Assembly (NCBI RefSeq): GCF_029266855.1
Contig: NZ_JAQSWB010000002.1
Coordinates: 1 to 64,000, forward strand
DNA from: Fluviicola sp.
GTDB lineage: Bacteria > Bacteroidota > Bacteroidia > Flavobacteriales_D > Crocinitomicaceae
Direction of reading: 5' to 3'
DNA: 64,000 nt
Position numbers and translations under genes: made by a program. Positions 1 to 64,000 of this stretch are shown one piece after another (positions within the stretch are counted from its first letter, which is position 1; every line of letters begins with the position of its first letter). The notes below the pieces were generated by a model. It had not been told where the DNA came from and did no database searches. It worked only from the letters and a program-made list of their open reading frames with translations.

Positions 1-1
1 T

Positions 2-79
2 GTAGAAGTTCCGGGAGTTGGTGAGCGTATTGTGAAGTTCTTCGGAGGAATGCGCCAGGTCGATCTTGAAACAATTTAA
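2..79 (+). CDS. C-terminal fragment of an unidentified protein
   Basis: The last 25 codons of a gene that begins before the window; frame 2 runs open from the edge to TAA at 77-79. The peptide contains PGVGERIVKFFG, which resembles a helix-hairpin-helix PGVG turn as found in DNA-binding proteins, but it is too short to name a family. It is followed by a 227-base gap holding the greA promoter. Confidence 0.5.
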   Translation, partial: VEVPGVGERIVKFFGGMRQVDLETI

Positions 80-210
80 TTCATTCTGTAAGTAAAACGA
101 ATATTAATGAGACAATGCCTCCTCGTTTTTCAGCTATTCATTTAGTTGATTAGTCTGAATATAAAACTTCAGTTTGGCAGTAAAAACAAGTTGAAATAAG
201 AGAAATTGGC

Positions 211-241
211 TTGTTTCGATAAATAAAAAAACATATATTTG
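211..241 (+). promoter_or_regulatory. Bacteroidota-type promoter of greA
   Basis: TTG at 211-213, a 20-base spacer, then TATATTTG at 234-241. This fits the Bacteroidota vegetative consensus (TTG at -33, TAnnTTTG at -7). It predicts a start of transcription near 246 and a leader of about 60 bases before greA. Confidence 0.65.
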
Positions 242-250
242 TTGCAACAG

Positions 251-269
251 GAGAGTCCATTGGGCTCTC
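251..269 (+). promoter_or_regulatory. hairpin in the greA leader
   Basis: GAGAGTCC and GGGCTCTC pair across a 3-base loop with one G-T wobble, right after the predicted transcription start. The following TTGTTGTTATTT is only a weak T tract, so it could be an mRNA-stabilising 5' hairpin or a leaky attenuator; the sequence does not decide. Confidence 0.4.
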
Positions 270-306
270 TTGTTGTTATTTATAGCTTACAACAGAAGAA
301 AGAATT

Positions 307-780
307 ATGTCAGATTTCGCATATTATACAGAAGAAGGCCTGAAGAAGTTGAAGGATGAATTGCACGAAATGAAAACAGTGCAACGTCCCCGTATATCGG
401 AACAAATTGCAGAAGCAAGAGACAAAGGAGATTTGTCTGAAAATGCCGAATATGATGCAGCAAAGGAAGCGCAGGGATTGTTAGAGATGAAAATTGCTAA
501 GATGGAAGAACTGGTTTCCAAAGCAAGAATCATCGATAATACATTGATTGATAACTCAAAGGTTTTCATATTGTCACGTGTTAAGATCAAAAACGTGAAT
601 AACAATATGGAAATGGAGTACACCTTGGTTGCTGAAAGTGAGGCAGATCTGAAGGAGAAAAAAATCTCTGTAGATTCACCGATCGGAAGAGGACTTCTTG
701 GAAAAAAAGTAGGAGACATTGCAGACGTACAAACACCAAACGGAATTATGAAGTTTGAGGTAATGGATATCGCAAGATAA
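307..780 (+). CDS. greA: transcription elongation factor GreA
   Basis: Rescues backtracked RNA polymerase by entering the secondary channel and stimulating cleavage of the 3' end of the nascent RNA. At 157 residues it is the usual length. The N-terminal coiled coil (about residues 8-75) carries the acidic tip region DKGDLSENAEY, which holds the Asp and Glu that act at the polymerase active site. The C-terminal FKBP-like domain (about 80-157) shows SPIGRGLLGKKVGD. The ATG at 307 follows a purine-rich AGAAGAAAGAA stretch. The stop codon overlaps the next start (TAATG), so greA and the HIT gene are translationally coupled. A TTG-N20-TATATTTG promoter and a leader hairpin lie upstream. Confidence 0.97.
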   Translation: MSDFAYYTEEGLKKLKDELHEMKTVQRPRISEQIAEARDKGDLSENAEYDAAKEAQGLLEMKIAKMEELVSKARIIDNTLIDNSKVFILSRVKIKNVNNNMEMEYTLVAESEADLKEKKISVDSPIGRGLLGKKVGDIADVQTPNGIMKFEVMDIAR

Positions 781-1169
781 TGGCTACGATCTTTTCAAAA
801 ATCATATCAGGAGAAATACCTTGTCATAAGATCGCCGAGAATGATGATTTTCTGGCATTTCTGGACATCATGCCTTTGAGAAAAGGACATGCTTTGGTGA
901 TTCCTAAGAAGGAAACGGACTATATATTTGATATGGATGACGCAGACCTCGCAGCAATGATGATCTTTGCCAAATCCGTGTCACATAAAATAAAAAAGGT
1001 TTTTCCATGCCGGAAAATAGGTGTTACCGTAATCGGTTTGGAAGTTCCACATGCACATATTCATTTAATTCCGATTAATGGAATTGCCGATATGAATTTT
1101 TCACAGGAGAAATTGAGTTTAAGCCAGGAAGAATTGGCTCAAATTGCACAGGATATTCAAAATGCATAG
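780..1169 (+). CDS. HIT-family nucleotide hydrolase
   Basis: Histidine-triad protein of 129 residues, the normal size for the Hint/PKCI branch, which hydrolyses adenosine phosphoramidates or related nucleotide conjugates in the cytoplasm. The triad is plain: HAHIHLIP near residues 91-98, with the middle histidine the likely nucleophile. The N-terminal FSKIISGEIPCHKI and the central LRKGHALVIPK are also typical of the family. It overlaps greA by one base and the next gene by 8 bases, so the three are probably one transcript. The substrate cannot be told from sequence. Confidence 0.92.
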   Translation: MATIFSKIISGEIPCHKIAENDDFLAFLDIMPLRKGHALVIPKKETDYIFDMDDADLAAMMIFAKSVSHKIKKVFPCRKIGVTVIGLEVPHAHIHLIPINGIADMNFSQEKLSLSQEELAQIAQDIQNA

Positions 1170-1953
1170 AAGAAGTTTAGGCAGAACAAATAGTTTTTTA
1201 TTTGTTCTGCTACTGATTGTATGTTTTTCATGCTCGGAATCTAAAAAAACAACACATGTACTTTTCGTAGGTAACAGTTATACCTATCGGAATAACATGC
1301 CCAAAATTTTCGAGGAGATTGCTGAATCGAAAGGTGAAGAAGTCAGCGTGTCTCACATAACCCGCGGAAAGTATACCTTTTATCTTCAATCGAAAAGGAA
1401 AAAATTATACCGCGCTTTACATAACCAGGATTGGGATGTAATTGTCCTTCAGGGATCTTCCAGGGATATGCTGCGGGATTCTGCACGATTCAAAAAAAAG
1501 ACCTATCCTGCCTTGGATAAAATGATGGAGATGATCCAAAAAAATCAAAAGGATGCTAAGGTGTATTTCTATATGACCTGGCCATACCGGAAAGGTGATC
1601 CGAAAACAAAGCGTTTCTCAGACCCGGATTCTATGCTGAGTGCAGTTGCTGCTGGATATAACAACCTGCGAAACAGGTACAAAGTCCCGGTTATCCCGGT
1701 AGGAAAAGTTTGGAGAAATTATGCGATTGCTTATCCGGAAGCAGATTTGTACATGAAGGATAATTCACATCCATCGTACGAAGGTTCTTATTTGGTTGCT
1801 TGTACAATGTATTCCGCTATATATGGAAAGAGCCCGGTAGGAGCAAGCAGTCTTACAATCCTCGATCAGGATGAATATGCGAGGATCCAGAAATTTATCA
1901 CTAAGCAATACCGCACACCTGAGTTCCAGTTTTATCTGAAAGACTCCATTTAA
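1162..1953 (+). CDS. SGNH-hydrolase-like lipoprotein (DUF4886-like)
   Basis: A 263-residue predicted lipoprotein. The ATG at 1162 is preferred over an in-frame TTG at 1144 because it places a basic start and hydrophobic stretch directly before a lipobox (CFSC, then SES). The mature part shows SGNH-type landmarks: GNSYTYRNNMPK near the N-terminus (block I serine) and DNSHPSYEGSY near the C-terminus (Asp/His pair). This suggests an envelope esterase or acetyl-hydrolase. It is clearly paralogous to the convergent gene ending at 2249, sharing the NNMPKIFE, VYFYMTW and PVIPVG blocks, but it has no PKD domain. It overlaps the HIT gene by 8 bases. The substrate is unknown; it is probably a glycan or cell-wall acyl group (inference). 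Confidence 0.8.
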   Translation: MHRRSLGRTNSFLFVLLLIVCFSCSESKKTTHVLFVGNSYTYRNNMPKIFEEIAESKGEEVSVSHITRGKYTFYLQSKRKKLYRALHNQDWDVIVLQGSSRDMLRDSARFKKKTYPALDKMMEMIQKNQKDAKVYFYMTWPYRKGDPKTKRFSDPDSMLSAVAAGYNNLRNRYKVPVIPVGKVWRNYAIAYPEADLYMKDNSHPSYEGSYLVACTMYSAIYGKSPVGASSLTILDQDEYARIQKFITKQYRTPEFQFYLKDSI

Positions 1954-2056
1954 ATAGGTTCGTGTTCTGAAATCTCATTCGGAATAATCTATGAGTCCGG
2001 TACAATCCAACGTATTGGAGAATATTCCAATCTATAAAGTGAAAAATAAGTTAGGT

Positions 2057-2195
2057 AGAGTATGGATAGAGTATGGATAGAGTATGGATAGAGTATGGAT
2101 AAAGCATAGATACCCCACCTTGAGACGCAGCGACTGCAAAGCCTGCTACTGTCACCTTGAGACGTAGCGACTGTAAAGTCTGCTACTGTCACCTT
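2057..2195 (+). repeat. composite dispersed repeat, copy 1
   Basis: Four exact 11-base units (AGAGTATGGAT) occupy 2057-2100, and a degenerate fifth is at 2101-2111. Two tandem copies of a 45-base module follow (2109-2154 and 2152-2195), with the core CACCTTGAGACG-AGCGACTG-AAAG-CTGCTACTGTCA. The same architecture recurs at 45989-46083. It lies between convergent genes and fills most of the 295-base gap at 1954-2248. No credible gene lies in it. Confidence 0.8.
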
Positions 2196-2248
2196 TTTTA
2201 TCATACGAAGTTTGCAGAACGAAGTATGATTGTATTAATGACTAATAG

Positions 2249-3274
2249 CTATTTATTCGCTCTTTTTATTTTGTTTGAAACGGTTACCCTTTTCTTCAAT
2301 GTGAAGTTGTTGCAGTTCTGTCTCATGTGTAAAGTCACGGTGTAAGTTCCTGAGGTTTTATAATAATGTTTCGGATTTTTCTTTGTTGAAGTCACTCCAT
2401 CTCCGAAATCCCAATAATACTCACCTTTGTCGTTTGTTTCATTGGTGAACTGTGCAGCCAGCCATGTTTCCTTGACTCTGAAATCAAGTACAGGAGTTTC
2501 CTTTATATTGAAAACACGCGTTTGATTCAATTTGTATAAATTCAGGTTTTTCAGAACCACGTTAGCTGCTGCCTGTTCAATTATTTTCCAATAGGTGCTG
2601 TCAACTCTTTTTGGAGCTGTTCCTCCAACAGGTGATTCCTTGAAAATAGATGTAAATGCAGTACAAGCGGCTGTAAAACTTCCCAAAGCATTGGGATGGT
2701 AGCGGTCGGTGAAATAAAGGTCAATATCCGGATGCATTTCGCGAATATTTTTCCAAACCATGCCCACCGGAATGACCGGGTAATGCAATGAGTCACTCAT
2801 CAGCATGTATCCGTTCCAGATCCGTTGCTGCATTTTTTGATACGTGTCATTTGCTTCTTGCTCAGGATATCCTTTTTCGTATCCCCAGGTCATATAGAAA
2901 TAGACCTGTGCACAGGGACTTGTTTTAAGTACGCTGTCAATAAGGATTTTTGCGTAGGGTATTGATTCTTTCAGTACGATGGAACTGTCTTCTGCAAACT
3001 CCCTGGAGAATCCCTGGATCAGGACATAATCCCATTTCCGGCTCTTCATTTTGGCATAGGTACTCGGACGTTCACTATGTGCCTTTAAGGTACTTCCACT
3101 TACAGCAATCGAGTCCGCATAAACATTTTTCCCTTTTGATTTGGCAAGATGCTCAAAAATTTTAGGCATGTTGTTCATGTGTGTGAAACTATTCCCGATA
3201 AAAAGAACATTCGTAGGCTGCTGGCCAAAACTAAGACTGGTGATTAAGGAAAAAAATAAGGCTAACCTATTCAT
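2249..3274 (-). CDS. secreted SGNH-hydrolase-like protein with C-terminal PKD domain
   Basis: A 341-residue exported protein (signal peptide about residues 1-17, ending SLSFGQ). The catalytic region, about 20-235, has GNSFTHMNNMPK near the start and DRYHPNALGSF near the end, giving the Ser and Asp/His pair of SGNH esterases. Residues about 260-335 form a PKD fold, with YYWDFGDGVTSTKKNP and YKTSGTYTVTLH. PKD domains often bind or present polysaccharide at the cell surface. The start overlaps the stop of the upstream acyltransferase by 4 bases (ATGA), so the two are translationally coupled. A joint role in adding, moving or removing acyl groups on an envelope glycan is a reasonable inference. 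It is a paralog of the lipoprotein at 1162. Confidence 0.8.
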   Translation of the reverse strand: MNRLALFFSLITSLSFGQQPTNVLFIGNSFTHMNNMPKIFEHLAKSKGKNVYADSIAVSGSTLKAHSERPSTYAKMKSRKWDYVLIQGFSREFAEDSSIVLKESIPYAKILIDSVLKTSPCAQVYFYMTWGYEKGYPEQEANDTYQKMQQRIWNGYMLMSDSLHYPVIPVGMVWKNIREMHPDIDLYFTDRYHPNALGSFTAACTAFTSIFKESPVGGTAPKRVDSTYWKIIEQAAANVVLKNLNLYKLNQTRVFNIKETPVLDFRVKETWLAAQFTNETNDKGEYYWDFGDGVTSTKKNPKHYYKTSGTYTVTLHMRQNCNNFTLKKRVTVSNKIKRANK

Positions 3275-4527
3275 TTACGAAGCTTTTTTCGTTTAGGATA
3301 GAAAAATCCAAAGACTTTATAATACAACTCGGTTAATGGCTCGATATACTTCACCATTATAACAAAAACAGTAATAAAGAACGCGGATATTGAAATTGCA
3401 ATCCACGGATTAAACTGTCGATGATACCAATCTGACGGATCAAGTCCTATGCCAATAATTCCACCGTAAAGAATAATTACGTGAACGATATAAACAGGGA
3501 AGGTTGTTTGCCCCATTTTCAGGAACAAAGGTGCGTTGATTTTAAAGTTTGCATCGATGAGCATTAAGGATCCCAAAAGCATAGCAACCTGGCCCATTCG
3601 CGCAAAACCTGTAGTATTGTTCTCAAAACACCCGTGAGCTGTCAATCCGATCCAGTTGGTAAACTGATCTATTTCATGGAAAAGTGATTGCGATGCAATA
3701 TTGAAAAATAAACCGATCACCAGGAATGTGACTCCAAACCACCATTTACGCACATTCTTTTCGTATTGTCTAATGATTGCACCGATCATTCCTCCCATCA
3801 GTACATATCCTGAATAACGAACAAAACTGAAGTCGGAGAATTCACCATAGATCATGTTCTGGATGAATTTCGGAGCTCCCTGCGGGATAAAAGCACTTGG
3901 ATCCTTAGCAGTTTTTATTCCCTCCATGACACCATAAAGCTTAATATGTTCCTTCAGGTATCCGTAAATGATAAAAATAACCAATGCTCCAATGAGGTAA
4001 TACAAATAAAGCGGGCCTCTTTTAATGATCTTGTAAATTCCGAAAATTAGTAGCAGGAAGAAAATCCCGAACCCGATTGATTGCAGTACATGAAAGGCCT
4101 GGAACCAATCCAGGTGATAAACGAATCCGCGTGTTCCGCCTTTGATCATATCTTCAAATCCGTAATACGTATCCCGGATAAATGTGATCAGGTCAAATTG
4201 GATCAGGTAACCCCAGAATAAGAGCATTCTAACCCGCCCGAATCCTTTCTTTACGCGTTCATTCTGGAAATAAGGTTCATCCGTTGAGCGGCTCAACAGA
4301 TAAATGAATACAACCCCGGTAACACAAAAGAACAGGGGAGAAGTAAGTCCATGCAGATTATGCCAAAAGCTAAAGAGCCAATTGTTATCATCCCGGTATT
4401 TATCAGCAAGTGCAGAACCGGTGAAATGGCCTTCAAGCATCATTAGAATGGCTATCGAACGAGCCATATCTATAAATTTCAATCTTGGACGAGCCGCCAA
4501 TGGCAACTCACCATTCTCTCCTGACAT
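3271..4527 (-). CDS. multipass membrane acyltransferase (DUF1624 / HGSNAT-like)
   Basis: A 418-residue integral membrane protein with about ten hydrophobic segments. The first begins RLKFIDMARSIAILMMLEGH, the hallmark of the DUF1624 group, related to heparan-alpha-glucosaminide N-acetyltransferase and to acyltransferase-3 proteins. These move an acetyl group across the membrane onto a sugar; the histidine of the EGH motif is the likely key residue. The basic C-terminal tail (KRKKLRK) faces the cytoplasm. Its stop overlaps the start of the SGNH-PKD gene by 4 bases, a pairing seen in other transmembrane acylation systems (established for PatA/PatB and AlgI/AlgJ). A TATCTTTG box lies 16 bases upstream of the start. 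The acceptor glycan is unknown. Confidence 0.78.
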   Translation of the reverse strand: MSGENGELPLAARPRLKFIDMARSIAILMMLEGHFTGSALADKYRDDNNWLFSFWHNLHGLTSPLFFCVTGVVFIYLLSRSTDEPYFQNERVKKGFGRVRMLLFWGYLIQFDLITFIRDTYYGFEDMIKGGTRGFVYHLDWFQAFHVLQSIGFGIFFLLLIFGIYKIIKRGPLYLYYLIGALVIFIIYGYLKEHIKLYGVMEGIKTAKDPSAFIPQGAPKFIQNMIYGEFSDFSFVRYSGYVLMGGMIGAIIRQYEKNVRKWWFGVTFLVIGLFFNIASQSLFHEIDQFTNWIGLTAHGCFENNTTGFARMGQVAMLLGSLMLIDANFKINAPLFLKMGQTTFPVYIVHVIILYGGIIGIGLDPSDWYHRQFNPWIAISISAFFITVFVIMVKYIEPLTELYYKVFGFFYPKRKKLRK

Positions 4528-4543
4528 AGTTTGAATTTACAAG

Positions 4544-4551
4544 CAAAGATA
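4544..4551 (-). promoter_or_regulatory. -7 promoter box of the acyltransferase-SGNH operon
   Basis: On the minus strand TATCTTTG sits 16 bases before the ATG at 4527 and matches TAnnTTTG. No good TTG at -33 was found; a palindrome (4559-4576) occupies that region. Confidence 0.55.
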
Positions 4552-4558
4552 CATTTTA

Positions 4559-4576
4559 TCCCGATAGCTATCGGGA
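4559..4576. repeat. perfect 18-base palindrome
   Basis: TCCCGATAGCTATCGGGA is its own reverse complement. It sits between the OmpA/PD40 gene and the acyltransferase promoter. It could act as a terminator stem (but no T tract follows), as an operator, or be a copy of a common Bacteroidota intergenic palindrome. Confidence 0.6.
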
Positions 4577-4592
4577 TTCAATCCAATAAAAT

Positions 4593-6836
4593 CTACTTGG
4601 GTGTTTCTCCCAGTACCATCAGGCGGATCGGCGTGCTATATCCTTCGAAATAAATTAGAATCGGAAAGGAGAAAATCCCATCGGGCAATTTTTTTACAGA
4701 ACTGACTTGAACCACTGTATTTCCCTTAGGAGAAATAGTTGTTTTGTAGGTAAAATCCAGGTAATCGTTCTCTGCTTTTATTGCTGTAATCTTCAGGTTT
4801 TTTTCGTGATTATTGTGAACAGAAAATTGAAAGTTTTGTTCTGCTTGCTGTATTTTTCCAAGTGTAATCACATTCGGCACACAATCAACAAAGAAGAAAA
4901 TGGAATCCGTTTCCAGGTAACTCACGCTCTGGATCTCAATTTTCCGTTCCCGGGCTGCCGCTCTTGAAAAAACGGAGTTTTTCACATCATTCGGATTGTC
5001 ACTCGTGATTTGGTTTGCGGTGTATTCCCCATAAGGAACCCCTACCAGTTCCAATTTTCCTCCATTGGAGGATGTTCCGTCCAGGTAAGGAGCAAAAATC
5101 CCATTGTCATATGCTCTTAAATAATTCCCCAGAGACATAATTCTTCGCTGAGTTAAAGCAACATTGTATTCTGTTTTTGCCAAGGGTGAAGCAAAACCGC
5201 GGATATTCAGGCGGATTTGAAATCCCTTTTGAAGTTCTTCCAGAAGAAGACTTTGAAACAACACCAGGTCTTTCACTCCTTGCTCGACGTATTGAAGGAA
5301 AAAACTTTCGATATCCTCTTCCGCTTCCACGACCTTTTCCCCGCTCAAACCCTTTGAATATTCTTTCCGGTATTCGGGAAGCATGGCAATGTAATCGTTG
5401 TAGCTGTTGATGTAATTTACTTTGGTGGTTGTTTCTTTTGAACGCGGATCCGGAATGTCATTATGGAAATAGAGGGTAACGGGTAAGCGCTTATTTAATT
5501 CGGCCAATGTTTCTTTCTTGGTTTCCGGAATGATGATTCGCGGATGTTTATATCCGAAAATATCGCTGCAACAAGTTGGGTTTTTTACATATTGAACCCC
5601 AAGCCGGTTGCTTGAAACATACATGCTGTCGCGGTCCTCAAAATAATACAAATCATTTGCCGGACTGTTGAAAGGCAGGCCTAAGTTTTGGGGAGCTTCA
5701 AAACGTCCGTTCTTTAACTCTGTGTAGAAAACATCGTATCCGCCAAATCCGTCGAACCAGGATGAGGAAAAGTATAAACGCTTCTTATCCGGGTTATAAA
5801 ACGGGCTGATATCATTATCCAATGAGTTTGCAGCATTGAGTGCCCTGACCTTGGAGAATTGATTTCCATTGTTTTTCATAACGGAATAGTACAAATCCAT
5901 TCCTCCCTTTCCGTCTTCGCGATTGGAAGAAAAAATGAGCCATTCTTCGTTTTCAATTACGGCGATGGTTGGTGTTGTATTGTTTGTTCCGGGTTCATTA
6001 ACGATTTCACTAAGTGGATTGGGGTTGGACCATTTTCCGTTTTGGTAGGAAGAAACCCAAATTTGACAATTAAACTGGTTTTCATTGCCGCCGCAATTGC
6101 TGTAGTAGAATCGCTTTCCATCAGGCGAAAAACACCCGTTCCCGGTATTGATTTCAGCCTTGTTCAGAGCTTCCAATAATCCCGGATTTACTTCTTTTAA
6201 ACTATCTTTCCATTCGGTGAAATAAAGCCTGTTTTTATAATTATCGTCCAGCATTTCTTCCCCGATATTTTCTTTCTTGCTTCTCATGGATGAAAGCACG
6301 AACTGTCCCTGAGAGATCGTATGTCCGAATTCTGAATTCACCGTGTTCAGTCCTTTGGGGAGTTCTATTTTTTCCAGGTCAGCGGTGTCTTTTAAAGCCG
6401 TTTGGGCCCACAGGCAAGACTCCAGTTCCCGTTTCGATTTCAGGTAGTTGTAAGTGCGTTTGTCTTTGGAGTATTTCTTTTTCGCCCGTTTAAATAATTC
6501 GATTGCCGCTTCGTAATTTCCATTGTGTTTCTCCATCAATGCCCATTGAAGCAAACTGGAAGGGTAAATTGCCGTTTCTTCCTTTTCGTAAACTTTTTGG
6601 TAATAATAGCTTGCTCTGCGGTAATCTTTATATGCTCTGAGTGATTCTGCATATTTCCAAAGAATACTCACACTGTTGGAATCGAGTTCCATTGCTTTTT
6701 CATAATATTGAAGCGCATAAATGTAATCTCCCTTTGCATATTGCTCATCTGCAAAATCCAGGTATTTCCCCAACAGATTTTGTCCGTAACCGGTAAATGA
6801 AATGAAAGCAAAAAGGATTAAATATAATCTGGGCAT
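4593..6836 (-). CDS. OmpA-family protein with TPR and PD40 repeats (T9SS/gliding associated type)
   Basis: A 747-residue exported protein. After a signal peptide (about 1-18) come TPR-like helices (about 20-140: YALQYYEKAMELDSNSVSIL, YEAAIELFKRAKKKY). A PD40/WD40-like propeller follows (about 190-430), with blades such as SPDGKRFYYSNCGG and GKGGMDLYYS. The OmpA peptidoglycan-binding domain (about 500-620) includes IRGFASPLAKTEYN and LTQRRIMSLGNYL. A C-terminal Ig-like segment ends the protein. This layout is the one seen beside PorP/SprF proteins and related to PorE-type T9SS components that anchor the machine to peptidoglycan. It starts inside the PorP/SprF gene (19-base overlap), so the pair is one operon. 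Confidence 0.85.
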   Translation of the reverse strand: MPRLYLILFAFISFTGYGQNLLGKYLDFADEQYAKGDYIYALQYYEKAMELDSNSVSILWKYAESLRAYKDYRRASYYYQKVYEKEETAIYPSSLLQWALMEKHNGNYEAAIELFKRAKKKYSKDKRTYNYLKSKRELESCLWAQTALKDTADLEKIELPKGLNTVNSEFGHTISQGQFVLSSMRSKKENIGEEMLDDNYKNRLYFTEWKDSLKEVNPGLLEALNKAEINTGNGCFSPDGKRFYYSNCGGNENQFNCQIWVSSYQNGKWSNPNPLSEIVNEPGTNNTTPTIAVIENEEWLIFSSNREDGKGGMDLYYSVMKNNGNQFSKVRALNAANSLDNDISPFYNPDKKRLYFSSSWFDGFGGYDVFYTELKNGRFEAPQNLGLPFNSPANDLYYFEDRDSMYVSSNRLGVQYVKNPTCCSDIFGYKHPRIIIPETKKETLAELNKRLPVTLYFHNDIPDPRSKETTTKVNYINSYNDYIAMLPEYRKEYSKGLSGEKVVEAEEDIESFFLQYVEQGVKDLVLFQSLLLEELQKGFQIRLNIRGFASPLAKTEYNVALTQRRIMSLGNYLRAYDNGIFAPYLDGTSSNGGKLELVGVPYGEYTANQITSDNPNDVKNSVFSRAAARERKIEIQSVSYLETDSIFFFVDCVPNVITLGKIQQAEQNFQFSVHNNHEKNLKITAIKAENDYLDFTYKTTISPKGNTVVQVSSVKKLPDGIFSFPILIYFEGYSTPIRLMVLGETPK

Positions 6837-7828
6837 ATGCGGTGAATAACTTTTTTGGGTTTAAAACGTGTAATGATGTATTCTACGGAAAGTTCTAATC
6901 CTCCGCGAGCTGTACTGGCAGGAATAAGTTTGGAAATATTGGTGTCATAGCTTGCTGCTACCGACCAGTTTTGCATCGCCAGCCCCAGTCTCACGACAAC
7001 TGCATCCCTTGAACGGAACCACAAGCCACCGTCAACTGCACGATAAGTTCCCAGTTTGTTTATCAGGGTGTAGCGAACCTGTGATCCGATCAGTAGTTCC
7101 CTGTATTTTCCCTGTAGATTGAACCCGATTCCCGGGATAACCGCCAATTCTTTATTGATTGCATGATCTAATTGGGAAAAGAAACTAAGGCGAATGTCTC
7201 TCGGAACTTTAGATCCGTAAAAACCCTGGTTCGGGCGATTTAAATTGTGACCGCTGATTCCGGTTTTTAGCGAATTTGCTTTACCGTAGTAATAGGAGTG
7301 TACGATTCCTGCTCCGCTCGTAAGGTTTGCACGGCTGTCGTTTTGATAAGACTCATTGGTTGGTAAACTGGCGTCAAAAATGAGTCCGTTGAATTGATTG
7401 TCGAAGTAAAACTTGTCCATGTTTACTTTCCGGTAATTCAAACCAACCTGGATCCCGACGCTCAAAGTCTGGGTGGAATCACTGTTTAATTTCAGGTTTT
7501 TGGAAACACTTCCCAACAATTCCAATGTCTGATAGAATCCGTCTCCCACATTGTCGTGAAAGAGAATTGCACCAAAATTGATTCCCTTTTGTTTCCATTT
7601 CATATCTCCGGCAGCAGCAAAGGTTTGAAAAGGTACGGTAACGCTTCTCCATTGATCTTTGTAATTTCCGGTCAGGCGGATGTCTCCTGCGAAAAGTCCC
7701 GTATTTGCCGGGTTCTGATAAATTGGCTGTCTGTTAAGATGAGAAAAATGAATGTCCTGAGCAAATAACCTGAAAGTACATGCTGCTACGAAAAGTCCGG
7801 TAAGTAGGTAAGAGTTCCCTTTTCTCAT
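6818..7828 (-). CDS. PorP/SprF family type IX secretion outer-membrane protein
   Basis: A 336-residue beta-barrel with a signal peptide (about 1-23, ending TFRLFAQ). The family signature is directly after it: HFSHLNRQPIYQNPANTGLF, then GNYKDQWRSV. PorP/SprF proteins bind T9SS rings or specific cargo such as surface adhesins. The gene overlaps the downstream OmpA/PD40 gene by 19 bases; such pairs occur in many copies in Flavobacteriia and each may serve particular cargo. No large adhesin gene lies next to it, so its cargo is not evident. Confidence 0.9.
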   Translation of the reverse strand: MRKGNSYLLTGLFVAACTFRLFAQDIHFSHLNRQPIYQNPANTGLFAGDIRLTGNYKDQWRSVTVPFQTFAAAGDMKWKQKGINFGAILFHDNVGDGFYQTLELLGSVSKNLKLNSDSTQTLSVGIQVGLNYRKVNMDKFYFDNQFNGLIFDASLPTNESYQNDSRANLTSGAGIVHSYYYGKANSLKTGISGHNLNRPNQGFYGSKVPRDIRLSFFSQLDHAINKELAVIPGIGFNLQGKYRELLIGSQVRYTLINKLGTYRAVDGGLWFRSRDAVVVRLGLAMQNWSVAASYDTNISKLIPASTARGGLELSVEYIITRFKPKKVIHRICPDYI

Positions 7829-7914
7829 TGAATCAAATATACAATAAAATCAATCATGGGTGTACTTCAGTCAAGCAGGAATAAAAGATGAAATAAATTG
7901 GGTATTTTCGTTTT

Positions 7915-8307
7915 ATGATGCAAAAGTTTTTTTTAATCATTGGTATTGCTTTACTTCTTTGCTCGTTCAAAAGTGACGGACTAATTGAAAATGTTTATCC
8001 CGAACTATTAGGAGACTACGAATTTTACAAATCGGTTGCAGACCGATCTGTTTCTTATGCAAAAGATGGGAAAGACATGTTTACGGTCACGATCAATAAA
8101 AAGGATCAGATTTTGTTTTATAAGAATGGAAAAAAAGAGCGGAAAATGACATTCAGCGAAACCAAAATGCCTTTTCTGGATGATCAGAATCATGTGCTCT
8201 TTGGAGCTAAGAACAGTTATGAACCAATGTTTTACCGTGGCGATACCATTGTTATCCAAAGTTACCCGATCGAATACCAGGATAATTTTTTCATCAAAAA
8301 GAAGTGA
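7915..8307 (+). CDS. small exported protein of unknown function
   Basis: A 130-residue protein with an N-terminal hydrophobic stretch (FFLIIGIALLLCS) that looks like a signal peptide, with a cysteine that could serve as a poor lipobox. The remainder is a beta-rich, charged domain (for example DQILFYKNGKKERKMTFSE). ATG codons at 7915 and 7918 are both possible starts. It stands alone, divergent from PorP/SprF. No family recognised. Confidence 0.65.
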   Translation: MMQKFFLIIGIALLLCSFKSDGLIENVYPELLGDYEFYKSVADRSVSYAKDGKDMFTVTINKKDQILFYKNGKKERKMTFSETKMPFLDDQNHVLFGAKNSYEPMFYRGDTIVIQSYPIEYQDNFFIKKK

Positions 8308-8336
8308 TTGAATCCTAGTCAGTAATTGGACTGAAC

Positions 8337-8398
8337 ATGGCAATATTGCAATGTTGCAATTTTGAAAAATGACAATTTGCCAAAATTGCGAAATTACA
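8337..8398. repeat. AT-rich interleaved inverted repeats
   Basis: The stretch carries several copies of GCAATTTTG or CAAAATTGC type words in both orientations (GGCAATATTGCAATGTTGCAATTTTG ... CAATTTGCCAAAATTGCG in short overlapping arms). It lies between convergent genes and could fold into hairpins; no T tract marks a clear terminator. Confidence 0.5.
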
Positions 8399-8403
8399 TT
8401 AAA

Positions 8404-9363
8404 TCAAGGTCGTTGGATTTTTAAAGAAGACTGGTCACTGTAAATAAAATACTTGCCGTTCTTGTAATATGCCTGAAGCGGATCTTTTTTTCCAATAACA
8501 CTTACTTTTTGTCCTTCTCCAATGAATTCCTTCGGTACATGAAAGGCATTCTGATCCTGATTGACAATTACGTACTTCGGGCAGATCTTCGGATCCAATT
8601 TCTGATCCAAGGTCAATGTGTAAGTGATTTTCGTTGAGGACATTTGCACCTTTTTTACCTGGCTGGCTGGAACTCTGACCAGCAAGTCTGCCTTGATTTG
8701 TCTTGTGATTGATTTTGAGAGGGGGAAGGAAGCTTCTGCCCTTACTTTGATTTTCTTCGGGTGATAAGAAATTAATGGCTTATTTTTCTTAACATAATCA
8801 TCCGTATGTGCATGTGCTTTTATGATAAATCCATCTTCGGTACTCAACTGAAAATAGTTTTGGAGAGCCTGTTCTTTCTGCTGAATAGCCCGGTATTTTT
8901 CTTCAATTTTTGCTTCTTCCAGGAATGCAGCTTCTTCCTTGAATTCCAAAGTAGGAAAATCTGGGGTCAATTTATCCGGGGTAAGTTTACCTGCAAAATC
9001 GCGCCATTTCTTTTCCACGGGAAGTAAAGCTTTCGGAAGATTATTAATTTGATTGGTCAAATCTTCTTTCAGGGTTTCTTTTTCCCCGCTCAGTTCCACA
9101 AATGCGTCATAATCATCATATTGAACAAGTAAACTGTTTTTCCTGAATTCCGGACTCTCAACAAGACGTTCCAGTTTTCCTGTTCGCTGAGCACGAATGA
9201 TTTTTTCAGGAATGCTAAAAGTTAAAAATACGGTATCGCGCTGCTGGGTTCCGTTAAGAGTAATTATTTTATTGGAATCGTCATTGGGACTTTTTTCATC
9301 ACCGGAACAGGAGAATAGGACGAGGAGAACAGGTAAAAAGAAAACAAATGGAATTACCTTCAT
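8404..9363 (-). CDS. putative lipoprotein with coiled coil, adaptor (HlyD-like) features
   Basis: Predicted lipoprotein of about 319 residues. The longest frame extends to 9459, but the ATG pair at 9363/9366 gives a proper signal (MKVIPFVFFLPVLLVLFSC, then SGD), so the shorter form is preferred. Residues about 100-170 are charged and coiled-coil-like (EEAAFLEEAKIEEKYRAIQQ). They are followed by a beta region with TEDGFIIKAHAHTDDYVKKN, which resembles the lipoyl-like hinge of HlyD/RND periplasmic adaptors, and later FHVPKEFIGEG. No efflux pump or outer-membrane channel gene is nearby, so an adaptor role is tentative. Confidence 0.55.
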   Translation of the reverse strand: MKVIPFVFFLPVLLVLFSCSGDEKSPNDDSNKIITLNGTQQRDTVFLTFSIPEKIIRAQRTGKLERLVESPEFRKNSLLVQYDDYDAFVELSGEKETLKEDLTNQINNLPKALLPVEKKWRDFAGKLTPDKLTPDFPTLEFKEEAAFLEEAKIEEKYRAIQQKEQALQNYFQLSTEDGFIIKAHAHTDDYVKKNKPLISYHPKKIKVRAEASFPLSKSITRQIKADLLVRVPASQVKKVQMSSTKITYTLTLDQKLDPKICPKYVIVNQDQNAFHVPKEFIGEGQKVSVIGKKDPLQAYYKNGKYFIYSDQSSLKIQRP

Positions 9364-9498
9364 CATAACTGCGCTTTTTATTAAATGTACAACCAAAAAA
9401 GGAAAACGTTGAAAGATTGTGAAAACTTGGGTAAATAATGTTAATAACTTAGTTAACATTTAAATAACATGATTTAAAAATAACAGAGGCTTCTCACC

Positions 9499-9506
9499 TA
9501 AATTTG
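9499..9506 (+). promoter_or_regulatory. -7 promoter box of the 9530 gene
   Basis: TAAATTTG matches TAnnTTTG, 23 bases before the ATG at 9530. No -33 TTG at the right spacing is seen. Confidence 0.45.
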
Positions 9507-9529
9507 TAAGAACGAATAATGCAGGGCCT

Positions 9530-10072
9530 ATGCTAGGGACACTATTAAAAAAAAGATTGTCAGACAAACAAATAGCGAATGTTTTCCTGAATGGGATTTT
9601 CGAGATCGTCGACAATGGTTTTGTTGAGGTTGTGGATCTGATCAACGAAGATTTAGCTTTTGTTTCTTCGCCTTCAATTCCTGTCGACCGTAATGGGCAA
9701 TTCACAATGATTGTTGTTGTTGCAAATATTTCGTCACTGGAAACAACTTTTGAAACAGTTCAGGCAAACAGGATTGAAAAAATTATTTTCGAACAAATGG
9801 GTTCCCTTATGGGAGTTTCAGCTGCTGATGCAGAGGCGAAAGTGAGAGAATACCAGAAATTTATGCAACGGATCAACCATCCTTCCAAAAACATGGTTTA
9901 TGCGATGTCTAAAGCAGTGTTTCAAAAATACGATCTGAATGATTTCCAGGATGAATATTTCAGACGCCTGCAATCTCCAAACCCCTTGTTCCTGAAACGA
10001 ATGGATCAGATCATGGTGAATTTCCTCTGGGATTGGGACTCGTTCTTTAAGAAGTACAAAATTGATGAGTAA
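9530..10072 (+). CDS. conserved protein of unknown function
   Basis: A 180-residue soluble protein without signal peptide or membrane segments. It begins with a short helical region, passes through a hydrophobic strand (FTMIVVVANISSLE) and ends in an aromatic-rich helix (MVNFLWDWDSFFKKYK). No catalytic motif is visible and I do not recognise a named family. It has its own -7 box and ends at a strong terminator, so it is probably a single-gene transcript. Confidence 0.7.
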   Translation: MLGTLLKKRLSDKQIANVFLNGIFEIVDNGFVEVVDLINEDLAFVSSPSIPVDRNGQFTMIVVVANISSLETTFETVQANRIEKIIFEQMGSLMGVSAADAEAKVREYQKFMQRINHPSKNMVYAMSKAVFQKYDLNDFQDEYFRRLQSPNPLFLKRMDQIMVNFLWDWDSFFKKYKIDE

Positions 10073-10081
10073 AAAATAATT

Positions 10082-10112
10082 AAAACCCTGACAAGATCGT
10101 CAGGGTTTTTTT
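10082..10112 (+). terminator. Rho-independent terminator
   Basis: An 11-base perfect stem (AAAACCCTGAC / GTCAGGGTTTT) with a 6-base loop runs into a T tract, directly after the stop at 10072. Confidence 0.9.
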
Positions 10113-10128
10113 ATGTCAAATTGTTAAC

Positions 10129-10158
10129 TTGCTCACTCTAAGTTCTCGAATAAATTTG
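10129..10158 (+). promoter_or_regulatory. Bacteroidota-type promoter of acs
   Basis: TTG at 10129-10131, a 19-base spacer, TAAATTTG at 10151-10158. The box ends only 5 bases before the ATG at 10164, so the predicted transcript starts at or next to the start codon. Confidence 0.6.
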
Positions 10159-10163
10159 AAGTG

Positions 10164-12068
10164 ATGAATAAAATGCAGATCAAAACCCTGGAAGAATACC
10201 GGGAAAAATACGCACAAAGTGTTTCGGATCCTGAGGGCTTTTGGGAAGATATTGCCAATGAGTTTCAATGGATGAAGAAATGGGACAAGGTTCTGGAATG
10301 GAATTTTACCCAACCGGATATTAAATGGTATCAAGGTGCAAAGCTTAACATCACGGAAAATATGCTGGATCGTCACCTGGAGGCGCGCGGAAATAAACCG
10401 GCACTTATTTGGGAGCCCAATGATCCCGGTCAACAATTCGTTAGTTACACTTACAGGGAATTATACGAACAGGTTTGTGTGTTTTCGAATGCTTTGAAAA
10501 AACAAGGAGTGGAAAAGGGCGATCGCGTTTGTATTTACATGCCGATGGTTCCTGAACTGGCGATCGCAGTGATGGCATGTGCCCGGATCGGTGCAATTCA
10601 TTCGGTAGTTTTTGCCGGGTTTTCTGCAACATCTTTGGCTGATAGAATTAATGACGCACAGGCAAAGCTGGTTATCACAGCTGACGGCTTAAATCGCGGA
10701 TCCAAACAAATTCCGTTGAAGCGTGTTGTGGATGAAGCCCTGGGAAATACACTATGCGTTGAAAAAGTGATTGTTTTTGATTGCTTGGGATGGCAGCCGC
10801 ATATGAAAGAGGGCAGAGACATTTCGTGGTCGGATGCGATTGCCGGCCAGGAGAAGAAATGTCCTCCCGAACCAATGGACGCGGAAGATCCTTTGTTTAT
10901 TTTATACACTTCTGGTTCTACCGGAAAACCGAAAGGAGTTGTACATACTTGTGGTGGTTACATGGTTTATACCGCTTATTCATTTCAGAATGTCTATCAG
11001 TACGAAGAGAACGATGTATTTTGGTGCACGGCAGATATCGGCTGGATCACCGGGCATTCCTATATTGTTTACGGACCTTTATTAAGTGGCGCCACGACAG
11101 TTATGTTCGAGGGAATTCCAACTTACCCTGATGCGGGCCGGTTTTGGCAGGTAATCGATAAATACGGCGTAAACCAGTTCCTGACCGCACCGACAGCAAT
11201 TCGTTCCTTAATGGCTTTTGGAGATGATCACGTGCTTTCCTATAGCCTGGATTCTTTGAAAGTTATCGGAACAGTTGGGGAACCAATCAATGAAGAAGCT
11301 TGGAAGTGGTACCATACACACGTTGGAAAAGAGCGCTGTCCGGTAGTTGATAACTGGTGGCAGACAGAAACCGGTGGAATCATGATTTCGGGAATTGGAA
11401 ATATTTCACCGCAGAAACCAACATTTGCGGGATATCCTTTACCGGGAATTCAACCGGTCTTATTGAACCAGGAAGGAATAGAAATTGAAGGTGCAAACGA
11501 AGAAGGATATTTGTGTGTCAAATTCCCCTGGCCTTCAATTTTAAGAACAACTTACGGCGATCATGAACGCTGCAGGGTTACCTATTTTTCACATTACGAC
11601 GGATACTATTTCACCGGGGACGGAGCTAAACGTGATGAAGATGGAATGTACCGCATTATTGGCCGTGTTGATGACGTCATTAATATCTCAGGTCATCGTT
11701 TTGGAACTGCTGAAATAGAAAACGCGATCAATACGAATAAACTGGTTATCGAATCGGCAGTTGTCGGGTATCCGCATCCTGTGAAAGGTCAATCCATTTA
11801 TGCATTTGTAGTTTGTGATCGCGAGATTCCTTCGGAAAGCCAGGATTTTGCACGTGGAGAGATTATCGAGTCGGTAGTAGCTGAAATCGGAAAGATTGCA
11901 ATTCCTGAGAAGATCCAGTTCGTTTCCGGTTTGCCTAAAACGCGCTCAGGGAAAATTATGCGCCGGATCCTGCGGAAAATTGCAGAGGGTGATATGAAGA
12001 GCCTGGGAGATACTTCTACACTGCTCGATCCTTTTGTGGTGGATGAGATTGTGGAGAATGCGCTCTAA
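10164..12068 (+). CDS. acs: acetate--CoA ligase (acetyl-CoA synthetase)
   Basis: Activates acetate to acetyl-CoA through acetyl-AMP in the cytoplasm. At 634 residues from the ATG at 10164 (a GTG precedes it at 10161) it is near the usual 650. The adenylation P-loop motif is YTSGSTGKPKGVVH (about residue 247 onward). It also has WWQTETGG, the YFTGDGAKRDEDG region and the hinge motif GRVDDVINISGHRFGTAEIE. The C-terminal PKTRSGKIMRRILRK holds the catalytic lysine that is reversibly acetylated in this family. The stop lies one base from the stop of the convergent DUF3995 gene. Confidence 0.96.
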   Translation: MNKMQIKTLEEYREKYAQSVSDPEGFWEDIANEFQWMKKWDKVLEWNFTQPDIKWYQGAKLNITENMLDRHLEARGNKPALIWEPNDPGQQFVSYTYRELYEQVCVFSNALKKQGVEKGDRVCIYMPMVPELAIAVMACARIGAIHSVVFAGFSATSLADRINDAQAKLVITADGLNRGSKQIPLKRVVDEALGNTLCVEKVIVFDCLGWQPHMKEGRDISWSDAIAGQEKKCPPEPMDAEDPLFILYTSGSTGKPKGVVHTCGGYMVYTAYSFQNVYQYEENDVFWCTADIGWITGHSYIVYGPLLSGATTVMFEGIPTYPDAGRFWQVIDKYGVNQFLTAPTAIRSLMAFGDDHVLSYSLDSLKVIGTVGEPINEEAWKWYHTHVGKERCPVVDNWWQTETGGIMISGIGNISPQKPTFAGYPLPGIQPVLLNQEGIEIEGANEEGYLCVKFPWPSILRTTYGDHERCRVTYFSHYDGYYFTGDGAKRDEDGMYRIIGRVDDVINISGHRFGTAEIENAINTNKLVIESAVVGYPHPVKGQSIYAFVVCDREIPSESQDFARGEIIESVVAEIGKIAIPEKIQFVSGLPKTRSGKIMRRILRKIAEGDMKSLGDTSTLLDPFVVDEIVENAL

Positions 12069-12069
12069 A

Positions 12070-12498
12070 TCAGCTTGTAAACAACATGAGAACAACAGCC
12101 AGGACTCCGATTAGCAGGCAAAGAGGTGAATAGTACTTTGTATCATTCTTTCCGAATGCAGTGTCTTTACGCTTTTTGAAGAAACCCACATAGTTGAAAT
12201 CACCGATTGCGCGGAAAAGAAAGATCCCGGCAATGATCCACAGCGCTGATTCTTCCAGCCAGTGTGGGAGCTGAAAAGGAATTGTTCCGGTAACGATTAA
12301 TGGCAAGATTCCGAATCCGAATAAACCGAAGGCAACGATCAGGGTTGCAATGATTCCCGGATTCATGGCAGGTTGTACATCATCTTTTGTCGGGATGACG
12401 GCTGTAGAGCCCCATTTTCCGCCAAAAGCCCAGTAGAAATGTATGGAGGATAGAAAGAGGAAAATCAGGAACAATATAAGTGCGATGAAGAATGTCAT
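12070..12498 (-). CDS. DUF3995 small membrane protein
   Basis: A 142-residue protein with four predicted membrane helices (about 3-20, 45-70, 82-100, 122-140). It has the early FYWAFGGKWG motif and FRAIGDFNYVGFFK between helices 3 and 4, both typical of DUF3995. The function is not known. It is convergent with acs with one intervening base. A strong minus-strand terminator at 12534-12557 separates it from the upstream gene, so it is probably transcribed on its own. Confidence 0.8.
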   Translation of the reverse strand: MTFFIALILFLIFLFLSSIHFYWAFGGKWGSTAVIPTKDDVQPAMNPGIIATLIVAFGLFGFGILPLIVTGTIPFQLPHWLEESALWIIAGIFLFRAIGDFNYVGFFKKRKDTAFGKNDTKYYSPLCLLIGVLAVVLMLFTS

Positions 12499-12533
12499 GT
12501 GTTCAAATAGTTTAATAGTTGGTATTATGAAAA

Positions 12534-12557
12534 AAGGAGTTCATTGTTGAACTCCTT
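12534..12557 (-). terminator. Rho-independent terminator (minus strand)
   Basis: AAGGAGTTCA and TGAACTCCTT form a perfect 10-base stem with a 4-base loop. On the minus strand it is followed by a T tract (the A run at 12530-12535). It ends the three-gene operon 14952 to 12568. Confidence 0.85.
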
Positions 12558-12567
12558 ATACTATTTT

Positions 12568-13221
12568 TTATCCTCTTCTGCGTTCCAGTAAGATCATCAT
12601 CATCAATGAAAGCACGATGCACTCATCTTCAGCAGCATTGTGTGTCGGGCCGATTTTCTCCAGGGTGAATTTTCTTCCGAACATCGAAGCGTTTTTCTTT
12701 AAGCGCATTACTTTTGATCCGTCGGGTCTGCCGACAATGTATTTCGGGTTGAAAAGATACCCGGTAAACATTCCCAAAACAGGAACTTCGCTCATTAAAG
12801 TGTCAAATACTTTTGCCCAAGCATTTTCTTCCATGATGTGGAAAGCCAAATGTTCATTGTGGTCATAGACATCGTATCGCGCTCTCCAGATGGAAGCCCA
12901 TCCTTTACGTGCTACGCGTCCTTTTTCCACGCCGTTTTTATCTGTAAAAACATAGGTTGCAGAGAAATCGATCCATTTGTTTGCTTTAATCGTGAACTCG
13001 AGGTTGGTCTTGTTCGTATCTGTGAAAACCTGAATCTCATCAATAAACTTGAACATTTTTTGGCGCACATAAGCTAAAGTCGCAGAGTTGGCATCCTCGA
13101 TCACAAAATCATTCGACATTGTTCCGATCTTGAAGGTGAACTTCAAGGGATAGTTTAAATTTGCAAGGTCAACGTTTTTTTGAGCGAAAAAGCTCATATT
13201 GTCTAGTAATTCACTCATCAT
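12568..13221 (-). CDS. LURP-one/scramblase-like (tubby-fold) protein
   Basis: A 217-residue cytoplasmic protein, probably of the tubby C-terminal fold shared by LURP-one-related and phospholipid-scramblase-like proteins. The supporting pattern is a run of amphipathic strands with FKIGTMSNDFVIEDANS, then ARYDVYDHNEHLAFHI, then a hydrophobic C-terminal helix (CIVLSLMMMILLERRRG). No catalytic residues are evident. Two adjacent ATG codons (13221, 13218) are possible. The DUF1801 gene ends one base upstream, so they are co-transcribed. Confidence 0.65.
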   Translation of the reverse strand: MMSELLDNMSFFAQKNVDLANLNYPLKFTFKIGTMSNDFVIEDANSATLAYVRQKMFKFIDEIQVFTDTNKTNLEFTIKANKWIDFSATYVFTDKNGVEKGRVARKGWASIWRARYDVYDHNEHLAFHIMEENAWAKVFDTLMSEVPVLGMFTGYLFNPKYIVGRPDGSKVMRLKKNASMFGRKFTLEKIGPTHNAAEDECIVLSLMMMILLERRRG

Positions 13222-13677
13222 CTACTTTTTTAGTACGTGTTCATAATTGGCTATCCAATCCTGGGGAGTCATTTTAGCCACTAATTTACCGATTAATTCG
13301 AAAGGAATCTGGTCCGGTTTTTTAAATCGCACACAACTTTTCCCCATATCGAGTTTGGTTTTACTTACCTGCTGAAATTCACTCACGAACCAATCAAGCA
13401 ATTCTTTATTGGCATACATTCCCATGTGGTAGAATGCGATGAAATTTTTCTGTGAAGTAAAGCTTATAAAAGGAAGCGGTAATTTTGGGTCGCAGTGATA
13501 ACCTGCGGGATAAAGAGAATGCGGTACCACGTATCCGATCATCCCGTAACTGATACATTCCTTAAAGCCTTCCGGAAGATTTTTCCTGATGGTCTCTCTT
13601 AGTTTTGTCATTGCCGCTTGTCTCTCTTCCGGGCAGTTGGCAATGAATTGTTCCGGTGTTGTTCCTTCTGTCTTCAT
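13222..13677 (-). CDS. DUF1801 domain protein
   Basis: A 151-residue cytoplasmic protein of the YdhG/DUF1801 fold. It shows the N-terminal EERQAAMTKLRETIRKNLPEG helix, then CISYGMIGYVVP, PLPFISFTSQKNFIAFYHMG and DMGKSCVRFKK, all typical positions. Molecular function is not established; some relatives bind metals or small ligands. It sits between the PAS phosphatase gene (24-base gap) and the tubby-like gene (no gap). Confidence 0.82.
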   Translation of the reverse strand: MKTEGTTPEQFIANCPEERQAAMTKLRETIRKNLPEGFKECISYGMIGYVVPHSLYPAGYHCDPKLPLPFISFTSQKNFIAFYHMGMYANKELLDWFVSEFQQVSKTKLDMGKSCVRFKKPDQIPFELIGKLVAKMTPQDWIANYEHVLKK

Positions 13678-13701
13678 TACTTCGAAGATACCAAAAAAGA
13701 T

Positions 13702-14952
13702 TCAGATCCGGATTCCGATTACGAGCATATCATCCAATTGTTCTCTTCCTGCACGCCAGGTTTCGGCAAAGTTTTCCAGGTGCTTTTTCTGATGACTCAT
13801 TGGGAGAAGCTGCATGCCGGCTAAGAGTTGTTTGAAGTTTTTGGTTTTGAATTTCTTTCCTCTCTCTCCACCGTCCTGGTCTGCATATCCGTCCGAAGCC
13901 AAATAAAAAGTATCGCCTTTTGACAGGGAAATTTTATGACTGATAAATTCTTGGTTGTTGGATGTGTACCCACCGATAGGAACACGTGTCGAACAGAATT
14001 CCTCTAAATCTGAGCTTCCCTTTCTGACCAGCCAAAGCGGCCTGTTTGCACCGGTAAATTCAATTTCACTTTGTGCCGGATCATATGAGCAAAGTGCTAT
14101 GTCCATTCCATCCTGGAGTGAATCGTCGTTTTCACTTTTGAGAGCTTCTTTGATTCGCCGGTTAAGATCCTGCAGAATAGCTGAAAGCGGGGCGTCTGCG
14201 CAAGAAATATCATTCAAAACAGTGGCTCCGATAATGCTGATCAGGGCTCCCGGAACTCCATGACCGGTACAATCCGCCATTGCAAAAATGGTTTTGTTTC
14301 CTACGTTCTTCAGCCAGTAGAAGTCGCCACTTACTACATCTTTCGGTTGGAAAAAAATAAAAGATTGAGGGAAGTGATGTGTAAAATCACGTTCAGTAGG
14401 TAAAAAACATTGTTGGATTTTTTGTGCATAGTTGATGCTATCCATGATCTCATTGTTCTTTTCTGCAAGAATAGAAGTCCTGATCTTCACTTTTTGATCC
14501 AGGACGTCATTGAGCCTGCGCAGATCTTCTTCTGCTTTTTTTAGCTGGGTTATCTCCATCGATAAAACGCAAATTCCCTCAGGAACCGGTTGGATACTCA
14601 GTCTGAACCAGGCGGAAGTACCGTCAGCGTATTCCATTTTGTTTTCAAATTGTTCGGGAACGCGATTCTCCATGCATTTTTTCATAGAGCGGTGCAATTG
14701 GCTGTCTTCCAGTTGCGGGAATACTTCAAGCAGGGTTTTACCCAAAAGAACTTCTCTGCTGGTCTTGCTGTGCCGGACCACCGTATCGTTTACATATAAA
14801 TAACGCCAATCGAAATCGATGATCTGAAAACCTTCCATCATATGATTTAACGTTTCCTGGTAACGCTTTTCTATTCTCAGGGAGCGCTCATATTCAGTGA
14901 TAATTTGTTTTAGTTCGGCTTCCGAACGACCCTCATACATCTTGTCAAACAT
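13702..14952 (-). CDS. PAS domain serine phosphatase (SpoIIE/PP2C type)
   Basis: A 416-residue signalling protein without membrane segments. A PAS domain (about 30-140; GFQIIDFDWRYLYVNDTVV) is followed by a coiled coil (about 140-185) and a SpoIIE-like PP2C phosphatase domain (about 190-416). Metal-binding motifs are clear: VSGDFYWL, MADCTGHGVPGALIS and LASDGYADQDGG. Such proteins dephosphorylate an anti-anti-sigma or similar STAS-domain partner in response to a PAS-sensed cue. No anti-sigma or STAS gene is nearby. First gene of the 14952-12568 operon. Confidence 0.92.
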   Translation of the reverse strand: MFDKMYEGRSEAELKQIITEYERSLRIEKRYQETLNHMMEGFQIIDFDWRYLYVNDTVVRHSKTSREVLLGKTLLEVFPQLEDSQLHRSMKKCMENRVPEQFENKMEYADGTSAWFRLSIQPVPEGICVLSMEITQLKKAEEDLRRLNDVLDQKVKIRTSILAEKNNEIMDSINYAQKIQQCFLPTERDFTHHFPQSFIFFQPKDVVSGDFYWLKNVGNKTIFAMADCTGHGVPGALISIIGATVLNDISCADAPLSAILQDLNRRIKEALKSENDDSLQDGMDIALCSYDPAQSEIEFTGANRPLWLVRKGSSDLEEFCSTRVPIGGYTSNNQEFISHKISLSKGDTFYLASDGYADQDGGERGKKFKTKNFKQLLAGMQLLPMSHQKKHLENFAETWRAGREQLDDMLVIGIRI

Positions 14953-15125
14953 AGTGAATCGGTTTTTTAAACTTCTCCTTAAGTATTGGCAACATTAAAT
15001 ACGCGGAAAGTGAATAATGTGTAATAGTGATTGCTGCATTCTTGATTTCAGTTAGGTGAAATATAAGAAATCAGTTTAGAAAAACCAAGTTTTTAGTTTT
15101 AAATAAGCTCTTTTAAACAGGAAAT

Positions 15126-15170
15126 GATCGCGAACAATTAGGCGGTAAAACTGATTTTTTGTTCGCGATC
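15126..15170. terminator. long-stem hairpin, possible terminator
   Basis: GATCGCGAACAA (15126-15137) and TTGTTCGCGATC (15159-15170) pair perfectly over 12 bases across a 21-base loop, 9 bases after the stop at 15180 on the minus strand. There is no T tract after it, so it may act as an mRNA 3' end stabiliser or part of an operator instead. Confidence 0.5.
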
Positions 15171-15179
15171 AAAGCACTT

Positions 15180-17060
15180 TTATTCGATAATGATTTTATG
15201 AGTTGAAACGTTTTTTCCATCCACAGAAACCGTAAGGAAATAAAAACCGCCCTGGAACTGACTTACGTCTATTGAGGCAGCTGTTAACCCTTTTTTGATC
15301 TTCTGATCGTTGCTCCACACTCTTTTTCCGTTCAGATTAGAAAGTGTCAGCTGATAAGCAGTTTCCATTTTTGATGAGAGCAGGACAGTCAGATTGCTTG
15401 TTGCAGGATTGGGATAAGCTTTTACGATCTCCAGGTCATGCATGAATTCCTGTTCGATAGCAATCGAATTGGATGTAACAGAATTACCGTTGTTACGCAG
15501 TAATTTCACCCGGTAATATCCTGTTTCTTTTAAAAGCGGCTGAAGGTCTTCAAATTGATAAGACAAGGCCTCGAGGCTTAATCCCTGGGCGCTCACTGAG
15601 CCGATCTCAAGATAATTAACGCCGTCTTCACTTCTTTCAACAATGTATTTGTCTACGTTTAATTCGCTCGAGCTAACCCAGTTAAGTGTATTGTAGCCTA
15701 AATCATTTCTGCCTGTTAGTTGAATGGATTCGATTCCGAGCGGTGAGCAACTAACGACTGCAGTTCCGCCAAAAGAGAGAGGAACAGTTGTGATAGCCGA
15801 TGAATAGTTGGATAAACAGATCAGATATTGTGTATAAGATCCCGGATTCAATGGAGCTTCCCAATTAGTCATGTCGGATGCTCCGGCGGGAAGTGTGCTT
15901 GCCAGGCCGGTATATTCCTCGCAATTTCCGTTATAATTACATCTTATCGGGGCTTGTGTTCCTGCTGAAATATTGGCGCAGGTAGAAGGAGTGTAAGCCC
16001 ACATAGCCCAATCCAAACAATTGGATGTTGTCGAATTAGGCGTTCCGAGATCAAAAGTCAGTGTGCCACCTGTAAGAACGTTGACAATCATCCAGGTGCT
16101 GTTTAATTCTCCGGATAACAAACAACCGTCATTCGTGCCAGAAACATTGACAGCAGGGTTTGCAGCACAGGTTCCCGGATCACAAATTTCATTAATTGCT
16201 CCGAATCCGTTCGGATCAATAGCAAAAGCAGCGTTGGAACAAACATTTGCTGCTACGTTGCAATCTCCTGCTACAGTTGGTCCTCCGGTTGGACATGTTA
16301 AAGAAAAAGTTAATCCGGACGCCGCTGTGGAAGTTGCATCCATTATAAAGTAATAGGTTGTTCCCGAAGTGAGTGGGATGGAGCCGATTGATCCTGGGGT
16401 GGTTGCGGTTCCGACACAATTCCAGCCTGTTGCCGAACATCCTCCGGAAGCGGTTTTCCATCCGATCACATAGCCGCCACCAGTGACAGATGTTGCATTA
16501 AATGAATAGTTTCCCGTAGCAGTTGCTGTGTAACTGTAAACCTGTTCCAATCCCGGAGTTGCCGTTGCGCACAATGTTGAAACAAAAGATGAAGCTCCTG
16601 TTGTTGTTATAGTGAAAGCTTGACCGCATCCAGGAATAGATGAAATGGAGGCGCATGGCCCTGTTCCACAGGAAGTACATGTTATAGTTGTTGTGATACA
16701 AGTTGATCCAGTGCCACAGCCTGTACAATTTGTGCTGATTACCATGTAATAAGTTCCTGAAGAGGCTGCTGTGAATGAAACGGAAGATGTTCCGAAAGCA
16801 ACTACGGGGCCTGATTGCGAACCGCTATGAATAGTGATACACGCAGCAGGATTCGTTGTAAGGTTGTATGTGCTTCCGGCAACAACGCCAGTAATCGTAT
16901 TATACTCCCCGGCGAAGTTACAGGTACTGATCGTTGTGGGAGCAGTTCCGGTCGGGGCTACTGCCGTCTCATAAAAAGTTCCGCCAGAACATTGAGCCGA
17001 GGTGTTTTTCGACCAAAAAGTAATCGCCGAAACAAGTAGTACTAAGTAAAATATTTTCAT
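15180..17060 (-). CDS. secreted T9SS cargo, multidomain surface protein
   Basis: A 626-residue exported protein (signal peptide about 1-22, ending NTSAQC). The body is low-complexity, Ser/Thr/Gly-rich and cysteine-rich. It has several beta-sandwich units with YTATATGNYSFNATSV-type strands like those in PPC or CUB-like domains (about 40-430). The final 80 residues are a T9SS type A sorting domain (VKAYPNPATSNLTVLLSS, then LNGKRVWS and FQGGFYFLTVSVDG). The small exported gene at 17070 ends 9 bases upstream and is probably co-transcribed. Its cell-surface function is unknown. Confidence 0.85.
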   Translation of the reverse strand: MKIFYLVLLVSAITFWSKNTSAQCSGGTFYETAVAPTGTAPTTISTCNFAGEYNTITGVVAGSTYNLTTNPAACITIHSGSQSGPVVAFGTSSVSFTAASSGTYYMVISTNCTGCGTGSTCITTTITCTSCGTGPCASISSIPGCGQAFTITTTGASSFVSTLCATATPGLEQVYSYTATATGNYSFNATSVTGGGYVIGWKTASGGCSATGWNCVGTATTPGSIGSIPLTSGTTYYFIMDATSTAASGLTFSLTCPTGGPTVAGDCNVAANVCSNAAFAIDPNGFGAINEICDPGTCAANPAVNVSGTNDGCLLSGELNSTWMIVNVLTGGTLTFDLGTPNSTTSNCLDWAMWAYTPSTCANISAGTQAPIRCNYNGNCEEYTGLASTLPAGASDMTNWEAPLNPGSYTQYLICLSNYSSAITTVPLSFGGTAVVSCSPLGIESIQLTGRNDLGYNTLNWVSSSELNVDKYIVERSEDGVNYLEIGSVSAQGLSLEALSYQFEDLQPLLKETGYYRVKLLRNNGNSVTSNSIAIEQEFMHDLEIVKAYPNPATSNLTVLLSSKMETAYQLTLSNLNGKRVWSNDQKIKKGLTAASIDVSQFQGGFYFLTVSVDGKNVSTHKIIIE

Positions 17061-17069
17061 AACCAGCTT

Positions 17070-17690
17070 TTAGTCAACAATTAAATAATCCAATTCATTC
17101 AAAATCTGCGCTCTTTTTGTTGGCTCCAAATCTTTCCATTCGCTAAAGCGAATATGTAAACGATTGGCATCTGAAGTCAGCTGCAGATAGGCAGCCGGAT
17201 AGTCTCTCGCCCAGTCCCATACTTGTTCTTTATAGTTTTGAAAGTCTGAATCAGTGAAGTTTGAACTGGTCCATTGTGGAAATGGTCTCGGAGGAAGTTC
17301 ATTTAGCAGTTCATCTAAATTATATCCCTGAAGCAGGTTGTTTAATTCGGTGCCGGACTTCAAAGTGATTTGAATACTGTTTCGGTAAATGAATTGAACA
17401 CTTGTATTGGCTTGTCTCAAGTGCTCGTATTCTGTCACATCAAAGTGCTGGATATTCAGTAGTTCTCTTACGGAAAGGTCTGTCTCGTTCGCTGAAAACG
17501 TAAAACTGGAGCTGAAGTAGTTCCAAAGTACCTGTAAGCGAACCGGGTCAATTTCAGCGATTTTTTTAATTCTTGGCGGTAGATGATGCTTTTGAACCAT
17601 CCTGTTGGAGGCAATGGTTGAATAGCTTGTTTGCGCGGATGCTCCAAAAACGCCCGAAAACAGGCAGAGTAGTAGATATAAGGACTTCAT
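17070..17690 (-). CDS. exported protein of unknown function
   Basis: A 206-residue protein with a clear signal peptide (LYLLLCLFSGVFGASAQ). The mature part is helical and polar with no recognised domain, including LPPRIKKIAEIDPVRLQVLW and a proline patch (ELPPRPFPQW). It precedes the T9SS cargo gene by 9 bases, suggesting a shared process. On the minus strand TATACTTG lies upstream, a weak match to the -7 box. Confidence 0.7.
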   Translation of the reverse strand: MKSLYLLLCLFSGVFGASAQTSYSTIASNRMVQKHHLPPRIKKIAEIDPVRLQVLWNYFSSSFTFSANETDLSVRELLNIQHFDVTEYEHLRQANTSVQFIYRNSIQITLKSGTELNNLLQGYNLDELLNELPPRPFPQWTSSNFTDSDFQNYKEQVWDWARDYPAAYLQLTSDANRLHIRFSEWKDLEPTKRAQILNELDYLIVD

Positions 17691-17863
17691 AATCAGTATG
17701 ATTTGCTACACAAGTATACAGATAACAAATAGTTAAAAAACTAACATCCCAAATGAATGTGCAAATAGATGGTTTTATCGATTGTTTTGCCGTTTTCAAC
17801 GAATATTGAGGGAGATGACACTTTTAATCCTTTATAGAACAGGATGTTATGACTGGGAAGGTT

Positions 17864-18517
17864 TTAAGAAGCCATATTTACATAAACCACTGCTTTTGTT
17901 TCAAAAAATTCTCCCGAAAAGATTTTTTGCAGTGAATGAATTTTATAAGGATGTTTGACCGGCGTCATTTCTTCTTTCAAATCACCGCCTTTGAGGTATA
18001 GAATTCCGTTTGGAAGCGGGTTTTTGTTTTCTTTTAAAAACTTTCCTTTTGTCCAGGGTAAAAAAGCAGGCATTGCAGTCACTGCACGACTTACAATAAA
18101 ATCAAACTGTTCTTTGATCTCTTCTGCACGTGCGTGCGTGGCACGAACATTTTGAAGTCCCAAAGCCAGTGCAACTTCATTAACTACTTTGATCTTTTTC
18201 CCAATGGAATCTACCAAATGAAATTGAACTTCCGGAAACAGGATTGCCAGAGGAATTCCGGGAAAACCACCACCTGTTCCAATATCCAAGACAGAAGAAC
18301 CGGGTGTGAATTCCATGATCTTTGCAATTCCCAGGGAATGAAGTACGTGACGCTCGTAAAATTCTTCGGTATCCTTCCGCGAAATTACATTGATCTGGGC
18401 GTTCCAGAATAAATACAATTCCTCCAGGTGCTCAAACTGTTTTTTTTGAACGACTGTTAATTCGGGGAAATATTTTTCTATTAGCTCAACGCTCATTTCA
18501 ATATTGATAAAAGACAT
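17864..18517 (-). CDS. rsmG: 16S rRNA (guanine527-N7)-methyltransferase RsmG
   Basis: Methylates N7 of G527 in 16S rRNA using SAM. At 217 residues it is the family length. The SAM-binding motif is VLDIGTGGGFPGIPLAILFP (about residues 68-87), followed by FHLVDSIGKKIKVV and, later, FDFIVSRAV and TWTKG-like TKGKFLKEN. A start at the internal ATG (18496) is possible but would trim the N-terminal helix only slightly. It lies downstream of purL on the same strand, separated by an inverted repeat. Confidence 0.95.
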   Translation of the reverse strand: MSFINIEMSVELIEKYFPELTVVQKKQFEHLEELYLFWNAQINVISRKDTEEFYERHVLHSLGIAKIMEFTPGSSVLDIGTGGGFPGIPLAILFPEVQFHLVDSIGKKIKVVNEVALALGLQNVRATHARAEEIKEQFDFIVSRAVTAMPAFLPWTKGKFLKENKNPLPNGILYLKGGDLKEEMTPVKHPYKIHSLQKIFSGEFFETKAVVYVNMAS

Positions 18518-18524
18518 TAGACGA

Positions 18525-18563
18525 AAGACTCAAGACAGATTGGTGTATCTAGTCTTGAGTCTA
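18525..18563. repeat. inverted repeat, AGTCTTGAGTC-type
   Basis: AGACTCAAGAC and GTCTTGAGTCT form a perfect 11-base stem around a 15-base loop between purL and rsmG. On the minus strand GTCTTGAGTCTTTCGTCT resembles a stretch near 43640 (GTCTTGTGTCTTTCGTCT), so this is a dispersed motif. It could serve as a weak terminator for purL. Confidence 0.6.
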
Positions 18564-18574
18564 AAAGTCTTTTA

Positions 18575-20812
18575 TTATCCTTCAATTAGTTTACCAAGTG
18601 CATTATCAAAAATCTCTTTTGCTTCAGAGATGAATCCGAAATGCTCATCGTCAACCATCATTTTACCTTTTGTAACATGTCCAAGAAGTGTGTAGTTTAC
18701 ACCGCTTCCCATCATGAATTCGATGAATTGTTCTTCGGTTTCTTCCGAAACAGTTACAACAACACGGCTTTGAGCTTCACCAAACAGGAACGCATCTTCG
18801 CGTACTTCGGAATCAGTAACGATATCGAAACCAAGTCCGCGCGGCATAGACATCTCAACGAGTGAAACGAACAAACCACCATCGGCACAATCGTGGGCAG
18901 CATTGATCAATTCCTGGCTGATTAAACCTTTTACAGCTTCCTGTAGGGTGTATTCTTTTTCCAGGTCGAAATGCGGAGCCGGAGATGCTTCGATTTTATG
19001 GTATTTCACCAAATATTCCGAAGAAGCGATATCGTTAACACAATCTCCAAGAATAAAGATCAAATCACCTTTTTGTTTGAAATCAAGAGACATGATTTTC
19101 GACTTGTCTTCCACCACACCGATCATTCCGATAGTTGGAGTAGGGAAAACCGGAATCTCTTTACCGCCAATATTACTTTGGTTGTAAAAAGAAACGTTTC
19201 CACCTGTTACTGGGGTTTCAAATTTCAAACATGCTTTAGACATTCCTTTGATCGCACCGACAAATTGCCAGTAAGATTCCGGATTGTACGGGTTTCCAAA
19301 GTTCAGGCAGTTTGTGATTGCGCTTGGGATTCCTCCTGAAACAACAATGTTACGGGCAGCTTCCGATACGGCAATAGCAGTTCCGATTTCAGGATCTGCG
19401 TTCACATAACGCGAGTTACAGTCAACCGTCATGGCTAATGCTTTCTCCGTTCCTTTCAGGTTCACAATTCCGGCATCCGTAGGACGGTTTGTCGTCATTG
19501 TTTTTGTTCCCACCATGGAATCGTACTGTTCGTAGACCCATCGTTTGGAAGCGATATTCGGCTGGCTCAACAAGAAGAACCCGATTTCCTTTAAGTTGTC
19601 CGGTTGTTCTACCGAATCGATATTAAATTTCTTATATTCCTGGTAATATGCAGGCTCTGAATATTCGCGCTGATATTGCGGTGCACCACCTCCAAGTACC
19701 AATGATTCTGCAGGAACATCTCCTACCAATTCACCGTCCATGTAATAGCGAACACGACCATCATCCGTTACAGTTCCGATTTCTTCAGCATGCAAGTCCC
19801 ATTTATCAAAAATGCGTTTTACGACATCTTCTTTTCCTTTTTGAATCACAACCAACATACGCTCCTGGGATTCAGAAAGAAGGATTTCATAAGGTAACAT
19901 GTTTTCCTGACGGGTAGGAACACGATCAAGATGGATTTCCATTCCAACACCACCACCGGCGCTCATTTCGCAGGTAGAACAAGTAATTCCTGCAGCGCCC
20001 ATGTCCTGCATACCAACAATTGCGTCGGTGTTTGCCAATTCCATAGTTGCTTCCAAAAGCAGTTTTTCCATGAAGGGATCACCAACCTGAACGGATGGCA
20101 AATCCTGTGCAGATTCTTCCGTGATATCTTTTGATGCAAATGCAGCTCCTGCAATTCCGTCTTTCCCTGTAGAGGATCCTACGATATAAACCGGATTTCC
20201 TGGTCCTTTTGCTTTTGCGGAGATTACTTTTTTGGTGTCAATAATACCGGCAGAAAATGCATTTACCAGCGGATTTTGATTGTAAGATTTATCGAAGAAT
20301 ACTTCACCACCAACGATTGGAATACCAAAAGCATTTCCGTAATCACCGATTCCTTTAACAACTCCTTTAACCAACCATTTGGTGCGAGCTTCCTCAATAT
20401 CACCAAAACGCAATGAGTTCAATTGTGCTACTGGGCGCGCACCCATAGTGAAGATATCGCGGTTGATACCTCCAACTCCTGTCGCTGCTCCCTGGTAAGG
20501 TTCCAATGCTGAAGGGTGATTGTGCGATTCAATTTTGAAAACACAACCGATTCCACCTCCCAAATCTACCAAACCGGCATTTTCTTCACCTGCTTTTACC
20601 AACATGTGCGGACCATCTTTTGGTAATTGTTTTAACCAGTAAATGGAGTTTTTGTAAGAGCAGTGCTCAGACCACATGACAGAATAAACTGCAGTTTCAG
20701 TGAAGTTTGGTGTGCGACCCAGGATTTCTTTGATCATTTCAAATTCATCAGCTCGCAAACCTAATTCAACCGCTTGCTCGAGGGTAGCTTCTTGTTTGAT
20801 GGAAGTACTCAT
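18575..20812 (-). CDS. purL: phosphoribosylformylglycinamidine synthase subunit PurL
   Basis: Fourth step of purine synthesis: converts FGAR to FGAM with ATP and ammonia. At 745 residues this is the small (Bacillus-type) PurL, which normally needs PurQ and PurS; neither is in the window. Motifs seen include the N-terminal [53 protein letters not shown], and [12 protein letters not shown]. The ATG at 20812 is preferred over a TTG at 20833. A TACTTTTG box lies 19 bases upstream. Confidence 0.96.
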
Positions 20813-20830
20813 TTTGTTATAACTTTGATG

Positions 20831-20838
20831 CAAAAGTA
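20831..20838 (-). promoter_or_regulatory. -7 promoter box of purL
   Basis: TACTTTTG on the minus strand matches TAnnTTTG and lies 18 bases before the ATG at 20812. No good -33 TTG was found. Confidence 0.5.
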
Positions 20839-20900
20839 ATCATTCCTTTGTTCATGGGAGGCCGAACTTTACCGTTTTTTTCCACAGAATAAAGGATGGA

Positions 20901-20980
20901 AATTATCAATTATTAATTATCAAGGGGGAAGACTTCTTGATAATTAATAATTGATAATTGATAATTGATAATTGATAATT
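20901..20980. repeat. 24-base perfect inverted repeat plus GATAATT heptamer array
   Basis: The arms 20901-20924 and 20936-20959 are exact reverse complements with an 11-base loop. The right arm runs on into further GATAATT heptamers to about 20980. It lies between the divergent purL and 21000 genes. Confidence 0.85.
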
Positions 20981-20999
20981 AATTTAATTTAGAGCCCTC

Positions 21000-22448
21000 A
21001 TGGTATTTGCACTAGTACTGATTTGTTTGACATGGCTTGTCTGGAAGTTCAGAACGGACGGTTTGTCGCGGACTAATTTGCTTATTGGTTGGGGGATCAA
21101 GATGCTTTTTGGCATCTTATTCATGATCATTCATACCAAGATATATGGAATAGGTGATATCACCGTTGATTGGGAGGAATATATGGATGACAGTGTCACG
21201 TTAAATAATGTGGCTTATCAGTCTTTAGGTGATTACTTCAAATTTTTATTCGGAACAAATTCGGAATCGGCTGTTCAGCATTACCTTGCGAATACGAATC
21301 ATTGGTCGGCGGGAGATCTGGATCTGATGAATGATTCCCGAAACGTCCTGCGCATAAACAGCTTACTCGTATTCATTTCGCGCGGAAATGTTTATGTACA
21401 TATCTTATTCTTTTCCTTCTTTTCCTTCATCAGTTTAAGAGAGATCTTCCTGGCATTCAAAGACCGGATCTTTTATGATAAACGCTGGTTTTGGTTTGCA
21501 CTTTTCCTCTTTCCAACTTTAAGTTTCTGGACCAGTTCTGTTTTGAAGGAGCCCTTAATGATCCTTGGTCTGGCATTTATATTCAATGCATTGTTCGGAC
21601 AATTATCCTGGAAGTTTCGTCTGTGGAGACTAATCATTGGGTTTTTGCTGATGCTTTGTTTTAAGCCTTACGTTTTGGCCTGTTTGGTGCTAAGTATTCC
21701 TGTCTTTTTACTGGGGAAATTTGTATTCAAAAAGAGATTGTGGTTAGTGCCTTTAAGTCTGTTGGCCGGCGCAGTCATTCTCTTTGCGTCATTTTCAAAT
21801 TTGAGAACAAATGTAACTCATCGTTTGACACGTATGCAGTTTGATTTCATGAATGTCGGAAGAGGTGGGGTTCATGCATATGCCGATTCCTGCTACTATT
21901 ATTTCAGAACAGATCAGTATCCCGATCTGAATTTTTTAAAAAACGGTAATCTGCAGGTTAAAAAGACACTTGTGGCCAAAAAAGTAACTTTCGGAATGAC
22001 TTATCCTTTTGATGATGTGGTGTTGTCACCGGCCGACGGCCCATGGCGAATAGATTTTACCGGGGAAGCCTGCGGGAGTTATATCGAATTGACCTCAATC
22101 GGAAATGATCCCGAACAACTGGTCAGAAATATTCCCGAGGCAATTTCAAATGCTGCTTTCAGGCCAACATTTTGGGATCCGGGAGGTAAGCTGAAGTTTG
22201 TCAATTTTATGGAAACGATCTGTTTGTTTATTTTTCTGGCTTTCGGGTTTTGGTATAATCGCCGGAACAGAAGCCACGAGGAAAAGAATATCATTCTTTT
22301 TTTGCTCTCGTTTTCGGTTCTGTTGTTAGTGTTAATCGGGTGGACAACACCGGTTTTGGGTGCGGTAGTCCGCTACCGGATGCCGGCATATTTAGCACTG
22401 TTTATAGTGGTCTTTATCGGTTCAAGGCCGTTCAAATTTAAATTATGA
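21000..22448 (+). CDS. multipass membrane protein, possible surface-polysaccharide polymerase
   Basis: A 482-residue membrane protein with about ten hydrophobic segments and one long extracytoplasmic loop (about residues 275-390) between the last helices. The stretch FPTLSFWTSSVLKEPLMILG resembles the conserved motif of O-antigen polymerase (Wzy) or EpsG-type proteins, but no signature is decisive. An in-frame TAA lies just upstream of the ATG, so the start is firm. It overlaps the SDR gene by 4 bases (ATGA). No glycosyltransferase cluster flanks it. Confidence 0.6.
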   Translation: MVFALVLICLTWLVWKFRTDGLSRTNLLIGWGIKMLFGILFMIIHTKIYGIGDITVDWEEYMDDSVTLNNVAYQSLGDYFKFLFGTNSESAVQHYLANTNHWSAGDLDLMNDSRNVLRINSLLVFISRGNVYVHILFFSFFSFISLREIFLAFKDRIFYDKRWFWFALFLFPTLSFWTSSVLKEPLMILGLAFIFNALFGQLSWKFRLWRLIIGFLLMLCFKPYVLACLVLSIPVFLLGKFVFKKRLWLVPLSLLAGAVILFASFSNLRTNVTHRLTRMQFDFMNVGRGGVHAYADSCYYYFRTDQYPDLNFLKNGNLQVKKTLVAKKVTFGMTYPFDDVVLSPADGPWRIDFTGEACGSYIELTSIGNDPEQLVRNIPEAISNAAFRPTFWDPGGKLKFVNFMETICLFIFLAFGFWYNRRNRSHEEKNIILFLLSFSVLLLVLIGWTTPVLGAVVRYRMPAYLALFIVVFIGSRPFKFKL

Positions 22449-23209
22449 AGAAATACGTTTTAATTACCGGGGCAACCGCTGGTTTTGGTGAAGCAACAGC
22501 CCGGATATTTGCTGAGAATGGCTGGAACCTGGTTTTAACAGGAAGAAGGATGGATCGTTTGGAGTCTCTGAAAAAAGAACTTCGAATGAAAGCGGTTGAT
22601 ATCGTGCTTTTGAATTTTGATGTCCGGAATGAAAATGACGTAAACGCAGCTGTTCAGCAATTATCTGATGAGGTGAAAAGTAATCTTTCCATTCTGATCA
22701 ACAATGCAGGTCTGGCAGTTGGGCGAGGTCCGATAGATTCCGGTGTGACTGATGACTGGGACCGGATGATCGATACCAATGTAAAGGGTTTACTTTACGT
22801 TACACGAGCAATTTCTCCGATCTTGAAAAAGAACGGGGGAGGACATATCGTAAATATTGCCAGCATAGCCGGGAAAGAAGTGTATGCGGGCGGGAATGTT
22901 TATTGTGCAACCAAACATGCTGTTGATGCTTTGTCGAGATCCATGCGTATCGATTTGGTACACGACGGTATCAAAGTGACGAATATTGCACCAGGCGCGG
23001 CAGAAACCGAATTTTCCATTGTCCGGTTTAAAGGCGATGAACAAACAGCGAAAAATGTATACGATGGTTACGACCCCTTAATGGCGGAAGATATTGCAGA
23101 TGCTGTCTATTATGTTTGTTCCAGGCCGAAACATGTCTGTATCAACGACCTGGTGATCATGCCGAGTGCCCAGGCGAGTGCTACTATATTTCATAAATCT
23201 CATTCATAA
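22445..23209 (+). CDS. SDR family NAD(P)-dependent oxidoreductase
   Basis: A classical short-chain dehydrogenase of 254 residues. The Rossmann motif is TGATAGFGEATA (about 8-19), with NNAG (about 86), the catalytic Ser in IVNIASIAG and the YCATKHAVDAL Tyr-Lys pair (about 152-156). It most resembles the YdfG group, NADP-dependent 3-hydroxy acid dehydrogenases; substrate inferred only. It is translationally coupled to both neighbours (4-base overlap upstream, 1-base overlap downstream). Confidence 0.9.
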   Translation: MKKYVLITGATAGFGEATARIFAENGWNLVLTGRRMDRLESLKKELRMKAVDIVLLNFDVRNENDVNAAVQQLSDEVKSNLSILINNAGLAVGRGPIDSGVTDDWDRMIDTNVKGLLYVTRAISPILKKNGGGHIVNIASIAGKEVYAGGNVYCATKHAVDALSRSMRIDLVHDGIKVTNIAPGAAETEFSIVRFKGDEQTAKNVYDGYDPLMAEDIADAVYYVCSRPKHVCINDLVIMPSAQASATIFHKSHS

Positions 23210-24837
23210 TGCGTTACTTCTCATTCTTTTTAATTGTCCTTTCGAGTGTTTCATGTATGAAAGGCAAATCGGTGGATTTGGTGATCCATAATGCGAAAAT
23301 TCATACAATGGATGATAAAAACTCCGTTGCGCAGGCAATTGCAATCCGCGATGGAAAAGTAATAGAAGTTGGTCCTGATCGCCAGATTATGAACAAATAC
23401 AGTGCAGATGAATACATGGATGCTGAAGGGAAAGATATTTTTCCGGGGTTTGCTGATGCACATGGGCACATGATGAGTTTAGCCCGGCAAAAGCTATCGG
23501 TTAACCTGGTGGGCGCTGCGTCCATGGAGGAATTAATAGTGCGGGTAGAGAAGTATTCCCAGCGAAAAGAACGTTCGGTCATTGTCGGAGGGGGCTGGGA
23601 CCAAAGTTTGTGGAATGTAAAAGAACTGCCGACAAACGAGCTTTTGAATGAAAAATTCCCGGATAAACCAGTGGTTTTGTACCGGATTGACGGGCACGCA
23701 GTTTTAGTAAATGAAGCAGCACTTAAAAAATTCGGGATCAATGAATCTTCCCGGATCGACGGTGGTGCGATTTTGAAAAGAGAAGACGGAAGTCTTAACG
23801 GCATCTTACTGGACAATGCAATTTCACTGATCAGCAATCAACTGCCGGATTTTTCAGATCGTGAACTGACCGGGGCATTATTGGAGATCCAGCAGGAATT
23901 ATTCGGATATGGAATTACTGACGTTCACGAAGCAGGTCTCACACCGCATGATTTTAAACTGATCCGGCGCCTTGTAAAAGAAAATAAACTGACAATAGGG
24001 ATTTACGGAATGCTTTATCCCGAAAAGGAAAATGCAGATTTTGCCAAGAAACACGGTTTCCTGAAAGAGAAAAACCTGTTGGTACGTTCTTTTAAGGTAA
24101 TGGGAGACGGTGCGCTTGGATCGAGAGGAGCACTTTTGAAACAAGCTTATTCAGATGATCTGCACAATCATGGCTTACTAACCACTTCAATCTCAGATAT
24201 GCAACGCTATTCATCATTGGCAGAGCTAACAGGATATCAATTGAACATTCATGCGATCGGGGATTCTACTAATCGCCTGGTGCTTGAATTGATCAAGGCT
24301 TATTCGGCAAAGAATCCGGATCACCGTTGGAGGTTAGAACATGCTCAGGTGATCGATCCAAAAGATTTTGATCTGTTGGCAGTTTCCGGTGCGTTTCCTT
24401 CCGTACAGCCAACACATGCAGTAAGTGACCAGCGCTGGGCGGAATCGCGTTTGGGGAAAGCCCGTCTAAAAGGTGCCTATGCTTATAATACCTTATTACA
24501 GAAAGCCGGGATGCTGGCAATCGGTACCGATTTTCCGGTTGAAAGCACCAATCCGTTTTTGACTATTCATGCAGCTGTCAACAGGAAGAATGCCGAAAAC
24601 GATCCGATCGATGGTTTCTTAATGAGTGAAGCCCTAACGGAAGAAGCTTGTTTGCGTGGAATGACTATTTGGGCAGCTTTTGCCAGTTTCCAGGAAGGAA
24701 CAAAAGGAAGTCTTGAAAAGGGGAAGGATGCTACTCTGGTTATTTTAGAGAATCCGTTTTCTTCCAAAGGAAGCTATAATCCGAACTTCTCAAAGATTAC
24801 TTTCATTAGGGGTAAGAAGGTGTTTTCTATGGAATAA
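23209..24837 (+). CDS. amidohydrolase family lipoprotein (YtcJ-like)
   Basis: A 542-residue metal-dependent hydrolase of the YtcJ/amidohydrolase-3 group. The N-terminus is a lipoprotein signal (FFLIVLSSVSCMKG). The catalytic barrel starts with DIFPGFADAHGHM, giving the HxH metal pair, and continues with DVHEAG, LNIHAIGDST, WRLEHAQV and AIGTDFPVE. These proteins hydrolyse N-acyl or cyclic amides; the substrate is unknown. It ends the three-gene operon that begins at 21000. Confidence 0.88.
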   Translation: MRYFSFFLIVLSSVSCMKGKSVDLVIHNAKIHTMDDKNSVAQAIAIRDGKVIEVGPDRQIMNKYSADEYMDAEGKDIFPGFADAHGHMMSLARQKLSVNLVGAASMEELIVRVEKYSQRKERSVIVGGGWDQSLWNVKELPTNELLNEKFPDKPVVLYRIDGHAVLVNEAALKKFGINESSRIDGGAILKREDGSLNGILLDNAISLISNQLPDFSDRELTGALLEIQQELFGYGITDVHEAGLTPHDFKLIRRLVKENKLTIGIYGMLYPEKENADFAKKHGFLKEKNLLVRSFKVMGDGALGSRGALLKQAYSDDLHNHGLLTTSISDMQRYSSLAELTGYQLNIHAIGDSTNRLVLELIKAYSAKNPDHRWRLEHAQVIDPKDFDLLAVSGAFPSVQPTHAVSDQRWAESRLGKARLKGAYAYNTLLQKAGMLAIGTDFPVESTNPFLTIHAAVNRKNAENDPIDGFLMSEALTEEACLRGMTIWAAFASFQEGTKGSLEKGKDATLVILENPFSSKGSYNPNFSKITFIRGKKVFSME

Positions 24838-24840
24838 AAG

Positions 24841-24864
24841 AGGGTTCGCCGGCAAACGAACCCT
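24841..24864. terminator. hairpin after the amidohydrolase gene
   Basis: AGGGTTCG and CGAACCCT pair over 8 bases with an 8-base loop, 3 bases after the stop. The following sequence is A/C-rich, not T-rich, so this is an incomplete intrinsic terminator at best. The rest of the gap to 25095 shows nothing else. Confidence 0.5.
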
Positions 24865-25095
24865 ACAAACCAAAAAACCAAAAACGATCAAACACAAGTC
24901 ATTATTTTTTGTAACTTTCCAACTAGTTCATGAATTGCACTTGATCGAAGTTAGAAACTATATTCCCACAACATAAATGTAAGGACAAGTTTCTTAACGA
25001 GGTGCTGTGAAAAAACAAACACTGGTTTTGGATGAACATTTTTGCGCTATTGCTTAATTTTTAATACATATATTGTGAGTGCTATTACAACTGAT

Positions 25096-26871
25096 ATGAA
25101 TGAAGTAAGACGACTGTTTGACGTGCCTGCTTATCAATTGAATAACTTTCCAAGTGCTTCCATGTTTGTTACCAAAACTGAGGGAGTCTGGAAACCTATG
25201 ACGACCGAAGAATTTGTAGCACTTACAAATCACATTTCCAGGGGACTCGTAGAGCTCGGTGTTTCAGTTGGTGAACGTGTGGCATTGGTTTCGCCCAACC
25301 GTGTGGAATGGAATATCCTGGATATTGCAATCCAGCAAGTAGGTGCTGTGGTGGTTCCTGTTTATCCGAATATCTCGGTTAATGACTATGTGTATATTTT
25401 TAATGATGCCGGAATCCGCCATGCATTTGTAGCAGGTGAAGAGCTTGCTCACAAAATTCAAGGTGTAGCTTCGCAAATCCCAACTCTTGATAAGATCTTC
25501 ACATTCGATCAGCTGGAGGGTTTTCCGAATTACAAGGACCTGATTTCTTTGGGAGCGGCAATTCCACAGAATAAGATCACGGAATTAAAAGCGAATGTCA
25601 GGAATCAAGACCTGGCTACGATCATATATACTTCAGGAACAACCGGGAATCCGAAAGGAGTGATGTTGTCTCACAATAACCTGCTTTCCAATGTAATTGC
25701 CTGTAAGACGAGTATTCCGGCTGATGAGCATTCCCGGGTCTTAACATTTTTACCGGTTTGTCACGTATACGAGCGGATGCTGCATTACTTATATATGTAT
25801 TGCGGTTCATCGATCTATTTCGCGGAATCATTGGATACTATCGGGCCAAACCTGTTAGAGGTGAAACCACATGTTTTCACTGCTGTTCCCCGTTTGTTGG
25901 AAAAAGTATTCGACAAGATCATGCTCAAAGGTGAAGAGTTGACAGGTTTAAAACGGAAAATATTCTTTTGGTCCGTTAGAGTTGCCGAACAATACCATAC
26001 CGGGAAATTAGGCTTTTGGTATAAGATAAAACTTGCGATTGCCCGAAAACTGGTGTTCTCAAAATGGCAGCAGGCACTGGGGGGTGAAGTAAGGGCGGTT
26101 GCGTCCGGTTCTGCTGCACTTCAGCCTCGTTTGGCCCAAATCTTCCTTGCTGCAGGAATTCCCGTGTTGGAAGGTTATGGTTTAACAGAAACTTCCCCGG
26201 TTATTTCAGTGAATTGTTTGAAGAAAGGAGTTCGTATCGGAACTGTCGGACCATTAATTGATGGTGTGAAAGTGAAAATTGCAGAAGACGGAGAGATTTT
26301 GGTGAAAGGACCCAATGTAATGATCGGGTATTACAATTTACCTGAAAAAACGGCTGAGGCGATTGATTCGCAGGGTTGGTTCCATACTGGAGATATCGGC
26401 ACATTCGAGGAAGGGAAATTCCTGAAGATTACAGACCGCAAGAAAGAAATTTTTAAGACTTCCGGAGGGAAATACATTATTCCGCAGGCCATGGAAAATA
26501 CTTTTAAGGAGTCGCGTTTTATTGAGCAGATCATGGTTTTGGGAGAGGGACAAAAATTCCCTTCTGCATTCATTGTTCCTGCGTTTCCTTTTGTAAAAGA
26601 ATGGGCAAGCCGCAAGAATATTCAAATCGGAACAACGAACGAAGAGATTGCTCAAAACCCGGATGTAATTGCGCGTATTCAAGAAGAAGTTGATCGCATC
26701 AACGGAGGATACGGAAGCTGGGAGAAGATCAAGAAATTTGCGTTGCTTCCGCAGGAATTCGGAATTGCAACAGGAGAACTGACACCGACTTTGAAATTGA
26801 AACGTAAAGTGATCCTGGAGAAATATAAAACGATTGTGGATGATTTTTATAAGGATGATCATCATGAGTGA
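25096..26871 (+). CDS. long-chain fatty acid--CoA ligase (AMP-forming)
   Basis: A 591-residue acyl-adenylate-forming enzyme that activates fatty acids to acyl-CoA. Seen: IIYTSGTTGNPKGVMLSHNN (P-loop), VPRLLEKVFDKI, the GYGLTETSPVIS acyl site and WFHTGDIGTFEEGKFLKITD, then DRKKEIFKTSGGKYI, typical of eukaryotic-like/FAA-type bacterial ligases. The ATG at 25096 is preferred over upstream TTG (25042) and GTG (25075) codons. No other fatty-acid genes are adjacent. Confidence 0.93.
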   Translation: MNEVRRLFDVPAYQLNNFPSASMFVTKTEGVWKPMTTEEFVALTNHISRGLVELGVSVGERVALVSPNRVEWNILDIAIQQVGAVVVPVYPNISVNDYVYIFNDAGIRHAFVAGEELAHKIQGVASQIPTLDKIFTFDQLEGFPNYKDLISLGAAIPQNKITELKANVRNQDLATIIYTSGTTGNPKGVMLSHNNLLSNVIACKTSIPADEHSRVLTFLPVCHVYERMLHYLYMYCGSSIYFAESLDTIGPNLLEVKPHVFTAVPRLLEKVFDKIMLKGEELTGLKRKIFFWSVRVAEQYHTGKLGFWYKIKLAIARKLVFSKWQQALGGEVRAVASGSAALQPRLAQIFLAAGIPVLEGYGLTETSPVISVNCLKKGVRIGTVGPLIDGVKVKIAEDGEILVKGPNVMIGYYNLPEKTAEAIDSQGWFHTGDIGTFEEGKFLKITDRKKEIFKTSGGKYIIPQAMENTFKESRFIEQIMVLGEGQKFPSAFIVPAFPFVKEWASRKNIQIGTTNEEIAQNPDVIARIQEEVDRINGGYGSWEKIKKFALLPQEFGIATGELTPTLKLKRKVILEKYKTIVDDFYKDDHHE

Positions 26872-26934
26872 TTTAGTAAGCACGAACCGGAAGCTCGTGC
26901 CAGTAGACGGGGAATAATAAAATACACGATAACG

Positions 26935-26972
26935 AAAAAGTAGGGGGCGATTAATCGCTTCCTACTTTTTTT
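26935..26972. terminator. bidirectional terminator
   Basis: AAAAGTAGG ... CCTACTTTT with an inner GCGATTAATCGC palindrome gives a long stem with A and T tracts on both sides. It separates the convergent acyl-CoA ligase and topoisomerase genes; the topoisomerase stop codon lies within its right arm. Confidence 0.85.
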
Positions 26973-28014
26973 TAGGCTGTGTTGTTTTTTTCAAAATGGT
27001 TAATAGCAACTTTTCTTCGGAACCAAGCCATGTATCGGGAGACGGAATGTTCTTAATGTATTTTTCCAGTTGACTGCTCTCGTAAAGAGTTAAAATTTGC
27101 GGATGCACATAATATTTTTTGCAGATAGTTCGGGTGTTGCCCAGTCGTTCACTAACCAGATCCAAAACTTCTACCATTGTTTTCTTGCGAGCAGTTTCAT
27201 TATCCGCGAAGTCTGAATTCAGAAAACCTTGCAGTGCGCAAACACTTGCCGACCAAGTCCGTAAATCTTTGGTGGTAAACGAGTCTTCAGTATGTTTTCG
27301 AATATAGGAATTCACTTTTCCCGAATCCAATGTATGACGATTTCCGGCCTGATCATAATATTGAAAGAGTGCTTTTCCCGGAATATCACGACATTGTTTG
27401 ACAATACGTGCCAATCGTTTGTTTCGTAACGAAATGGTGTGATGAATTCCTTTTTTTCCTATAAAGGAAAAGTGAATTTTTTCTCCCGAGATCTCCACGT
27501 GTCTGTCCTTTAACGTGGTCAATCCGTAAGATTTATTTGTTTTTTCATATTGGTTATTCCCAACCCGGATGTGTGTTTCATCCATTAGTGCCAGGACAGT
27601 AGCAATTACCTTATCTTCACTTAAGGTCTTTTTTCTCAGGTCGCTGGTGATTTGTTTGCGAAGCTTCTTTATCGCATTTCCAAAATCGATTAAACGCGAA
27701 AATTTCGATTCGTTCCTGGACATCTGCCATAGCGCATGATAGCGGTATTGTTTTCTTCCACGGAGATCCAGTCCGGTACATTGAATATGTCCGTTGGCAT
27801 CTTTGCAAATCCAGACGTTCTCCCAGGAAGGTGGTATGGCTAAAGCTTTAATTCGCTGTAACTGTTTCTCCGAGTCTAATTTCCTATTATTGTAATAATA
27901 TTCAAAACTCTCCCCTTTTCGAATACGGGAGATTCCTGGATCCGAAACCGAGACGTAAACTAAATCAGCCATTTCGGGAAAGGCATTCAAATCGAAAACT
28001 TCAGCTATAATCAT
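26962..28014 (-). CDS. DNA topoisomerase IB (poxvirus/bacterial type)
   Basis: Relaxes supercoils by a 3'-phosphotyrosine intermediate. At 350 residues it matches bacterial TopIB length. The N-terminal domain (about 1-95) includes WICKDANGHIQCTGLDLRGR, and the catalytic domain includes MDETHIRVGNNQYEKTNKSY, IRKHTEDSFTTKDLRTW and the C-terminal CKKYYVHP that holds the active tyrosine. The minus-strand gene stands alone between the acyl-CoA ligase and the sigma factor gene. Confidence 0.93.
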   Translation of the reverse strand: MIIAEVFDLNAFPEMADLVYVSVSDPGISRIRKGESFEYYYNNRKLDSEKQLQRIKALAIPPSWENVWICKDANGHIQCTGLDLRGRKQYRYHALWQMSRNESKFSRLIDFGNAIKKLRKQITSDLRKKTLSEDKVIATVLALMDETHIRVGNNQYEKTNKSYGLTTLKDRHVEISGEKIHFSFIGKKGIHHTISLRNKRLARIVKQCRDIPGKALFQYYDQAGNRHTLDSGKVNSYIRKHTEDSFTTKDLRTWSASVCALQGFLNSDFADNETARKKTMVEVLDLVSERLGNTRTICKKYYVHPQILTLYESSQLEKYIKNIPSPDTWLGSEEKLLLTILKKTTQPKKK

Positions 28015-28114
28015 AACTTAATTTATCGATTGATTTTTGACCAGATGTTACATTTAAGAATTTTTAGGGGTTTTTCTCGTTGACCGGGAATAGATGAATT
28101 CCGTCCTTAATTGG

Positions 28115-28717
28115 TTATATAGTGTCTTTTGTTTGCTCCATCATTTGTGCCAGGAAATCACGCGCTCTGAACAGCTGCGCTTTAACGGTTCCCAACGGAA
28201 GATTCAATTCGTCAGCTATTTCCTCGTAACTCAATTCTTCAAAGTATCTTTTTTCGATCAGTTCCCGGTAACGCGGTTTCAGCTTACTCACTAAGTTGCG
28301 CATGTGTTTTACTTTCTGACTGTGAATGATGTGTTCTTCCGGGTCGCGGGTATCGGATCTTGCATCAATACCAACAGCTTCACCGTCTTCATTGGTGTAA
28401 CCGGTATCCATCGAAGTTAATTTGATTCTTTTTTTGCGGATAAAGTCAATGCAGTTGTTCGAGGCAATTTTAAAAAGCCAGGTAGAGAAAGCAAAACTTG
28501 GGGAGTATTGTTCCAGCCGGCTGAAAGCTTTTCCGAATGCCTCGATTGTTAAGTCGTCTGCGTCATCTGAGTTGCGAACCATCTTCATCATCATGAAATA
28601 GATAGATTCCCGGTACCGGTCCATTAACTGCGCATAAGCCGCCTGGTCGCCATTTTTAGCCTGGTCAACCAAAACCAAATCGATGCGTGCCTTATCCGAT
28701 AAATGATCTACTTCCAT
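28115..28717 (-). CDS. ECF RNA polymerase sigma factor
   Basis: A 200-residue sigma-70 family protein. Region 2 (about 15-95) shows YMLDRYRES-like MDRYRESIYFMMMKMV and DADDLTIEAFGKAF; region 4 (about 130-190) has LKPRYRELIEKRYFEELSYE and IADELNLPLGTVKAQLFRAR. The linker between them is long and acidic. Its start lies 10 bases inside the end of the glycosyltransferase gene, so both are on one transcript. No anti-sigma gene is seen beside it. Confidence 0.93.
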   Translation of the reverse strand: MEVDHLSDKARIDLVLVDQAKNGDQAAYAQLMDRYRESIYFMMMKMVRNSDDADDLTIEAFGKAFSRLEQYSPSFAFSTWLFKIASNNCIDFIRKKRIKLTSMDTGYTNEDGEAVGIDARSDTRDPEEHIIHSQKVKHMRNLVSKLKPRYRELIEKRYFEELSYEEIADELNLPLGTVKAQLFRARDFLAQMMEQTKDTI

Positions 28718-29844
28718 TTCGAAGAATTTTTTTGCAATGCTGAATAATAAAAGAATGGAAGAATCAAAGTATATGCCAAGTCGGTTAAGGGCAAGAGAGC
28801 AATGAATCCCGGTGATTTTAACTTCTTAAAACAAAGTCCCAAAAGCCACCATTTTATCACTGTCACAAAACCAAATCCTGCCAAGGCATGTATCCACCAT
28901 CCACTTTGTAAGATCAAAAGAACAAAAGATATCATCATCAGAATCAGGCTTGTCGGATATATTCCTAACATTGCTTTCTTGAAAACCTTGTATCGTGGGG
29001 ATGTAGTGTAATGCCGGGACTTCTGAAGCACAAAAGATTCCCAGTTTTCCTTGGCTTCGCTATATTGAAATGTATCAGGGTCCAGCTGGATCGTGTAATT
29101 GTTTTTCTTTGCAGCCTCCTGGATGAACAGATCATCATCACCCGACATCAGTGAATAGTGAGATTTGAATCCGTTGGTTGATTTAAAAACTTCTTTGGTA
29201 TAAGCCATATTTCTTCCTACTCCCATATAAGGAGCCCTGCTCAAGGCCATGGAAAAGTAGTTCACGGCGATCATAGTCGTATCGAAACGGATGATCTTAT
29301 TCAGGAAACCCTTCTTTTTAGTATATGGCCCGTAACCCAAAACAATCTGTTTTTTATCACTAAAGCGTTCAACCATTTTCCGGAGCCAAAGATTACTTGC
29401 CGGTGTACAGTCTGCATCCGTCAGTACCAAATGTTCGTAACGTGCTTTTTTAATGCCTAAAGTCAGGGGGAATTTCTTGCTTGGCAGCAGATGCTTGCTT
29501 CGCTCCACTTCCATGACAACCAGGTTCGGATACTGGCGGCTTAAGGCATCCAGGAGGTACTTCGAATCGTCCATGGATTGGTTATTGATGACTACCACTT
29601 CAAACGGAGCCGGATAATCCTGGTCCAGGATCTTTGGCAGGTTTTCGTATAAATTGTCTGATTCGTTGCGTGCAGCAATAACAACCGATACCGGCGGTAA
29701 TTCGCCCGATGCCGGTTTGTTCTTCCAAAAAGCTAGTCTCCCAAAGAAAAGTACGGAGTATATCAGCTGAATGGCTAATAGTCCTGCAAAAATCCAAAAG
29801 ATATAAAATACGCCTGTTTCCTGTAATTCTGGGATAATTCTCAT
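28708..29844 (-). CDS. family 2 glycosyltransferase, membrane-bound
   Basis: A 378-residue processive-type GT2 with an N-terminal membrane helix (about 10-32) and three or four C-terminal helices (about 285-375). The GT-A core shows PVSVVIAARNESDNL, LTDADCTPAS (the DxD-like metal site) and FYQEAAKK-like LFIQEAAKKN. It probably adds sugars to a lipid or surface polymer. The ATG at 29844 is preferred to a GTG at 29892. It overlaps the ECF sigma gene by 10 bases and is divergent from tgt, with 81 bases between starts. Confidence 0.88.
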   Translation of the reverse strand: MRIIPELQETGVFYIFWIFAGLLAIQLIYSVLFFGRLAFWKNKPASGELPPVSVVIAARNESDNLYENLPKILDQDYPAPFEVVVINNQSMDDSKYLLDALSRQYPNLVVMEVERSKHLLPSKKFPLTLGIKKARYEHLVLTDADCTPASNLWLRKMVERFSDKKQIVLGYGPYTKKKGFLNKIIRFDTTMIAVNYFSMALSRAPYMGVGRNMAYTKEVFKSTNGFKSHYSLMSGDDDLFIQEAAKKNNYTIQLDPDTFQYSEAKENWESFVLQKSRHYTTSPRYKVFKKAMLGIYPTSLILMMISFVLLILQSGWWIHALAGFGFVTVIKWWLLGLCFKKLKSPGFIALLPLTDLAYTLILPFFYYSALQKNSSKWK

Positions 29845-29893
29845 TAAAGTGTCTTCTTCGCTTACAAAGATGGGGCTCTTTCCGAAATCCACT

Positions 29894-29901
29894 TATCTTT
29901 G
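29894..29901 (+). promoter_or_regulatory. -7 promoter box of the tgt operon
   Basis: TATCTTTG followed by CAGCG, 24 bases before the tgt ATG. It fits TAnnTTTG. No clear TTG at -33. Confidence 0.6.
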
Positions 29902-29925
29902 CAGCGTTTATTTTTCAACACAATT

Positions 29926-31056
29926 ATGCACTTTGAACTGAAGCATACAGATCCGCACTCGAAAGCAAGAGCAGGACTTGTTCATACGGACCACGGAACA
30001 ATTGAAACTCCGATATTTATGCCCGTTGGAACACAAGGGACAGTAAAAGGTGTTCACCAGCACGAATTGCGCAATGATGTGGAGGCACAAATCATTTTGG
30101 GAAATACCTTCCATTTGTATTTGCGTCCGGGTTTGGATGTGATCGGAGGGGCTGGAGGTTTGCATCAGTTTATCGGCTGGGACCGGCCAATCCTGACGGA
30201 TAGCGGTGGTTACCAGGTTTATTCCCTGGCTACAAGCCGGAAAATAACCGAAGAAGGTGTTCGCTTTCAATCACATCACGACGGAAGTTATCACTTTTTC
30301 TCACCGGAACGGGCTATCGATATTCAACGCACAATCGGTGCCGATATCATCATGGCTTTCGACGAATGCACACCGTATCCTTGTGATTACAATTATGCAA
30401 AACGTTCGATGCATATGACACACCGCTGGTTGAAGCGCTGTATCACTCAAATGGATTCCACAGAACCGAAATACGGATACTCTCAGGCGCTTTTCCCGAT
30501 CATACAGGGCAGTGTTTACCCGGATCTGAGAAAAGAATCGGCTGAATTTATTGCCGAACAAAATGCGGTGGGAAATGCTATCGGGGGATTATCTGTGGGC
30601 GAGCCGGATGAAGACATGTACAGCATGACCGATTTGGTTTGTTCTATTTTACCGGAAGATAAACCGCGTTACCTGATGGGAGTCGGGACTCCGGTAAATA
30701 TTCTGGAATCCATAGCTCTGGGAGTTGATATGTTTGATTGTGTTATGCCATCCCGAAATGCGAGACATGGAATGTTGTTTACTTCCGAGGGAACGATCAA
30801 CATTAAAAATCACCAATGGAAAATGGATTTTTCTCCCCTGGATGTCAATGGGACGGCTTATGTAGACCAGGTTTATACCAAAGCATATTTACATCACCTG
30901 ATCAAAGCAAAGGAAAATTTGGCAATCCAAATTGCGACAATTCACAATTTAGCCTTTTATTTGGCGTTGGTTAAAGAAGCGCGTAGAAGGATTTTGGATG
31001 GAACGTTCAGAACCTGGAAAGATGAGCAGGTGAAAAAATTAGGAAGAAGAATTTAA
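29926..31056 (+). CDS. tgt: queuine tRNA-ribosyltransferase Tgt
   Basis: Exchanges guanine 34 for preQ1 in tRNAs with GUN anticodons. A 376-residue protein from the ATG at 29926. Catalytic elements: TDSGGYQVYS (Asp92), MAFDECTPYP, GGLSVGEPDEDM, MGVGTPVNI and FDCVMPSRNARHG, which holds the nucleophile region. The usual CxCxxC zinc-binding stretch before AYLHHL is replaced by DVNGTAYVDQVYTK, so the canonical zinc ligands are absent; this may be a Bacteroidota trait. First gene of an operon with the LptF/G-like permease (next codon) and the DUF481 protein. Confidence 0.95.
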   Translation: MHFELKHTDPHSKARAGLVHTDHGTIETPIFMPVGTQGTVKGVHQHELRNDVEAQIILGNTFHLYLRPGLDVIGGAGGLHQFIGWDRPILTDSGGYQVYSLATSRKITEEGVRFQSHHDGSYHFFSPERAIDIQRTIGADIIMAFDECTPYPCDYNYAKRSMHMTHRWLKRCITQMDSTEPKYGYSQALFPIIQGSVYPDLRKESAEFIAEQNAVGNAIGGLSVGEPDEDMYSMTDLVCSILPEDKPRYLMGVGTPVNILESIALGVDMFDCVMPSRNARHGMLFTSEGTINIKNHQWKMDFSPLDVNGTAYVDQVYTKAYLHHLIKAKENLAIQIATIHNLAFYLALVKEARRRILDGTFRTWKDEQVKKLGRRI

Positions 31057-32169
31057 ATGCTTAAAATCTTAGATCGGTATATCATTCGAAAGTTCCTTTC
31101 AACATTCTTTTTTATGTTGGGAGTCATTATGCTTTTGGCAATGGTATTCGATGTTGCCGAGCGTCTATCTGAATTTATCGACAACCAGGCCCCGCTCCGC
31201 GCAATCATTTTTGATTATTACTTTAACTTCCTGCTGTATTATGGAAATACTTTTTCTTCCATGATCGTCTTTATTTCCGTGATTTGGTTTACGGCAAAGA
31301 TGGCCCAGGAAGCGGAGATTATCCCGATGCTGAACAGCGGAAGACCATTTATCCGGATTCTCCGGCCTTATATGATCGCAGCAACGATACTGATGCTCCT
31401 GTCGCTGATTCTGAATCATTTCGTTTTACCCAGAGCAAACCGCGTCCGTTTGGACTTTGAAGAATCTTTTTACAGGGACCGTCTTCTGGTAGAAAATTAC
31501 CATGCGGAATTTCCCGGGAACGAGCTGATTCATTATGCCAGTTATAATTCCCAGGAGAATATCATTAACGATTTTGTTATTGAGAAATATGATGATCACA
31601 GCAGACTGGTGCATTTTTTGAAAGCCCGCACTGCTACCGTGGCACATGGTTCTTCAAACTGGCACCTGACAGATGTTTTCGAGCGGCTCGTATCCTATGA
31701 CGATACCATTGCTTTTAAGGATCAGCTGATCAATCAGAAGATCCGTTTAGTTGAAGAGCACAAAAAAGACACCATATTGCCTTATCGTATTGAAGACATG
31801 GCAATTCGCGATAATATTGCAGAAGCGATGACTTTTTCGGAATTAAAACAATTTATTAAAAAGGAAAAAGATAAAGGAAACAGAAATGTTCCCACATTTG
31901 AAATAGAGCTTTATCAACGGACAAGTTATCCATTTGCAACATACGTTCTGACCCTGATCGGGGTAAGTGTTTCAAGCCGGAAGAAACGAGGTGGTATCGG
32001 AGTGAATATAGCAATTGGTTTGTTATTCGTTTTCATTTACATCTTTGCAATGAAAGTAACAACCGTAGCAGCTACAACGGTTGGATTTCCACCGATTGCT
32101 GCAGTTTGGCTGCCTAATTTTATTTTTGGCATTTTAGCCATATTTATGTATCGCATTGCACCGAAGTAA
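31057..32169 (+). CDS. LptF/LptG family LPS export permease
   Basis: A 370-residue YjgP/YjgQ family protein with six predicted membrane helices, three at the N-terminus (about 15-110) and three at the C-terminus (about 290-365), around a periplasmic beta-jellyroll. Seen: LDRYIIRKFLSTFFFMLGVI at the start and ALTLIGVSVSSRKKRGGIG-like LTLIGVSVSSRKKRGGIGVN near the end. These permeases work with LptB to extract LPS from the inner membrane. The start abuts the tgt stop and its end overlaps the next gene by one base. Confidence 0.92.
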   Translation: MLKILDRYIIRKFLSTFFFMLGVIMLLAMVFDVAERLSEFIDNQAPLRAIIFDYYFNFLLYYGNTFSSMIVFISVIWFTAKMAQEAEIIPMLNSGRPFIRILRPYMIAATILMLLSLILNHFVLPRANRVRLDFEESFYRDRLLVENYHAEFPGNELIHYASYNSQENIINDFVIEKYDDHSRLVHFLKARTATVAHGSSNWHLTDVFERLVSYDDTIAFKDQLINQKIRLVEEHKKDTILPYRIEDMAIRDNIAEAMTFSELKQFIKKEKDKGNRNVPTFEIELYQRTSYPFATYVLTLIGVSVSSRKKRGGIGVNIAIGLLFVFIYIFAMKVTTVAATTVGFPPIAAVWLPNFIFGILAIFMYRIAPK

Positions 32170-32930
32170 TGAAACGAATCCCTTTATTTTACTTCCTGTT
32201 TGTTTGTCTTTTTGGTTCAAACGCTCAGATTGTCAATATTGAAAACAGGCGCATATATGAAGATACTTCCGGATGGAGTGGTGCGCTTGACGCAGGATTT
32301 GCCGTTACCCAAAATTCACCCGATATTCTATATTCCGGAAATTTACGTCCCAGGGTGCAGTATAAAACGCGGAAAAATCATTTCTTGCTGATCTCGGATC
32401 TGAATTATACTGCATCGAATAAAACAACGTACGCAAATTCGGGAATGTCCCACTTCCGCTATGCCAGGCGAATCCGCAACAGTGCATGGAAATGGGAGGC
32501 CTATACCCAAATTCAGTACAACCAGTTGCTGAATCAGCGCGTGAGGTATTTAATCGGAACAGGGCCAAGATGGAAATTTATTGATACGAATAACGTCCGG
32601 TTTTTTGTTGGAACATCTACCTTTTGGGAATATGAGGAATTGACCGAGGACGGAATCATCAATGACAATTTCCGGTCGAGTACCTACTTGAGCTGGTTTA
32701 TCCGCACCAAAACGGGATTTAGTTTTTCAGGTACCACTTATTACCAGCCCAGATGGGATAAATTCAGCGATTTCCGGTTTTCAGGACAGTATTCGGTTAA
32801 TCAGGCAATTACCAAGAGATTGGACATGCGGATTGAGTTTAACCTTTATTATGACAGTGCTCCGCCTGTGAATGTGCGGAAAACTGTCTTCAGTTCATCA
32901 GCCGGAATCCACCTGCGTCTGGGCGAATAA
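32169..32930 (+). CDS. DUF481 outer-membrane beta-barrel protein
   Basis: A 253-residue protein with a signal peptide (YFLFVCLFGSNAQ), followed by alternating aromatic-rich beta strands ending in a typical barrel strand (SSAGIHLRLGE). DUF481 proteins are small outer-membrane barrels of unknown role. It is the last gene of the tgt operon (one-base overlap with the permease), which links it to envelope biogenesis by position only. Confidence 0.85.
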   Translation: MKRIPLFYFLFVCLFGSNAQIVNIENRRIYEDTSGWSGALDAGFAVTQNSPDILYSGNLRPRVQYKTRKNHFLLISDLNYTASNKTTYANSGMSHFRYARRIRNSAWKWEAYTQIQYNQLLNQRVRYLIGTGPRWKFIDTNNVRFFVGTSTFWEYEELTEDGIINDNFRSSTYLSWFIRTKTGFSFSGTTYYQPRWDKFSDFRFSGQYSVNQAITKRLDMRIEFNLYYDSAPPVNVRKTVFSSSAGIHLRLGE

Positions 32931-33055
32931 GCTCTTTTTCCTTTTTTGTATCCGATCAGTTTTTAACTTTCTGATCCTTTTTTAACATATGTTGATTCTT
33001 TTGTTGTTTTATTAGAGGTATCTTGAGGTGAATTAGAAACTAAAAAACAGGTATT

Positions 33056-33274
33056 ATGAAAAAGGTAATTTTAGGAGTTTCGGCAATTGCATTGTTGGGC
33101 TTGGCATCTTGTAAAAAAGATTATAATTGTGAATGTACTTATCAAAATACAGGTAGTAGTACAACAATTACAGAGAATAAAACAATTAAAAATTCATCTT
33201 TGGATGATGCGAAAAAGACTTGTGATGGTTATGAATCAGAAGGAAGTGTCACCAAAACTTGTACGCTTTTGTAA
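33056..33274 (+). CDS. small cysteine-rich lipoprotein, paralog 1
   Basis: A 72-residue predicted lipoprotein (signal about 1-18, lipobox GLASC, then KKD). The mature 54 residues carry four further cysteines (NCECTY, TCDGY, KTCTLL), which could form two disulfides. It is 11 bases upstream of a very similar gene, so this is a tandem duplication. No function recognised; small Cys-rich lipoproteins of this style are common in Flavobacteriales. Confidence 0.75.
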   Translation: MKKVILGVSAIALLGLASCKKDYNCECTYQNTGSSTTITENKTIKNSSLDDAKKTCDGYESEGSVTKTCTLL

Positions 33275-33285
33275 GCGCAGTTGGT

Positions 33286-33498
33286 ATGAAGAATTTAATA
33301 TTGGGAGTTTCAGCAATAGCATTGTTGGGGCTGGCATCTTGTAAGAAAGATCGCAATTGTGAGTGTACGTATCAGGATACGGGTAACACCACGATAATAG
33401 AAAACAAAGCAATTAAGAATGCGACGTTAAAAGACGCTAAGAGAATATGTGATGATTATGAATCTAGCGGATTCACAAAAACGTGTACGCTTCAATAA
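33286..33498 (+). CDS. small cysteine-rich lipoprotein, paralog 2
   Basis: A 70-residue paralog of the preceding gene with the same signal and lipobox (GVSAIALLGLASC) and the same cysteine pattern (NCECTYQDTGN, ICDDYES, KTCTLQ). The ATG at 33286 is preferred over the TTG at 33259 because it aligns with paralog 1. The pair shares long identical stretches (ILGVSAIALLGLASCKKD) but varies in the middle. Confidence 0.75.
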   Translation: MKNLILGVSAIALLGLASCKKDRNCECTYQDTGNTTIIENKAIKNATLKDAKRICDDYESSGFTKTCTLQ

Positions 33499-33564
33499 AA
33501 GTTGCAGATTGTTTAATATAAACCGGTTAAAGTTTTGTGAATACAAGCTTTAACTTTATAAATT

Positions 33565-33619
33565 GCCGCGTGCTGATAAATTGATTTCATCTATTTCAGG
33601 ACGCGGCATTGTTTTTTTA
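33565..33619. terminator. hairpin between convergent genes
   Basis: GCCGCGT (33565-33571) pairs with ACGCGGC (33601-33607) across a 29-base loop, and a T run follows (33612-33618). Serves the plus-strand lipoprotein genes; the long loop lowers confidence. Confidence 0.5.
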
Positions 33620-34846
33620 AAATTCGTCCAGGTGATTATTTGACACATCCTTTTTGCGGGTAAGCAGGAATAAAATAAGAACGATCAGGGTGCAGAAAAA
33701 GAAACCTATTCCTGCAACGATTATTACAATGTGGCTGTTGCCTTCACCAATCCCGTCGAAGATCTTATTTCCCATAAACATGGATAAGAATCCGAATAAT
33801 GCAAGTGCAACTCCGGAGTAGGTTGCCATTAATTTTTTCGGTGCGTACTGGATGATTAAACTTAAAAATATCGGGACAACTAAAATTTCACCGATAAAGT
33901 TTAAACTGATAAAACTGATAGTGAAGACTGAATTGTCCGAACGTCCGTTTGCCATCATAAGAATGGCCGCAAGGATTGAAAGGGTGGCCATTGCAAAACC
34001 GATAATGATTTTGAGCAGTGGCGAAAATTTGAAACGGTTCCATAGGATTCCAAAAACCAGATAACCCGTCAGCGGAATCAATGATGGAATCATATTTACA
34101 AACAAGTTCACATCAGATCTGAAGCCGGTGTAGTTAAAGTTCGACATGGACCTGTCCAACAACTGCTCAAACAACCAATAAATAAAGAGTCCTAAAATTG
34201 ACAGGAAGATCAGTTCATTCGCCCGGTTACCAAACTCAAGATTCAGTTGATTTGCTTCAGACTGATCTTTGGGATACCTGATGAAGAAGCAAAGCCCGAT
34301 GATAACCACAAAACAGATGATGCAGGAGGTGAAACCGCTTTCAAAAGTATCTGCAAGATCAAAATAATGAAATGCCCGTGGAGCAAGAAAAGATCCAAGA
34401 TTAATAGCAAAAAGACTCAAAGTGACAGCGCCATCTATTTTGTTTTTTTTCGCAGAATACACGCTTCCGATCGATTTCAAGATGGCCGGGGAGAATAAGG
34501 ACTGTCCCAGGATGAAAACAAACATTCCCAGGTAGAACATTCCCAGTTGCTTCTGCATGAACAGTAAAATCCCGCTTATTTGAAGCACGGCACTCACAAT
34601 GATGGAAAGCTTAGGGCCTAACAGAAAGTCCACGATCAATCCACCGAAAACACGTGCAAATAAGAGAGCGGATGCAAATGTCAGAAGTAATTCATTGGCA
34701 TCATCACCATACAAATTCATGGCATCACTGATGAGGTAGCTGAAAGCGAAGGTTTGTAAACCATAAAAGGCAAAGCGTTCAAGGAAGAGCATGCTGTTCA
34801 GAACGCCCGATTGTCCGAGGTAGTAGTAGTTGTTGGTAGTTGACAT
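33617..34846 (-). CDS. MFS transporter, POT-like
   Basis: A 409-residue membrane protein with about twelve predicted helices. Near the N-terminus MLFLERFAFYGLQTFAFSYL resembles the ERFxYYG motif of proton-dependent oligopeptide transporters, though the protein is shorter than typical POT members (about 500). A polar loop follows helix 6. The substrate cannot be inferred. Its start is 6 bases after the mutS2 stop, so the two are probably co-transcribed. Confidence 0.75.
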   Translation of the reverse strand: MSTTNNYYYLGQSGVLNSMLFLERFAFYGLQTFAFSYLISDAMNLYGDDANELLLTFASALLFARVFGGLIVDFLLGPKLSIIVSAVLQISGILLFMQKQLGMFYLGMFVFILGQSLFSPAILKSIGSVYSAKKNKIDGAVTLSLFAINLGSFLAPRAFHYFDLADTFESGFTSCIICFVVIIGLCFFIRYPKDQSEANQLNLEFGNRANELIFLSILGLFIYWLFEQLLDRSMSNFNYTGFRSDVNLFVNMIPSLIPLTGYLVFGILWNRFKFSPLLKIIIGFAMATLSILAAILMMANGRSDNSVFTISFISLNFIGEILVVPIFLSLIIQYAPKKLMATYSGVALALFGFLSMFMGNKIFDGIGEGNSHIVIIVAGIGFFFCTLIVLILFLLTRKKDVSNNHLDEF

Positions 34847-34852
34847 TATTTT

Positions 34853-36988
34853 TTATTTAATCCACATTAATTTCTCCCGTTCCACTTTTAAGCGCATAAA
34901 CCCGAAAACGACCGTAAGCATATGACCCTTAATTTCTTCAACCGTGCCGCTTTGTTTGGTTTCGATCATTTTTACAGTTGAACCGACCACAATTTTATCA
35001 CGCTGGTAAATGTCTTCTTCCGGTTTTTGTGTTTTCCGTTTTTTGGCCGCCGGTTTTTGAGGTTTGGCCTGTGCCTGAATCAGTTCGACCTTTCGTTTTG
35101 CTTCTTCGATTTTGGATTTCTCCACCATCAGGTATTTGCGGACATCTTCCAGTAAAGGGTTATTTGCATCCTTCTTTCGCGTCCTGGTCTGGTACCTGTC
35201 AATAAATGACTTCATTTTTTTACCTGCATTGATAAACAGGTTGTTCTTTTCAGCTAAATCCTGGTGTGTACGCAAGCGTTCATCAATGCGCTGTTTCTTT
35301 TCAATGAATTCCTCCCGGGCATTATTGGCCAATTCCTGTGCTTCAATATGCTCTTTATTCAAACGCTGCAGATACATTTTTTCACGGTTCAGCTCATTGA
35401 GCAGCTGATCCATTTTTACGCGACTCTGATCTAATTTCCCTTTGGCCTGTTCAATTAAGTCGAGCGGAATCCCATTCATTTGAGCTACCTCGAAGGTAAA
35501 TGAACTTCCAGGTTGCCCCATTGAAAAACGGTATAATGGTTCAAGTGTTTCGGTATTGAAAAGCATACATCCGTTCACCGCATTTGGTAACCGGTCTGCC
35601 TTAAGTTTGATATTGGCATAATGTGTTGTGATAACACCGTAAGATTTTCGTTTGTATAGTTCCTCGAAAAAAACTTCGGCTAAAGCACCACCCAATTCAG
35701 GATCTGATCCCGTTCCGAATTCGTCCAGTAAAAGTAAGGTTCTCCTGTTGGCCACCTTCAAAAAGAATTTCATCCGCTTCAAACGGTATGAATAGGTGCT
35801 GAGCTCATTTTCAATGGATTGATTATCCCCGATATCGGTTAGAATTTGCTGAAAGAAGCAAAACTTGCTGTTTTCGTGAACAGGTATCAATAAACCGGCC
35901 TGAAGCATAAGCTGCAATAAACCGATTGTTTTTAAGGTAATTGATTTACCGCCGGCATTCGGACCTGAAATAACGAGCATGCGGCTGTTTGCGTCCAGGA
36001 TCAGACTTTGAGGAAGGGTTGTTTTTCCAAGAGCTTTATTCGTTTTCCACAGAATCGGGTGGAAAGCATCGATCAGTTCTATTCTGGTATTTCTTACAAT
36101 TCCCGGGAGATTGGCATTCAGGTCAAGAGCTAATTTTGTTTTTGCATTGATAAAATCAAACTCCGTGAGCAAGACCTGGTAAGCTTCGATTAAAGGTAAG
36201 TGGTGTGCAATGTCTCTGGTTAATTCCTGGAGTATGCGGAAGATTTCTTTTCGCTCATCATCCAAAGACATTTCCAGTTCATTGTTTAAAGGAATATTGA
36301 TTGCGGGTTCGATAAACGTCAGACTCCCGGTTTTGGAAGATCCGACAACCATTCCACCGATCTTCCGCTTGTGGCTCGACTGTACGGTTAAAACCCTGCG
36401 CTCATTGATAAAAGCTTCCTTTGTATCGCCAAGAAGTCCTTCCTTCAGATACCTGCGCATTTCCTTGTCAAAATTCCGGTTGATCTGGTTCCTCAGTTTC
36501 AGAATCTGCTGCCGGATAGCATATAATTCAGCAGAAGCATCGTCCTTAATCTGGCCCCGGCGATCAAATACCTTTTCAATTGCTTCAATAAGTTCACGTG
36601 TAAAATGAACATTATTGAGAATTGCAAAGAGGTTCGGGTAGTCCTGTGAGCGTTTGTCAAAGAAATGCAGCATGTGATTGACGAGCTCTGAAGCGCGTGT
36701 AATGCGCACAAAACCTTCCTGCTGCAGAACTGCATTGTGAATAGGAAGTAATTTGATCTCAGCTTGTAATTCTTCAAAGTCTAGCGCGGGGAAAGATTCG
36801 CCTTCTACCCGGATACTTTTGAATTCATTTAGCCGGAGCAACTCAAATTCGATCGCATCAAAATCGTTGTTTGGCTCCAGGTTTTCCAATCTGCTTTGAG
36901 CAGTTGGGCCAATACTGAATGCAGCCAACCATTCCCTGATTTGGTTAAATTCTAAATCGTGAAGCGTTTGCTGATCAAATCCTTTCAT
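34853..36988 (-). CDS. MutS2 family protein lacking the Smr domain
   Basis: A 711-residue MutS2-like ATPase. Seen: a core/clamp region (about 1-310), Walker A in SGPNAGGKSITLKTIGLLQL (about 342), Walker B in RRTLLLLDEFGTGSDPELGG and THYANIK. A charged coiled coil (about 510-600) is followed by a small KOW-like domain (SVKMIETKQSGTVEEIKGH) and the end. The C-terminal Smr nuclease domain of typical MutS2 is absent. Ribosome rescue or recombination suppression are the established MutS2 roles; whether this form acts as a nuclease is doubtful. The downstream MFS gene follows by 6 bases. Confidence 0.9.
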   Translation of the reverse strand: MKGFDQQTLHDLEFNQIREWLAAFSIGPTAQSRLENLEPNNDFDAIEFELLRLNEFKSIRVEGESFPALDFEELQAEIKLLPIHNAVLQQEGFVRITRASELVNHMLHFFDKRSQDYPNLFAILNNVHFTRELIEAIEKVFDRRGQIKDDASAELYAIRQQILKLRNQINRNFDKEMRRYLKEGLLGDTKEAFINERRVLTVQSSHKRKIGGMVVGSSKTGSLTFIEPAINIPLNNELEMSLDDERKEIFRILQELTRDIAHHLPLIEAYQVLLTEFDFINAKTKLALDLNANLPGIVRNTRIELIDAFHPILWKTNKALGKTTLPQSLILDANSRMLVISGPNAGGKSITLKTIGLLQLMLQAGLLIPVHENSKFCFFQQILTDIGDNQSIENELSTYSYRLKRMKFFLKVANRRTLLLLDEFGTGSDPELGGALAEVFFEELYKRKSYGVITTHYANIKLKADRLPNAVNGCMLFNTETLEPLYRFSMGQPGSSFTFEVAQMNGIPLDLIEQAKGKLDQSRVKMDQLLNELNREKMYLQRLNKEHIEAQELANNAREEFIEKKQRIDERLRTHQDLAEKNNLFINAGKKMKSFIDRYQTRTRKKDANNPLLEDVRKYLMVEKSKIEEAKRKVELIQAQAKPQKPAAKKRKTQKPEEDIYQRDKIVVGSTVKMIETKQSGTVEEIKGHMLTVVFGFMRLKVEREKLMWIK

Positions 36989-37076
36989 GCTGTAAAAATA
37001 ATGTCAATTTGGAAGCTGGCAAAAGAGAGTGGTGAAATGTTAGGAAATACATCGTTTTGAACCGGGAAAATTTGTT

Positions 37077-37094
37077 CTAGGGTTATAACCCTAG
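37077..37094. repeat. perfect 18-base palindrome in a divergent promoter region
   Basis: CTAGGGTTATAACCCTAG is its own reverse complement. It lies 88 bases upstream of mutS2 and 83 bases upstream of xth, in the position expected of an operator shared by divergent genes. Confidence 0.65.
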
Positions 37095-37177
37095 AAGGGT
37101 GGTTAATTTTTTTTTGCTTATATTATTATGAAAGCTCACATCAAACAATTTTCTATTTTTACTTCCAAATTCACTCT

Positions 37178-37942
37178 ATGAAACTTCTTTCTTTTAACGT
37201 TAACGGAATTCGCGCAATCGCTGGAAAATCTTTTATTTCTGACATGCAGGAGATGCAGGCTGATGTAATTTGTTTGCAGGAAACAAAAGCATCTGTAGAG
37301 CAGGTGCTGGAAACGGTGAATCCTTTGGGTTATCCGTTTGTCTATGCAAATGAAGCAGGCAAGAAAGGATATTCGGGAACCGCAATTATTTCAAAGACAG
37401 AACCGATTTCAGTTGTTTACGATATGGGGATTCCCGAACACGATGACGAGGGAAGGGTTATCTGCGCCGAATACGACCAGTTTTACCTGATCACGGTTTA
37501 CGTTCCCAATTCCGGGAGTGAATTGCTTCGCTTGCCTTATCGTCAGGCATGGGACGCGGATTTCCTGCGTTACTTAAAAGCATTGGAAGCGAAAAAACCG
37601 GTCATTGTCTGCGGAGATTTCAACGTGGCTCATAAAGCAATCGATTTGGCACGACCAAAAGCAAACTACAACAAATCTGCAGGGTATATGCAGGAAGAAA
37701 TAGACGGTATGGATGCGTTCATTGGTAGCGGATTGGTTGATTCCTGGCGTGTATTGAATGGGGATGAGATCAAATATTCCTGGTGGAGTTACCGAGCAGG
37801 AGCAAGAGGGAAGAATATCGGCTGGAGAATTGATTATTTCCTGGTTTCCGAAGCATTTGTTCCGAAGTTGAAAGCGGCAACTATTCACAATGAGATTATG
37901 GGATCGGACCATTGTCCGGTTGGTTTGGAGTTGAGCTTGTAA
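37178..37942 (+). CDS. xth: exodeoxyribonuclease III
   Basis: A 254-residue exonuclease III/AP endonuclease for base-excision repair. The family motifs are seen in order: LSFNVNGIRAI (start), CLQETKA, GYSGTAI, YVPNSG, CGDFNVAHKAIDL, YSWWSYRAGARGKNIGWRID and GSDHCPVGLEL at the end. Length and motifs are complete. It is divergent from mutS2 across a palindrome. Confidence 0.96.
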   Translation: MKLLSFNVNGIRAIAGKSFISDMQEMQADVICLQETKASVEQVLETVNPLGYPFVYANEAGKKGYSGTAIISKTEPISVVYDMGIPEHDDEGRVICAEYDQFYLITVYVPNSGSELLRLPYRQAWDADFLRYLKALEAKKPVIVCGDFNVAHKAIDLARPKANYNKSAGYMQEEIDGMDAFIGSGLVDSWRVLNGDEIKYSWWSYRAGARGKNIGWRIDYFLVSEAFVPKLKAATIHNEIMGSDHCPVGLELSL

Positions 37943-38014
37943 AACTTAATAATTAAAATCGAATCGGGTACTTTGTATAAGTTGTTAAACTCAAACACGT
38001 AATTCATAAAAATC

Positions 38015-39124
38015 ATGAAATACTTAGTGCCTGTTTTTTTGATGATAAATGGTCATTTATTTAGTCAGGTTGCCAATACCGGGATGACCGCTAATTATGA
38101 TTCATTGGAGGTCGGAAAAATAAAGATTGGTGGTTTGGTCGATGCTTATTATGGCTTCGATTTCAATCAACCTGAAACTTCTGACAGACCCTATTGCGTA
38201 TCATCTTCTCGCCATAATGAGATCAATATCAATTTGGCTTACGTTGAATTGCAATACATCAATAAACGTGTACGCGGGAGATTGGTTCCTGGATTCGGAA
38301 CTTATGTCAATGCTAACTATGCGAATGAAAAAGGCAGTTTGAAAAACCTGATTGAAGCAAACGTAGGAGTTCGCCTTTCAAAGAAAAGAGATATGTGGCT
38401 TGATGCCGGAATCCTTGGATCTCCATTTACCAATGAAACAGCTATTTCCAAAGATCACTTGATGTACACACGTTCATTTGCACCGGAATATGTGCCCTAT
38501 TATTTGACTGGTGTAAAAGTGAGCGCACCGATCGGAAATAAGATTAAAGTATACGGATATATTCTCAATGGCTGGCAGGTAATAAGCGACGTTAATAATC
38601 CGCTTTCTGTTGGGACTCAGATTGAGTATCGGCCTTCAAAGACTGTATTGATTAATTGGGATACGTATGTTGGTGATGAGTCATCCAAGTTAACACCGGA
38701 TAATCGCACACGCTATTTCACAGATGTTTATTTAATTTATAATTCCACAAAGAAATTTTCAATGACTTCATGTGCGTATATTGGCGCACAGGATAAAAAA
38801 GATTCTCTGGGGATTAAATCACAAGCCATTTGGTGGCAAGCTAATGTGATAGCTGCTTACCAGTTTACCAAAGCTATTTCATTGGCTGGTAGAGTCGAGT
38901 ATTATAATGATCTAAAATCCGTTCATGTTATTCCGATTACCTCTGTAAAAGGATTTGATACTTATAGTGCAGGGTTGTGTTTTAATCTGAAAGTCGGTGA
39001 CAACGCTTTTTTCCGTCTGGAAGGAAAATATTTCTATTCAGACAGGAAAATGTTTATCGATCAAAACAATCAGGAAACGAATTGGAGCAGCTTATTAATA
39101 ACGAATCTGACAGTTTGGTTTTAG
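38015..39124 (+). CDS. outer-membrane beta-barrel (OmpL-like porin-2 type)
   Basis: A 369-residue barrel protein with a signal peptide (LVPVFLMINGHLFSQ). The N-terminal GKIKIGGLVDAYYGFDFNQP and the later PEYVPYYLTGVK and GWQVISD pattern match the putative beta-barrel porin-2 (OmpL-like, bbp2) family of Bacteroidota. It ends in an aromatic terminal strand (LLITNLTVWF). Transport role inferred from the fold only. Between xth and this gene are 72 bases with a partial TACTTTG box. Confidence 0.82.
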   Translation: MKYLVPVFLMINGHLFSQVANTGMTANYDSLEVGKIKIGGLVDAYYGFDFNQPETSDRPYCVSSSRHNEININLAYVELQYINKRVRGRLVPGFGTYVNANYANEKGSLKNLIEANVGVRLSKKRDMWLDAGILGSPFTNETAISKDHLMYTRSFAPEYVPYYLTGVKVSAPIGNKIKVYGYILNGWQVISDVNNPLSVGTQIEYRPSKTVLINWDTYVGDESSKLTPDNRTRYFTDVYLIYNSTKKFSMTSCAYIGAQDKKDSLGIKSQAIWWQANVIAAYQFTKAISLAGRVEYYNDLKSVHVIPITSVKGFDTYSAGLCFNLKVGDNAFFRLEGKYFYSDRKMFIDQNNQETNWSSLLITNLTVWF

Positions 39125-39322
39125 TATAGCAAATCATACTTCCAAAATGAATTCCCGTTTTTCAAAATGAAATGGATTTCCTGCTTTGGCATGTGATTCA
39201 CTTTTTCATAAAGTCTTCTGTAGTCCTTGTTTTACTTAGCTTTTAAGTTTTTTTAAGAGTCAAAAAACAGGCTGGGGTATGAAATTGGACTTTGGTGTTT
39301 CAAACGATCAAACTATTGAAAC

Positions 39323-39955
39323 ATGAAAAAGTTTACAGCAATGCTTATAGCATGTATTTCAATATTCGGGATGAATTTGAATGCGCAGGAAGATTTCAGA
39401 AATAATTTAAAACTGGGAATTAAAGCCGGGGCGAATTATTCCAATGTTTGGGACGAAAACGATAATGATTTTGAGGCCAACGGAAAAGCCGGGTTTGTCG
39501 GTGGGGCCTTTTTACACATTCCAATAGGTAAGTTTTTAGGGGTTCAACCGGAGCTGCTCTTTGCTCAAAAAGGATTCCAGGGCTCGGGAGTTTTTCTGGG
39601 AGAGGAATACTCTTTTAGTCGAACAACCAATTACCTGGAGGTACCACTGTTATTTACCTTTAAACCATTTCCTGCTCTTTCGATTGTTGCAGGACCTCAG
39701 TATGCTTTTTTATTAAGCCAGGAAGATAATTTCAGATCTGGAACTTATTCGGAAACTGAGTTCAGGGATTATGACAATGAAAATCTACGCCGCAATACGT
39801 TGGGTGCCGTGGTCGGTTTCGATGTAAACGTCAATCATTTTGTGGTGTCTCCGAGAGCTGGATGGGACTTTCAAACGAACCATGGCGATGGTTCCTCATC
39901 CACTCCACGCTATAAAAATCAGTGGCTTCAACTAACATTGGGTTATAGATTCTAG
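39323..39955 (+). CDS. PorT-like outer-membrane beta-barrel protein
   Basis: A 210-residue small barrel. Signal peptide (MLIACISIFGMNLNAQ), then LGIKAGANYSNVWDEN, PIGKFLGVQPELLFAQKGFQ, YLEVPLLFTFKPF and a C-terminal TLGYRF strand, typical of the outer membrane beta-barrel/PorT-like family. No partner gene nearby. It ends at a good terminator. Confidence 0.85.
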   Translation: MKKFTAMLIACISIFGMNLNAQEDFRNNLKLGIKAGANYSNVWDENDNDFEANGKAGFVGGAFLHIPIGKFLGVQPELLFAQKGFQGSGVFLGEEYSFSRTTNYLEVPLLFTFKPFPALSIVAGPQYAFLLSQEDNFRSGTYSETEFRDYDNENLRRNTLGAVVGFDVNVNHFVVSPRAGWDFQTNHGDGSSSTPRYKNQWLQLTLGYRF

Positions 39956-39975
39956 TGGTTGAACGATTGATTTGG

Positions 39976-40009
39976 AAAGGCCTTTCATTTTTATGGAAGG
40001 TCTTTTTTT
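39976..40009 (+). terminator. Rho-independent terminator
   Basis: A 13-base stem (AAAGGCCTTTCAT / ATGGAAGGTCTTT, with G-T wobbles) with a 4-base loop, followed by a T tract. Confidence 0.85.
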
Positions 40010-40081
40010 GTTCATAACGTGTTCATTAACTTGTGGTAACTAATTCTTGAAGTTTCATTCAAAAGGCAAGTTTTGATTCTG

Positions 40082-40089
40082 TATCTTTG
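40082..40089 (+). promoter_or_regulatory. -7 promoter box of dnaB
   Basis: TATCTTTG ends 4 bases before the dnaB ATG at 40094. If transcription begins 4-6 bases after the box, the mRNA is leaderless or nearly so. Confidence 0.55.
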
Positions 40090-40093
40090 CCCC

Positions 40094-41671
40094 ATGGAAG
40101 AACAACAAGCAAACAATTCCCGTAGGGTAGGAGCTCGTACCAAGAATACTATTTTACCGCTTGCAAATGAAATGGGGAAAATACCACCTCAGGCAATTGA
40201 CGTCGAACAGGCTGTTCTCGGAGCGATGATGCTGGATAAAAATGCCGTGACTGATACCATTGATATGTTATCGGCGGAAAGCTTTTACGACCCGAAACAT
40301 ACTTATATCTACGGGGCGATCAGAGAATTATTCGGAACTTCCAATCCGATTGATTTATTAACGGTTGCCGAAAAATTAAAACAACGCGGTGAGCTGGAAG
40401 CTTGCGGAGGTGTTGTTTATTTATCTTCCCTGACTCAGCGTGTCGGCTCTGTTGCACATATCGAATATCACGCTAGGATTATTTCTCAAAAACACATTCA
40501 GCGCGAGATTATCCGCATGTGTTCCGAAACACTCAGAGATGCATACGATGAAACATCTGATGTATTTGAATTGCTCACAAAAGCAGAAGGTGCTTTGTTC
40601 GGGATTGCTGAAAACAACATGAAAAAATCCGTCTCAACCATGAATATCGTGGTGAGCGAGGCAATAAAGGAAATTGAGCAGGCAGCTAAGAACAGCGACG
40701 GACTGTCTGGGGTTCCTACCGGATTCAGAAAGCTCGACGAATTGACTTCCGGCTGGCAGCGTTCGGATATGATCGTAATTGCGGCGCGTCCGGCGATGGG
40801 TAAAACTGCTTTCGTATTGTCCATGGCCAGAAATACAGCTGTTGATTTCAATATGGGTGTAGCGGTTTTCTCCCTGGAGATGTCTTCCGTTCAGCTGGTT
40901 AAACGTTTGATCTCGGCAGAAAGTCAGATTTCAGCGGAAAAATTAAGAAAAGGAAAACTGGAAGAATACGAATTCCAACAGTTATACAGCCGGGTTACGA
41001 AGTTAGCCGAAGCACCGATCTATATCGATGACACGCCTGGTTTGAGTGTGTTCGATTTGCGTGCAAAATGCCGTCGATTGAAAATGCAATACGACATTCA
41101 AATGGTGATCATCGATTATTTGCAGTTAATGTCTGCAGGTGGTGGAAAAGGAAATGGGAATCGCGAGCAGGAAATTTCAACCATTTCGCGTTCCATCAAA
41201 GAAATTGCCAAAGAATTAAATATCCCGATTATCGCTCTTTCCCAGCTTTCTCGTTCGGTTGAAACCCGGGGAGGAGATAAAAAACCGGTGCTTTCCGACT
41301 TACGTGAATCGGGAGCGATTGAGCAGGATGCCGATATCGTAGGATTCTTATATCGTCCGGAATATTACGGAATTACTACTGCAGAAGACGGATCTTCCAA
41401 TGAAGGTGTCGGAGAAATTATCATTGCAAAACACCGGAACGGTGGATTGGAAAATGTCCGCCTGCGTTTCGTTGGAAAATATGCGCGTTTCGAAAATATG
41501 GAGGATCAGTACAACAGTGCTCCCGGAAATGATTTTAACCCGAATGCGATGAGCGCCGGGATGTCCATGAACAGAGGTTTCGACGAATCTCCGCGAACAA
41601 TTACATTAGGAAGTAACATGAATAATGTGCCGGATGAAGATTTCAACGGTCCTGATGAAACGCCATTCTGA
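40094..41671 (+). CDS. dnaB: replicative DNA helicase DnaB
   Basis: Hexameric 5'-3' helicase at the replication fork. A 525-residue protein from the ATG at 40094 (an upstream TTG at 40073 lies within the promoter). N-terminal domain (about 28-130: PPQAIDVEQAVLGAMMLDK); RecA-like domain with Walker A IAARPAMGKTAFVLS, MVIIDYLQLM (Walker B), LSQLSRSVETRG and the arginine-finger region KHRNGGLENVRL. The C-terminal 50 residues are an acidic, Asn/Met-rich tail. No intein. Confidence 0.96.
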   Translation: MEEQQANNSRRVGARTKNTILPLANEMGKIPPQAIDVEQAVLGAMMLDKNAVTDTIDMLSAESFYDPKHTYIYGAIRELFGTSNPIDLLTVAEKLKQRGELEACGGVVYLSSLTQRVGSVAHIEYHARIISQKHIQREIIRMCSETLRDAYDETSDVFELLTKAEGALFGIAENNMKKSVSTMNIVVSEAIKEIEQAAKNSDGLSGVPTGFRKLDELTSGWQRSDMIVIAARPAMGKTAFVLSMARNTAVDFNMGVAVFSLEMSSVQLVKRLISAESQISAEKLRKGKLEEYEFQQLYSRVTKLAEAPIYIDDTPGLSVFDLRAKCRRLKMQYDIQMVIIDYLQLMSAGGGKGNGNREQEISTISRSIKEIAKELNIPIIALSQLSRSVETRGGDKKPVLSDLRESGAIEQDADIVGFLYRPEYYGITTAEDGSSNEGVGEIIIAKHRNGGLENVRLRFVGKYARFENMEDQYNSAPGNDFNPNAMSAGMSMNRGFDESPRTITLGSNMNNVPDEDFNGPDETPF

Positions 41672-41747
41672 ATCACTTCACAATTTATGTTGTAAATCAT
41701 CGTTAGTTTACTTTTTGAATTAATTTTAGTGTCTATCACAAAAGAGT

Positions 41748-43001
41748 ATGAGATTTTTACTTGCAATCGCATTTTTGATCGTTGTTAAAAGCGTTTCAGC
41801 CTCTTCCATTCTTGTGCCGATGGACGAGAAACAGAGCAATCATTTGAAGGCTTACGGTGTTTCTTTCTGGGTGCTTGAAAATGGAGTGGTGATGGAGTGG
41901 CTGCTGAATTACCGTGGCGGCTCTTTTCTATTTCCGCATTTGCGGACAATCGAAGAAGAATTGATTATTCGCGGAGTAAGCTATGAAATTGTAGCCGACG
42001 GACAGGTAAATGCCATTCGAACTGAAATAGCCAATCCGGAAGTCAACATGGAAATTGTACAACTGGAAAAAGCTCCGAAAATTGCAGTCTACACGCCCAA
42101 CAGCGCTTTGCCCTGGGATGATGCTGTGACCATGGTCCTGGATTATGCCGAAATTCCATACGATAAGATTTACGATTCTGCCATTGTTATGGGAGTTTTA
42201 CCCAAATACGACTGGCTGCATTTGCATCACGAAGATTTCACAGGTCAATACGGTAAATTCTACGCCTCTTTCCACCGGGAATCCTGGTACATCAATCAGG
42301 TTGCAGATGCAGAAAAAGATGCATCCAATTTGGGCTTTGCGAAAGTTTCGCAGTTAAAATTAGCCGTAGCCAATAATCTCCGGAATTTTGTAATGGGCGG
42401 CGGATTCCTGTTTACCATGTGCAGCGGAACGGATAGTTTTGATATTGCGCTTTCAGCTCATGAAACGGATATTTGTGAACGGATGTTCGATGGTGATGCA
42501 AGAGACCCGAATTGTCAGAACAAACTGGATTATAACATGACCTTTGCATTCAAGGACTTTATACTTGTGCAGGATCCGATGGTATACGAATATTCCAATA
42601 TTGACGGAACCGATTTGCATCGTTTGCCCGAAAACCAGGACAAATTCACCCTGTTTGATTTCTCTGCCAAATGGGATATTGTACCGGCTATGCTGACCCA
42701 GTGTCACACAGACGTAATTGACGGATTCATGGGACAAACAACCGATTTCAGACGCGATCTGATCAAGTCGAATGTATTGGTCATGGGTGAAAATAAAGCA
42801 TTAAACACAGCGCGATATATTCATGGTGAATTAGGGCAGGGAACCTGGACTTTCTACGGGGGACATGATCCGGAAGATTTTCAGCACAAAGTCGGAGACC
42901 CGCCAACAGATTTGAATCTCCATCCGAATTCACCGGGCTACCGTTTGATCCTGAATAATATTCTATTTCCTGCAGCTAAAAAGCAGAAGCGGAAAACTTA
43001 A
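41748..43001 (+). CDS. exported protein of the family commonly labelled 'asparagine synthetase B'
   Basis: A 417-residue protein with a signal peptide (LLAIAFLIVVKSVSAS). The N-terminal ILVPMDEKQSNHLKAYGVSF and NYRGGSFLFP match a Bacteroidota family often annotated as asparagine synthetase B. It shows no glutaminase Cys at residue 2 and no ATP-PPase SGGxDS motif. An internal region (FVMGGGFLFTMCSGTDSFD) and GTWTFYGGHDPEDFQ look like a class-I glutamine-amidotransferase/ThuA-like fold. It is probably a periplasmic hydrolase or binding protein, not a synthetase (inference). Confidence 0.7.
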   Translation: MRFLLAIAFLIVVKSVSASSILVPMDEKQSNHLKAYGVSFWVLENGVVMEWLLNYRGGSFLFPHLRTIEEELIIRGVSYEIVADGQVNAIRTEIANPEVNMEIVQLEKAPKIAVYTPNSALPWDDAVTMVLDYAEIPYDKIYDSAIVMGVLPKYDWLHLHHEDFTGQYGKFYASFHRESWYINQVADAEKDASNLGFAKVSQLKLAVANNLRNFVMGGGFLFTMCSGTDSFDIALSAHETDICERMFDGDARDPNCQNKLDYNMTFAFKDFILVQDPMVYEYSNIDGTDLHRLPENQDKFTLFDFSAKWDIVPAMLTQCHTDVIDGFMGQTTDFRRDLIKSNVLVMGENKALNTARYIHGELGQGTWTFYGGHDPEDFQHKVGDPPTDLNLHPNSPGYRLILNNILFPAAKKQKRKT

Positions 43002-43016
43002 TTATTACGAATTATT

Positions 43017-43382
43017 TTATTTAGGAGCATCCATTTTATTTTCAATCGATTTAATAATGGAAGTCAAGATTTTCAATAACTCTTCGCATTGCGAAATTAG
43101 TTTTGTTGCAATGTCATGTTTTAAATAATGTGTTTTTCGAAGTAAGCTTAACCAATAGAGTGTTTCATTTGTCTCCTTTCTGGAAATCTGAAGTTTGTGA
43201 ATGAAATCTTTAGTCGATTGACCTCGGAGGGCCTCTGAGAGATTTGCACCGATCAATGTTCCGGAACGCAAAAGTTGTTTAGAAAGAACAAATTCCTTTT
43301 TCTCTGAAACCAATGCTTGGTATGTTTCAATGATATCCACGGCGAAATCGAAACTTTTCTTTTGAATAATATTTTCTTTCAT
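43017..43382 (-). CDS. four-helix-bundle protein (23S rRNA IVS-type)
   Basis: A 121-residue helical protein of the four-helix-bundle family first found in 23S rRNA intervening sequences. Seen: SFDFAVDIIETYQAL, QLLRSGTLIGANLSEALRGQ, DFIHKLQISRKETNETLYWL and a C-terminal helix. Such genes usually stand alone in intergenic DNA, as here, and are thought to be mobile or domesticated cassettes. No clear terminal repeats flank this copy. Confidence 0.88.
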   Translation of the reverse strand: MKENIIQKKSFDFAVDIIETYQALVSEKKEFVLSKQLLRSGTLIGANLSEALRGQSTKDFIHKLQISRKETNETLYWLSLLRKTHYLKHDIATKLISQCEELLKILTSIIKSIENKMDAPK

Positions 43383-43709
43383 CAGTATTATGTTTCTTAT
43401 TTAAGAGAATGAAAATTATGAATTGGTTATTTTTTTTAATTAGGAGGAATTAGGAATTATCCCCTAAAAATCCAAAATTCAATTTCGGTCGTATGTATCT
43501 GTGAACAGTGTTTTTTTTCTGTTAATAGTGTGTGTTAGGTACGACTTACTTGTCTGAATAATTTAGGACTTAAGTTTAAAATTCAAAACTCCAAATATCG
43601 AAAGGTGTTTGGAGTTTTTTGTAAAAGGTATGCTGTCTCAAGTCTTGTGTCTTTCGTCTCAAGTCTTTTTTTTACCTTTGCATCACTTTTTACAAAAAAC
43701 AAACATAGC
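43383..43709. other. 327-base gap: terminator-like hairpin, short repeats and the trhO promoter
   Basis: No gene is seen. AAAACTCCAAA (43585-43595) pairs with TTTGGAGTTTT (43608-43618) and runs into a T tract, a good plus-strand terminator, yet no plus-strand gene lies within 580 bases upstream. A motif resembling the 18525 repeat (GTCTTGTGTCTTTCGTCT) is at about 43643-43660. TACCTTTG at 43673-43680 is the likely -7 box of trhO. Confidence 0.6.
43585..43620 (+). terminator. Rho-independent terminator-like hairpin
   Basis: A perfect 11-base stem (AAAACTCCAAA / TTTGGAGTTTT) around a 12-base loop ending in a T tract. It has no plus-strand coding gene just upstream, so it may end a small RNA or readthrough from 43001. 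Confidence 0.65.
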
Positions 43710-44753
43710 ATGCAACTGTGGAACACATTTAGTAAGGAGGAATTAGAGCAAAAATTGCGCGAGGCCGGTCATGAATTTGCGACCATCTCATTCTATAAGT
43801 ATGCAAAAATTGCCAATCCTCAAATTTTCAGAGATTACCTCTATCAGTTATTGAACAATCTTCAGGTTGTCGGTCGTATTTATGTAGCCCACGAAGGGAT
43901 CAATGCACAGATCTCTGTTCCAACCAATCGACTGAATGATTTTCGTTCGGATCTTTACTCCATCGATTTCCTGGATGGTGTACGATTAAACATCGCTGTA
44001 GAGGAAGAAGGAGCAGAATTCCCGTTCCTGAAGTTGAAAGTGAAAGTTCGGAATAAGATCCTGGCAGATGGTTTAAGTGATGAATCTTTCGACGTAACCG
44101 ATATCGGAAAGCATTTGAAAGCAGAGGAGTTCAATGAATTGACCCAGGATCCGAATACCATTTTGATTGACTTTAGAAATCACTACGAACACGAAGTAGG
44201 CCATTTCAAAGGTGCAATTCTTCCCGACGTAGATACCTTTCGCGAATCCCTGCCGATCATTGAAGATGCTTATTTGAAAGGAAACGAGGATAAGAATATT
44301 GTTATGTATTGTACCGGGGGAATTCGCTGCGAAAAAGCTTCGGCCTGGTTCAAGCACCGCGGATTTAAGAATGTGCACCAGCTGGAAGGCGGAATCATTA
44401 AATATGCCAACGAGTGCAAGGAGAAGGGATTGGAAAATCGTTTCATCGGTAAAAACTTTGTCTTCGATGAACGCCGCGGAGAACGGATCACAGACGATAT
44501 CGTTTCAAATTGCCATCAATGCGGAGAACCGGCAGATGTTCATGTCAATTGCGCAAACGAAGCTTGTCATTTGCTGTTTATTCAGTGTGAGAAATGCAAT
44601 GCGAAATACGAAAGCTGCTGTACTCCGGAATGTCAGGACATTATCCACCTTCCCCTGGAAGAGCAAAAAGCACTGAGAAAAGGATTGGAAAACAGCAATA
44701 AAATATTCAAAAAAGGAAGAGCTGATCATTTATTGCAGAAATTGAATCAATAA
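43710..44753 (+). CDS. trhO: tRNA uridine-34 hydroxylase TrhO (rhodanese-type)
   Basis: Oxygen-dependent hydroxylation of uridine 34 in tRNA to ho5U. A 347-residue protein from the ATG at 43710, 29 bases after a TACCTTTG box; the longer open frame upstream runs through the promoter. N-terminal acylphosphatase-like domain (VGRIYVAHEGINAQISVP) and rhodanese domain with active-site Cys in MYCTGGIRCEKAS. The C-terminal zinc-finger-like segment has cysteine clusters CHQCGEPADVHVNC, CEKCNAKYESCC and PECQ. Length and domain order are those of the YceA/TrhO family. Confidence 0.94.
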   Translation: MQLWNTFSKEELEQKLREAGHEFATISFYKYAKIANPQIFRDYLYQLLNNLQVVGRIYVAHEGINAQISVPTNRLNDFRSDLYSIDFLDGVRLNIAVEEEGAEFPFLKLKVKVRNKILADGLSDESFDVTDIGKHLKAEEFNELTQDPNTILIDFRNHYEHEVGHFKGAILPDVDTFRESLPIIEDAYLKGNEDKNIVMYCTGGIRCEKASAWFKHRGFKNVHQLEGGIIKYANECKEKGLENRFIGKNFVFDERRGERITDDIVSNCHQCGEPADVHVNCANEACHLLFIQCEKCNAKYESCCTPECQDIIHLPLEEQKALRKGLENSNKIFKKGRADHLLQKLNQ

Positions 44754-44785
44754 AACAACTATCTTCGACCTACAAAATTAAGCAC

Positions 44786-45676
44786 GTGGAATTAGCAATT
44801 GACTGGAATGTAGAATCTCAATTAATAGACGGATGGTCTACACCTAACTTATACGGATTGTTGTTCGTGGGTGGAATGATCTTCGGATACTACATTATCA
44901 AAAGAATGTTCAAATCGGAAGGGATCTCTGAAAAATACCTGGATAAATTATTGCTTTATGTAGTTCCGGCAACCATTATCGGTGCACGTTTAGGTCATGT
45001 GTTTTTCTACGGACCCTGGCATGATGGATTTAATTCAAAAGGACACTTCGAAAAAGGATACTTGGATCACCCCATGGAAATTTTAAAAGTATGGGAGGGC
45101 GGTTTAGCCAGTCATGGTGCAGCGATCATCATTTTGATTATGCTGTACATTTATTCAAAGAAAGTTGTCGATCGCCCTATGCTTTGGATCCTGGATCGTA
45201 TTGTTGCACCCATCGCCATTGCAGGATGTTTTATCCGCTTGGGAAACCTGGTAAATCATGAAATTATCGGGACTCCGACAGATTTACCCTGGGGATTCAA
45301 CTTTAATCATGCATTGGAAGAGGAGTACTTGGTAGACGGAAAAGTCGTTCCGCGCCACCCGAGTCAATTATATGAAGCGATCTGTTACCTGATCTCCTTT
45401 ATTGTATTGTATCGAATGTACTGGAAAACAAAAGCAAAACTTTCTCCCGGTAAATTGTTCGGAGTATTCATGATTTTGATCTGGACTGCACGCTTTTTCA
45501 TTGAGTTCATCAAAGTAGGACAAAACGAAAATGACAACATTTGGTTTCTTAAGACCGGACAGTGGTTGAGCATTCCATTTATTCTCATCGGATTGTACTT
45601 AACATTCCGGAAAGTTCCTGAAAAAGAGCAAGCCAAATTCGACGAAGCAGTCGCAACGCCGCTTCCTTTAAAATAA
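44786..45676 (+). CDS. lgt: prolipoprotein diacylglyceryl transferase Lgt
   Basis: Transfers diacylglycerol from phosphatidylglycerol to the lipobox cysteine of prolipoproteins in the inner membrane. A 296-residue protein with about seven hydrophobic helices. The family signature is present as IRLGNLVNHEIIGTPTDLPW, with ARLGHVFFYGPWHDG, VWEGGLASHGAA and PRHPSQLYEA. The start is GTG at 44786; no in-frame ATG suits better. A TATCTTCG box (44760-44767) is a possible -7 site. It serves the many lipoproteins in this window. Confidence 0.95.
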   Translation: MELAIDWNVESQLIDGWSTPNLYGLLFVGGMIFGYYIIKRMFKSEGISEKYLDKLLLYVVPATIIGARLGHVFFYGPWHDGFNSKGHFEKGYLDHPMEILKVWEGGLASHGAAIIILIMLYIYSKKVVDRPMLWILDRIVAPIAIAGCFIRLGNLVNHEIIGTPTDLPWGFNFNHALEEEYLVDGKVVPRHPSQLYEAICYLISFIVLYRMYWKTKAKLSPGKLFGVFMILIWTARFFIEFIKVGQNENDNIWFLKTGQWLSIPFILIGLYLTFRKVPEKEQAKFDEAVATPLPLK

Positions 45677-45677
45677 G

Positions 45678-45890
45678 AGTCCGCCGCGGCGGACGAAGAC
45701 TGAGGCTCCGTCTCACAAGACGGGCAAGCCGAAGGAAAAGCGCTAGTCCGCCGCGGCGGAAGGCTCCGTCTCACAAGACGGGCAAGCCGAAGGAAAAGCG
45801 CTAGTCCGCCGAGGCGGAAGGCTCCGTCTCACAAGACGGGCAAGCCGAAGGAAAAGCGATAGTCCGCCGAGGCGGAAGGCTCCGTCTCAC
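45678..45890. repeat. GC-rich tandem repeat array, 58-base period
   Basis: About 3.5 units begin 2 bases after the lgt stop. Copies of AGTCCGCCG start near 45678, 45745, 45803 and 45861 (58-base spacing; the first unit is longer by 9). Each unit has the palindrome TCCGCCGCGGCGGA (GAGG variant in later units) and a hairpin CCGTCT-CACA-AGACGG flanked by GGCT/AGCC arms. This is REP/BIME-like. Confidence 0.85.
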
Positions 45891-45988
45891 TCGATCCGAG
45901 GCGATCATTTGTTTGATCTGCTTTGATCAAGACGGAAAAGCCGAGGGATATAGACTATTTCCTTTATCCATGCTGTATCATCTATGAA

Positions 45989-46083
45989 GCATGGATAAAG
46001 AATAGATATAGTATGAATAAAGCATAGATACAGCATAGATACCCCACCTTGAGACGTAGCGACTGTAAAGTCTGCTACTGTCA
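45989..46083 (+). repeat. composite dispersed repeat, copy 2
   Basis: Five degenerate 11-base units of the AAGCATAGATA type (45989-46043) lead into one copy of the 45-base module (46038-46083; CCACCTTGAGACGTAGCGACTGTAAAGTCTGCTACTGTCA in segments). It matches the element at 2057-2195 in order and orientation. With the GC-rich array it fills the 522-base gap between lgt and rimO; no gene is seen there. Confidence 0.8.
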
Positions 46084-46164
46084 TATTTTACGTGCTTTTA
46101 CCTTCCGAAAGAATACTGAGCATAGTTGAAGTGTCAATTCTCCTGAACTTCAAAGAATTTACCG

Positions 46165-46172
46165 TATCTTTG
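46165..46172 (+). promoter_or_regulatory. -7 promoter box of rimO
   Basis: TATCTTTG, 26 bases before the rimO ATG at 46199. No -33 TTG at the expected spacing. Confidence 0.55.
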
Positions 46173-46198
46173 TGCCCCTTTTAGTATTGATTGATTTC

Positions 46199-47512
46199 AT
46201 GAAAACAAAAACACTTCGTAAGAATAAAGTAAATGTCGTAACACTTGGATGCGCAAAGAATACCTTTGACTCTGAAGTTTTGATGGCCCAATTGAAAGCC
46301 AATAAATTTGAAGTGGAACATGAAGCCAAACAGGATGATTCTGAAATTGTGATCATCAATACATGTGGTTTCATCGACAATGCGAAACAAGAATCGATCG
46401 ATACTATTTTGCGTTATGCAGATGCCAAAAATGAAGGACTCGTTGACAAAGTATATGTTACGGGTTGTTTGGTTCAGCGTTATAAAGACGATCTGGAACA
46501 GGAAATTCCCGAAGTGGATGCATTCTTCGGTACAAGGGATTTACCACGACTACTTAAGACATTAAAAGCAGATTACAAGCATGAATTGGTTGGAGAGCGT
46601 TTATTGACAACTCCTTCTCACTATGCTTACTTCAAAATAGCTGAAGGATGTGACAGACCATGTTCGTTCTGCGCCATCCCCCTGATGAGAGGCAAACACC
46701 TTTCTACGCCAATGGATGAATTGGTAAAATCGGCGAAAAGCCTGGCAGCTCAGGGAGTGAAAGAAATTTTGCTGATCGCACAGGATTTGACTTATTACGG
46801 ATTAGATATTTACAAAAAACGGAACCTGGCTGAATTGTTAGACGAGCTTGCAGCCGTTGAAGGAATAGAATGGATCCGTCTGCATTATGCGTTTCCGGCA
46901 GGCTTCCCGATGGATGTACTTGACGCAATGGTGAAACATCCGAATGTGTGCTTGTATTTGGATATGCCTTTGCAGCACGGGTCAACAAAAATACTTCAGT
47001 CGATGCGCCGTGGAATTACCCGCGAGAAAACAGAGGCTTTGGTAAACACCATCAGGGAAAAGGTTCCCGGAGTTGCTATCCGCACCACTTTAATAGCAGG
47101 TTATCCGGGTGAAACGGAAGAAGATTTCCAGGAAATGTATGAGTTCGTAGAACGTATGCGTTTTGACCGTTTGGGGATCTTCACCTATTCTCACGAGGAA
47201 AATACCCATGCTTATTCATTGGAAGATGATGTTCCAGACGAGGTGAAACGTCAGCGCGCGGATGAGATCATGGAGCTGCAATCAGGCATCAGCTATGAAT
47301 TGAACCAGCAAAAGATTGGAAAAACATTTAAGGTTCTTTTTGACCGTATCGAAGGAGACTATTTCATTGGTCGAACCGAGTTTGATTCACCTGAAGTAGA
47401 CAATGAGGTATTGGTAAAGAAATCAGAAGGATATGTAAGTATCGGAGATTTCGCCTTAGTAGAAATTACTTCTGCTGATCATTACGACCTATACGGTAAA
47501 TTCGTTTCCTGA
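46199..47512 (+). CDS. rimO: ribosomal protein S12 methylthiotransferase RimO
   Basis: Radical-SAM enzyme that methylthiolates an aspartate of ribosomal protein S12. A 437-residue protein from the ATG at 46199. The N-terminal domain has the auxiliary cluster cysteines (LGCAKNTFDSE, NTCGFIDNAKQES, VTGCLVQRY). The radical-SAM CxxxCxxC is CDRPCSFCAIP, and the C-terminal TRAM domain covers about the last 65 residues. RimO is favoured over MiaB by the short TRAM end and the CAIPLMRGKH stretch. Confidence 0.94.
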   Translation: MKTKTLRKNKVNVVTLGCAKNTFDSEVLMAQLKANKFEVEHEAKQDDSEIVIINTCGFIDNAKQESIDTILRYADAKNEGLVDKVYVTGCLVQRYKDDLEQEIPEVDAFFGTRDLPRLLKTLKADYKHELVGERLLTTPSHYAYFKIAEGCDRPCSFCAIPLMRGKHLSTPMDELVKSAKSLAAQGVKEILLIAQDLTYYGLDIYKKRNLAELLDELAAVEGIEWIRLHYAFPAGFPMDVLDAMVKHPNVCLYLDMPLQHGSTKILQSMRRGITREKTEALVNTIREKVPGVAIRTTLIAGYPGETEEDFQEMYEFVERMRFDRLGIFTYSHEENTHAYSLEDDVPDEVKRQRADEIMELQSGISYELNQQKIGKTFKVLFDRIEGDYFIGRTEFDSPEVDNEVLVKKSEGYVSIGDFALVEITSADHYDLYGKFVS

Positions 47513-47860
47513 TATTTGTTTATCATTAAATTTCAGTTAAATATTTGCTCAACTGCTTAATTCGATAATTCATAGGTGGATTATAGTCATTTGTCGGGTG
47601 TCGTTTTTGTAAGTGCCTGATTTCTGTGTACTTTTGTCTCGAAACAAATACTATTACTTAATTAAAATGGCGTTACTATTCACCGGTGGAATCTGAGTAT
47701 GGAAGAAATTGCTTCCGGCTTGTCTCAGATGACTTAAATAAAACCGAAAAACAGCACATTCTTTCTGTCCAGGGTTAACCCCTGATTTCATCTTCTTGAA
47801 TGTTCGAAGCATTCGAAACGAAGTGTAATTGTCTATTTTCGAACAATTAAACAAGTTACT
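47513..47860. other. 348-base gap: promoter and long 5' leader
   Basis: No gene is seen. TTG at 47607-47609 and TACTTTTG at 47629-47636 (19-base spacer) form a good promoter that would give a leader of about 220 bases for the 47861 gene. The leader contains short inverted repeats: CAGGGTTAACCCCTG near 47772 and GAATG-TTCGAAG-CATTC near 47798. A TATTTTCG box near 47835 could be a second, closer start. Confidence 0.5.
47607..47636 (+). promoter_or_regulatory. Bacteroidota-type promoter upstream of the 47861-48226 operon
   Basis: TTG-N19-TACTTTTG matches both elements of the consensus at standard spacing. Confidence 0.6.
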
Positions 47861-48214
47861 ATGAAAAAAAAGTTACTATTCATTGGGCTTTGTGTATGTT
47901 CATTGGCTCACGTGAGCTTTGGACAATCCCAAACTAACTCTTTAAAGCAATCAACACCTGTTGTTGTTTCATCACATCCTCAATTAAGTGCTCAACGTGC
48001 AAAACTGGATTCAAAACAAGCTGAGATCAATCAGGCTGTTTCCACATCCAGAGCCCAGGCAAGCAAATTAAATGACGAATTCCGTGTGTTGAAAGAAGAA
48101 TACATTCGATTGCTTTCAGCTGAACTGGAGAAAACCACTGATGCGCAATTGAGAGATCAGTTGCAGGAAGAGATCACGCGTTACTCAGAAATAGCGAATC
48201 CTCAAACACGTTAA
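47861..48214 (+). CDS. small exported coiled-coil protein
   Basis: A 117-residue protein with a signal peptide (LLFIGLCVCSLAHVSFGQ) and a predicted long helix (about 45-110: QRAKLDSKQAEINQAVSTSR, then LREEYIRLL-like VLKEEYIRLLSAELEK). It resembles OmpH/Skp-like periplasmic helical proteins only in general shape. It lies 11 bases before the large T9SS adhesin gene and is probably co-expressed with it. Confidence 0.7.
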   Translation: MKKKLLFIGLCVCSLAHVSFGQSQTNSLKQSTPVVVSSHPQLSAQRAKLDSKQAEINQAVSTSRAQASKLNDEFRVLKEEYIRLLSAELEKTTDAQLRDQLQEEITRYSEIANPQTR

Positions 48215-48225
48215 TCACTGAACTT

Positions 48226-50508
48226 ATGAAAACAAGAATTTTAAAAACAGTTGCTTTATGCGGCTTATTTGCACTTGGATTTATCTCAAAATCCAACGCA
48301 CAGGCTTTCTCGGAAGGTTTTAATGATATCACTTTACTTGCCGGGAATGGCTGGGTAATGACGAATGCGAGTGTCGCGGTTGGTTCAACTAACTGGTTCC
48401 AGGGAAATCCCGTAGGAGCCGGCGGACCGTTTGATGCTTACAATGGTGCTACAAATGCTTATATTGGTGCGAATTACAACAATACTGGAAGCACTGGAAC
48501 GATTAGCAACTGGTTGATGACTCCTAACCGTACATTTAGAAATGGCGATGTGATCACATTCTACACAAGAAAACCAGCTCCGGATTCATATGCTGACAGG
48601 CTGGAAGTACGTTTAAGTACGAATGGAGCAAGCACGAATGTTGGTACAGGAACTGCAGTAGGAGACTACACCACATTATTAATGAGTGTCAATCCATCAT
48701 TGGTATTAGGCGTTTATCCAACAACCTGGACATTATATACCATTACTATTTCAGGCTTGCCGGCGCCTACTTCGGGTCGTATAGCATTCAGATACTTTGT
48801 AACCGGTGCAGGTCTTAACGGAAGTAATTCGGATTACATCGGAATCGACCAGGTTGATTACACACCGTACGTTTGCCCTGCTTTCACAATGACAGCAGCC
48901 GGTGCTTTAACCACCGGAACCGCAGGGGCAGCATATTCAACAACGTTGACACAAACGGGAGCTCTTGGAGCACCAAGCTTTGCAGTTACTGCAGGGGCTT
49001 TGCCTCCGGGATTAACAATGAGTACAAGTGGAACAATCTCCGGAACACCAACTGCTACAGGTACATTTAACTTTACTTCGACTGTAAGTGATGCAAGCGG
49101 ATGCTCCGGTTCATCAAGTTATTCAATTACGGTTGTTTGTCCTGCAAACCCAATTACCTTTGCAACCGCGCCGGCTTTATGTGATAATAGCGGGACGTAT
49201 ACTTTGGTACAAGGTTCACCTGCAGGTGGAACATATTCCGGAACAGGAGTTACAGGAAATAATTTTAATCCTGCTTCGGGAACACAAACCATTACTTATG
49301 ACTATACTGATGCATATGGATGTGCATTTAATTCCAATTACACCATTACTGTAAATACTGCACCGACTGTAACACAAAGCGCGATTTCACCGATATGTGA
49401 TAATTCGGGAACACTTGCATTGACGGGCGCAAGCCCTGCAGGCGGAACTTACAGTGGAACAGGAGTTACAGGAAGTGATTTTGATCCTGCAGCCGGAACA
49501 CAGATGGTAACCTACACCTATACGGATGCGAATAACTGTACCAATCAAGCTACTACAACGATTATAGTAAATACTGCTCCAACGGTTAGTCAAAGTGCTA
49601 TTTCAGCAGTGTGTAGCAACGCGGGACCATTGGCATTGTCGGGCGGTAGCCCTGCAGGTGGGACCTACAGTGGAACAGGAGTTACAGGAAGTGATTTTGA
49701 TCCTACAGCCGGAACACAAACTGTGACTTACACTTACACGGATGCAAACAACTGTTCGAGTGAAGCTACTGCAACTATTACGGTGAATGCTGCTCCAACA
49801 GTTACACAAAGTGCTATTTCAGCAGTTTGTAATAATTCAGCAGAATTTGCATTAACAGGCGGAAGTCCTGCAGGCGGAACCTACAGTGGAACAGGAGTTA
49901 CTGCAAGCGGTGATTTTGACCCTTCGTCAGGAACACAGACTGTAACTTATACGTATACCGATGCAAACAACTGTACAAGTACCGCTTCAACTATGATCAC
50001 GGTAAATACAGCACCAACAGTTGCCTTTACTTCTCCCGTTGCAACAATGTGTATCAACCATGCGCCATTGACACTTTCAGGCGGAAGCCCTGCAGGTGGA
50101 ACTTATTCCGGAAATGGAGTGAGCGGAGGAGTTTTAAATCCTGCTACAGCTGGTGCCGGTGATCACGTGATTACTTATTCTTACACAGATGCAAATAGCT
50201 GTGAAGGTGAAGCAACATTTTCTATCAATGTAGATCCTTGTTTGGGTCTTACAGAAAATGGAGAAGCATTCGGTTTGGAAATTTATCCGAACCCGACAAC
50301 CGGTAAATTTACAGCAAGTGTAACTTCCGGAGCTGACTTTTCAATTGTGAAAGTGTTAGATATCCAGGGGAAAGAGATTCAATTCGGATCTTCCAATACT
50401 TCCGCAACTGCTATCGATGTTGATTTCTCAAATCAGGTTCCGGGAATGTATTTTGTAAATGCTTTGGTTGACGGTCAGCCCTTTACTTTCCGAATTCAAA
50501 AACAATAA
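48226..50508 (+). CDS. T9SS-sorted surface adhesin with 72-residue repeats
   Basis: A 760-residue exported protein. Signal peptide about 1-25 (ALGFISKSNAQ). Residues about 27-210 resemble a choice-of-anchor/cleaved-adhesin jellyroll (EGFNDITLLAGNGWVM, GIDQVDYTPY). A putative Ig-like domain (about 220-300) is followed by five repeats of about 72 residues (about 303-670), each with SPAGGTYSGTGVTGSDFDP and YTYTDANNC. The last 80 residues are a T9SS type A sorting domain (LEIYPNPTTGKFTASVTS). The repeats are also similar at DNA level with a 216-base period. It ends at a strong terminator. Confidence 0.9.
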   Translation: MKTRILKTVALCGLFALGFISKSNAQAFSEGFNDITLLAGNGWVMTNASVAVGSTNWFQGNPVGAGGPFDAYNGATNAYIGANYNNTGSTGTISNWLMTPNRTFRNGDVITFYTRKPAPDSYADRLEVRLSTNGASTNVGTGTAVGDYTTLLMSVNPSLVLGVYPTTWTLYTITISGLPAPTSGRIAFRYFVTGAGLNGSNSDYIGIDQVDYTPYVCPAFTMTAAGALTTGTAGAAYSTTLTQTGALGAPSFAVTAGALPPGLTMSTSGTISGTPTATGTFNFTSTVSDASGCSGSSSYSITVVCPANPITFATAPALCDNSGTYTLVQGSPAGGTYSGTGVTGNNFNPASGTQTITYDYTDAYGCAFNSNYTITVNTAPTVTQSAISPICDNSGTLALTGASPAGGTYSGTGVTGSDFDPAAGTQMVTYTYTDANNCTNQATTTIIVNTAPTVSQSAISAVCSNAGPLALSGGSPAGGTYSGTGVTGSDFDPTAGTQTVTYTYTDANNCSSEATATITVNAAPTVTQSAISAVCNNSAEFALTGGSPAGGTYSGTGVTASGDFDPSSGTQTVTYTYTDANNCTSTASTMITVNTAPTVAFTSPVATMCINHAPLTLSGGSPAGGTYSGNGVSGGVLNPATAGAGDHVITYSYTDANSCEGEATFSINVDPCLGLTENGEAFGLEIYPNPTTGKFTASVTSGADFSIVKVLDIQGKEIQFGSSNTSATAIDVDFSNQVPGMYFVNALVDGQPFTFRIQKQ
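49351..50002 (+). repeat. in-frame 216-base tandem repeats within the adhesin gene
   Basis: Unit boundaries at GTAAATACTG-like sequence occur at 49351, 49567, 49783 and 50002, giving periods of 216, 216 and 219 bases. Units encode the 72-residue Ig-like repeats and share long identical runs such as GGAACAGGAGTTACAGGAAG. Confidence 0.85.
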
Positions 50509-50528
50509 TTAATACCAATAACCAAGCG

Positions 50529-50562
50529 AAAGCCGTTCTGTTTTTAGAGCGGCTTTTGTTTT
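50529..50562 (+). terminator. Rho-independent terminator
   Basis: AAAGCCGTTCT and AGAGCGGCTTT form an 11-base stem (one G-T wobble) with a 6-base loop and a TGTTTT tail, 20 bases after the adhesin stop. Confidence 0.85.
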
Positions 50563-50611
50563 ATCAGGGAATCTTGTCCCCGACCAATTAATCTGTTTGA
50601 AGAGAACTGTT

Positions 50612-50639
50612 TTGCGTTTCAATAAAAATTTTACTTTTG
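50612..50639 (+). promoter_or_regulatory. Bacteroidota-type promoter of the HTH regulator
   Basis: TTG at 50612-50614, a 17-base spacer and TACTTTTG at 50632-50639. The box ends 3 bases before the ATG at 50643, which predicts a leaderless transcript. Confidence 0.55.
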
Positions 50640-50642
50640 GGT

Positions 50643-51647
50643 ATGGACATTCAAAACCGACTACTTGAACAACTAAAGGCAAAATTACCTCCCGATACTT
50701 CATTGGGAAAGTTGTTGATGGATGATCTGGATCTATCCAGAGATTCTGCCTATAGAAGAGCCAGGGGGGAAACCGCTTTAAAACCTGAAGAAATCAATTT
50801 ACTCTGTCAGAAATACGATTTGTCGATTGATAAGATCATTGGAGTTTCAGGAAAGAGTGTAACATTCCAGTATAACCCCATTCAACGTTCGGAATTCTCC
50901 TTTGACACTTATTTAAGTGGAATTATGGACGGTTTTAAGCGGATGGTTGCTCAAAGAACCCAGGAGTTATACATGTCTAACCTGGATCTGATCATTTTTC
51001 AATTATTGAATTCCCCGGCCCTTTTGAGATTTAAGCTGCTTTATTTCGGGAAGTGCTACCTGAAACTGGGACAGTTGGAAAACGTTAAGTTTCACAAAGG
51101 ATGGAAAGGAGATATTTCAGATGAGCAGTTACAGCAAATGGCTAATTTCTATATCCGGGTTAAATCCACGGAAGTAATCGGTTACGATGCAGGAAAAGGC
51201 CTCATCCGCGAAATAGTGTCTTTTTATGAGCTGGGTTATTTTGAAACTCCCGAAGATGCGCTCTTCCTGATTGATGAGGTAGCTTCGCTGGTTGAACACA
51301 TCAAAAAGCAGGCTGAGATTGGGCGTAAGTTCATTAAGGGACAACCCGTCATTACGGATGCCGATAATTTCCATCTGTATTTACATCAGACCTACATCCA
51401 GGACAATACGATCATTTCGGAAACGAATGCTTACCGGATGCTGTACATTACACATAACATGATGAATTACCTGTACACGATTGACCAGGATTATGTCAAT
51501 AAGTCCTTTGCAGTTTTTCATTCCATGCTGAAAAGTTGTGTGAAGATCTCAGAAGAAAACCAGCGACAGCGCAATGCTTATTTTGATAGCCTGAATCTGT
51601 TTATAGATCGGGCACGGATTCGGATTCAGGGAACAGATTTATTTTAG
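50643..51647 (+). CDS. HTH (XRE-like) transcriptional regulator
   Basis: A 334-residue cytoplasmic protein. The N-terminus (about 10-70) is a Cro/cI-like helix-turn-helix, with GKLLMDDLDLSRDSAYRRAR and LKPEEINLLCQKYDLSIDKI. The remaining 260 residues are helical and lack recognised sensor motifs; this layout is common among Bacteroidota-specific regulators. The ATG at 50643 is preferred over a TTG at 50637. The gene stands alone, and a repeat-rich gap (51648-51820) follows. Confidence 0.8.
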   Translation: MDIQNRLLEQLKAKLPPDTSLGKLLMDDLDLSRDSAYRRARGETALKPEEINLLCQKYDLSIDKIIGVSGKSVTFQYNPIQRSEFSFDTYLSGIMDGFKRMVAQRTQELYMSNLDLIIFQLLNSPALLRFKLLYFGKCYLKLGQLENVKFHKGWKGDISDEQLQQMANFYIRVKSTEVIGYDAGKGLIREIVSFYELGYFETPEDALFLIDEVASLVEHIKKQAEIGRKFIKGQPVITDADNFHLYLHQTYIQDNTIISETNAYRMLYITHNMMNYLYTIDQDYVNKSFAVFHSMLKSCVKISEENQRQRNAYFDSLNLFIDRARIRIQGTDLF

Positions 51648-51654
51648 ATAAAGG

Positions 51655-51816
51655 TTGCCTTCGACACCGCTGCGCCTATGCTGTAGCTTCAGCGAAAGCA
51701 TTCAGTCACCTTTATCAAAATAAGATTATATATTTTGGTCATTGAGCTAATTACACGATTTGGTCACTGAGCGTTGAAAACCTTGACCGAAGCGTCAATG
51801 GTAGTCGAAGTGCCAA
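51655..51816. repeat. repeat-rich intergenic segment
   Basis: It contains TTTGGTCATTGAGCT and TTTGGTCACTGAGCGT as near-direct repeats 36 bases apart, then GTAGTCGAAGTGCC. These resemble a GTCACTGAGCG...GTCGAAGTGCC element that recurs in Bacteroidota genomes. CTTCGACACCGCTGCGCC at the left end belongs to another repeat type. No terminator or gene seen. Confidence 0.5.
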
Positions 51817-51820
51817 ATCA

Positions 51821-52726
51821 TTAATTCAACGTGTTTCTCGGATGATAACTCAAAATGGCCTCGCGCAAAAATCGCTGATCCAAGTGCGTGTAAATTTCTG
51901 TGGTCGTAATGCTTTCATGCCCAAGCATATCTTGAACTGCACGTAAATTCGCTCCGCCTTCTATCAAATGTGTTGCAAATGAATGCCTGAAGGTATGCGG
52001 ACTAATGTTTTTCCTGATTCCGGCCAAATCTGCCAGGCGTTTGATAATGGTGAAAATCATTACACGGGTCAATTGTGCGCCGCGCCGGTTTAAGAAAATA
52101 TAGGCCTCGTTTCCCTTCTTTATCGGGGCGTTTTCCCGGTCGTTTTTCACATAATAACTTACTTCCTCTATCACGCTGGGACTTACCGGAACCAAACGCT
52201 CCTTGTTTCCCTTTCCGATCACACGGATAAATCCCTCATCGAAAAAACAATCTTCAAACTTGAGGGAAACCAGTTCACTCACACGCAGTCCGCAGCTGTA
52301 TAGCGTTTCGATAATTGCTTTGTTTCGCTGACCTTCATTTGAGCTTAGGTCAATTGCAGCTATCAATGAATCAATTTCTTCGATTGTCAATACTTCCGGT
52401 AATTTTCTGCCGATTTTAGGTAGCTCCAAACTTTCCGACGGATCATCTTTCCGGACTTCTTCCATCAGTAAAAAATCAAAAAATTGTTTCCATCCACTGA
52501 TAATCCGTGCCTGGGAACGAGCACTTAATCCCATGTCATATAACTCGGCAACAAACTGTTTTAAATGCCCGGTTTGAATATGCTCCGGGGAAAGTGTGTA
52601 AGATTCACAAAAGTCGCGTAATTTAGCAACATCTTGTTGGTAGGCAAAAATGGAATTTTCAGCTAGGCTGCGTTCTATCTTCAGATAATGAACAAATTGT
52701 TTAATATAACGTTCCCAATTTTTCAA
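51821..52726 (-). CDS. xerD: tyrosine recombinase XerD-like
   Basis: Site-specific recombinase for chromosome dimer resolution. A 301-residue protein, the standard XerC/XerD length. The N-terminal SAM-like domain (about 1-90) includes YLKIERSLAENSIFAYQQDV-type sequence. The catalytic residues are visible as SCGLRVSEL (Arg), HTFRHSFATHLIEGG (His-x-x-Arg), MLGHESITTTEIYTH (His and Tyr). The start is TTG at 52726, which directly abuts the ATG of aroQ on the other strand; no better start exists without cutting the domain. XerD is favoured over XerC by similarity to Bacteroidota XerD, but this is not certain. Confidence 0.9.
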   Translation of the reverse strand: MKNWERYIKQFVHYLKIERSLAENSIFAYQQDVAKLRDFCESYTLSPEHIQTGHLKQFVAELYDMGLSARSQARIISGWKQFFDFLLMEEVRKDDPSESLELPKIGRKLPEVLTIEEIDSLIAAIDLSSNEGQRNKAIIETLYSCGLRVSELVSLKFEDCFFDEGFIRVIGKGNKERLVPVSPSVIEEVSYYVKNDRENAPIKKGNEAYIFLNRRGAQLTRVMIFTIIKRLADLAGIRKNISPHTFRHSFATHLIEGGANLRAVQDMLGHESITTTEIYTHLDQRFLREAILSYHPRNTLN

Positions 52727-53160
52727 TGATGCGTATTCTAATTCTCAATGGCCCGAATTTAAATCTTTTAGGAACACGAGAGCCTGAAATTTACGGAAAT
52801 CGTACTTTTTTGCACGTTTTGGAGGAATTGAAGAAAACCTTTCCCGGGGAAATTGATTACATCCAAAGCAACGTGGAAGGTGAATTGATTAATGCGCTTC
52901 ACGATTCAAAGCACGATGGAATCATTCTCAATGCCGGCGGATATACACATACCAGTGTAGCAATCCGAGATGCTATCTCCGGAATTACGGTTCCGGTAGT
53001 TGAAGTACATATCAGTAATTTGGCTCAGCGCGAAGAATTCCGGCAAAATTCATTCATCACAGCAGTATGTGAAGGTTCCATTATGGGTTTCGGAATGGAC
53101 AGTTATCGCCTGGCTTTGGAATGGTTTAAAGGAAATCCACGAGGGAAAATCGGGTATTAA
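52726..53160 (+). CDS. aroQ: type II 3-dehydroquinate dehydratase
   Basis: Third step of the shikimate pathway, removing water from 3-dehydroquinate; forms a dodecamer. A 144-residue protein with the family motifs LILNGPNLNLLGTREPEIYG (start, catalytic Tyr), DGIILNAGGYTHTSVAIRDA (conserved Asn and His) and VEVHISNLAQREEFRQNS. ATG codons at 52726 and 52729 are both possible. The divergent xerD start codon touches it, so each promoter must lie inside the other gene. Confidence 0.96.
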   Translation: MMRILILNGPNLNLLGTREPEIYGNRTFLHVLEELKKTFPGEIDYIQSNVEGELINALHDSKHDGIILNAGGYTHTSVAIRDAISGITVPVVEVHISNLAQREEFRQNSFITAVCEGSIMGFGMDSYRLALEWFKGNPRGKIGY

Positions 53161-53167
53161 GTAGTTG

Positions 53168-53193
53168 ACCACGAAGAGCACAAAGCACACGAA
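53168..53193. repeat. left inverted repeat of the GxxExxY cassette
   Basis: ACCACGAAGAGCACAAAG at 53168-53185 is followed by CACACGAAG. The same 18 bases occur inverted at 53681-53698 (right arm CTTTGTGCTCTTCGTGGT), bounding the 53259 gene. Confidence 0.75.
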
Positions 53194-53258
53194 GTTTTTT
53201 GATTCAGAGGTTGAGAATAATGATGTTTTTTCTTAACTTAAATAGAAATCATTATTCA

Positions 53259-53666
53259 ATGGAATTTAAAAACTACGAAAAAGAAGAAGCTCTGATGAAG
53301 ATCATTTACCAATGCGCATTGAAAGTTCATTCAGCTCTCGGTCCTGGATTATTAGAATCAGTTTATGAAACTTGTTTGTTATATGAACTAACGAAAAACG
53401 GAGTTGTAGCTGAAAGACAAAAAATGTTACCGATTAGCTATGACGGGATAATTATTGACTCCGGATTAAAATTGGATTTATTTGTAGAACAAGAAATAAT
53501 TGTCGAATTAAAACCGGTAGATATTTTATCTCCTGTTCATCAGGCCCAGATTTTGACCTATATGAAATTGGCAAAAAAAGAATTCGGTTATCTAATCAAT
53601 TTTAATGAAAAGCTTTTGCGAAACGGCGTAAGGCGTTTCACCTTAAAAGGGAATATTGATCAATAA
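53259..53666 (+). CDS. GxxExxY protein
   Basis: A 135-residue protein of the GxxExxY family. The naming motif is seen as GPGLLESVYETCL (about 31-43), with KLDLFVEQEIIVELKPVD and HQAQILTYMKLAKKEFGYLINF following. The fold is PD-(D/E)xK-like and the family is found widely as solitary, probably mobile or domesticated, cassettes; its activity is not firmly established. The ATG at 53259 (M-E-F-K-N-Y) is preferred to an earlier start that would add an unrelated stretch. The gene is bracketed by inverted repeats at 53168 and 53681. Confidence 0.88.
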   Translation: MEFKNYEKEEALMKIIYQCALKVHSALGPGLLESVYETCLLYELTKNGVVAERQKMLPISYDGIIIDSGLKLDLFVEQEIIVELKPVDILSPVHQAQILTYMKLAKKEFGYLINFNEKLLRNGVRRFTLKGNIDQ

Positions 53667-53680
53667 CAATTCTTTGTGAG

Positions 53681-53698
53681 CTTTGTGCTCTTCGTGGT
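53681..53698. repeat. right inverted repeat of the GxxExxY cassette
   Basis: The right arm is the reverse complement of ACCACGAAGAGCACAAAG at 53168-53185; the match extends imperfectly to about 26 bases (CTCACAAAG against CACACGAAG). Confidence 0.75.
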
Positions 53699-53739
53699 TT
53701 ATCATCACGAGTAAATTATTGGTGTTTGTCATAAAGGGT

Positions 53740-54546
53740 TTAATTCTCTGATTCTGACTCAAGAAAAGTAACCGTTTCTCTACTTGAACTGATCGGAGGC
53801 ATAAATCTATACTTGTTGTCAGTTTCCATCGTTATCAATCTTCCCAATCCCAAAGCTATGATCCGGTTGATGCTGTCGTTATTGGTGTTAAGGACATAAA
53901 AATCTCTCCAGGTTAAGGAATGAGCGTAGACTTTCCCGATTCCTTCAATATAACCTGTGTTTTCATTTGCATCCATTGCAAATTCGTGGTTTTCATTGGT
54001 GAAAAGGGAAACCCCAATTCCTTTGCCGTTTTCATCATCAATAAAGCCAATTGCAATCAATGAATCGTTATCGTTTCTTTTGAGAATTTCAGAAGCAGAT
54101 ACCGTATCGATTTGGTTTCTTCCGTTATTTGGCAGGTAATAATACCTGGTCTCTTCCTTTTCGGGTTTGACATCACTTTTCCCCGCAGAGAACCCCAGCA
54201 ATGCAATTCCAACCAGTGCTGGAAGTGCCTGAACAAAGAAAATCTTTTTATCCGCAGTCAATGCACCGTAAATTCCGGCAACAGATACACAGATCAAAAA
54301 GAAAAGACTGACATTGAACCGCCATTCCGGGTTACAGATAAAGAAAGTCCAGATCAATCCTGCTGCTAAAAAGCCGTTATACAATCCCTGATTGGCAGCA
54401 AGTGCCTTGGTTTTCGGGAATAAATCCTTTTCGAAATTTTTGAATGTCTTAGGGCCTTTGGTTGTCCAGGCAAACATTTCCAGCCACATCACATACAAGT
54501 GAAAAAGTGCTACGATCCCGATTACAATTTTGATAGTGATTTCCAT
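53740..54546 (-). CDS. DUF1304 membrane domain fused to a variable C-terminal domain, copy A
   Basis: A 268-residue protein. Residues about 1-120 are a DUF1304 four-helix membrane domain (IVALFHLYVMWLEMFAWTTK, NQGLYNGFLAAGLIW). From about residue 127 to the end is a soluble, charged domain not found in usual DUF1304 proteins (about 120 residues), for example YYYLPNNGRNQIDTVSASEI. The membrane half is nearly identical in DNA and protein to copy B (54917-55720), while the tail differs almost entirely. Function unknown; the layout suggests an outer sensing or binding domain. Confidence 0.78.
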   Translation of the reverse strand: MEITIKIVIGIVALFHLYVMWLEMFAWTTKGPKTFKNFEKDLFPKTKALAANQGLYNGFLAAGLIWTFFICNPEWRFNVSLFFLICVSVAGIYGALTADKKIFFVQALPALVGIALLGFSAGKSDVKPEKEETRYYYLPNNGRNQIDTVSASEILKRNDNDSLIAIGFIDDENGKGIGVSLFTNENHEFAMDANENTGYIEGIGKVYAHSLTWRDFYVLNTNNDSINRIIALGLGRLITMETDNKYRFMPPISSSRETVTFLESESEN

Positions 54547-54604
54547 AGTTCTAAAATTTAATACCGAATTTTCAAATCTCAGCTCCTAATACGTAAGAGT
54601 TTGA

Positions 54605-54898
54605 TTACATTGGGTTTTCGACCCCAGTCATATCAAAAATAGGATAGAAAAACAGGAGTATAAACAAAATAAATCCAATCATTAAAATACTCAAAATTCT
54701 ATTCTTGGAAAATAGCCAGATAATGGTTGGTATGCTTAACGAAGCATAAGCAATTGAATGCATAATGGATTTGTGGTTCAATAACATATATTCACCCATT
54801 GATCCTCTCATGTTATTGTAGCTTTTTAATTCAAGATACAGACAAAAAAAGCAAAATGTAATGAACATTAATTTGATAATGATAAGCCTGTATTTCAT
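54605..54898 (-). CDS. small membrane protein of unknown function
   Basis: A 97-residue protein with three hydrophobic segments (about 7-23, 45-62, 68-92) and polar ends. It sits between the two DUF1304 paralogs on the same strand, 18 bases after copy B and 58 bases before copy A. It is probably expressed with them. No family recognised. Confidence 0.65.
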   Translation of the reverse strand: MKYRLIIIKLMFITFCFFCLYLELKSYNNMRGSMGEYMLLNHKSIMHSIAYASLSIPTIIWLFSKNRILSILMIGFILFILLFFYPIFDMTGVENPM

Positions 54899-54916
54899 TC
54901 GTTTTTACTGAATTGA

Positions 54917-55720
54917 TTAGTATAAACCTTGATGCTGAATAATTTTCTCCACGACCTGCTTTTTATGCTTTAATATATTTACCAAACTCAATGAAATAAG
55001 TGAGTTAACTTTTTCGTCTTTGGATTTTAGCAGAACATAATTATCCATTCGTGGGTTTTCAGAATAAATTACTCCCCAATTATTTAAGGTTACTTTAAAA
55101 GCCTCTTGATTATTGACTGCGTATTGTGAAGGTCCATAGAAGTTTAGCTGGTTGGATTTTCCGAGTTCATCCATAAAATGAGTTGAATAGAACAAAGAAT
55201 CTGAAAAATCTTCCTTATTGTTAGTGTAAAGTGGAAATGGGTCGCTAAGTTTTCTTCCCTTTGAATCAATTAAATAAATCTCTGTTTTATCTAGTTTGGG
55301 TTCATTAATAATAGAGGTTTTTTCCTTTTTTATGTCACATTTCTCATCACATTTCCATTGGGAAAACACCAATAATCCGATCCCAACCAAAGCAGGTAAA
55401 GCCTGAACAAAAAAGATTTTTTTATCTGCTGTCAATGCGCCGTAAATTCCGGCAACAGATACACAGATCAAAAAGAAAAGACTGACATTGAACCGCCATT
55501 CCGGGTTACAGATAAAGAAGGTCCAGATTAATCCTGCCGCTAAAAAGCCGTTATACAATCCCTGGTTGGCAGCAAGTGACTTGGTTTTCGGGAATAAATC
55601 CTTTTCGAAATTTTTGAATGTCTTAGGGCCTTTGGTTGTCCAGGCAAACATTTCCAGCCACATCACATATAAGTGAAAAAGTGCTACGATTCCGATTACA
55701 ATTTTGATAGTGATTTCCAT
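54917..55720 (-). CDS. DUF1304 membrane domain fused to a variable C-terminal domain, copy B
   Basis: A 267-residue paralog of copy A. The DUF1304 domain (about 1-115) is almost the same as copy A, including the sequence around the start codon, and differs at only a few positions. The tail from about residue 118 is unrelated over most of its length (for example KLDKTEIYLIDSKGRKLSD), but a YVLL...SLISLSLVNIL segment weakly matches YVLN...IIALGLGRLI in copy A. This indicates old homology of the tails with recent homogenisation of the membrane half. Confidence 0.78.
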   Translation of the reverse strand: MEITIKIVIGIVALFHLYVMWLEMFAWTTKGPKTFKNFEKDLFPKTKSLAANQGLYNGFLAAGLIWTFFICNPEWRFNVSLFFLICVSVAGIYGALTADKKIFFVQALPALVGIGLLVFSQWKCDEKCDIKKEKTSIINEPKLDKTEIYLIDSKGRKLSDPFPLYTNNKEDFSDSLFYSTHFMDELGKSNQLNFYGPSQYAVNNQEAFKVTLNNWGVIYSENPRMDNYVLLKSKDEKVNSLISLSLVNILKHKKQVVEKIIQHQGLY

Positions 55721-55732
55721 AGTTTCGAAAGT

Positions 55733-56569
55733 TTAAATTCCCCCTTCGGAGGGGGATAAAGGGGGAGGATTTGATGTTTTTACTTTTGTTCCAACAATAG
55801 AATACATCATCGGGATGAAGTTTCCGAGATGTTTGATCCGGTATTTTCCGGGGGCGAATTCTTCAGTATGTGAAAAACAATTGTAGTTGGAGAAATCATA
55901 TTCCTGCAGATCCTGAAGTTGAATCCCCTGTTTGAGCAAACTGGTTATTACTTCACTCATGCCATGGTTCCAGCTTACGGAAGTTGTTTTGATATCAGCT
56001 TCCCTGTCGGCATATGTTCCGCTTGCTGTTTCTACGATCGGATCGGATTTAAAATAACGGTATCCTATTTTTTGAAAATCGTCATCAAACATCCACACTA
56101 CCGGATGAAATTCCACAAAGACAAAGGTTCCGTCCGGTTTTAAAAAGTGGTTTATAACTGAGGCCCATTTGTCCAGGTCCGGCAGCCAGCCAATTGTCCC
56201 GTAGGAAGTGAAAACAATATCAAATTGGCCTTCCAGGTGTTGCGGCAAGTCATAAAGGTCACAACAAACAAACGAAGCATCGGCCCCGGTGAGTTTGGCA
56301 AGTTCACGTGCCTTATCGATCGCTTTATCTGAAAGATCTGCTCCGACAGTGCTGGCACCCATCCGGGCCAGTGAAATGGTGTCTTGTCCGAAATGACATT
56401 GTAAATGTAAAATGCGCTTTCCTGCTACATTTCCAAGTAAGGCGAGTTCTGTTTCCTGAAGCGAACTTTTCCCGGCTAAAAAGCCCTGTAAATCATAAAA
56501 TTCGGATTCCACATGCGGGTCAACCCGCTGGTTCCATTGTTCTTTATTTATTTCCTTATAGTTCTCCAT
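55733..56569 (-). CDS. class I SAM-dependent methyltransferase
   Basis: A 278-residue small-molecule-type methyltransferase. Motif I is RILHLQCHFGQDTISLARMG (about 54-73), with VGADLSDKAIDKA, DIVFTSYGTIGWL and DGTFVFVEFHPVVWMF following. The substrate is unknown; the pattern resembles bacterial homologs of UbiE-like or THUMP-free methyltransferases. The ATG at 56569 is preferred over a TTG at 56584. The last codons are encoded by the palindromic repeat at 55737-55773 (tail NPPPLSPSEGGI), so the C-terminus appears to have been extended by repeat insertion. Downstream is DUF1304 copy B (12 bases). Confidence 0.88.
   Translation of the reverse strand: MENYKEINKEQWNQRVDPHVESEFYDLQGFLAGKSSLQETELALLGNVAGKRILHLQCHFGQDTISLARMGASTVGADLSDKAIDKARELAKLTGADASFVCCDLYDLPQHLEGQFDIVFTSYGTIGWLPDLDKWASVINHFLKPDGTFVFVEFHPVVWMFDDDFQKIGYRYFKSDPIVETASGTYADREADIKTTSVSWNHGMSEVITSLLKQGIQLQDLQEYDFSNYNCFSHTEEFAPGKYRIKHLGNFIPMMYSIVGTKVKTSNPPPLSPSEGGI
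55737..55773. repeat. palindromic repeat forming the methyltransferase C-terminus
   Basis: TCCCCCTTCGGAGGGGGATA is a palindromic core followed by AAGGGGGAGG. It lies across the stop codon region of the methyltransferase gene. GC-rich palindromes of the CCCCCTTCGGAGGGGG kind recur in many Bacteroidota genomes. Confidence 0.7.
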
Positions 56570-56660
56570 GCCTTTCGAATTCAATTAAAGGTCGGAATTT
56601 TATTCGAATTAGAATGAAAGATTTTAGAGGGTGAAGATCGTTGTGGTAAGGCTAGGTGGT

Positions 56661-56724
56661 GGTTCTCATGGAATCGCAGTCACCCGAGTTCAAATTCAGA
56701 ACCAGGATGACTGCAATGGATTCC
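56661..56724. repeat. long imperfect hairpin after the 56731 gene
   Basis: GGAATC (56670-56675) pairs with GATTCC (56719-56724), and GCAGTCA (56676-56682) pairs with TGACTGC (56708-56714). Alternative pairing of GGTTCT (56661-56666) with AGAACC (56698-56703) is possible. It starts 7 bases after the stop of the minus-strand gene. No T tract, so it is more likely a REP-like repeat or 3' stabiliser than a terminator. Confidence 0.6.
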
Positions 56725-56730
56725 CGTGTT

Positions 56731-58365
56731 TTATTTATTTGCTTTTGTGCTTGAAGGAGCCGTCAAAATTCCTTGTTCAGCAGGTTTGTTGTATAAGTCC
56801 GGACGCAGGTATTTACCGGTTTCCCGTTCTGATTTTAGTTCTTCAACTTGTCTTGCTTCAGGATGTTGTTGTAAATATGGATCATTTCGTTCAGCATAAA
56901 CGGCCCATGAAACTTCCATTCCTGTTGTTCCACCGGCAATTACGAAGCGACCGTCTTTGATCTTTTCCGCGATGAAAATCGGGGCATAGCCTCCAATAGG
57001 TGTCAATTGATAGGATGCGTTTTTATTTACGGCGTCAAACCAATCAGGGAGCTGAACAACGGCAATACCATTGGCGTCAAATGCTACTGTTCCGCGGTAA
57101 ATATTCAATACCTCATTGGATTCAATGGAAAAATGATTGAGGTATTTGTTCGCCGGATCCTGTGGGTGATCGATCCGGAAGTTTTTTGTTCCGGAAACCG
57201 TTAAATCTCCAAGCGCAATGATATTGTCCAATGAAGCAAGTCCTCCTCCGTTTAATGGGTCATTTGATTGACCAAGTACACCGATATATCCAAGACCTCC
57301 TACACCAACAGAATTTGAAGTCAGAGGGCCTGTCAGATCAAAATTCTGTCCGAATACTCCATAACCGTCTCTGTAATTTGTTTGCCCGGAAACACCATTG
57401 AATCCGACACCTTCAACACCCATTCCGCCGCTTGTTCTCAGGTTGTTTCCTCTCACTGCCGCATCTGCTGTGGAAGCAGCTGTTACTTCACCTGATAAGG
57501 CTCTCGCAGCGCCGGTACTTTGTCCGAAAATAGCTGAATTATTCACGCCGCTGCTGTTTGTAACTGCCTGAATAACCGAAAAGGTATTTGCAGCGTTATT
57601 GTTTACTGCGTTAATCGAATTTCCTGTTCCTGTGAAAAGGATTCCCAATGCAGCTGTGTTCGACCCTGATCCGTTGATCTGGACAGGTCCTGCATCTGCT
57701 GTGATGGTTCTTCCGAGTCCTGCACCGCCTTGGTCGTATGCACCGTCTAAAGTGACCCCGCCGCTTCCGCTTGGTAAAGTGATTGTATTGCCTCCGGAAA
57801 TCGAAAGACTTTGTCCTGCAATGGATAATGTCTGAATCTCGTTGGTCGGATTTGCATCTGCATCATTCGGGTTGGTGATATAACCTGCATCATTTGTAAA
57901 TGCGCTCACATTTGTCGGAGTATTGGTCAGATCGTTGTAATCACCGCTAAATGAGCTTCCGCTTCCTGCTTCCTCCGCATATAATGCGTATGGTACACTC
58001 AGAAGCTGCGAGGTTCCACTGATGCTGTAAACTGTTCCGCCGGCAGGATCTGTTTCTGTTTTTATGTAATAATTTCCGGTCGACCAGTCAATGGAAGCAA
58101 AGGTTCCAGCTACCGGAGTTCCGGCGCCAATTTGTAAAGTTGCTAATCCATTGGCATTGGTTGTTGTGGTATGTCGCTCAATATAGACTGCACTTCCTGT
58201 CGGAGAACCTGTGAGGATCGAAATCTGAATCCCAACTGGCGTATTGGATATCAATGTATTTGAATTGTTTCTGATGACCGATTGATAAGTCATTTTTTGA
58301 GGTGCCTGTGCAAAAGTCAGGATGCCTAAAAGCAAGAAGGATGTTGTAGCAATGATTTTTTTCAT
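56731..58365 (-). CDS. secreted repetitive (tail-fibre/collagen-style) surface protein
   Basis: A 544-residue exported protein. Signal peptide (FLLLGILTFAQ), then the common Bacteroidota lead APQKMTYQSVIRNN...ISNTPVGIQISILTG and VPYALYAEEAG (about 22-140). A low-complexity stretch rich in Gly, Ala, Ser and Asn follows (about 140-390). The C-terminal part (about 400-540) is a chaperone-like or fibre-end domain with KNFRIDHPQDPANKYLNHFS. There is no T9SS sorting domain. Its neighbour at 58368 does have one; the two genes are 2 bases apart and co-transcribed. The exact function is unknown. Confidence 0.78.
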   Translation of the reverse strand: MKKIIATTSFLLLGILTFAQAPQKMTYQSVIRNNSNTLISNTPVGIQISILTGSPTGSAVYIERHTTTTNANGLATLQIGAGTPVAGTFASIDWSTGNYYIKTETDPAGGTVYSISGTSQLLSVPYALYAEEAGSGSSFSGDYNDLTNTPTNVSAFTNDAGYITNPNDADANPTNEIQTLSIAGQSLSISGGNTITLPSGSGGVTLDGAYDQGGAGLGRTITADAGPVQINGSGSNTAALGILFTGTGNSINAVNNNAANTFSVIQAVTNSSGVNNSAIFGQSTGAARALSGEVTAASTADAAVRGNNLRTSGGMGVEGVGFNGVSGQTNYRDGYGVFGQNFDLTGPLTSNSVGVGGLGYIGVLGQSNDPLNGGGLASLDNIIALGDLTVSGTKNFRIDHPQDPANKYLNHFSIESNEVLNIYRGTVAFDANGIAVVQLPDWFDAVNKNASYQLTPIGGYAPIFIAEKIKDGRFVIAGGTTGMEVSWAVYAERNDPYLQQHPEARQVEELKSERETGKYLRPDLYNKPAEQGILTAPSSTKANK

Positions 58366-58367
58366 GA

Positions 58368-58838
58368 TTAATGTTTTACGATTTTAAGTGTTTGAATTAA
58401 AGCATTTCCCGAAGAGATATTTAGCAGATACTCTCCGTACGCAAAAGATGTTAAGTCAATAATGGTTTGGGGTGTTTGAATCACCGATGAGGCCAGGATA
58501 CGGCCGCTTAAATCTACCAGCTCATAATCGAGTTCCGGATCTGAGTGGTCAATGTCTAAATAAAGGATTCCGCTTGTTGGGTTCGGAAAAACAGCTGTAA
58601 GCAATGACGGAGATTCCTTTATTCCCGAAATATCTTCAACTTCGTAGACTTGCTGCACACCCTGGTTGATTGAACCTGTACTGCCCGAACTGTTGATATA
58701 GTCTGTTTGCCCGATTGAGTAGCTGACAGATCCGCCGCTTCCGCTTGCATTTCCTCCCGAAACAGTTGTGTTCTGCTGAGAAAATGAGTAGAAACAGAGG
58801 TTGCCAAATAAAATAAGTGACAGGAGTTTTTGTTCCAT
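58368..58838 (-). CDS. small T9SS-sorted secreted protein
   Basis: A 156-residue protein from the ATG at 58838 (upstream ATG at 58889 would add a non-signal stretch). Signal peptide (LLSLILFGNLCFYSFSQ), a Gly/Ser-rich central region (GGNASGSGGSVSYSIGQTDY) and a T9SS type A domain (LLTAVFPNPTSGILYLDI) to the C-terminus. It precedes the repetitive protein gene by 2 bases. This size and layout is common for Flavobacteriales T9SS proteins paired with a tail-fibre-like partner. Confidence 0.82.
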   Translation of the reverse strand: MEQKLLSLILFGNLCFYSFSQQNTTVSGGNASGSGGSVSYSIGQTDYINSSGSTGSINQGVQQVYEVEDISGIKESPSLLTAVFPNPTSGILYLDIDHSDPELDYELVDLSGRILASSVIQTPQTIIDLTSFAYGEYLLNISSGNALIQTLKIVKH

Positions 58839-59156
58839 AGTAGTATATTTTGTTGAGTCCCGAATATACCAAATTATTGAAGTTTCCAATGGGCGTGAAT
58901 TGTTAAAAACACCTGATTTATTTTGTCCCCCAATATTTATCGGTGCTATTTTGAGCTTAATTGCAAGTCAATCAGTCAACTAAAATCAGGAAGGTTCGAA
59001 TTTGACCTTGTTGACTGCTGTGGCTGGGTAATCACTTTATTTTCACTATTGTTAATTAATTCTTCAATTGTTAAAAATGAAAAGTTTAACAAAGATAATT
59101 GTTTGAATTAAAACGATAATTCGTAATATTCCATAACTAATATCAAATACTATTTT
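58839..59156. other. 318-base divergent promoter region
   Basis: No gene is seen. On the minus strand TATCTTTG (plus-strand 59091-59098) is a candidate -7 box for the 58838 operon, leaving a 250-base leader. No matching box for the plus-strand protease gene was found. The region is AT-rich with no strong hairpin. Confidence 0.4.
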
Positions 59157-61523
59157 ATGAAGAAAATGGAACTTTTAGCGACTTCTTTACTATGTATGGG
59201 AAGTTGGATGAGCACTTATGCTCAGGAATTTAAGAAGGTACCTGTTCCAAAAGGAACCTACTCGGAAACAAAATCTTTTGAGCGGATTAATCAGAAACGT
59301 GTGAATAATGCATTCCAGGGAATAAACGAGGTTTACTCCTTCGATTTTACCGGTACACGAACGAAATCTGTTTCTCAGGAGATTGAATCTACAGCAAATC
59401 TTGCACTCAAAAAATCCGGATTTATCGGCTATTCAAATGCTGCTTCTATCTCCGGTTTGCTGGCAATGCGCCCGGAAGTACTTTCGGTTCAATTACCTTA
59501 TGAGGATCGGATCTTAACCCTTGACCTGGTTCAGGTGAATATTTTTACGGATGAGTTTAAACTGGAAACAAGTACCCCGGGGATGGAGAAAGGAGTAAAT
59601 TTCGGATTGTATTACCAGGGAACGGTTCGCGGCGAAGATGCGGTAGTGGGAGTTAGTTTCTTCCGGGACGAGTTCTTTGTTTTGGTTAACAGAAATTCGG
59701 AGGAAGATGCAACGATCGAAGCTGGTCTGATACGCCTTCCGGAGAATAAGACGGGAATACATGTGGTTTATTCAGATGATGATTTGAAAAATAAACCTGT
59801 TTATTCATGTGGCTCAGAAGAATTGGAGCAATACCAGGAAGCTGTTGAGCGGCTTTCTTCTCAAAAAGAGAACCTGGAGCAAATGGAAAAGGCAACTTAC
59901 AAGTGTGTGACTTATTTTTGGGAAACACGGTATAATTTGTTCACTTCGAAAGGAAGTGCGCAAGCCGTTACAAATCACATAACCAACATATTCAATAATT
60001 TCAAATTGCTGTATGAAAACGAGCAGATCGGTTCGAAACTCAACCAGCTTTATGTATGGACAACAGCGGATTCTTATAATGATGATCTGAATACGTTCTC
60101 GGCTAACCGTTCAAATTTCGGGGCAAATATTGCTACACTGTTTTCGAACACAGGTGGCGGAGGTGTTGCCTGGTTAGACCAGTTGTGTGGAAGCAATGAA
60201 TATTACAAACACGGATTTTGCGGGGCCGTCGGAGGAACGGTAAATGCAATCCCAACTTATAGCTGGGCGGTAAACGTTACGGCGCACGAAATTGGTCATA
60301 ATTTGGGATCACCGCATACTCATGCATGCAGCTGGACAGGCGGCGCGATTGACGGATGTGGTCCTGCAGCAGGTTACAGTGAAGGATGTAACGGCCCGAT
60401 TCCTTCGAATGGCGGAACGATCATGAGCTACTGTCATTTGACAAGTACCGGAATGAACTTTACACTTGGGTTTGGTCCTCAACCGGGAAACCTGATCAGA
60501 AGCCGCGTGAATAGTTGTATCACACTGACTTGCAATACTGATGGCGGTGGCGGAACTTGTACAAGCGCATTTGAACCGAATGAAACTCAGGCTGCTGCCA
60601 CAACACTCACAAGCGGAACACCGGTTTCAGCTGCAATCGCAACTTCCGGAGATATCGACTTCTTTAAGATTACTACTTCTGCAGTAACAAACAATGTCTT
60701 TAATCTGGTAGGACCTTCGGGTGTGGATTTCGACCTGGTAATTTACAATAGTGCCGGAACTCAAATCGGTTCAGGAGCGGGAAGTACGGCAACGGAATCC
60801 GTGACGTTGAACGGACAAGCTGCAGGAACGTATTATGCGAAAGTGTTCGGGTATAACAATGCGTTAAGTGCTACATGCTACACGTTTACCGCGACTGCAA
60901 CTGTTGCGAATTGTTCATCGGCTTACGAACCGAATAATTCACTGGCAGCTGCTGCAACGATTCCATTGGCAACAACGATTTCGGCTGCAATTTCTTCAAA
61001 TACGGACCAGGATTACTATAAAGTCACAACTACAGCGGCAGGAACTCATCAGTTTGCCCTTGCCGGACCAAGTGGAGTTGACTACGACCTGAATGTATAC
61101 AACAGTGCAGGTACAGTAATCGGATCCGGAACCGGTTCCACAGCCACCGAGAATGTATCAATCGCAAACCTTGCGGTTGGAACTTATACGGTTCGTGTTT
61201 TTGGTTATAACGGAGCAAACAGTGCAACTTGTTATACCTTGAATGTCGCGAGAACTTCAGCTGCTTTCTTTGGAGAAGAAACTACTGCTTCAACGTATTC
61301 GGTTTATCCGAACCCGACAAAAGACAAACTTGCCATAAGTTCATCAAACCGGGATGAGGTCATGAATGTTGAAGTAATGGATATCAACGGTAAAGTGCTC
61401 TCAAGCCATGAGTTACGAAGTGATAATGTGATTGATGTTTCAGACATCAGTTCGGGAATTTACTTTGTGAAAATTGTTTCAAAGGACAATGAAGTAACAC
61501 AGATTAAATTTGTGAAGGAATAA
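59157..61523 (+). CDS. reprolysin-like zinc metalloprotease, T9SS cargo
   Basis: A 788-residue secreted protease. Signal peptide (LLCMGSWMSTYAQ), a propeptide-like region (about 25-240), then the M12-type catalytic domain (about 240-450) with the zinc motif HEIGHNLGSPHTH and a later MSYCH Met-turn region (TIMSYCHL). Two PPC-like domains follow (about 470-690; FEPNETQAAATTL, YEPNNSLAAAATI). The end is a T9SS type A domain (VYPNPTKDKLAISSSN). It probably degrades extracellular protein. It is followed by a good terminator. Confidence 0.93.
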   Translation: MKKMELLATSLLCMGSWMSTYAQEFKKVPVPKGTYSETKSFERINQKRVNNAFQGINEVYSFDFTGTRTKSVSQEIESTANLALKKSGFIGYSNAASISGLLAMRPEVLSVQLPYEDRILTLDLVQVNIFTDEFKLETSTPGMEKGVNFGLYYQGTVRGEDAVVGVSFFRDEFFVLVNRNSEEDATIEAGLIRLPENKTGIHVVYSDDDLKNKPVYSCGSEELEQYQEAVERLSSQKENLEQMEKATYKCVTYFWETRYNLFTSKGSAQAVTNHITNIFNNFKLLYENEQIGSKLNQLYVWTTADSYNDDLNTFSANRSNFGANIATLFSNTGGGGVAWLDQLCGSNEYYKHGFCGAVGGTVNAIPTYSWAVNVTAHEIGHNLGSPHTHACSWTGGAIDGCGPAAGYSEGCNGPIPSNGGTIMSYCHLTSTGMNFTLGFGPQPGNLIRSRVNSCITLTCNTDGGGGTCTSAFEPNETQAAATTLTSGTPVSAAIATSGDIDFFKITTSAVTNNVFNLVGPSGVDFDLVIYNSAGTQIGSGAGSTATESVTLNGQAAGTYYAKVFGYNNALSATCYTFTATATVANCSSAYEPNNSLAAAATIPLATTISAAISSNTDQDYYKVTTTAAGTHQFALAGPSGVDYDLNVYNSAGTVIGSGTGSTATENVSIANLAVGTYTVRVFGYNGANSATCYTLNVARTSAAFFGEETTASTYSVYPNPTKDKLAISSSNRDEVMNVEVMDINGKVLSSHELRSDNVIDVSDISSGIYFVKIVSKDNEVTQIKFVKE

Positions 61524-61565
61524 GAGATCTGCCCAAAGCTGATGGGCATTAAAACTGTTACGGAG

Positions 61566-61596
61566 GGGACGCGGTGATCGCGTCCCTTTTTCTTTT
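61566..61596 (+). terminator. Rho-independent terminator
   Basis: GGGACGCG and CGCGTCCC form a perfect 8-base stem with a 5-base loop and a T-rich tail (TTTTTCTTTT), 42 bases after the protease stop. Confidence 0.9.
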
Positions 61597-61667
61597 ATAA
61601 CAACAATCAGTGAATAGTGACTACTCTCTGGATGGTATTCGACCTTTTTTTTACACCCAAAACGGTA

Positions 61668-61699
61668 TTGGTTCAAGCCTGAAACGGAATGTAATTTTG
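61668..61699 (+). promoter_or_regulatory. Bacteroidota-type promoter of the TonB receptor
   Basis: TTG at 61668-61670, a 21-base spacer and TAATTTTG at 61692-61699, 35 bases before the GTG start at 61735. Confidence 0.55.
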
Positions 61700-61734
61700 C
61701 AAAAAATATCTGAAGCCAGATAAACAACACTTTT

Positions 61735-64000
61735 GTGAAAAATATATTTCTTTTTATTCTTTTAATGTCAAGTCCGCTTTTGTTTGCTCAAAACGGAGTG
61801 ATAAGCGGGAAGATTCTCGATAATGATCAGGCAGTTCCATTTATTACCATTGCATTGGAAGGGACGGAATTGATCGCAACGACGGACGAAAACGGAAAGT
61901 TCCTGCTTTCAAATATTCCATTCGGGAAATACGTGTTGAAAACACAGAGCGCAGAGCATGAGCCTGTAGAAAAACAAGTTGATCTGAATCAGCCGGCACT
62001 TGATTTGGGAGTTTTAAAAGTGATCAAAATTGCCCAGATTGATGAAATAACAATTTTAGCTAAATCCAAAGTCCAGGAGGTGAAAGAACAGCCCTTTGCT
62101 GTGGAATCGATTGACATGAAACCGGTTCAGAACTTGAATCTCAATGTCAACCAGGTCTTGAACCAGTCAACCGGGGTCCGCATTCGTGAAAGCGGTGGCC
62201 TGGGTTCCGATTTTGTTTTCTCACTGAGTGGCTTTACTGGAAACCAGGTGCGCTTTTTTGTTGACGGATTACCAACTGATGTAATGGGAAGATCTTTCAG
62301 TATCAATGCAATTCCGGTTAATAACGTGGAACGGATTGAAATATATAAAGGGGTTGTGCCGATCAATTTGGGGTCGGATGTTTTGGGCGGCGCGGTCAAT
62401 ATCGTCACAAACAACGGCATTAAAAATTTCCTGGATGTTTCATATGGCTTTGGGTCTTTCAATACGCACCAGGTAAGCTTGGTAGGAAGATACACCACCA
62501 AGAAGGGGTTCATTGTCAGCGCAAGCGCATTTTACAATTATTCGGACAATGATTTCAAGGTCGATATCAATTTATTTAATAAGCAGACAGGGAAGATTGA
62601 TGATCAGACTACTTCTGTTCCCCGTTTCAATGATGCTTTCAAATCTGCAACCGGGATGCTGGAATTTGGCGTGGTCAATAAAAAATGGGCTGACCGTTTC
62701 TTGTTTGGTTTAATTGCGAATACCACATATAAAGAAGTACAGCAGGGAGCAAACATGACTATTGTTGCAGGCGAAGTACACCGCACGGAAAAGAGTTTGA
62801 TCCCAACCCTGAAATACGAAAAGAACAACCTCTTCATCCGGAATTTGAGTTTAAAAGTATCGGCTCTTTATAGTACCATCGAGCAAATGACAGTGGATAC
62901 GAGTTCCCGGATCTATGATTGGAGCGGTAATCACACGATTAAATCTCTGTCGAATACTTCGGGAGAATTGAACTGGTATAAAACCCTTTACAGGTTTAAT
63001 GACCAGGCTGGATTGGCAGTTGCAACTTTGAATTACAAACTGGGAAAATACCATCAGTTTACTTTGAATAATACGTATTCCCGTGTCAGGAGGGTAGGGA
63101 GCGATCCGCTGAAGGTTGATCCGCTTCCGTTTGAGGATCCGAATATTTTGGAGAAGAACTTTACGGGAATTGCTTACCAGTTGAAACTATTCCGCGACCG
63201 TTGGACAACTTCGGTTTTCGGGAAGATGTTTAACATGAATTCGGTTCTGTATAAATCAGATGATAATACCGGTGAAGTTCGTAGGGCAGATAACCAATTT
63301 CAATTGCCGGGATATGGCATCGCAAGCAGTTTCTTCGTGCTGAGCTACCTGCAGTTGAAAGCTTCTTATGAAAATACTTACCGACTGCCGGAAGGACATG
63401 AAGTTTTTGGAGATGGATTGTTGCAGCTTCCCAACCCGGATTTGCAGCCCGAGAAAAGTCAGAACTTCAATGCCGGCTTTCTCTTTGGAAAACGTTTCAA
63501 AAAGCATTTGGTGAATGTCGACTTCAATTACATGTACCGTTTGCCTGAAAATTTAATCCGCTCGGTGGCTATTGGAATTACTTCCCGTTACGAAAACCTG
63601 AGCCAGGCAAAGGTGAATTGTTTTGAAGGAGCGATCAGTTATTCTTATAACGACCAATTCAAAGTGGAATTCAATGCTACTTACCAGAACATTCTGAATG
63701 CTTCTTTGAAACCAAACGGGGAACCGGATGAATTGTACCTGGATCGTTTGCCCAATGCTCCGTACCTGTTCGGGAACGGTTCCTTCACATATAACTCAAA
63801 GCAATTCGGGAAGCACAAACAGCGTGTCGGATTCAACTGGACAACTTCTTACATCGAAGAGTTTTATCTGAAATGGCCGAGTCTTGGATCTTTAAATTCA
63901 AAATTCATTATCCCGAGACAAGTGGTGAGTAATGTTTCCCTTAGTTTCACAAGTCATGCAGGCCGGTACAATGTTTCCGTATCCTGTATGAATCTCTTTG
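61735..64000 (+). CDS. TonB-dependent receptor, C-terminus beyond the window
   Basis: An outer-membrane receptor of which 755 codons are visible; the frame is open from 61735 to the window edge. The start is GTG at 61735, directly before a signal peptide (FLFILLMSSPLLFAQ). An N-terminal carboxypeptidase-regulatory-like domain (about 22-105; GVISGKILDNDQAVPFITIA) is followed by the plug (about 120-240; QVLNQSTGVRIRESGGLGSD, RIEIYKGVVPINLGSDVLGG, the last with the GGAVN motif). A long beta-barrel region follows with ARLSYENTYRLPEGHEVFG-type strands. The ligand is unknown; no SusD-like gene is visible before the edge. Confidence 0.93.
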   Translation, partial: MKNIFLFILLMSSPLLFAQNGVISGKILDNDQAVPFITIALEGTELIATTDENGKFLLSNIPFGKYVLKTQSAEHEPVEKQVDLNQPALDLGVLKVIKIAQIDEITILAKSKVQEVKEQPFAVESIDMKPVQNLNLNVNQVLNQSTGVRIRESGGLGSDFVFSLSGFTGNQVRFFVDGLPTDVMGRSFSINAIPVNNVERIEIYKGVVPINLGSDVLGGAVNIVTNNGIKNFLDVSYGFGSFNTHQVSLVGRYTTKKGFIVSASAFYNYSDNDFKVDINLFNKQTGKIDDQTTSVPRFNDAFKSATGMLEFGVVNKKWADRFLFGLIANTTYKEVQQGANMTIVAGEVHRTEKSLIPTLKYEKNNLFIRNLSLKVSALYSTIEQMTVDTSSRIYDWSGNHTIKSLSNTSGELNWYKTLYRFNDQAGLAVATLNYKLGKYHQFTLNNTYSRVRRVGSDPLKVDPLPFEDPNILEKNFTGIAYQLKLFRDRWTTSVFGKMFNMNSVLYKSDDNTGEVRRADNQFQLPGYGIASSFFVLSYLQLKASYENTYRLPEGHEVFGDGLLQLPNPDLQPEKSQNFNAGFLFGKRFKKHLVNVDFNYMYRLPENLIRSVAIGITSRYENLSQAKVNCFEGAISYSYNDQFKVEFNATYQNILNASLKPNGEPDELYLDRLPNAPYLFGNGSFTYNSKQFGKHKQRVGFNWTTSYIEEFYLKWPSLGSLNSKFIIPRQVVSNVSLSFTSHAGRYNVSVSCMNLF

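Follow-up and report, generated by a model that had tools for sequence, protein, structure and literature searches.

Evidence for gene conversion in the membrane half of a tandem pair of DUF1304 fusion genes in Fluviicola

Two neighboring genes of a Fluviicola sp. genome, here termed A and B, encode proteins that are nearly identical up to about residue 118 and divergent beyond. They lie in a stretch of 64,000 nucleotides (RefSeq assembly GCF_029266855.1, contig NZ_JAQSWB010000002.1, positions 1 to 64,000 of the forward strand; "the window"), whose genome is designated G000. In the explanation that we regard as probable, A and B are an old tandem pair of fusion genes, the membrane half of which was overwritten by gene conversion while the tails were kept distinct.

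Results

The identity of genes A and B breaks off at the end of the membrane half

Both proteins match the membrane family DUF1304 (PF06993), with 138.1 bits for A and 138.2 bits for B (curated Pfam cut-off 26.9), and the match spans residues 11-117 in each. They are the sole two DUF1304 matches of the window genome. The locus has the following parts:

53740 to 54546, minus strand: gene A (268 aa), DUF1304 membrane domain plus tail of type A
54917 to 55720, minus strand: gene B (267 aa), DUF1304 membrane domain plus tail of type B
54247 to 54546, minus strand: gene A, homogenised tract at the 5' end, roughly 300 bases long (best split point at base 320)
55421 to 55720, minus strand: gene B, homogenised tract at the 5' end, roughly 300 bases long
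54193 to 54546, minus strand: DUF1304 half of A, codons 1-118, with four predicted transmembrane helices
55367 to 55720, minus strand: DUF1304 half of B, codons 1-118
53740 to 54192, minus strand: tail A, homologous in sequence to stand-alone lipoproteins, probably periplasmic
54917 to 55366, minus strand: tail B, remote homolog of tail A and the lipoproteins; six strands and a long C-terminal helix predicted
54605 to 54898, minus strand: 97-aa hydrophobic open frame between A and B
55733 to 56569, minus strand: methyltransferase gene (Methyltransf_25, 52 bits), separated by 12 bases from the start codon of B

Over codons 1-98 the two genes share 96.6% of their bases. Aligned without gaps from the start codon, they differ at 13 positions within the first 315 bases, which is the length the original prediction had given for the near-identical stretch. 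The first 354 bases are best split at base 320, which separates 13/320 differences from 12/34, a contrast matched by 0/2000 permutations. The drop in identity is sharp, as had been anticipated, and the decay is not gradual. DNA identity declines earlier than protein identity, falling already over codons 99-118, where 75% of the bases agree and 12/18 codons for the same residue are spelled differently. The tails had been described as mostly unrelated. They do differ past about residue 118, but a local protein alignment gives a score of 75, with 54 as the top of 1000 shuffles; by this measure they are remotely alike, a resemblance that is weak but real.

The small membrane gene expected between A and B corresponds to the 97-aa open frame, which has two strongly hydrophobic stretches. 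The closest match to this frame among the other 13 genomes of the genus has an E value of 0.048, and no such frame stands between A and B in G001, G007 and G008. The gap between A and B is 370 bases in the window and 28-46 bases in these three genomes.

Tail and membrane half follow conflicting trees

A tree of the tails from eight Fluviicola-type genomes separates seven A tails from five B tails with support 100/100. Forcing the two tails of the window together costs 194 log units and is rejected (p 1e-39). Since the A and B tails thus form two ortholog groups across genomes, the duplication is old. The tree of the membrane half conflicts with this arrangement: the two window copies are sisters (100/99), and a single clade of the seven A rows is rejected (AU p 2.7e-6). 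Two of the nine branches of this tree are starred, so that the direction and number of conversion events are not readable from it.

The same conflict appears at synonymous sites. Over codons 1-98, dS between A and B of the window genome is 0.16, compared with 1.07-1.81 between its A copy and the orthologs and 1.53-1.79 between its B copy and the orthologs. The other paralog pairs give 0.45 (G008), 0.62 (G001) and 0.81 (G007). When codons for the same residue are scored for different spelling, the paralogs reach 0.10 in G000, 0.18 in G008, 0.25 in G001 and 0.33 in G007, while 56/62 between-genome pairs lie at 0.35 or above. The six pairs below 0.35 are all among G001, G006 and G008; G001_A, for instance, is nearer to G008_A (0.16) than to G001_B (0.25), and the G007 value is close to those of orthologs. 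Paralogs being closer than orthologs in the membrane half is therefore clear in G000, holds in G001 and G008 against some orthologs only, and is weak in G007, the comparison resting on one genome per species.

Homogenisation of synonymous sites with a sharp tract end, i.e. a significant split point, was detected in 3/4 genomes with both genes. In addition to the window genome, these are G001 (base 198; 17/198 versus 44/156 differences) and G008 (base 194; 8/194 versus 42/160), both with 0/2000 permutations, while G007 has no significant split point (235/2000 permutations). The homogenised tract ends at about base 300-320 in G000 and about base 195 in G001 and G008. As the ends differ between lineages, there must be at least two tracts of different length, both reaching the start codon; G001 and G008 may share one conversion event. 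In G000 the edge of the tract agrees only approximately with that of the domain, and in G001 and G008 it falls within the membrane half, so that it follows no domain rule. Runs of agreement are longer than expected in 4/4 paralog pairs (p 0.003 or less), but 3/62 between-genome pairs exceed expectation as well (p 0.002-0.008), which makes this test weak on its own.

Gene conversion of the membrane half in the window genome, as put forward in the original prediction, is well supported by these sequence comparisons, because the trees of the two halves conflict, low synonymous divergence is confined to the 5' tract and the tract ends are lineage-specific. Other histories have to be weighed against it. 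An independent recent duplication in each genome would likewise yield similar membrane halves within one genome. We hold it to be highly improbable, given that the A tails of seven genomes and the B tails of five are separate clades (100/100) and that the order B-then-A is identical in 4/4 genomes with both genes; the tail tree refutes it unless tails were exchanged whole between species. Hardly any credence is left for a history free of recombination, in which strong purifying selection on the protein alone kept the membrane half alike. Its dN is indeed low in every comparison (0.004-0.16), but the tract in G000 is alike at synonymous sites too (dS 0.16, against more than 1 to the orthologs), and codons 99-118 of the same genes are synonymously divergent. 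Selection without recombination is thus refuted for G000, and the split in differences speaks against it in G001 and G008. A recent copy of the whole gene, followed by return of the old tail through recombination or transfer, would lead to the same outcome as membrane-half conversion, and transfer between species of the genus is conceivable. However, it requires an additional step, and both steps would have had to recur in at least two lineages whose tract ends differ; we judge it very unlikely. Conversion of the membrane half is the reading that we retain.

The tails are constrained and related to stand-alone lipoproteins

The orthologous tails are 57-66% (A) and 65-74% (B) identical to the window copy. 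Their dN/dS is 0.06-0.21 in the 17/31 ortholog pairs for which it could be estimated, the remaining 14/31 being synonymously saturated. Only two pairs have a dS below 1, both between G001 and G008, with dN/dS of 0.20 (A) and 0.19 (B). The proposed diversification of the outer part is not borne out by these ratios, which give no sign of diversifying selection in the estimable pairs, nor by the two old ortholog groups. Compared with the membrane half, the tail evolves more rapidly, yet it remains constrained.

Searches with a profile of A tails detect stand-alone genes in G011, G045, G140 and G022 (E 2.7e-17 to 2.0e-8), and later profiles add relatives in G240 (2.6e-19) and G609 (6.6e-21). These six proteins comprise 139-166 aa, and 6/6 have a short hydrophobic start ending in a lipobox-like Cys, the start codons in G022 and G240 having been chosen by us. 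A hydrophobic signal that ends in Cys is typical of lipoproteins. A and B are without such an N-terminal signal, and the DUF1304 domain occupies its place. A profile of four lipoproteins alone recovers window tail A at 4.1e-16 and tail B at 2.7e-8, and a profile of A tails plus lipoproteins, built without any B tail, finds 5/5 B tails (1.1e-9 to 2.5e-7). On the strength of these profile matches, the tail is homologous to uncatalogued stand-alone lipoproteins. Of a domain swap, the second option of the original prediction, the older step survives, in that the homology to lipoproteins argues for a real fusion; a recent swap between A and B is not needed, as tail type tracks gene position in 4/4 genomes with both genes. 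A clade uniting tails A and B of the fusions is absent from the best tree, yet has p 0.2, so that the tree would be compatible with one fusion or with two.

The richest profile, containing both tail types, matches 16/240 genomes of the family at E of 0.01 or below, 13 of them strongly, and 5/335 genomes of the phylum sample, where the window genome alone matches strongly. Few genomes of these samples thus have the tail family, and its distribution is patchy. Weak hits were obtained in G031, G019, G184, G992, G927, G552 and G685 (E 2e-4 to 7e-3). Searches of the tails against Pfam gave nothing above cut-off (best 0.021, then dCache_1 at 0.031, both for tail B), nor did those against NCBIfam; the best E values against PDB sequences were 0.27 and 0.19.

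In G240 (locus L218), with the lipoprotein start taken at base 1388, the preceding RHS-core gene ends at 1413; further along are two more RHS-core pieces, with 28.6 bits (below cut-off) and 45.1 bits. Three successive RHS-core ends, each with its own tip, are present at positions 19-4419 of this locus (G240 contig 156); a small lipoprotein-like gene follows the first and the second of them, and the one behind the first is the tail relative.

The linker at residues 119-140 of the A and B proteins (12 genes) contains 0-4 cysteines, mostly in CxxxC spacing, e.g. CDVKCEEKCEVKKE in G007_A; G000_A, G006_A, G001_B and G008_B have none.

Predicted structure and topology suggest a periplasmic tail

A structure model of A has four long helices of high confidence (residues 2-25, 47-69, 73-97 and 101-123), with the tail predicted poorly and at low confidence. 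Tail B modeled alone reaches a pLDDT of 78 and a pTM of 0.71, with six strands and a long helix predicted. Neither model had a Foldseek match with an E value of 0.001 or lower. VIA aligned predicted tail B with EPDR1 (Z 6.1, rmsd 4.2, 90 aligned) and a LolA-like carrier (Z 5.6, rmsd 3.8, 89 aligned), both values lying below the stated background of 7-8. The membrane half was matched by VIA to helical bundles with Z up to 11.2 (an S23-family protein) and 10.3 (NACHO/TMEM35A), which may reflect a mere common arrangement of helices.

Lys plus Arg residues average 4.41 in loop 1, 0.72 in loop 2 and 1.97 in loop 3 of 29 DUF1304 rows. Loops rich in Lys and Arg lie inside according to the positive-inside rule, and the counts in loops 1 and 3 would thus place both ends of DUF1304 outside. 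The topology is therefore probably N-out/C-out with the tail in the periplasm, a location that is suggested by the homology of the tail to lipoproteins and agrees with the positive-inside counts.

In the samples searched, the fusion was found in part of the genus only

Long DUF1304 genes are present in 8/14 genomes of the genus. The tandem B-then-A occurs in G000, G001, G007 and G008, which are all four genomes having both; A without B is found in G006, G012 and G013, and B without A in G002. The long form was not found in G003 (83% complete), G004, G005, G009, G010 and G011. Short DUF1304 genes are carried by 4/14 genomes (G002, G003, G004 and G011), with both forms in G002. The original prediction was to be refuted by the same extended tail in all DUF1304 homologs of the clade, whereas long and short forms both occur in the genus.

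Outside the genus, no long DUF1304 gene was detected in the samples searched: 15/15 places above cut-off have open frames of 117-187 codons. Among 69 other relatives (L063-L131), the frame closes at most 16 codons past the end of the match in 68, and the remaining one (L126) runs off its contig; L132, with a match of 22 residues only, was excluded from this length count. A tblastn search of 12 tails and three lipoproteins against L063-L132 gave 0 hits at E 0.01. The DUF1304 relatives found comprise about 120 aa, a length taken as seen in these relatives and not a formal criterion of the family, and end where the tail of A and B starts. At 268 and 267 aa, A and B thus share the membrane half with the family (138 bits) but not its length. 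The DUF1304-tail fusion is an unusual architecture, as the original prediction had held, and was not encountered outside these genomes in any collection searched.

In 8/8 Fluviicola loci, the gene immediately upstream of the DUF1304 gene or genes is a methyltransferase gene, an assignment based on Pfam runs for two of them. Downstream of the DUF1304 gene or genes, aroQ on the opposite strand and then xerD follow in 7/8 loci; in G007, aroQ is 30 kb distant from gene A. Adjacent to gene A, this interval of about 30 kb (L036 1-1230; G007:C16 63-94 kb) carries a frame that by eye resembles an integrase gene, which would fit the insertion of a mobile element beside the pair. A fatty acid hydroxylase-type gene, tested with PF04116 for G002, lies upstream of the methyltransferase gene in 6/8 loci and is absent from this place in the window and G007. 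Between aroQ and gene A, the window has a PDDEXK_3 (PF13366) gene at 53199-53666, plus strand; a frame resembling it occupies the same place in G012 (L038 3188-3595) and was not seen in the other six loci listed. Further away, at 48226-50508 on the plus strand of the window, a 760-aa protein is encoded that has a signal-like start, repeated units of the SPAGGTYSGTGVTG type and a sorting-like C-terminal end (by eye).

A neighborhood common to DUF1304 genes did not emerge from a tblastn survey with eight query proteins, including Ohr-like, OhrR-like and methyltransferase proteins, over 93 loci, the flanks of which were as short as 1.5 kb in some cases: it returned Ohr-type neighbors in one G002 locus and the methyltransferase in five Fluviicola loci only. 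In that locus (L041 872-3797), the short DUF1304 gene stands behind two genes that we take from their looks to be OhrR-like and Ohr-like; close relatives of these were found in 1/93 loci, the G002 locus itself.

Discussion

A four-helix DUF1304 domain appears to have been fused, in one Fluviicola-type group, to a domain that elsewhere is exported as a lipoprotein. The fusion would be the derived state, in which the membrane domain took over anchoring from the lipid signal. The fusion gene exists as an old tandem, B then A, located right behind the methyltransferase gene. Its two tails separated earlier than the species, and they look conserved by purifying selection, as far as saturated synonymous sites allow this to be judged. 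We propose that ectopic homologous recombination at the 5' end overwrote the membrane half from copy to copy and was kept out of the tails, which would be too different to recombine. As the weakest step, both copies may use the same type of anchor, possibly with a shared partner, to present two distinct binding domains in the periplasm. Judged from sequence, a shared anchor with two periplasmic binding domains is the most likely molecular function of A and B.

Alternatively, A and B could be a membrane-anchored immunity pair against polymorphic toxins acting in the periplasm, with the tails as two immunity domains. In G240, the gene for the tail relative and the end of an RHS-core gene (TIGR03696, 37.7 bits, cut-off 32.5) with an HETQH motif in its tip overlap, which may be read as a hint of an immunity origin, not as proof. 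The contig with the G022 relative also carries, at a distance of about 9 kb, an SMI1/KNR4 (SUKH-1) gene (PF09346, 5e-9). PMC3482391 describes the SMI1/KNR4 superfamily as dominant among immunity proteins and Imm65 as one lipoprotein immunity family, tied to a Bacteroidetes RHS toxin, and tandem immunity genes are known to recombine according to PMC9484751. However, by eye no toxin gene was recognised within about 5 kb around the eight Fluviicola loci, A and B adjoin a methyltransferase gene upstream and not a toxin gene in 8/8 of these, 4/6 stand-alone relatives (G011, G045, G140 and G609) lie in plain-looking chromosomal surroundings (by eye), and the tails are conserved, not fast-changing. 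We therefore consider an immunity pair unlikely. Distinctly unlikely is the fuller scenario, in which the tails are an undescribed periplasmic immunity family, Fluviicola swapped the lipid anchor for DUF1304 and conversion keeps a common anchor, facing a common membrane partner, under two tails directed against two toxins. A shared anchor for two binding domains is the function that we favor.

Bacterial genes that evolve in concert have been well documented (PMC6053082). The nearest prokaryotic precedent found is mtrA-1/mtrA-2 of methanogens, which according to PMC4632066 are, like A and B, old tandem paralogs with one domain homogenised by recurrent conversion and the other different, gene fusion being involved. 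There, however, homogenisation affects the non-transmembrane domain and leaves the transmembrane part different, which is the reverse of A and B, and MtrA is an archaeal methanogenesis protein, not DUF1304. In mammalian TLR1/TLR6, PMC2077338 reports tandem paralogs in which independent conversions homogenised a region containing the transmembrane segment and the N-terminal part follows orthology, a pattern explained by its authors as co-evolution with common binding partners. In these animal immune receptors, which are unlike A and B in kind, it is the C-terminal region that was converted, over almost the same stretch in each species, whereas the tract ends of A and B differ. The immunity clusters of Firmicutes covered by PMC9484751 include esaG and tipC, tandem paralogs whose conserved blocks permit recombination as in A and B, and tsaI, which resembles A and B in that only one stretch is conserved, about 75 residues at the 5' end that span the first two transmembrane domains, with variable sequence behind it. 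For tsaI the same paper reports little evidence of recombination, unlike A and B; these three families have up to a dozen or more copies per genome, are polymorphic within species and involve no DUF1304. The literature searched on DUF1304 and domain-limited conversion yielded no earlier report of the A/B pair, which is no proof of absence. The pair is a new instance of a recognised but uncommon process, domain-limited conversion.

A and B are a compact example from bacteria: concerted evolution acts on one half of the tandem pair but not on the other, and the ends of the tracts can be located to within a few codons in several species. They link DUF1304, a functionally uncharacterised membrane family, with a domain that is probably periplasmic, and their tails point to an uncatalogued lipoprotein family, one member of which stands beside an RHS gene.
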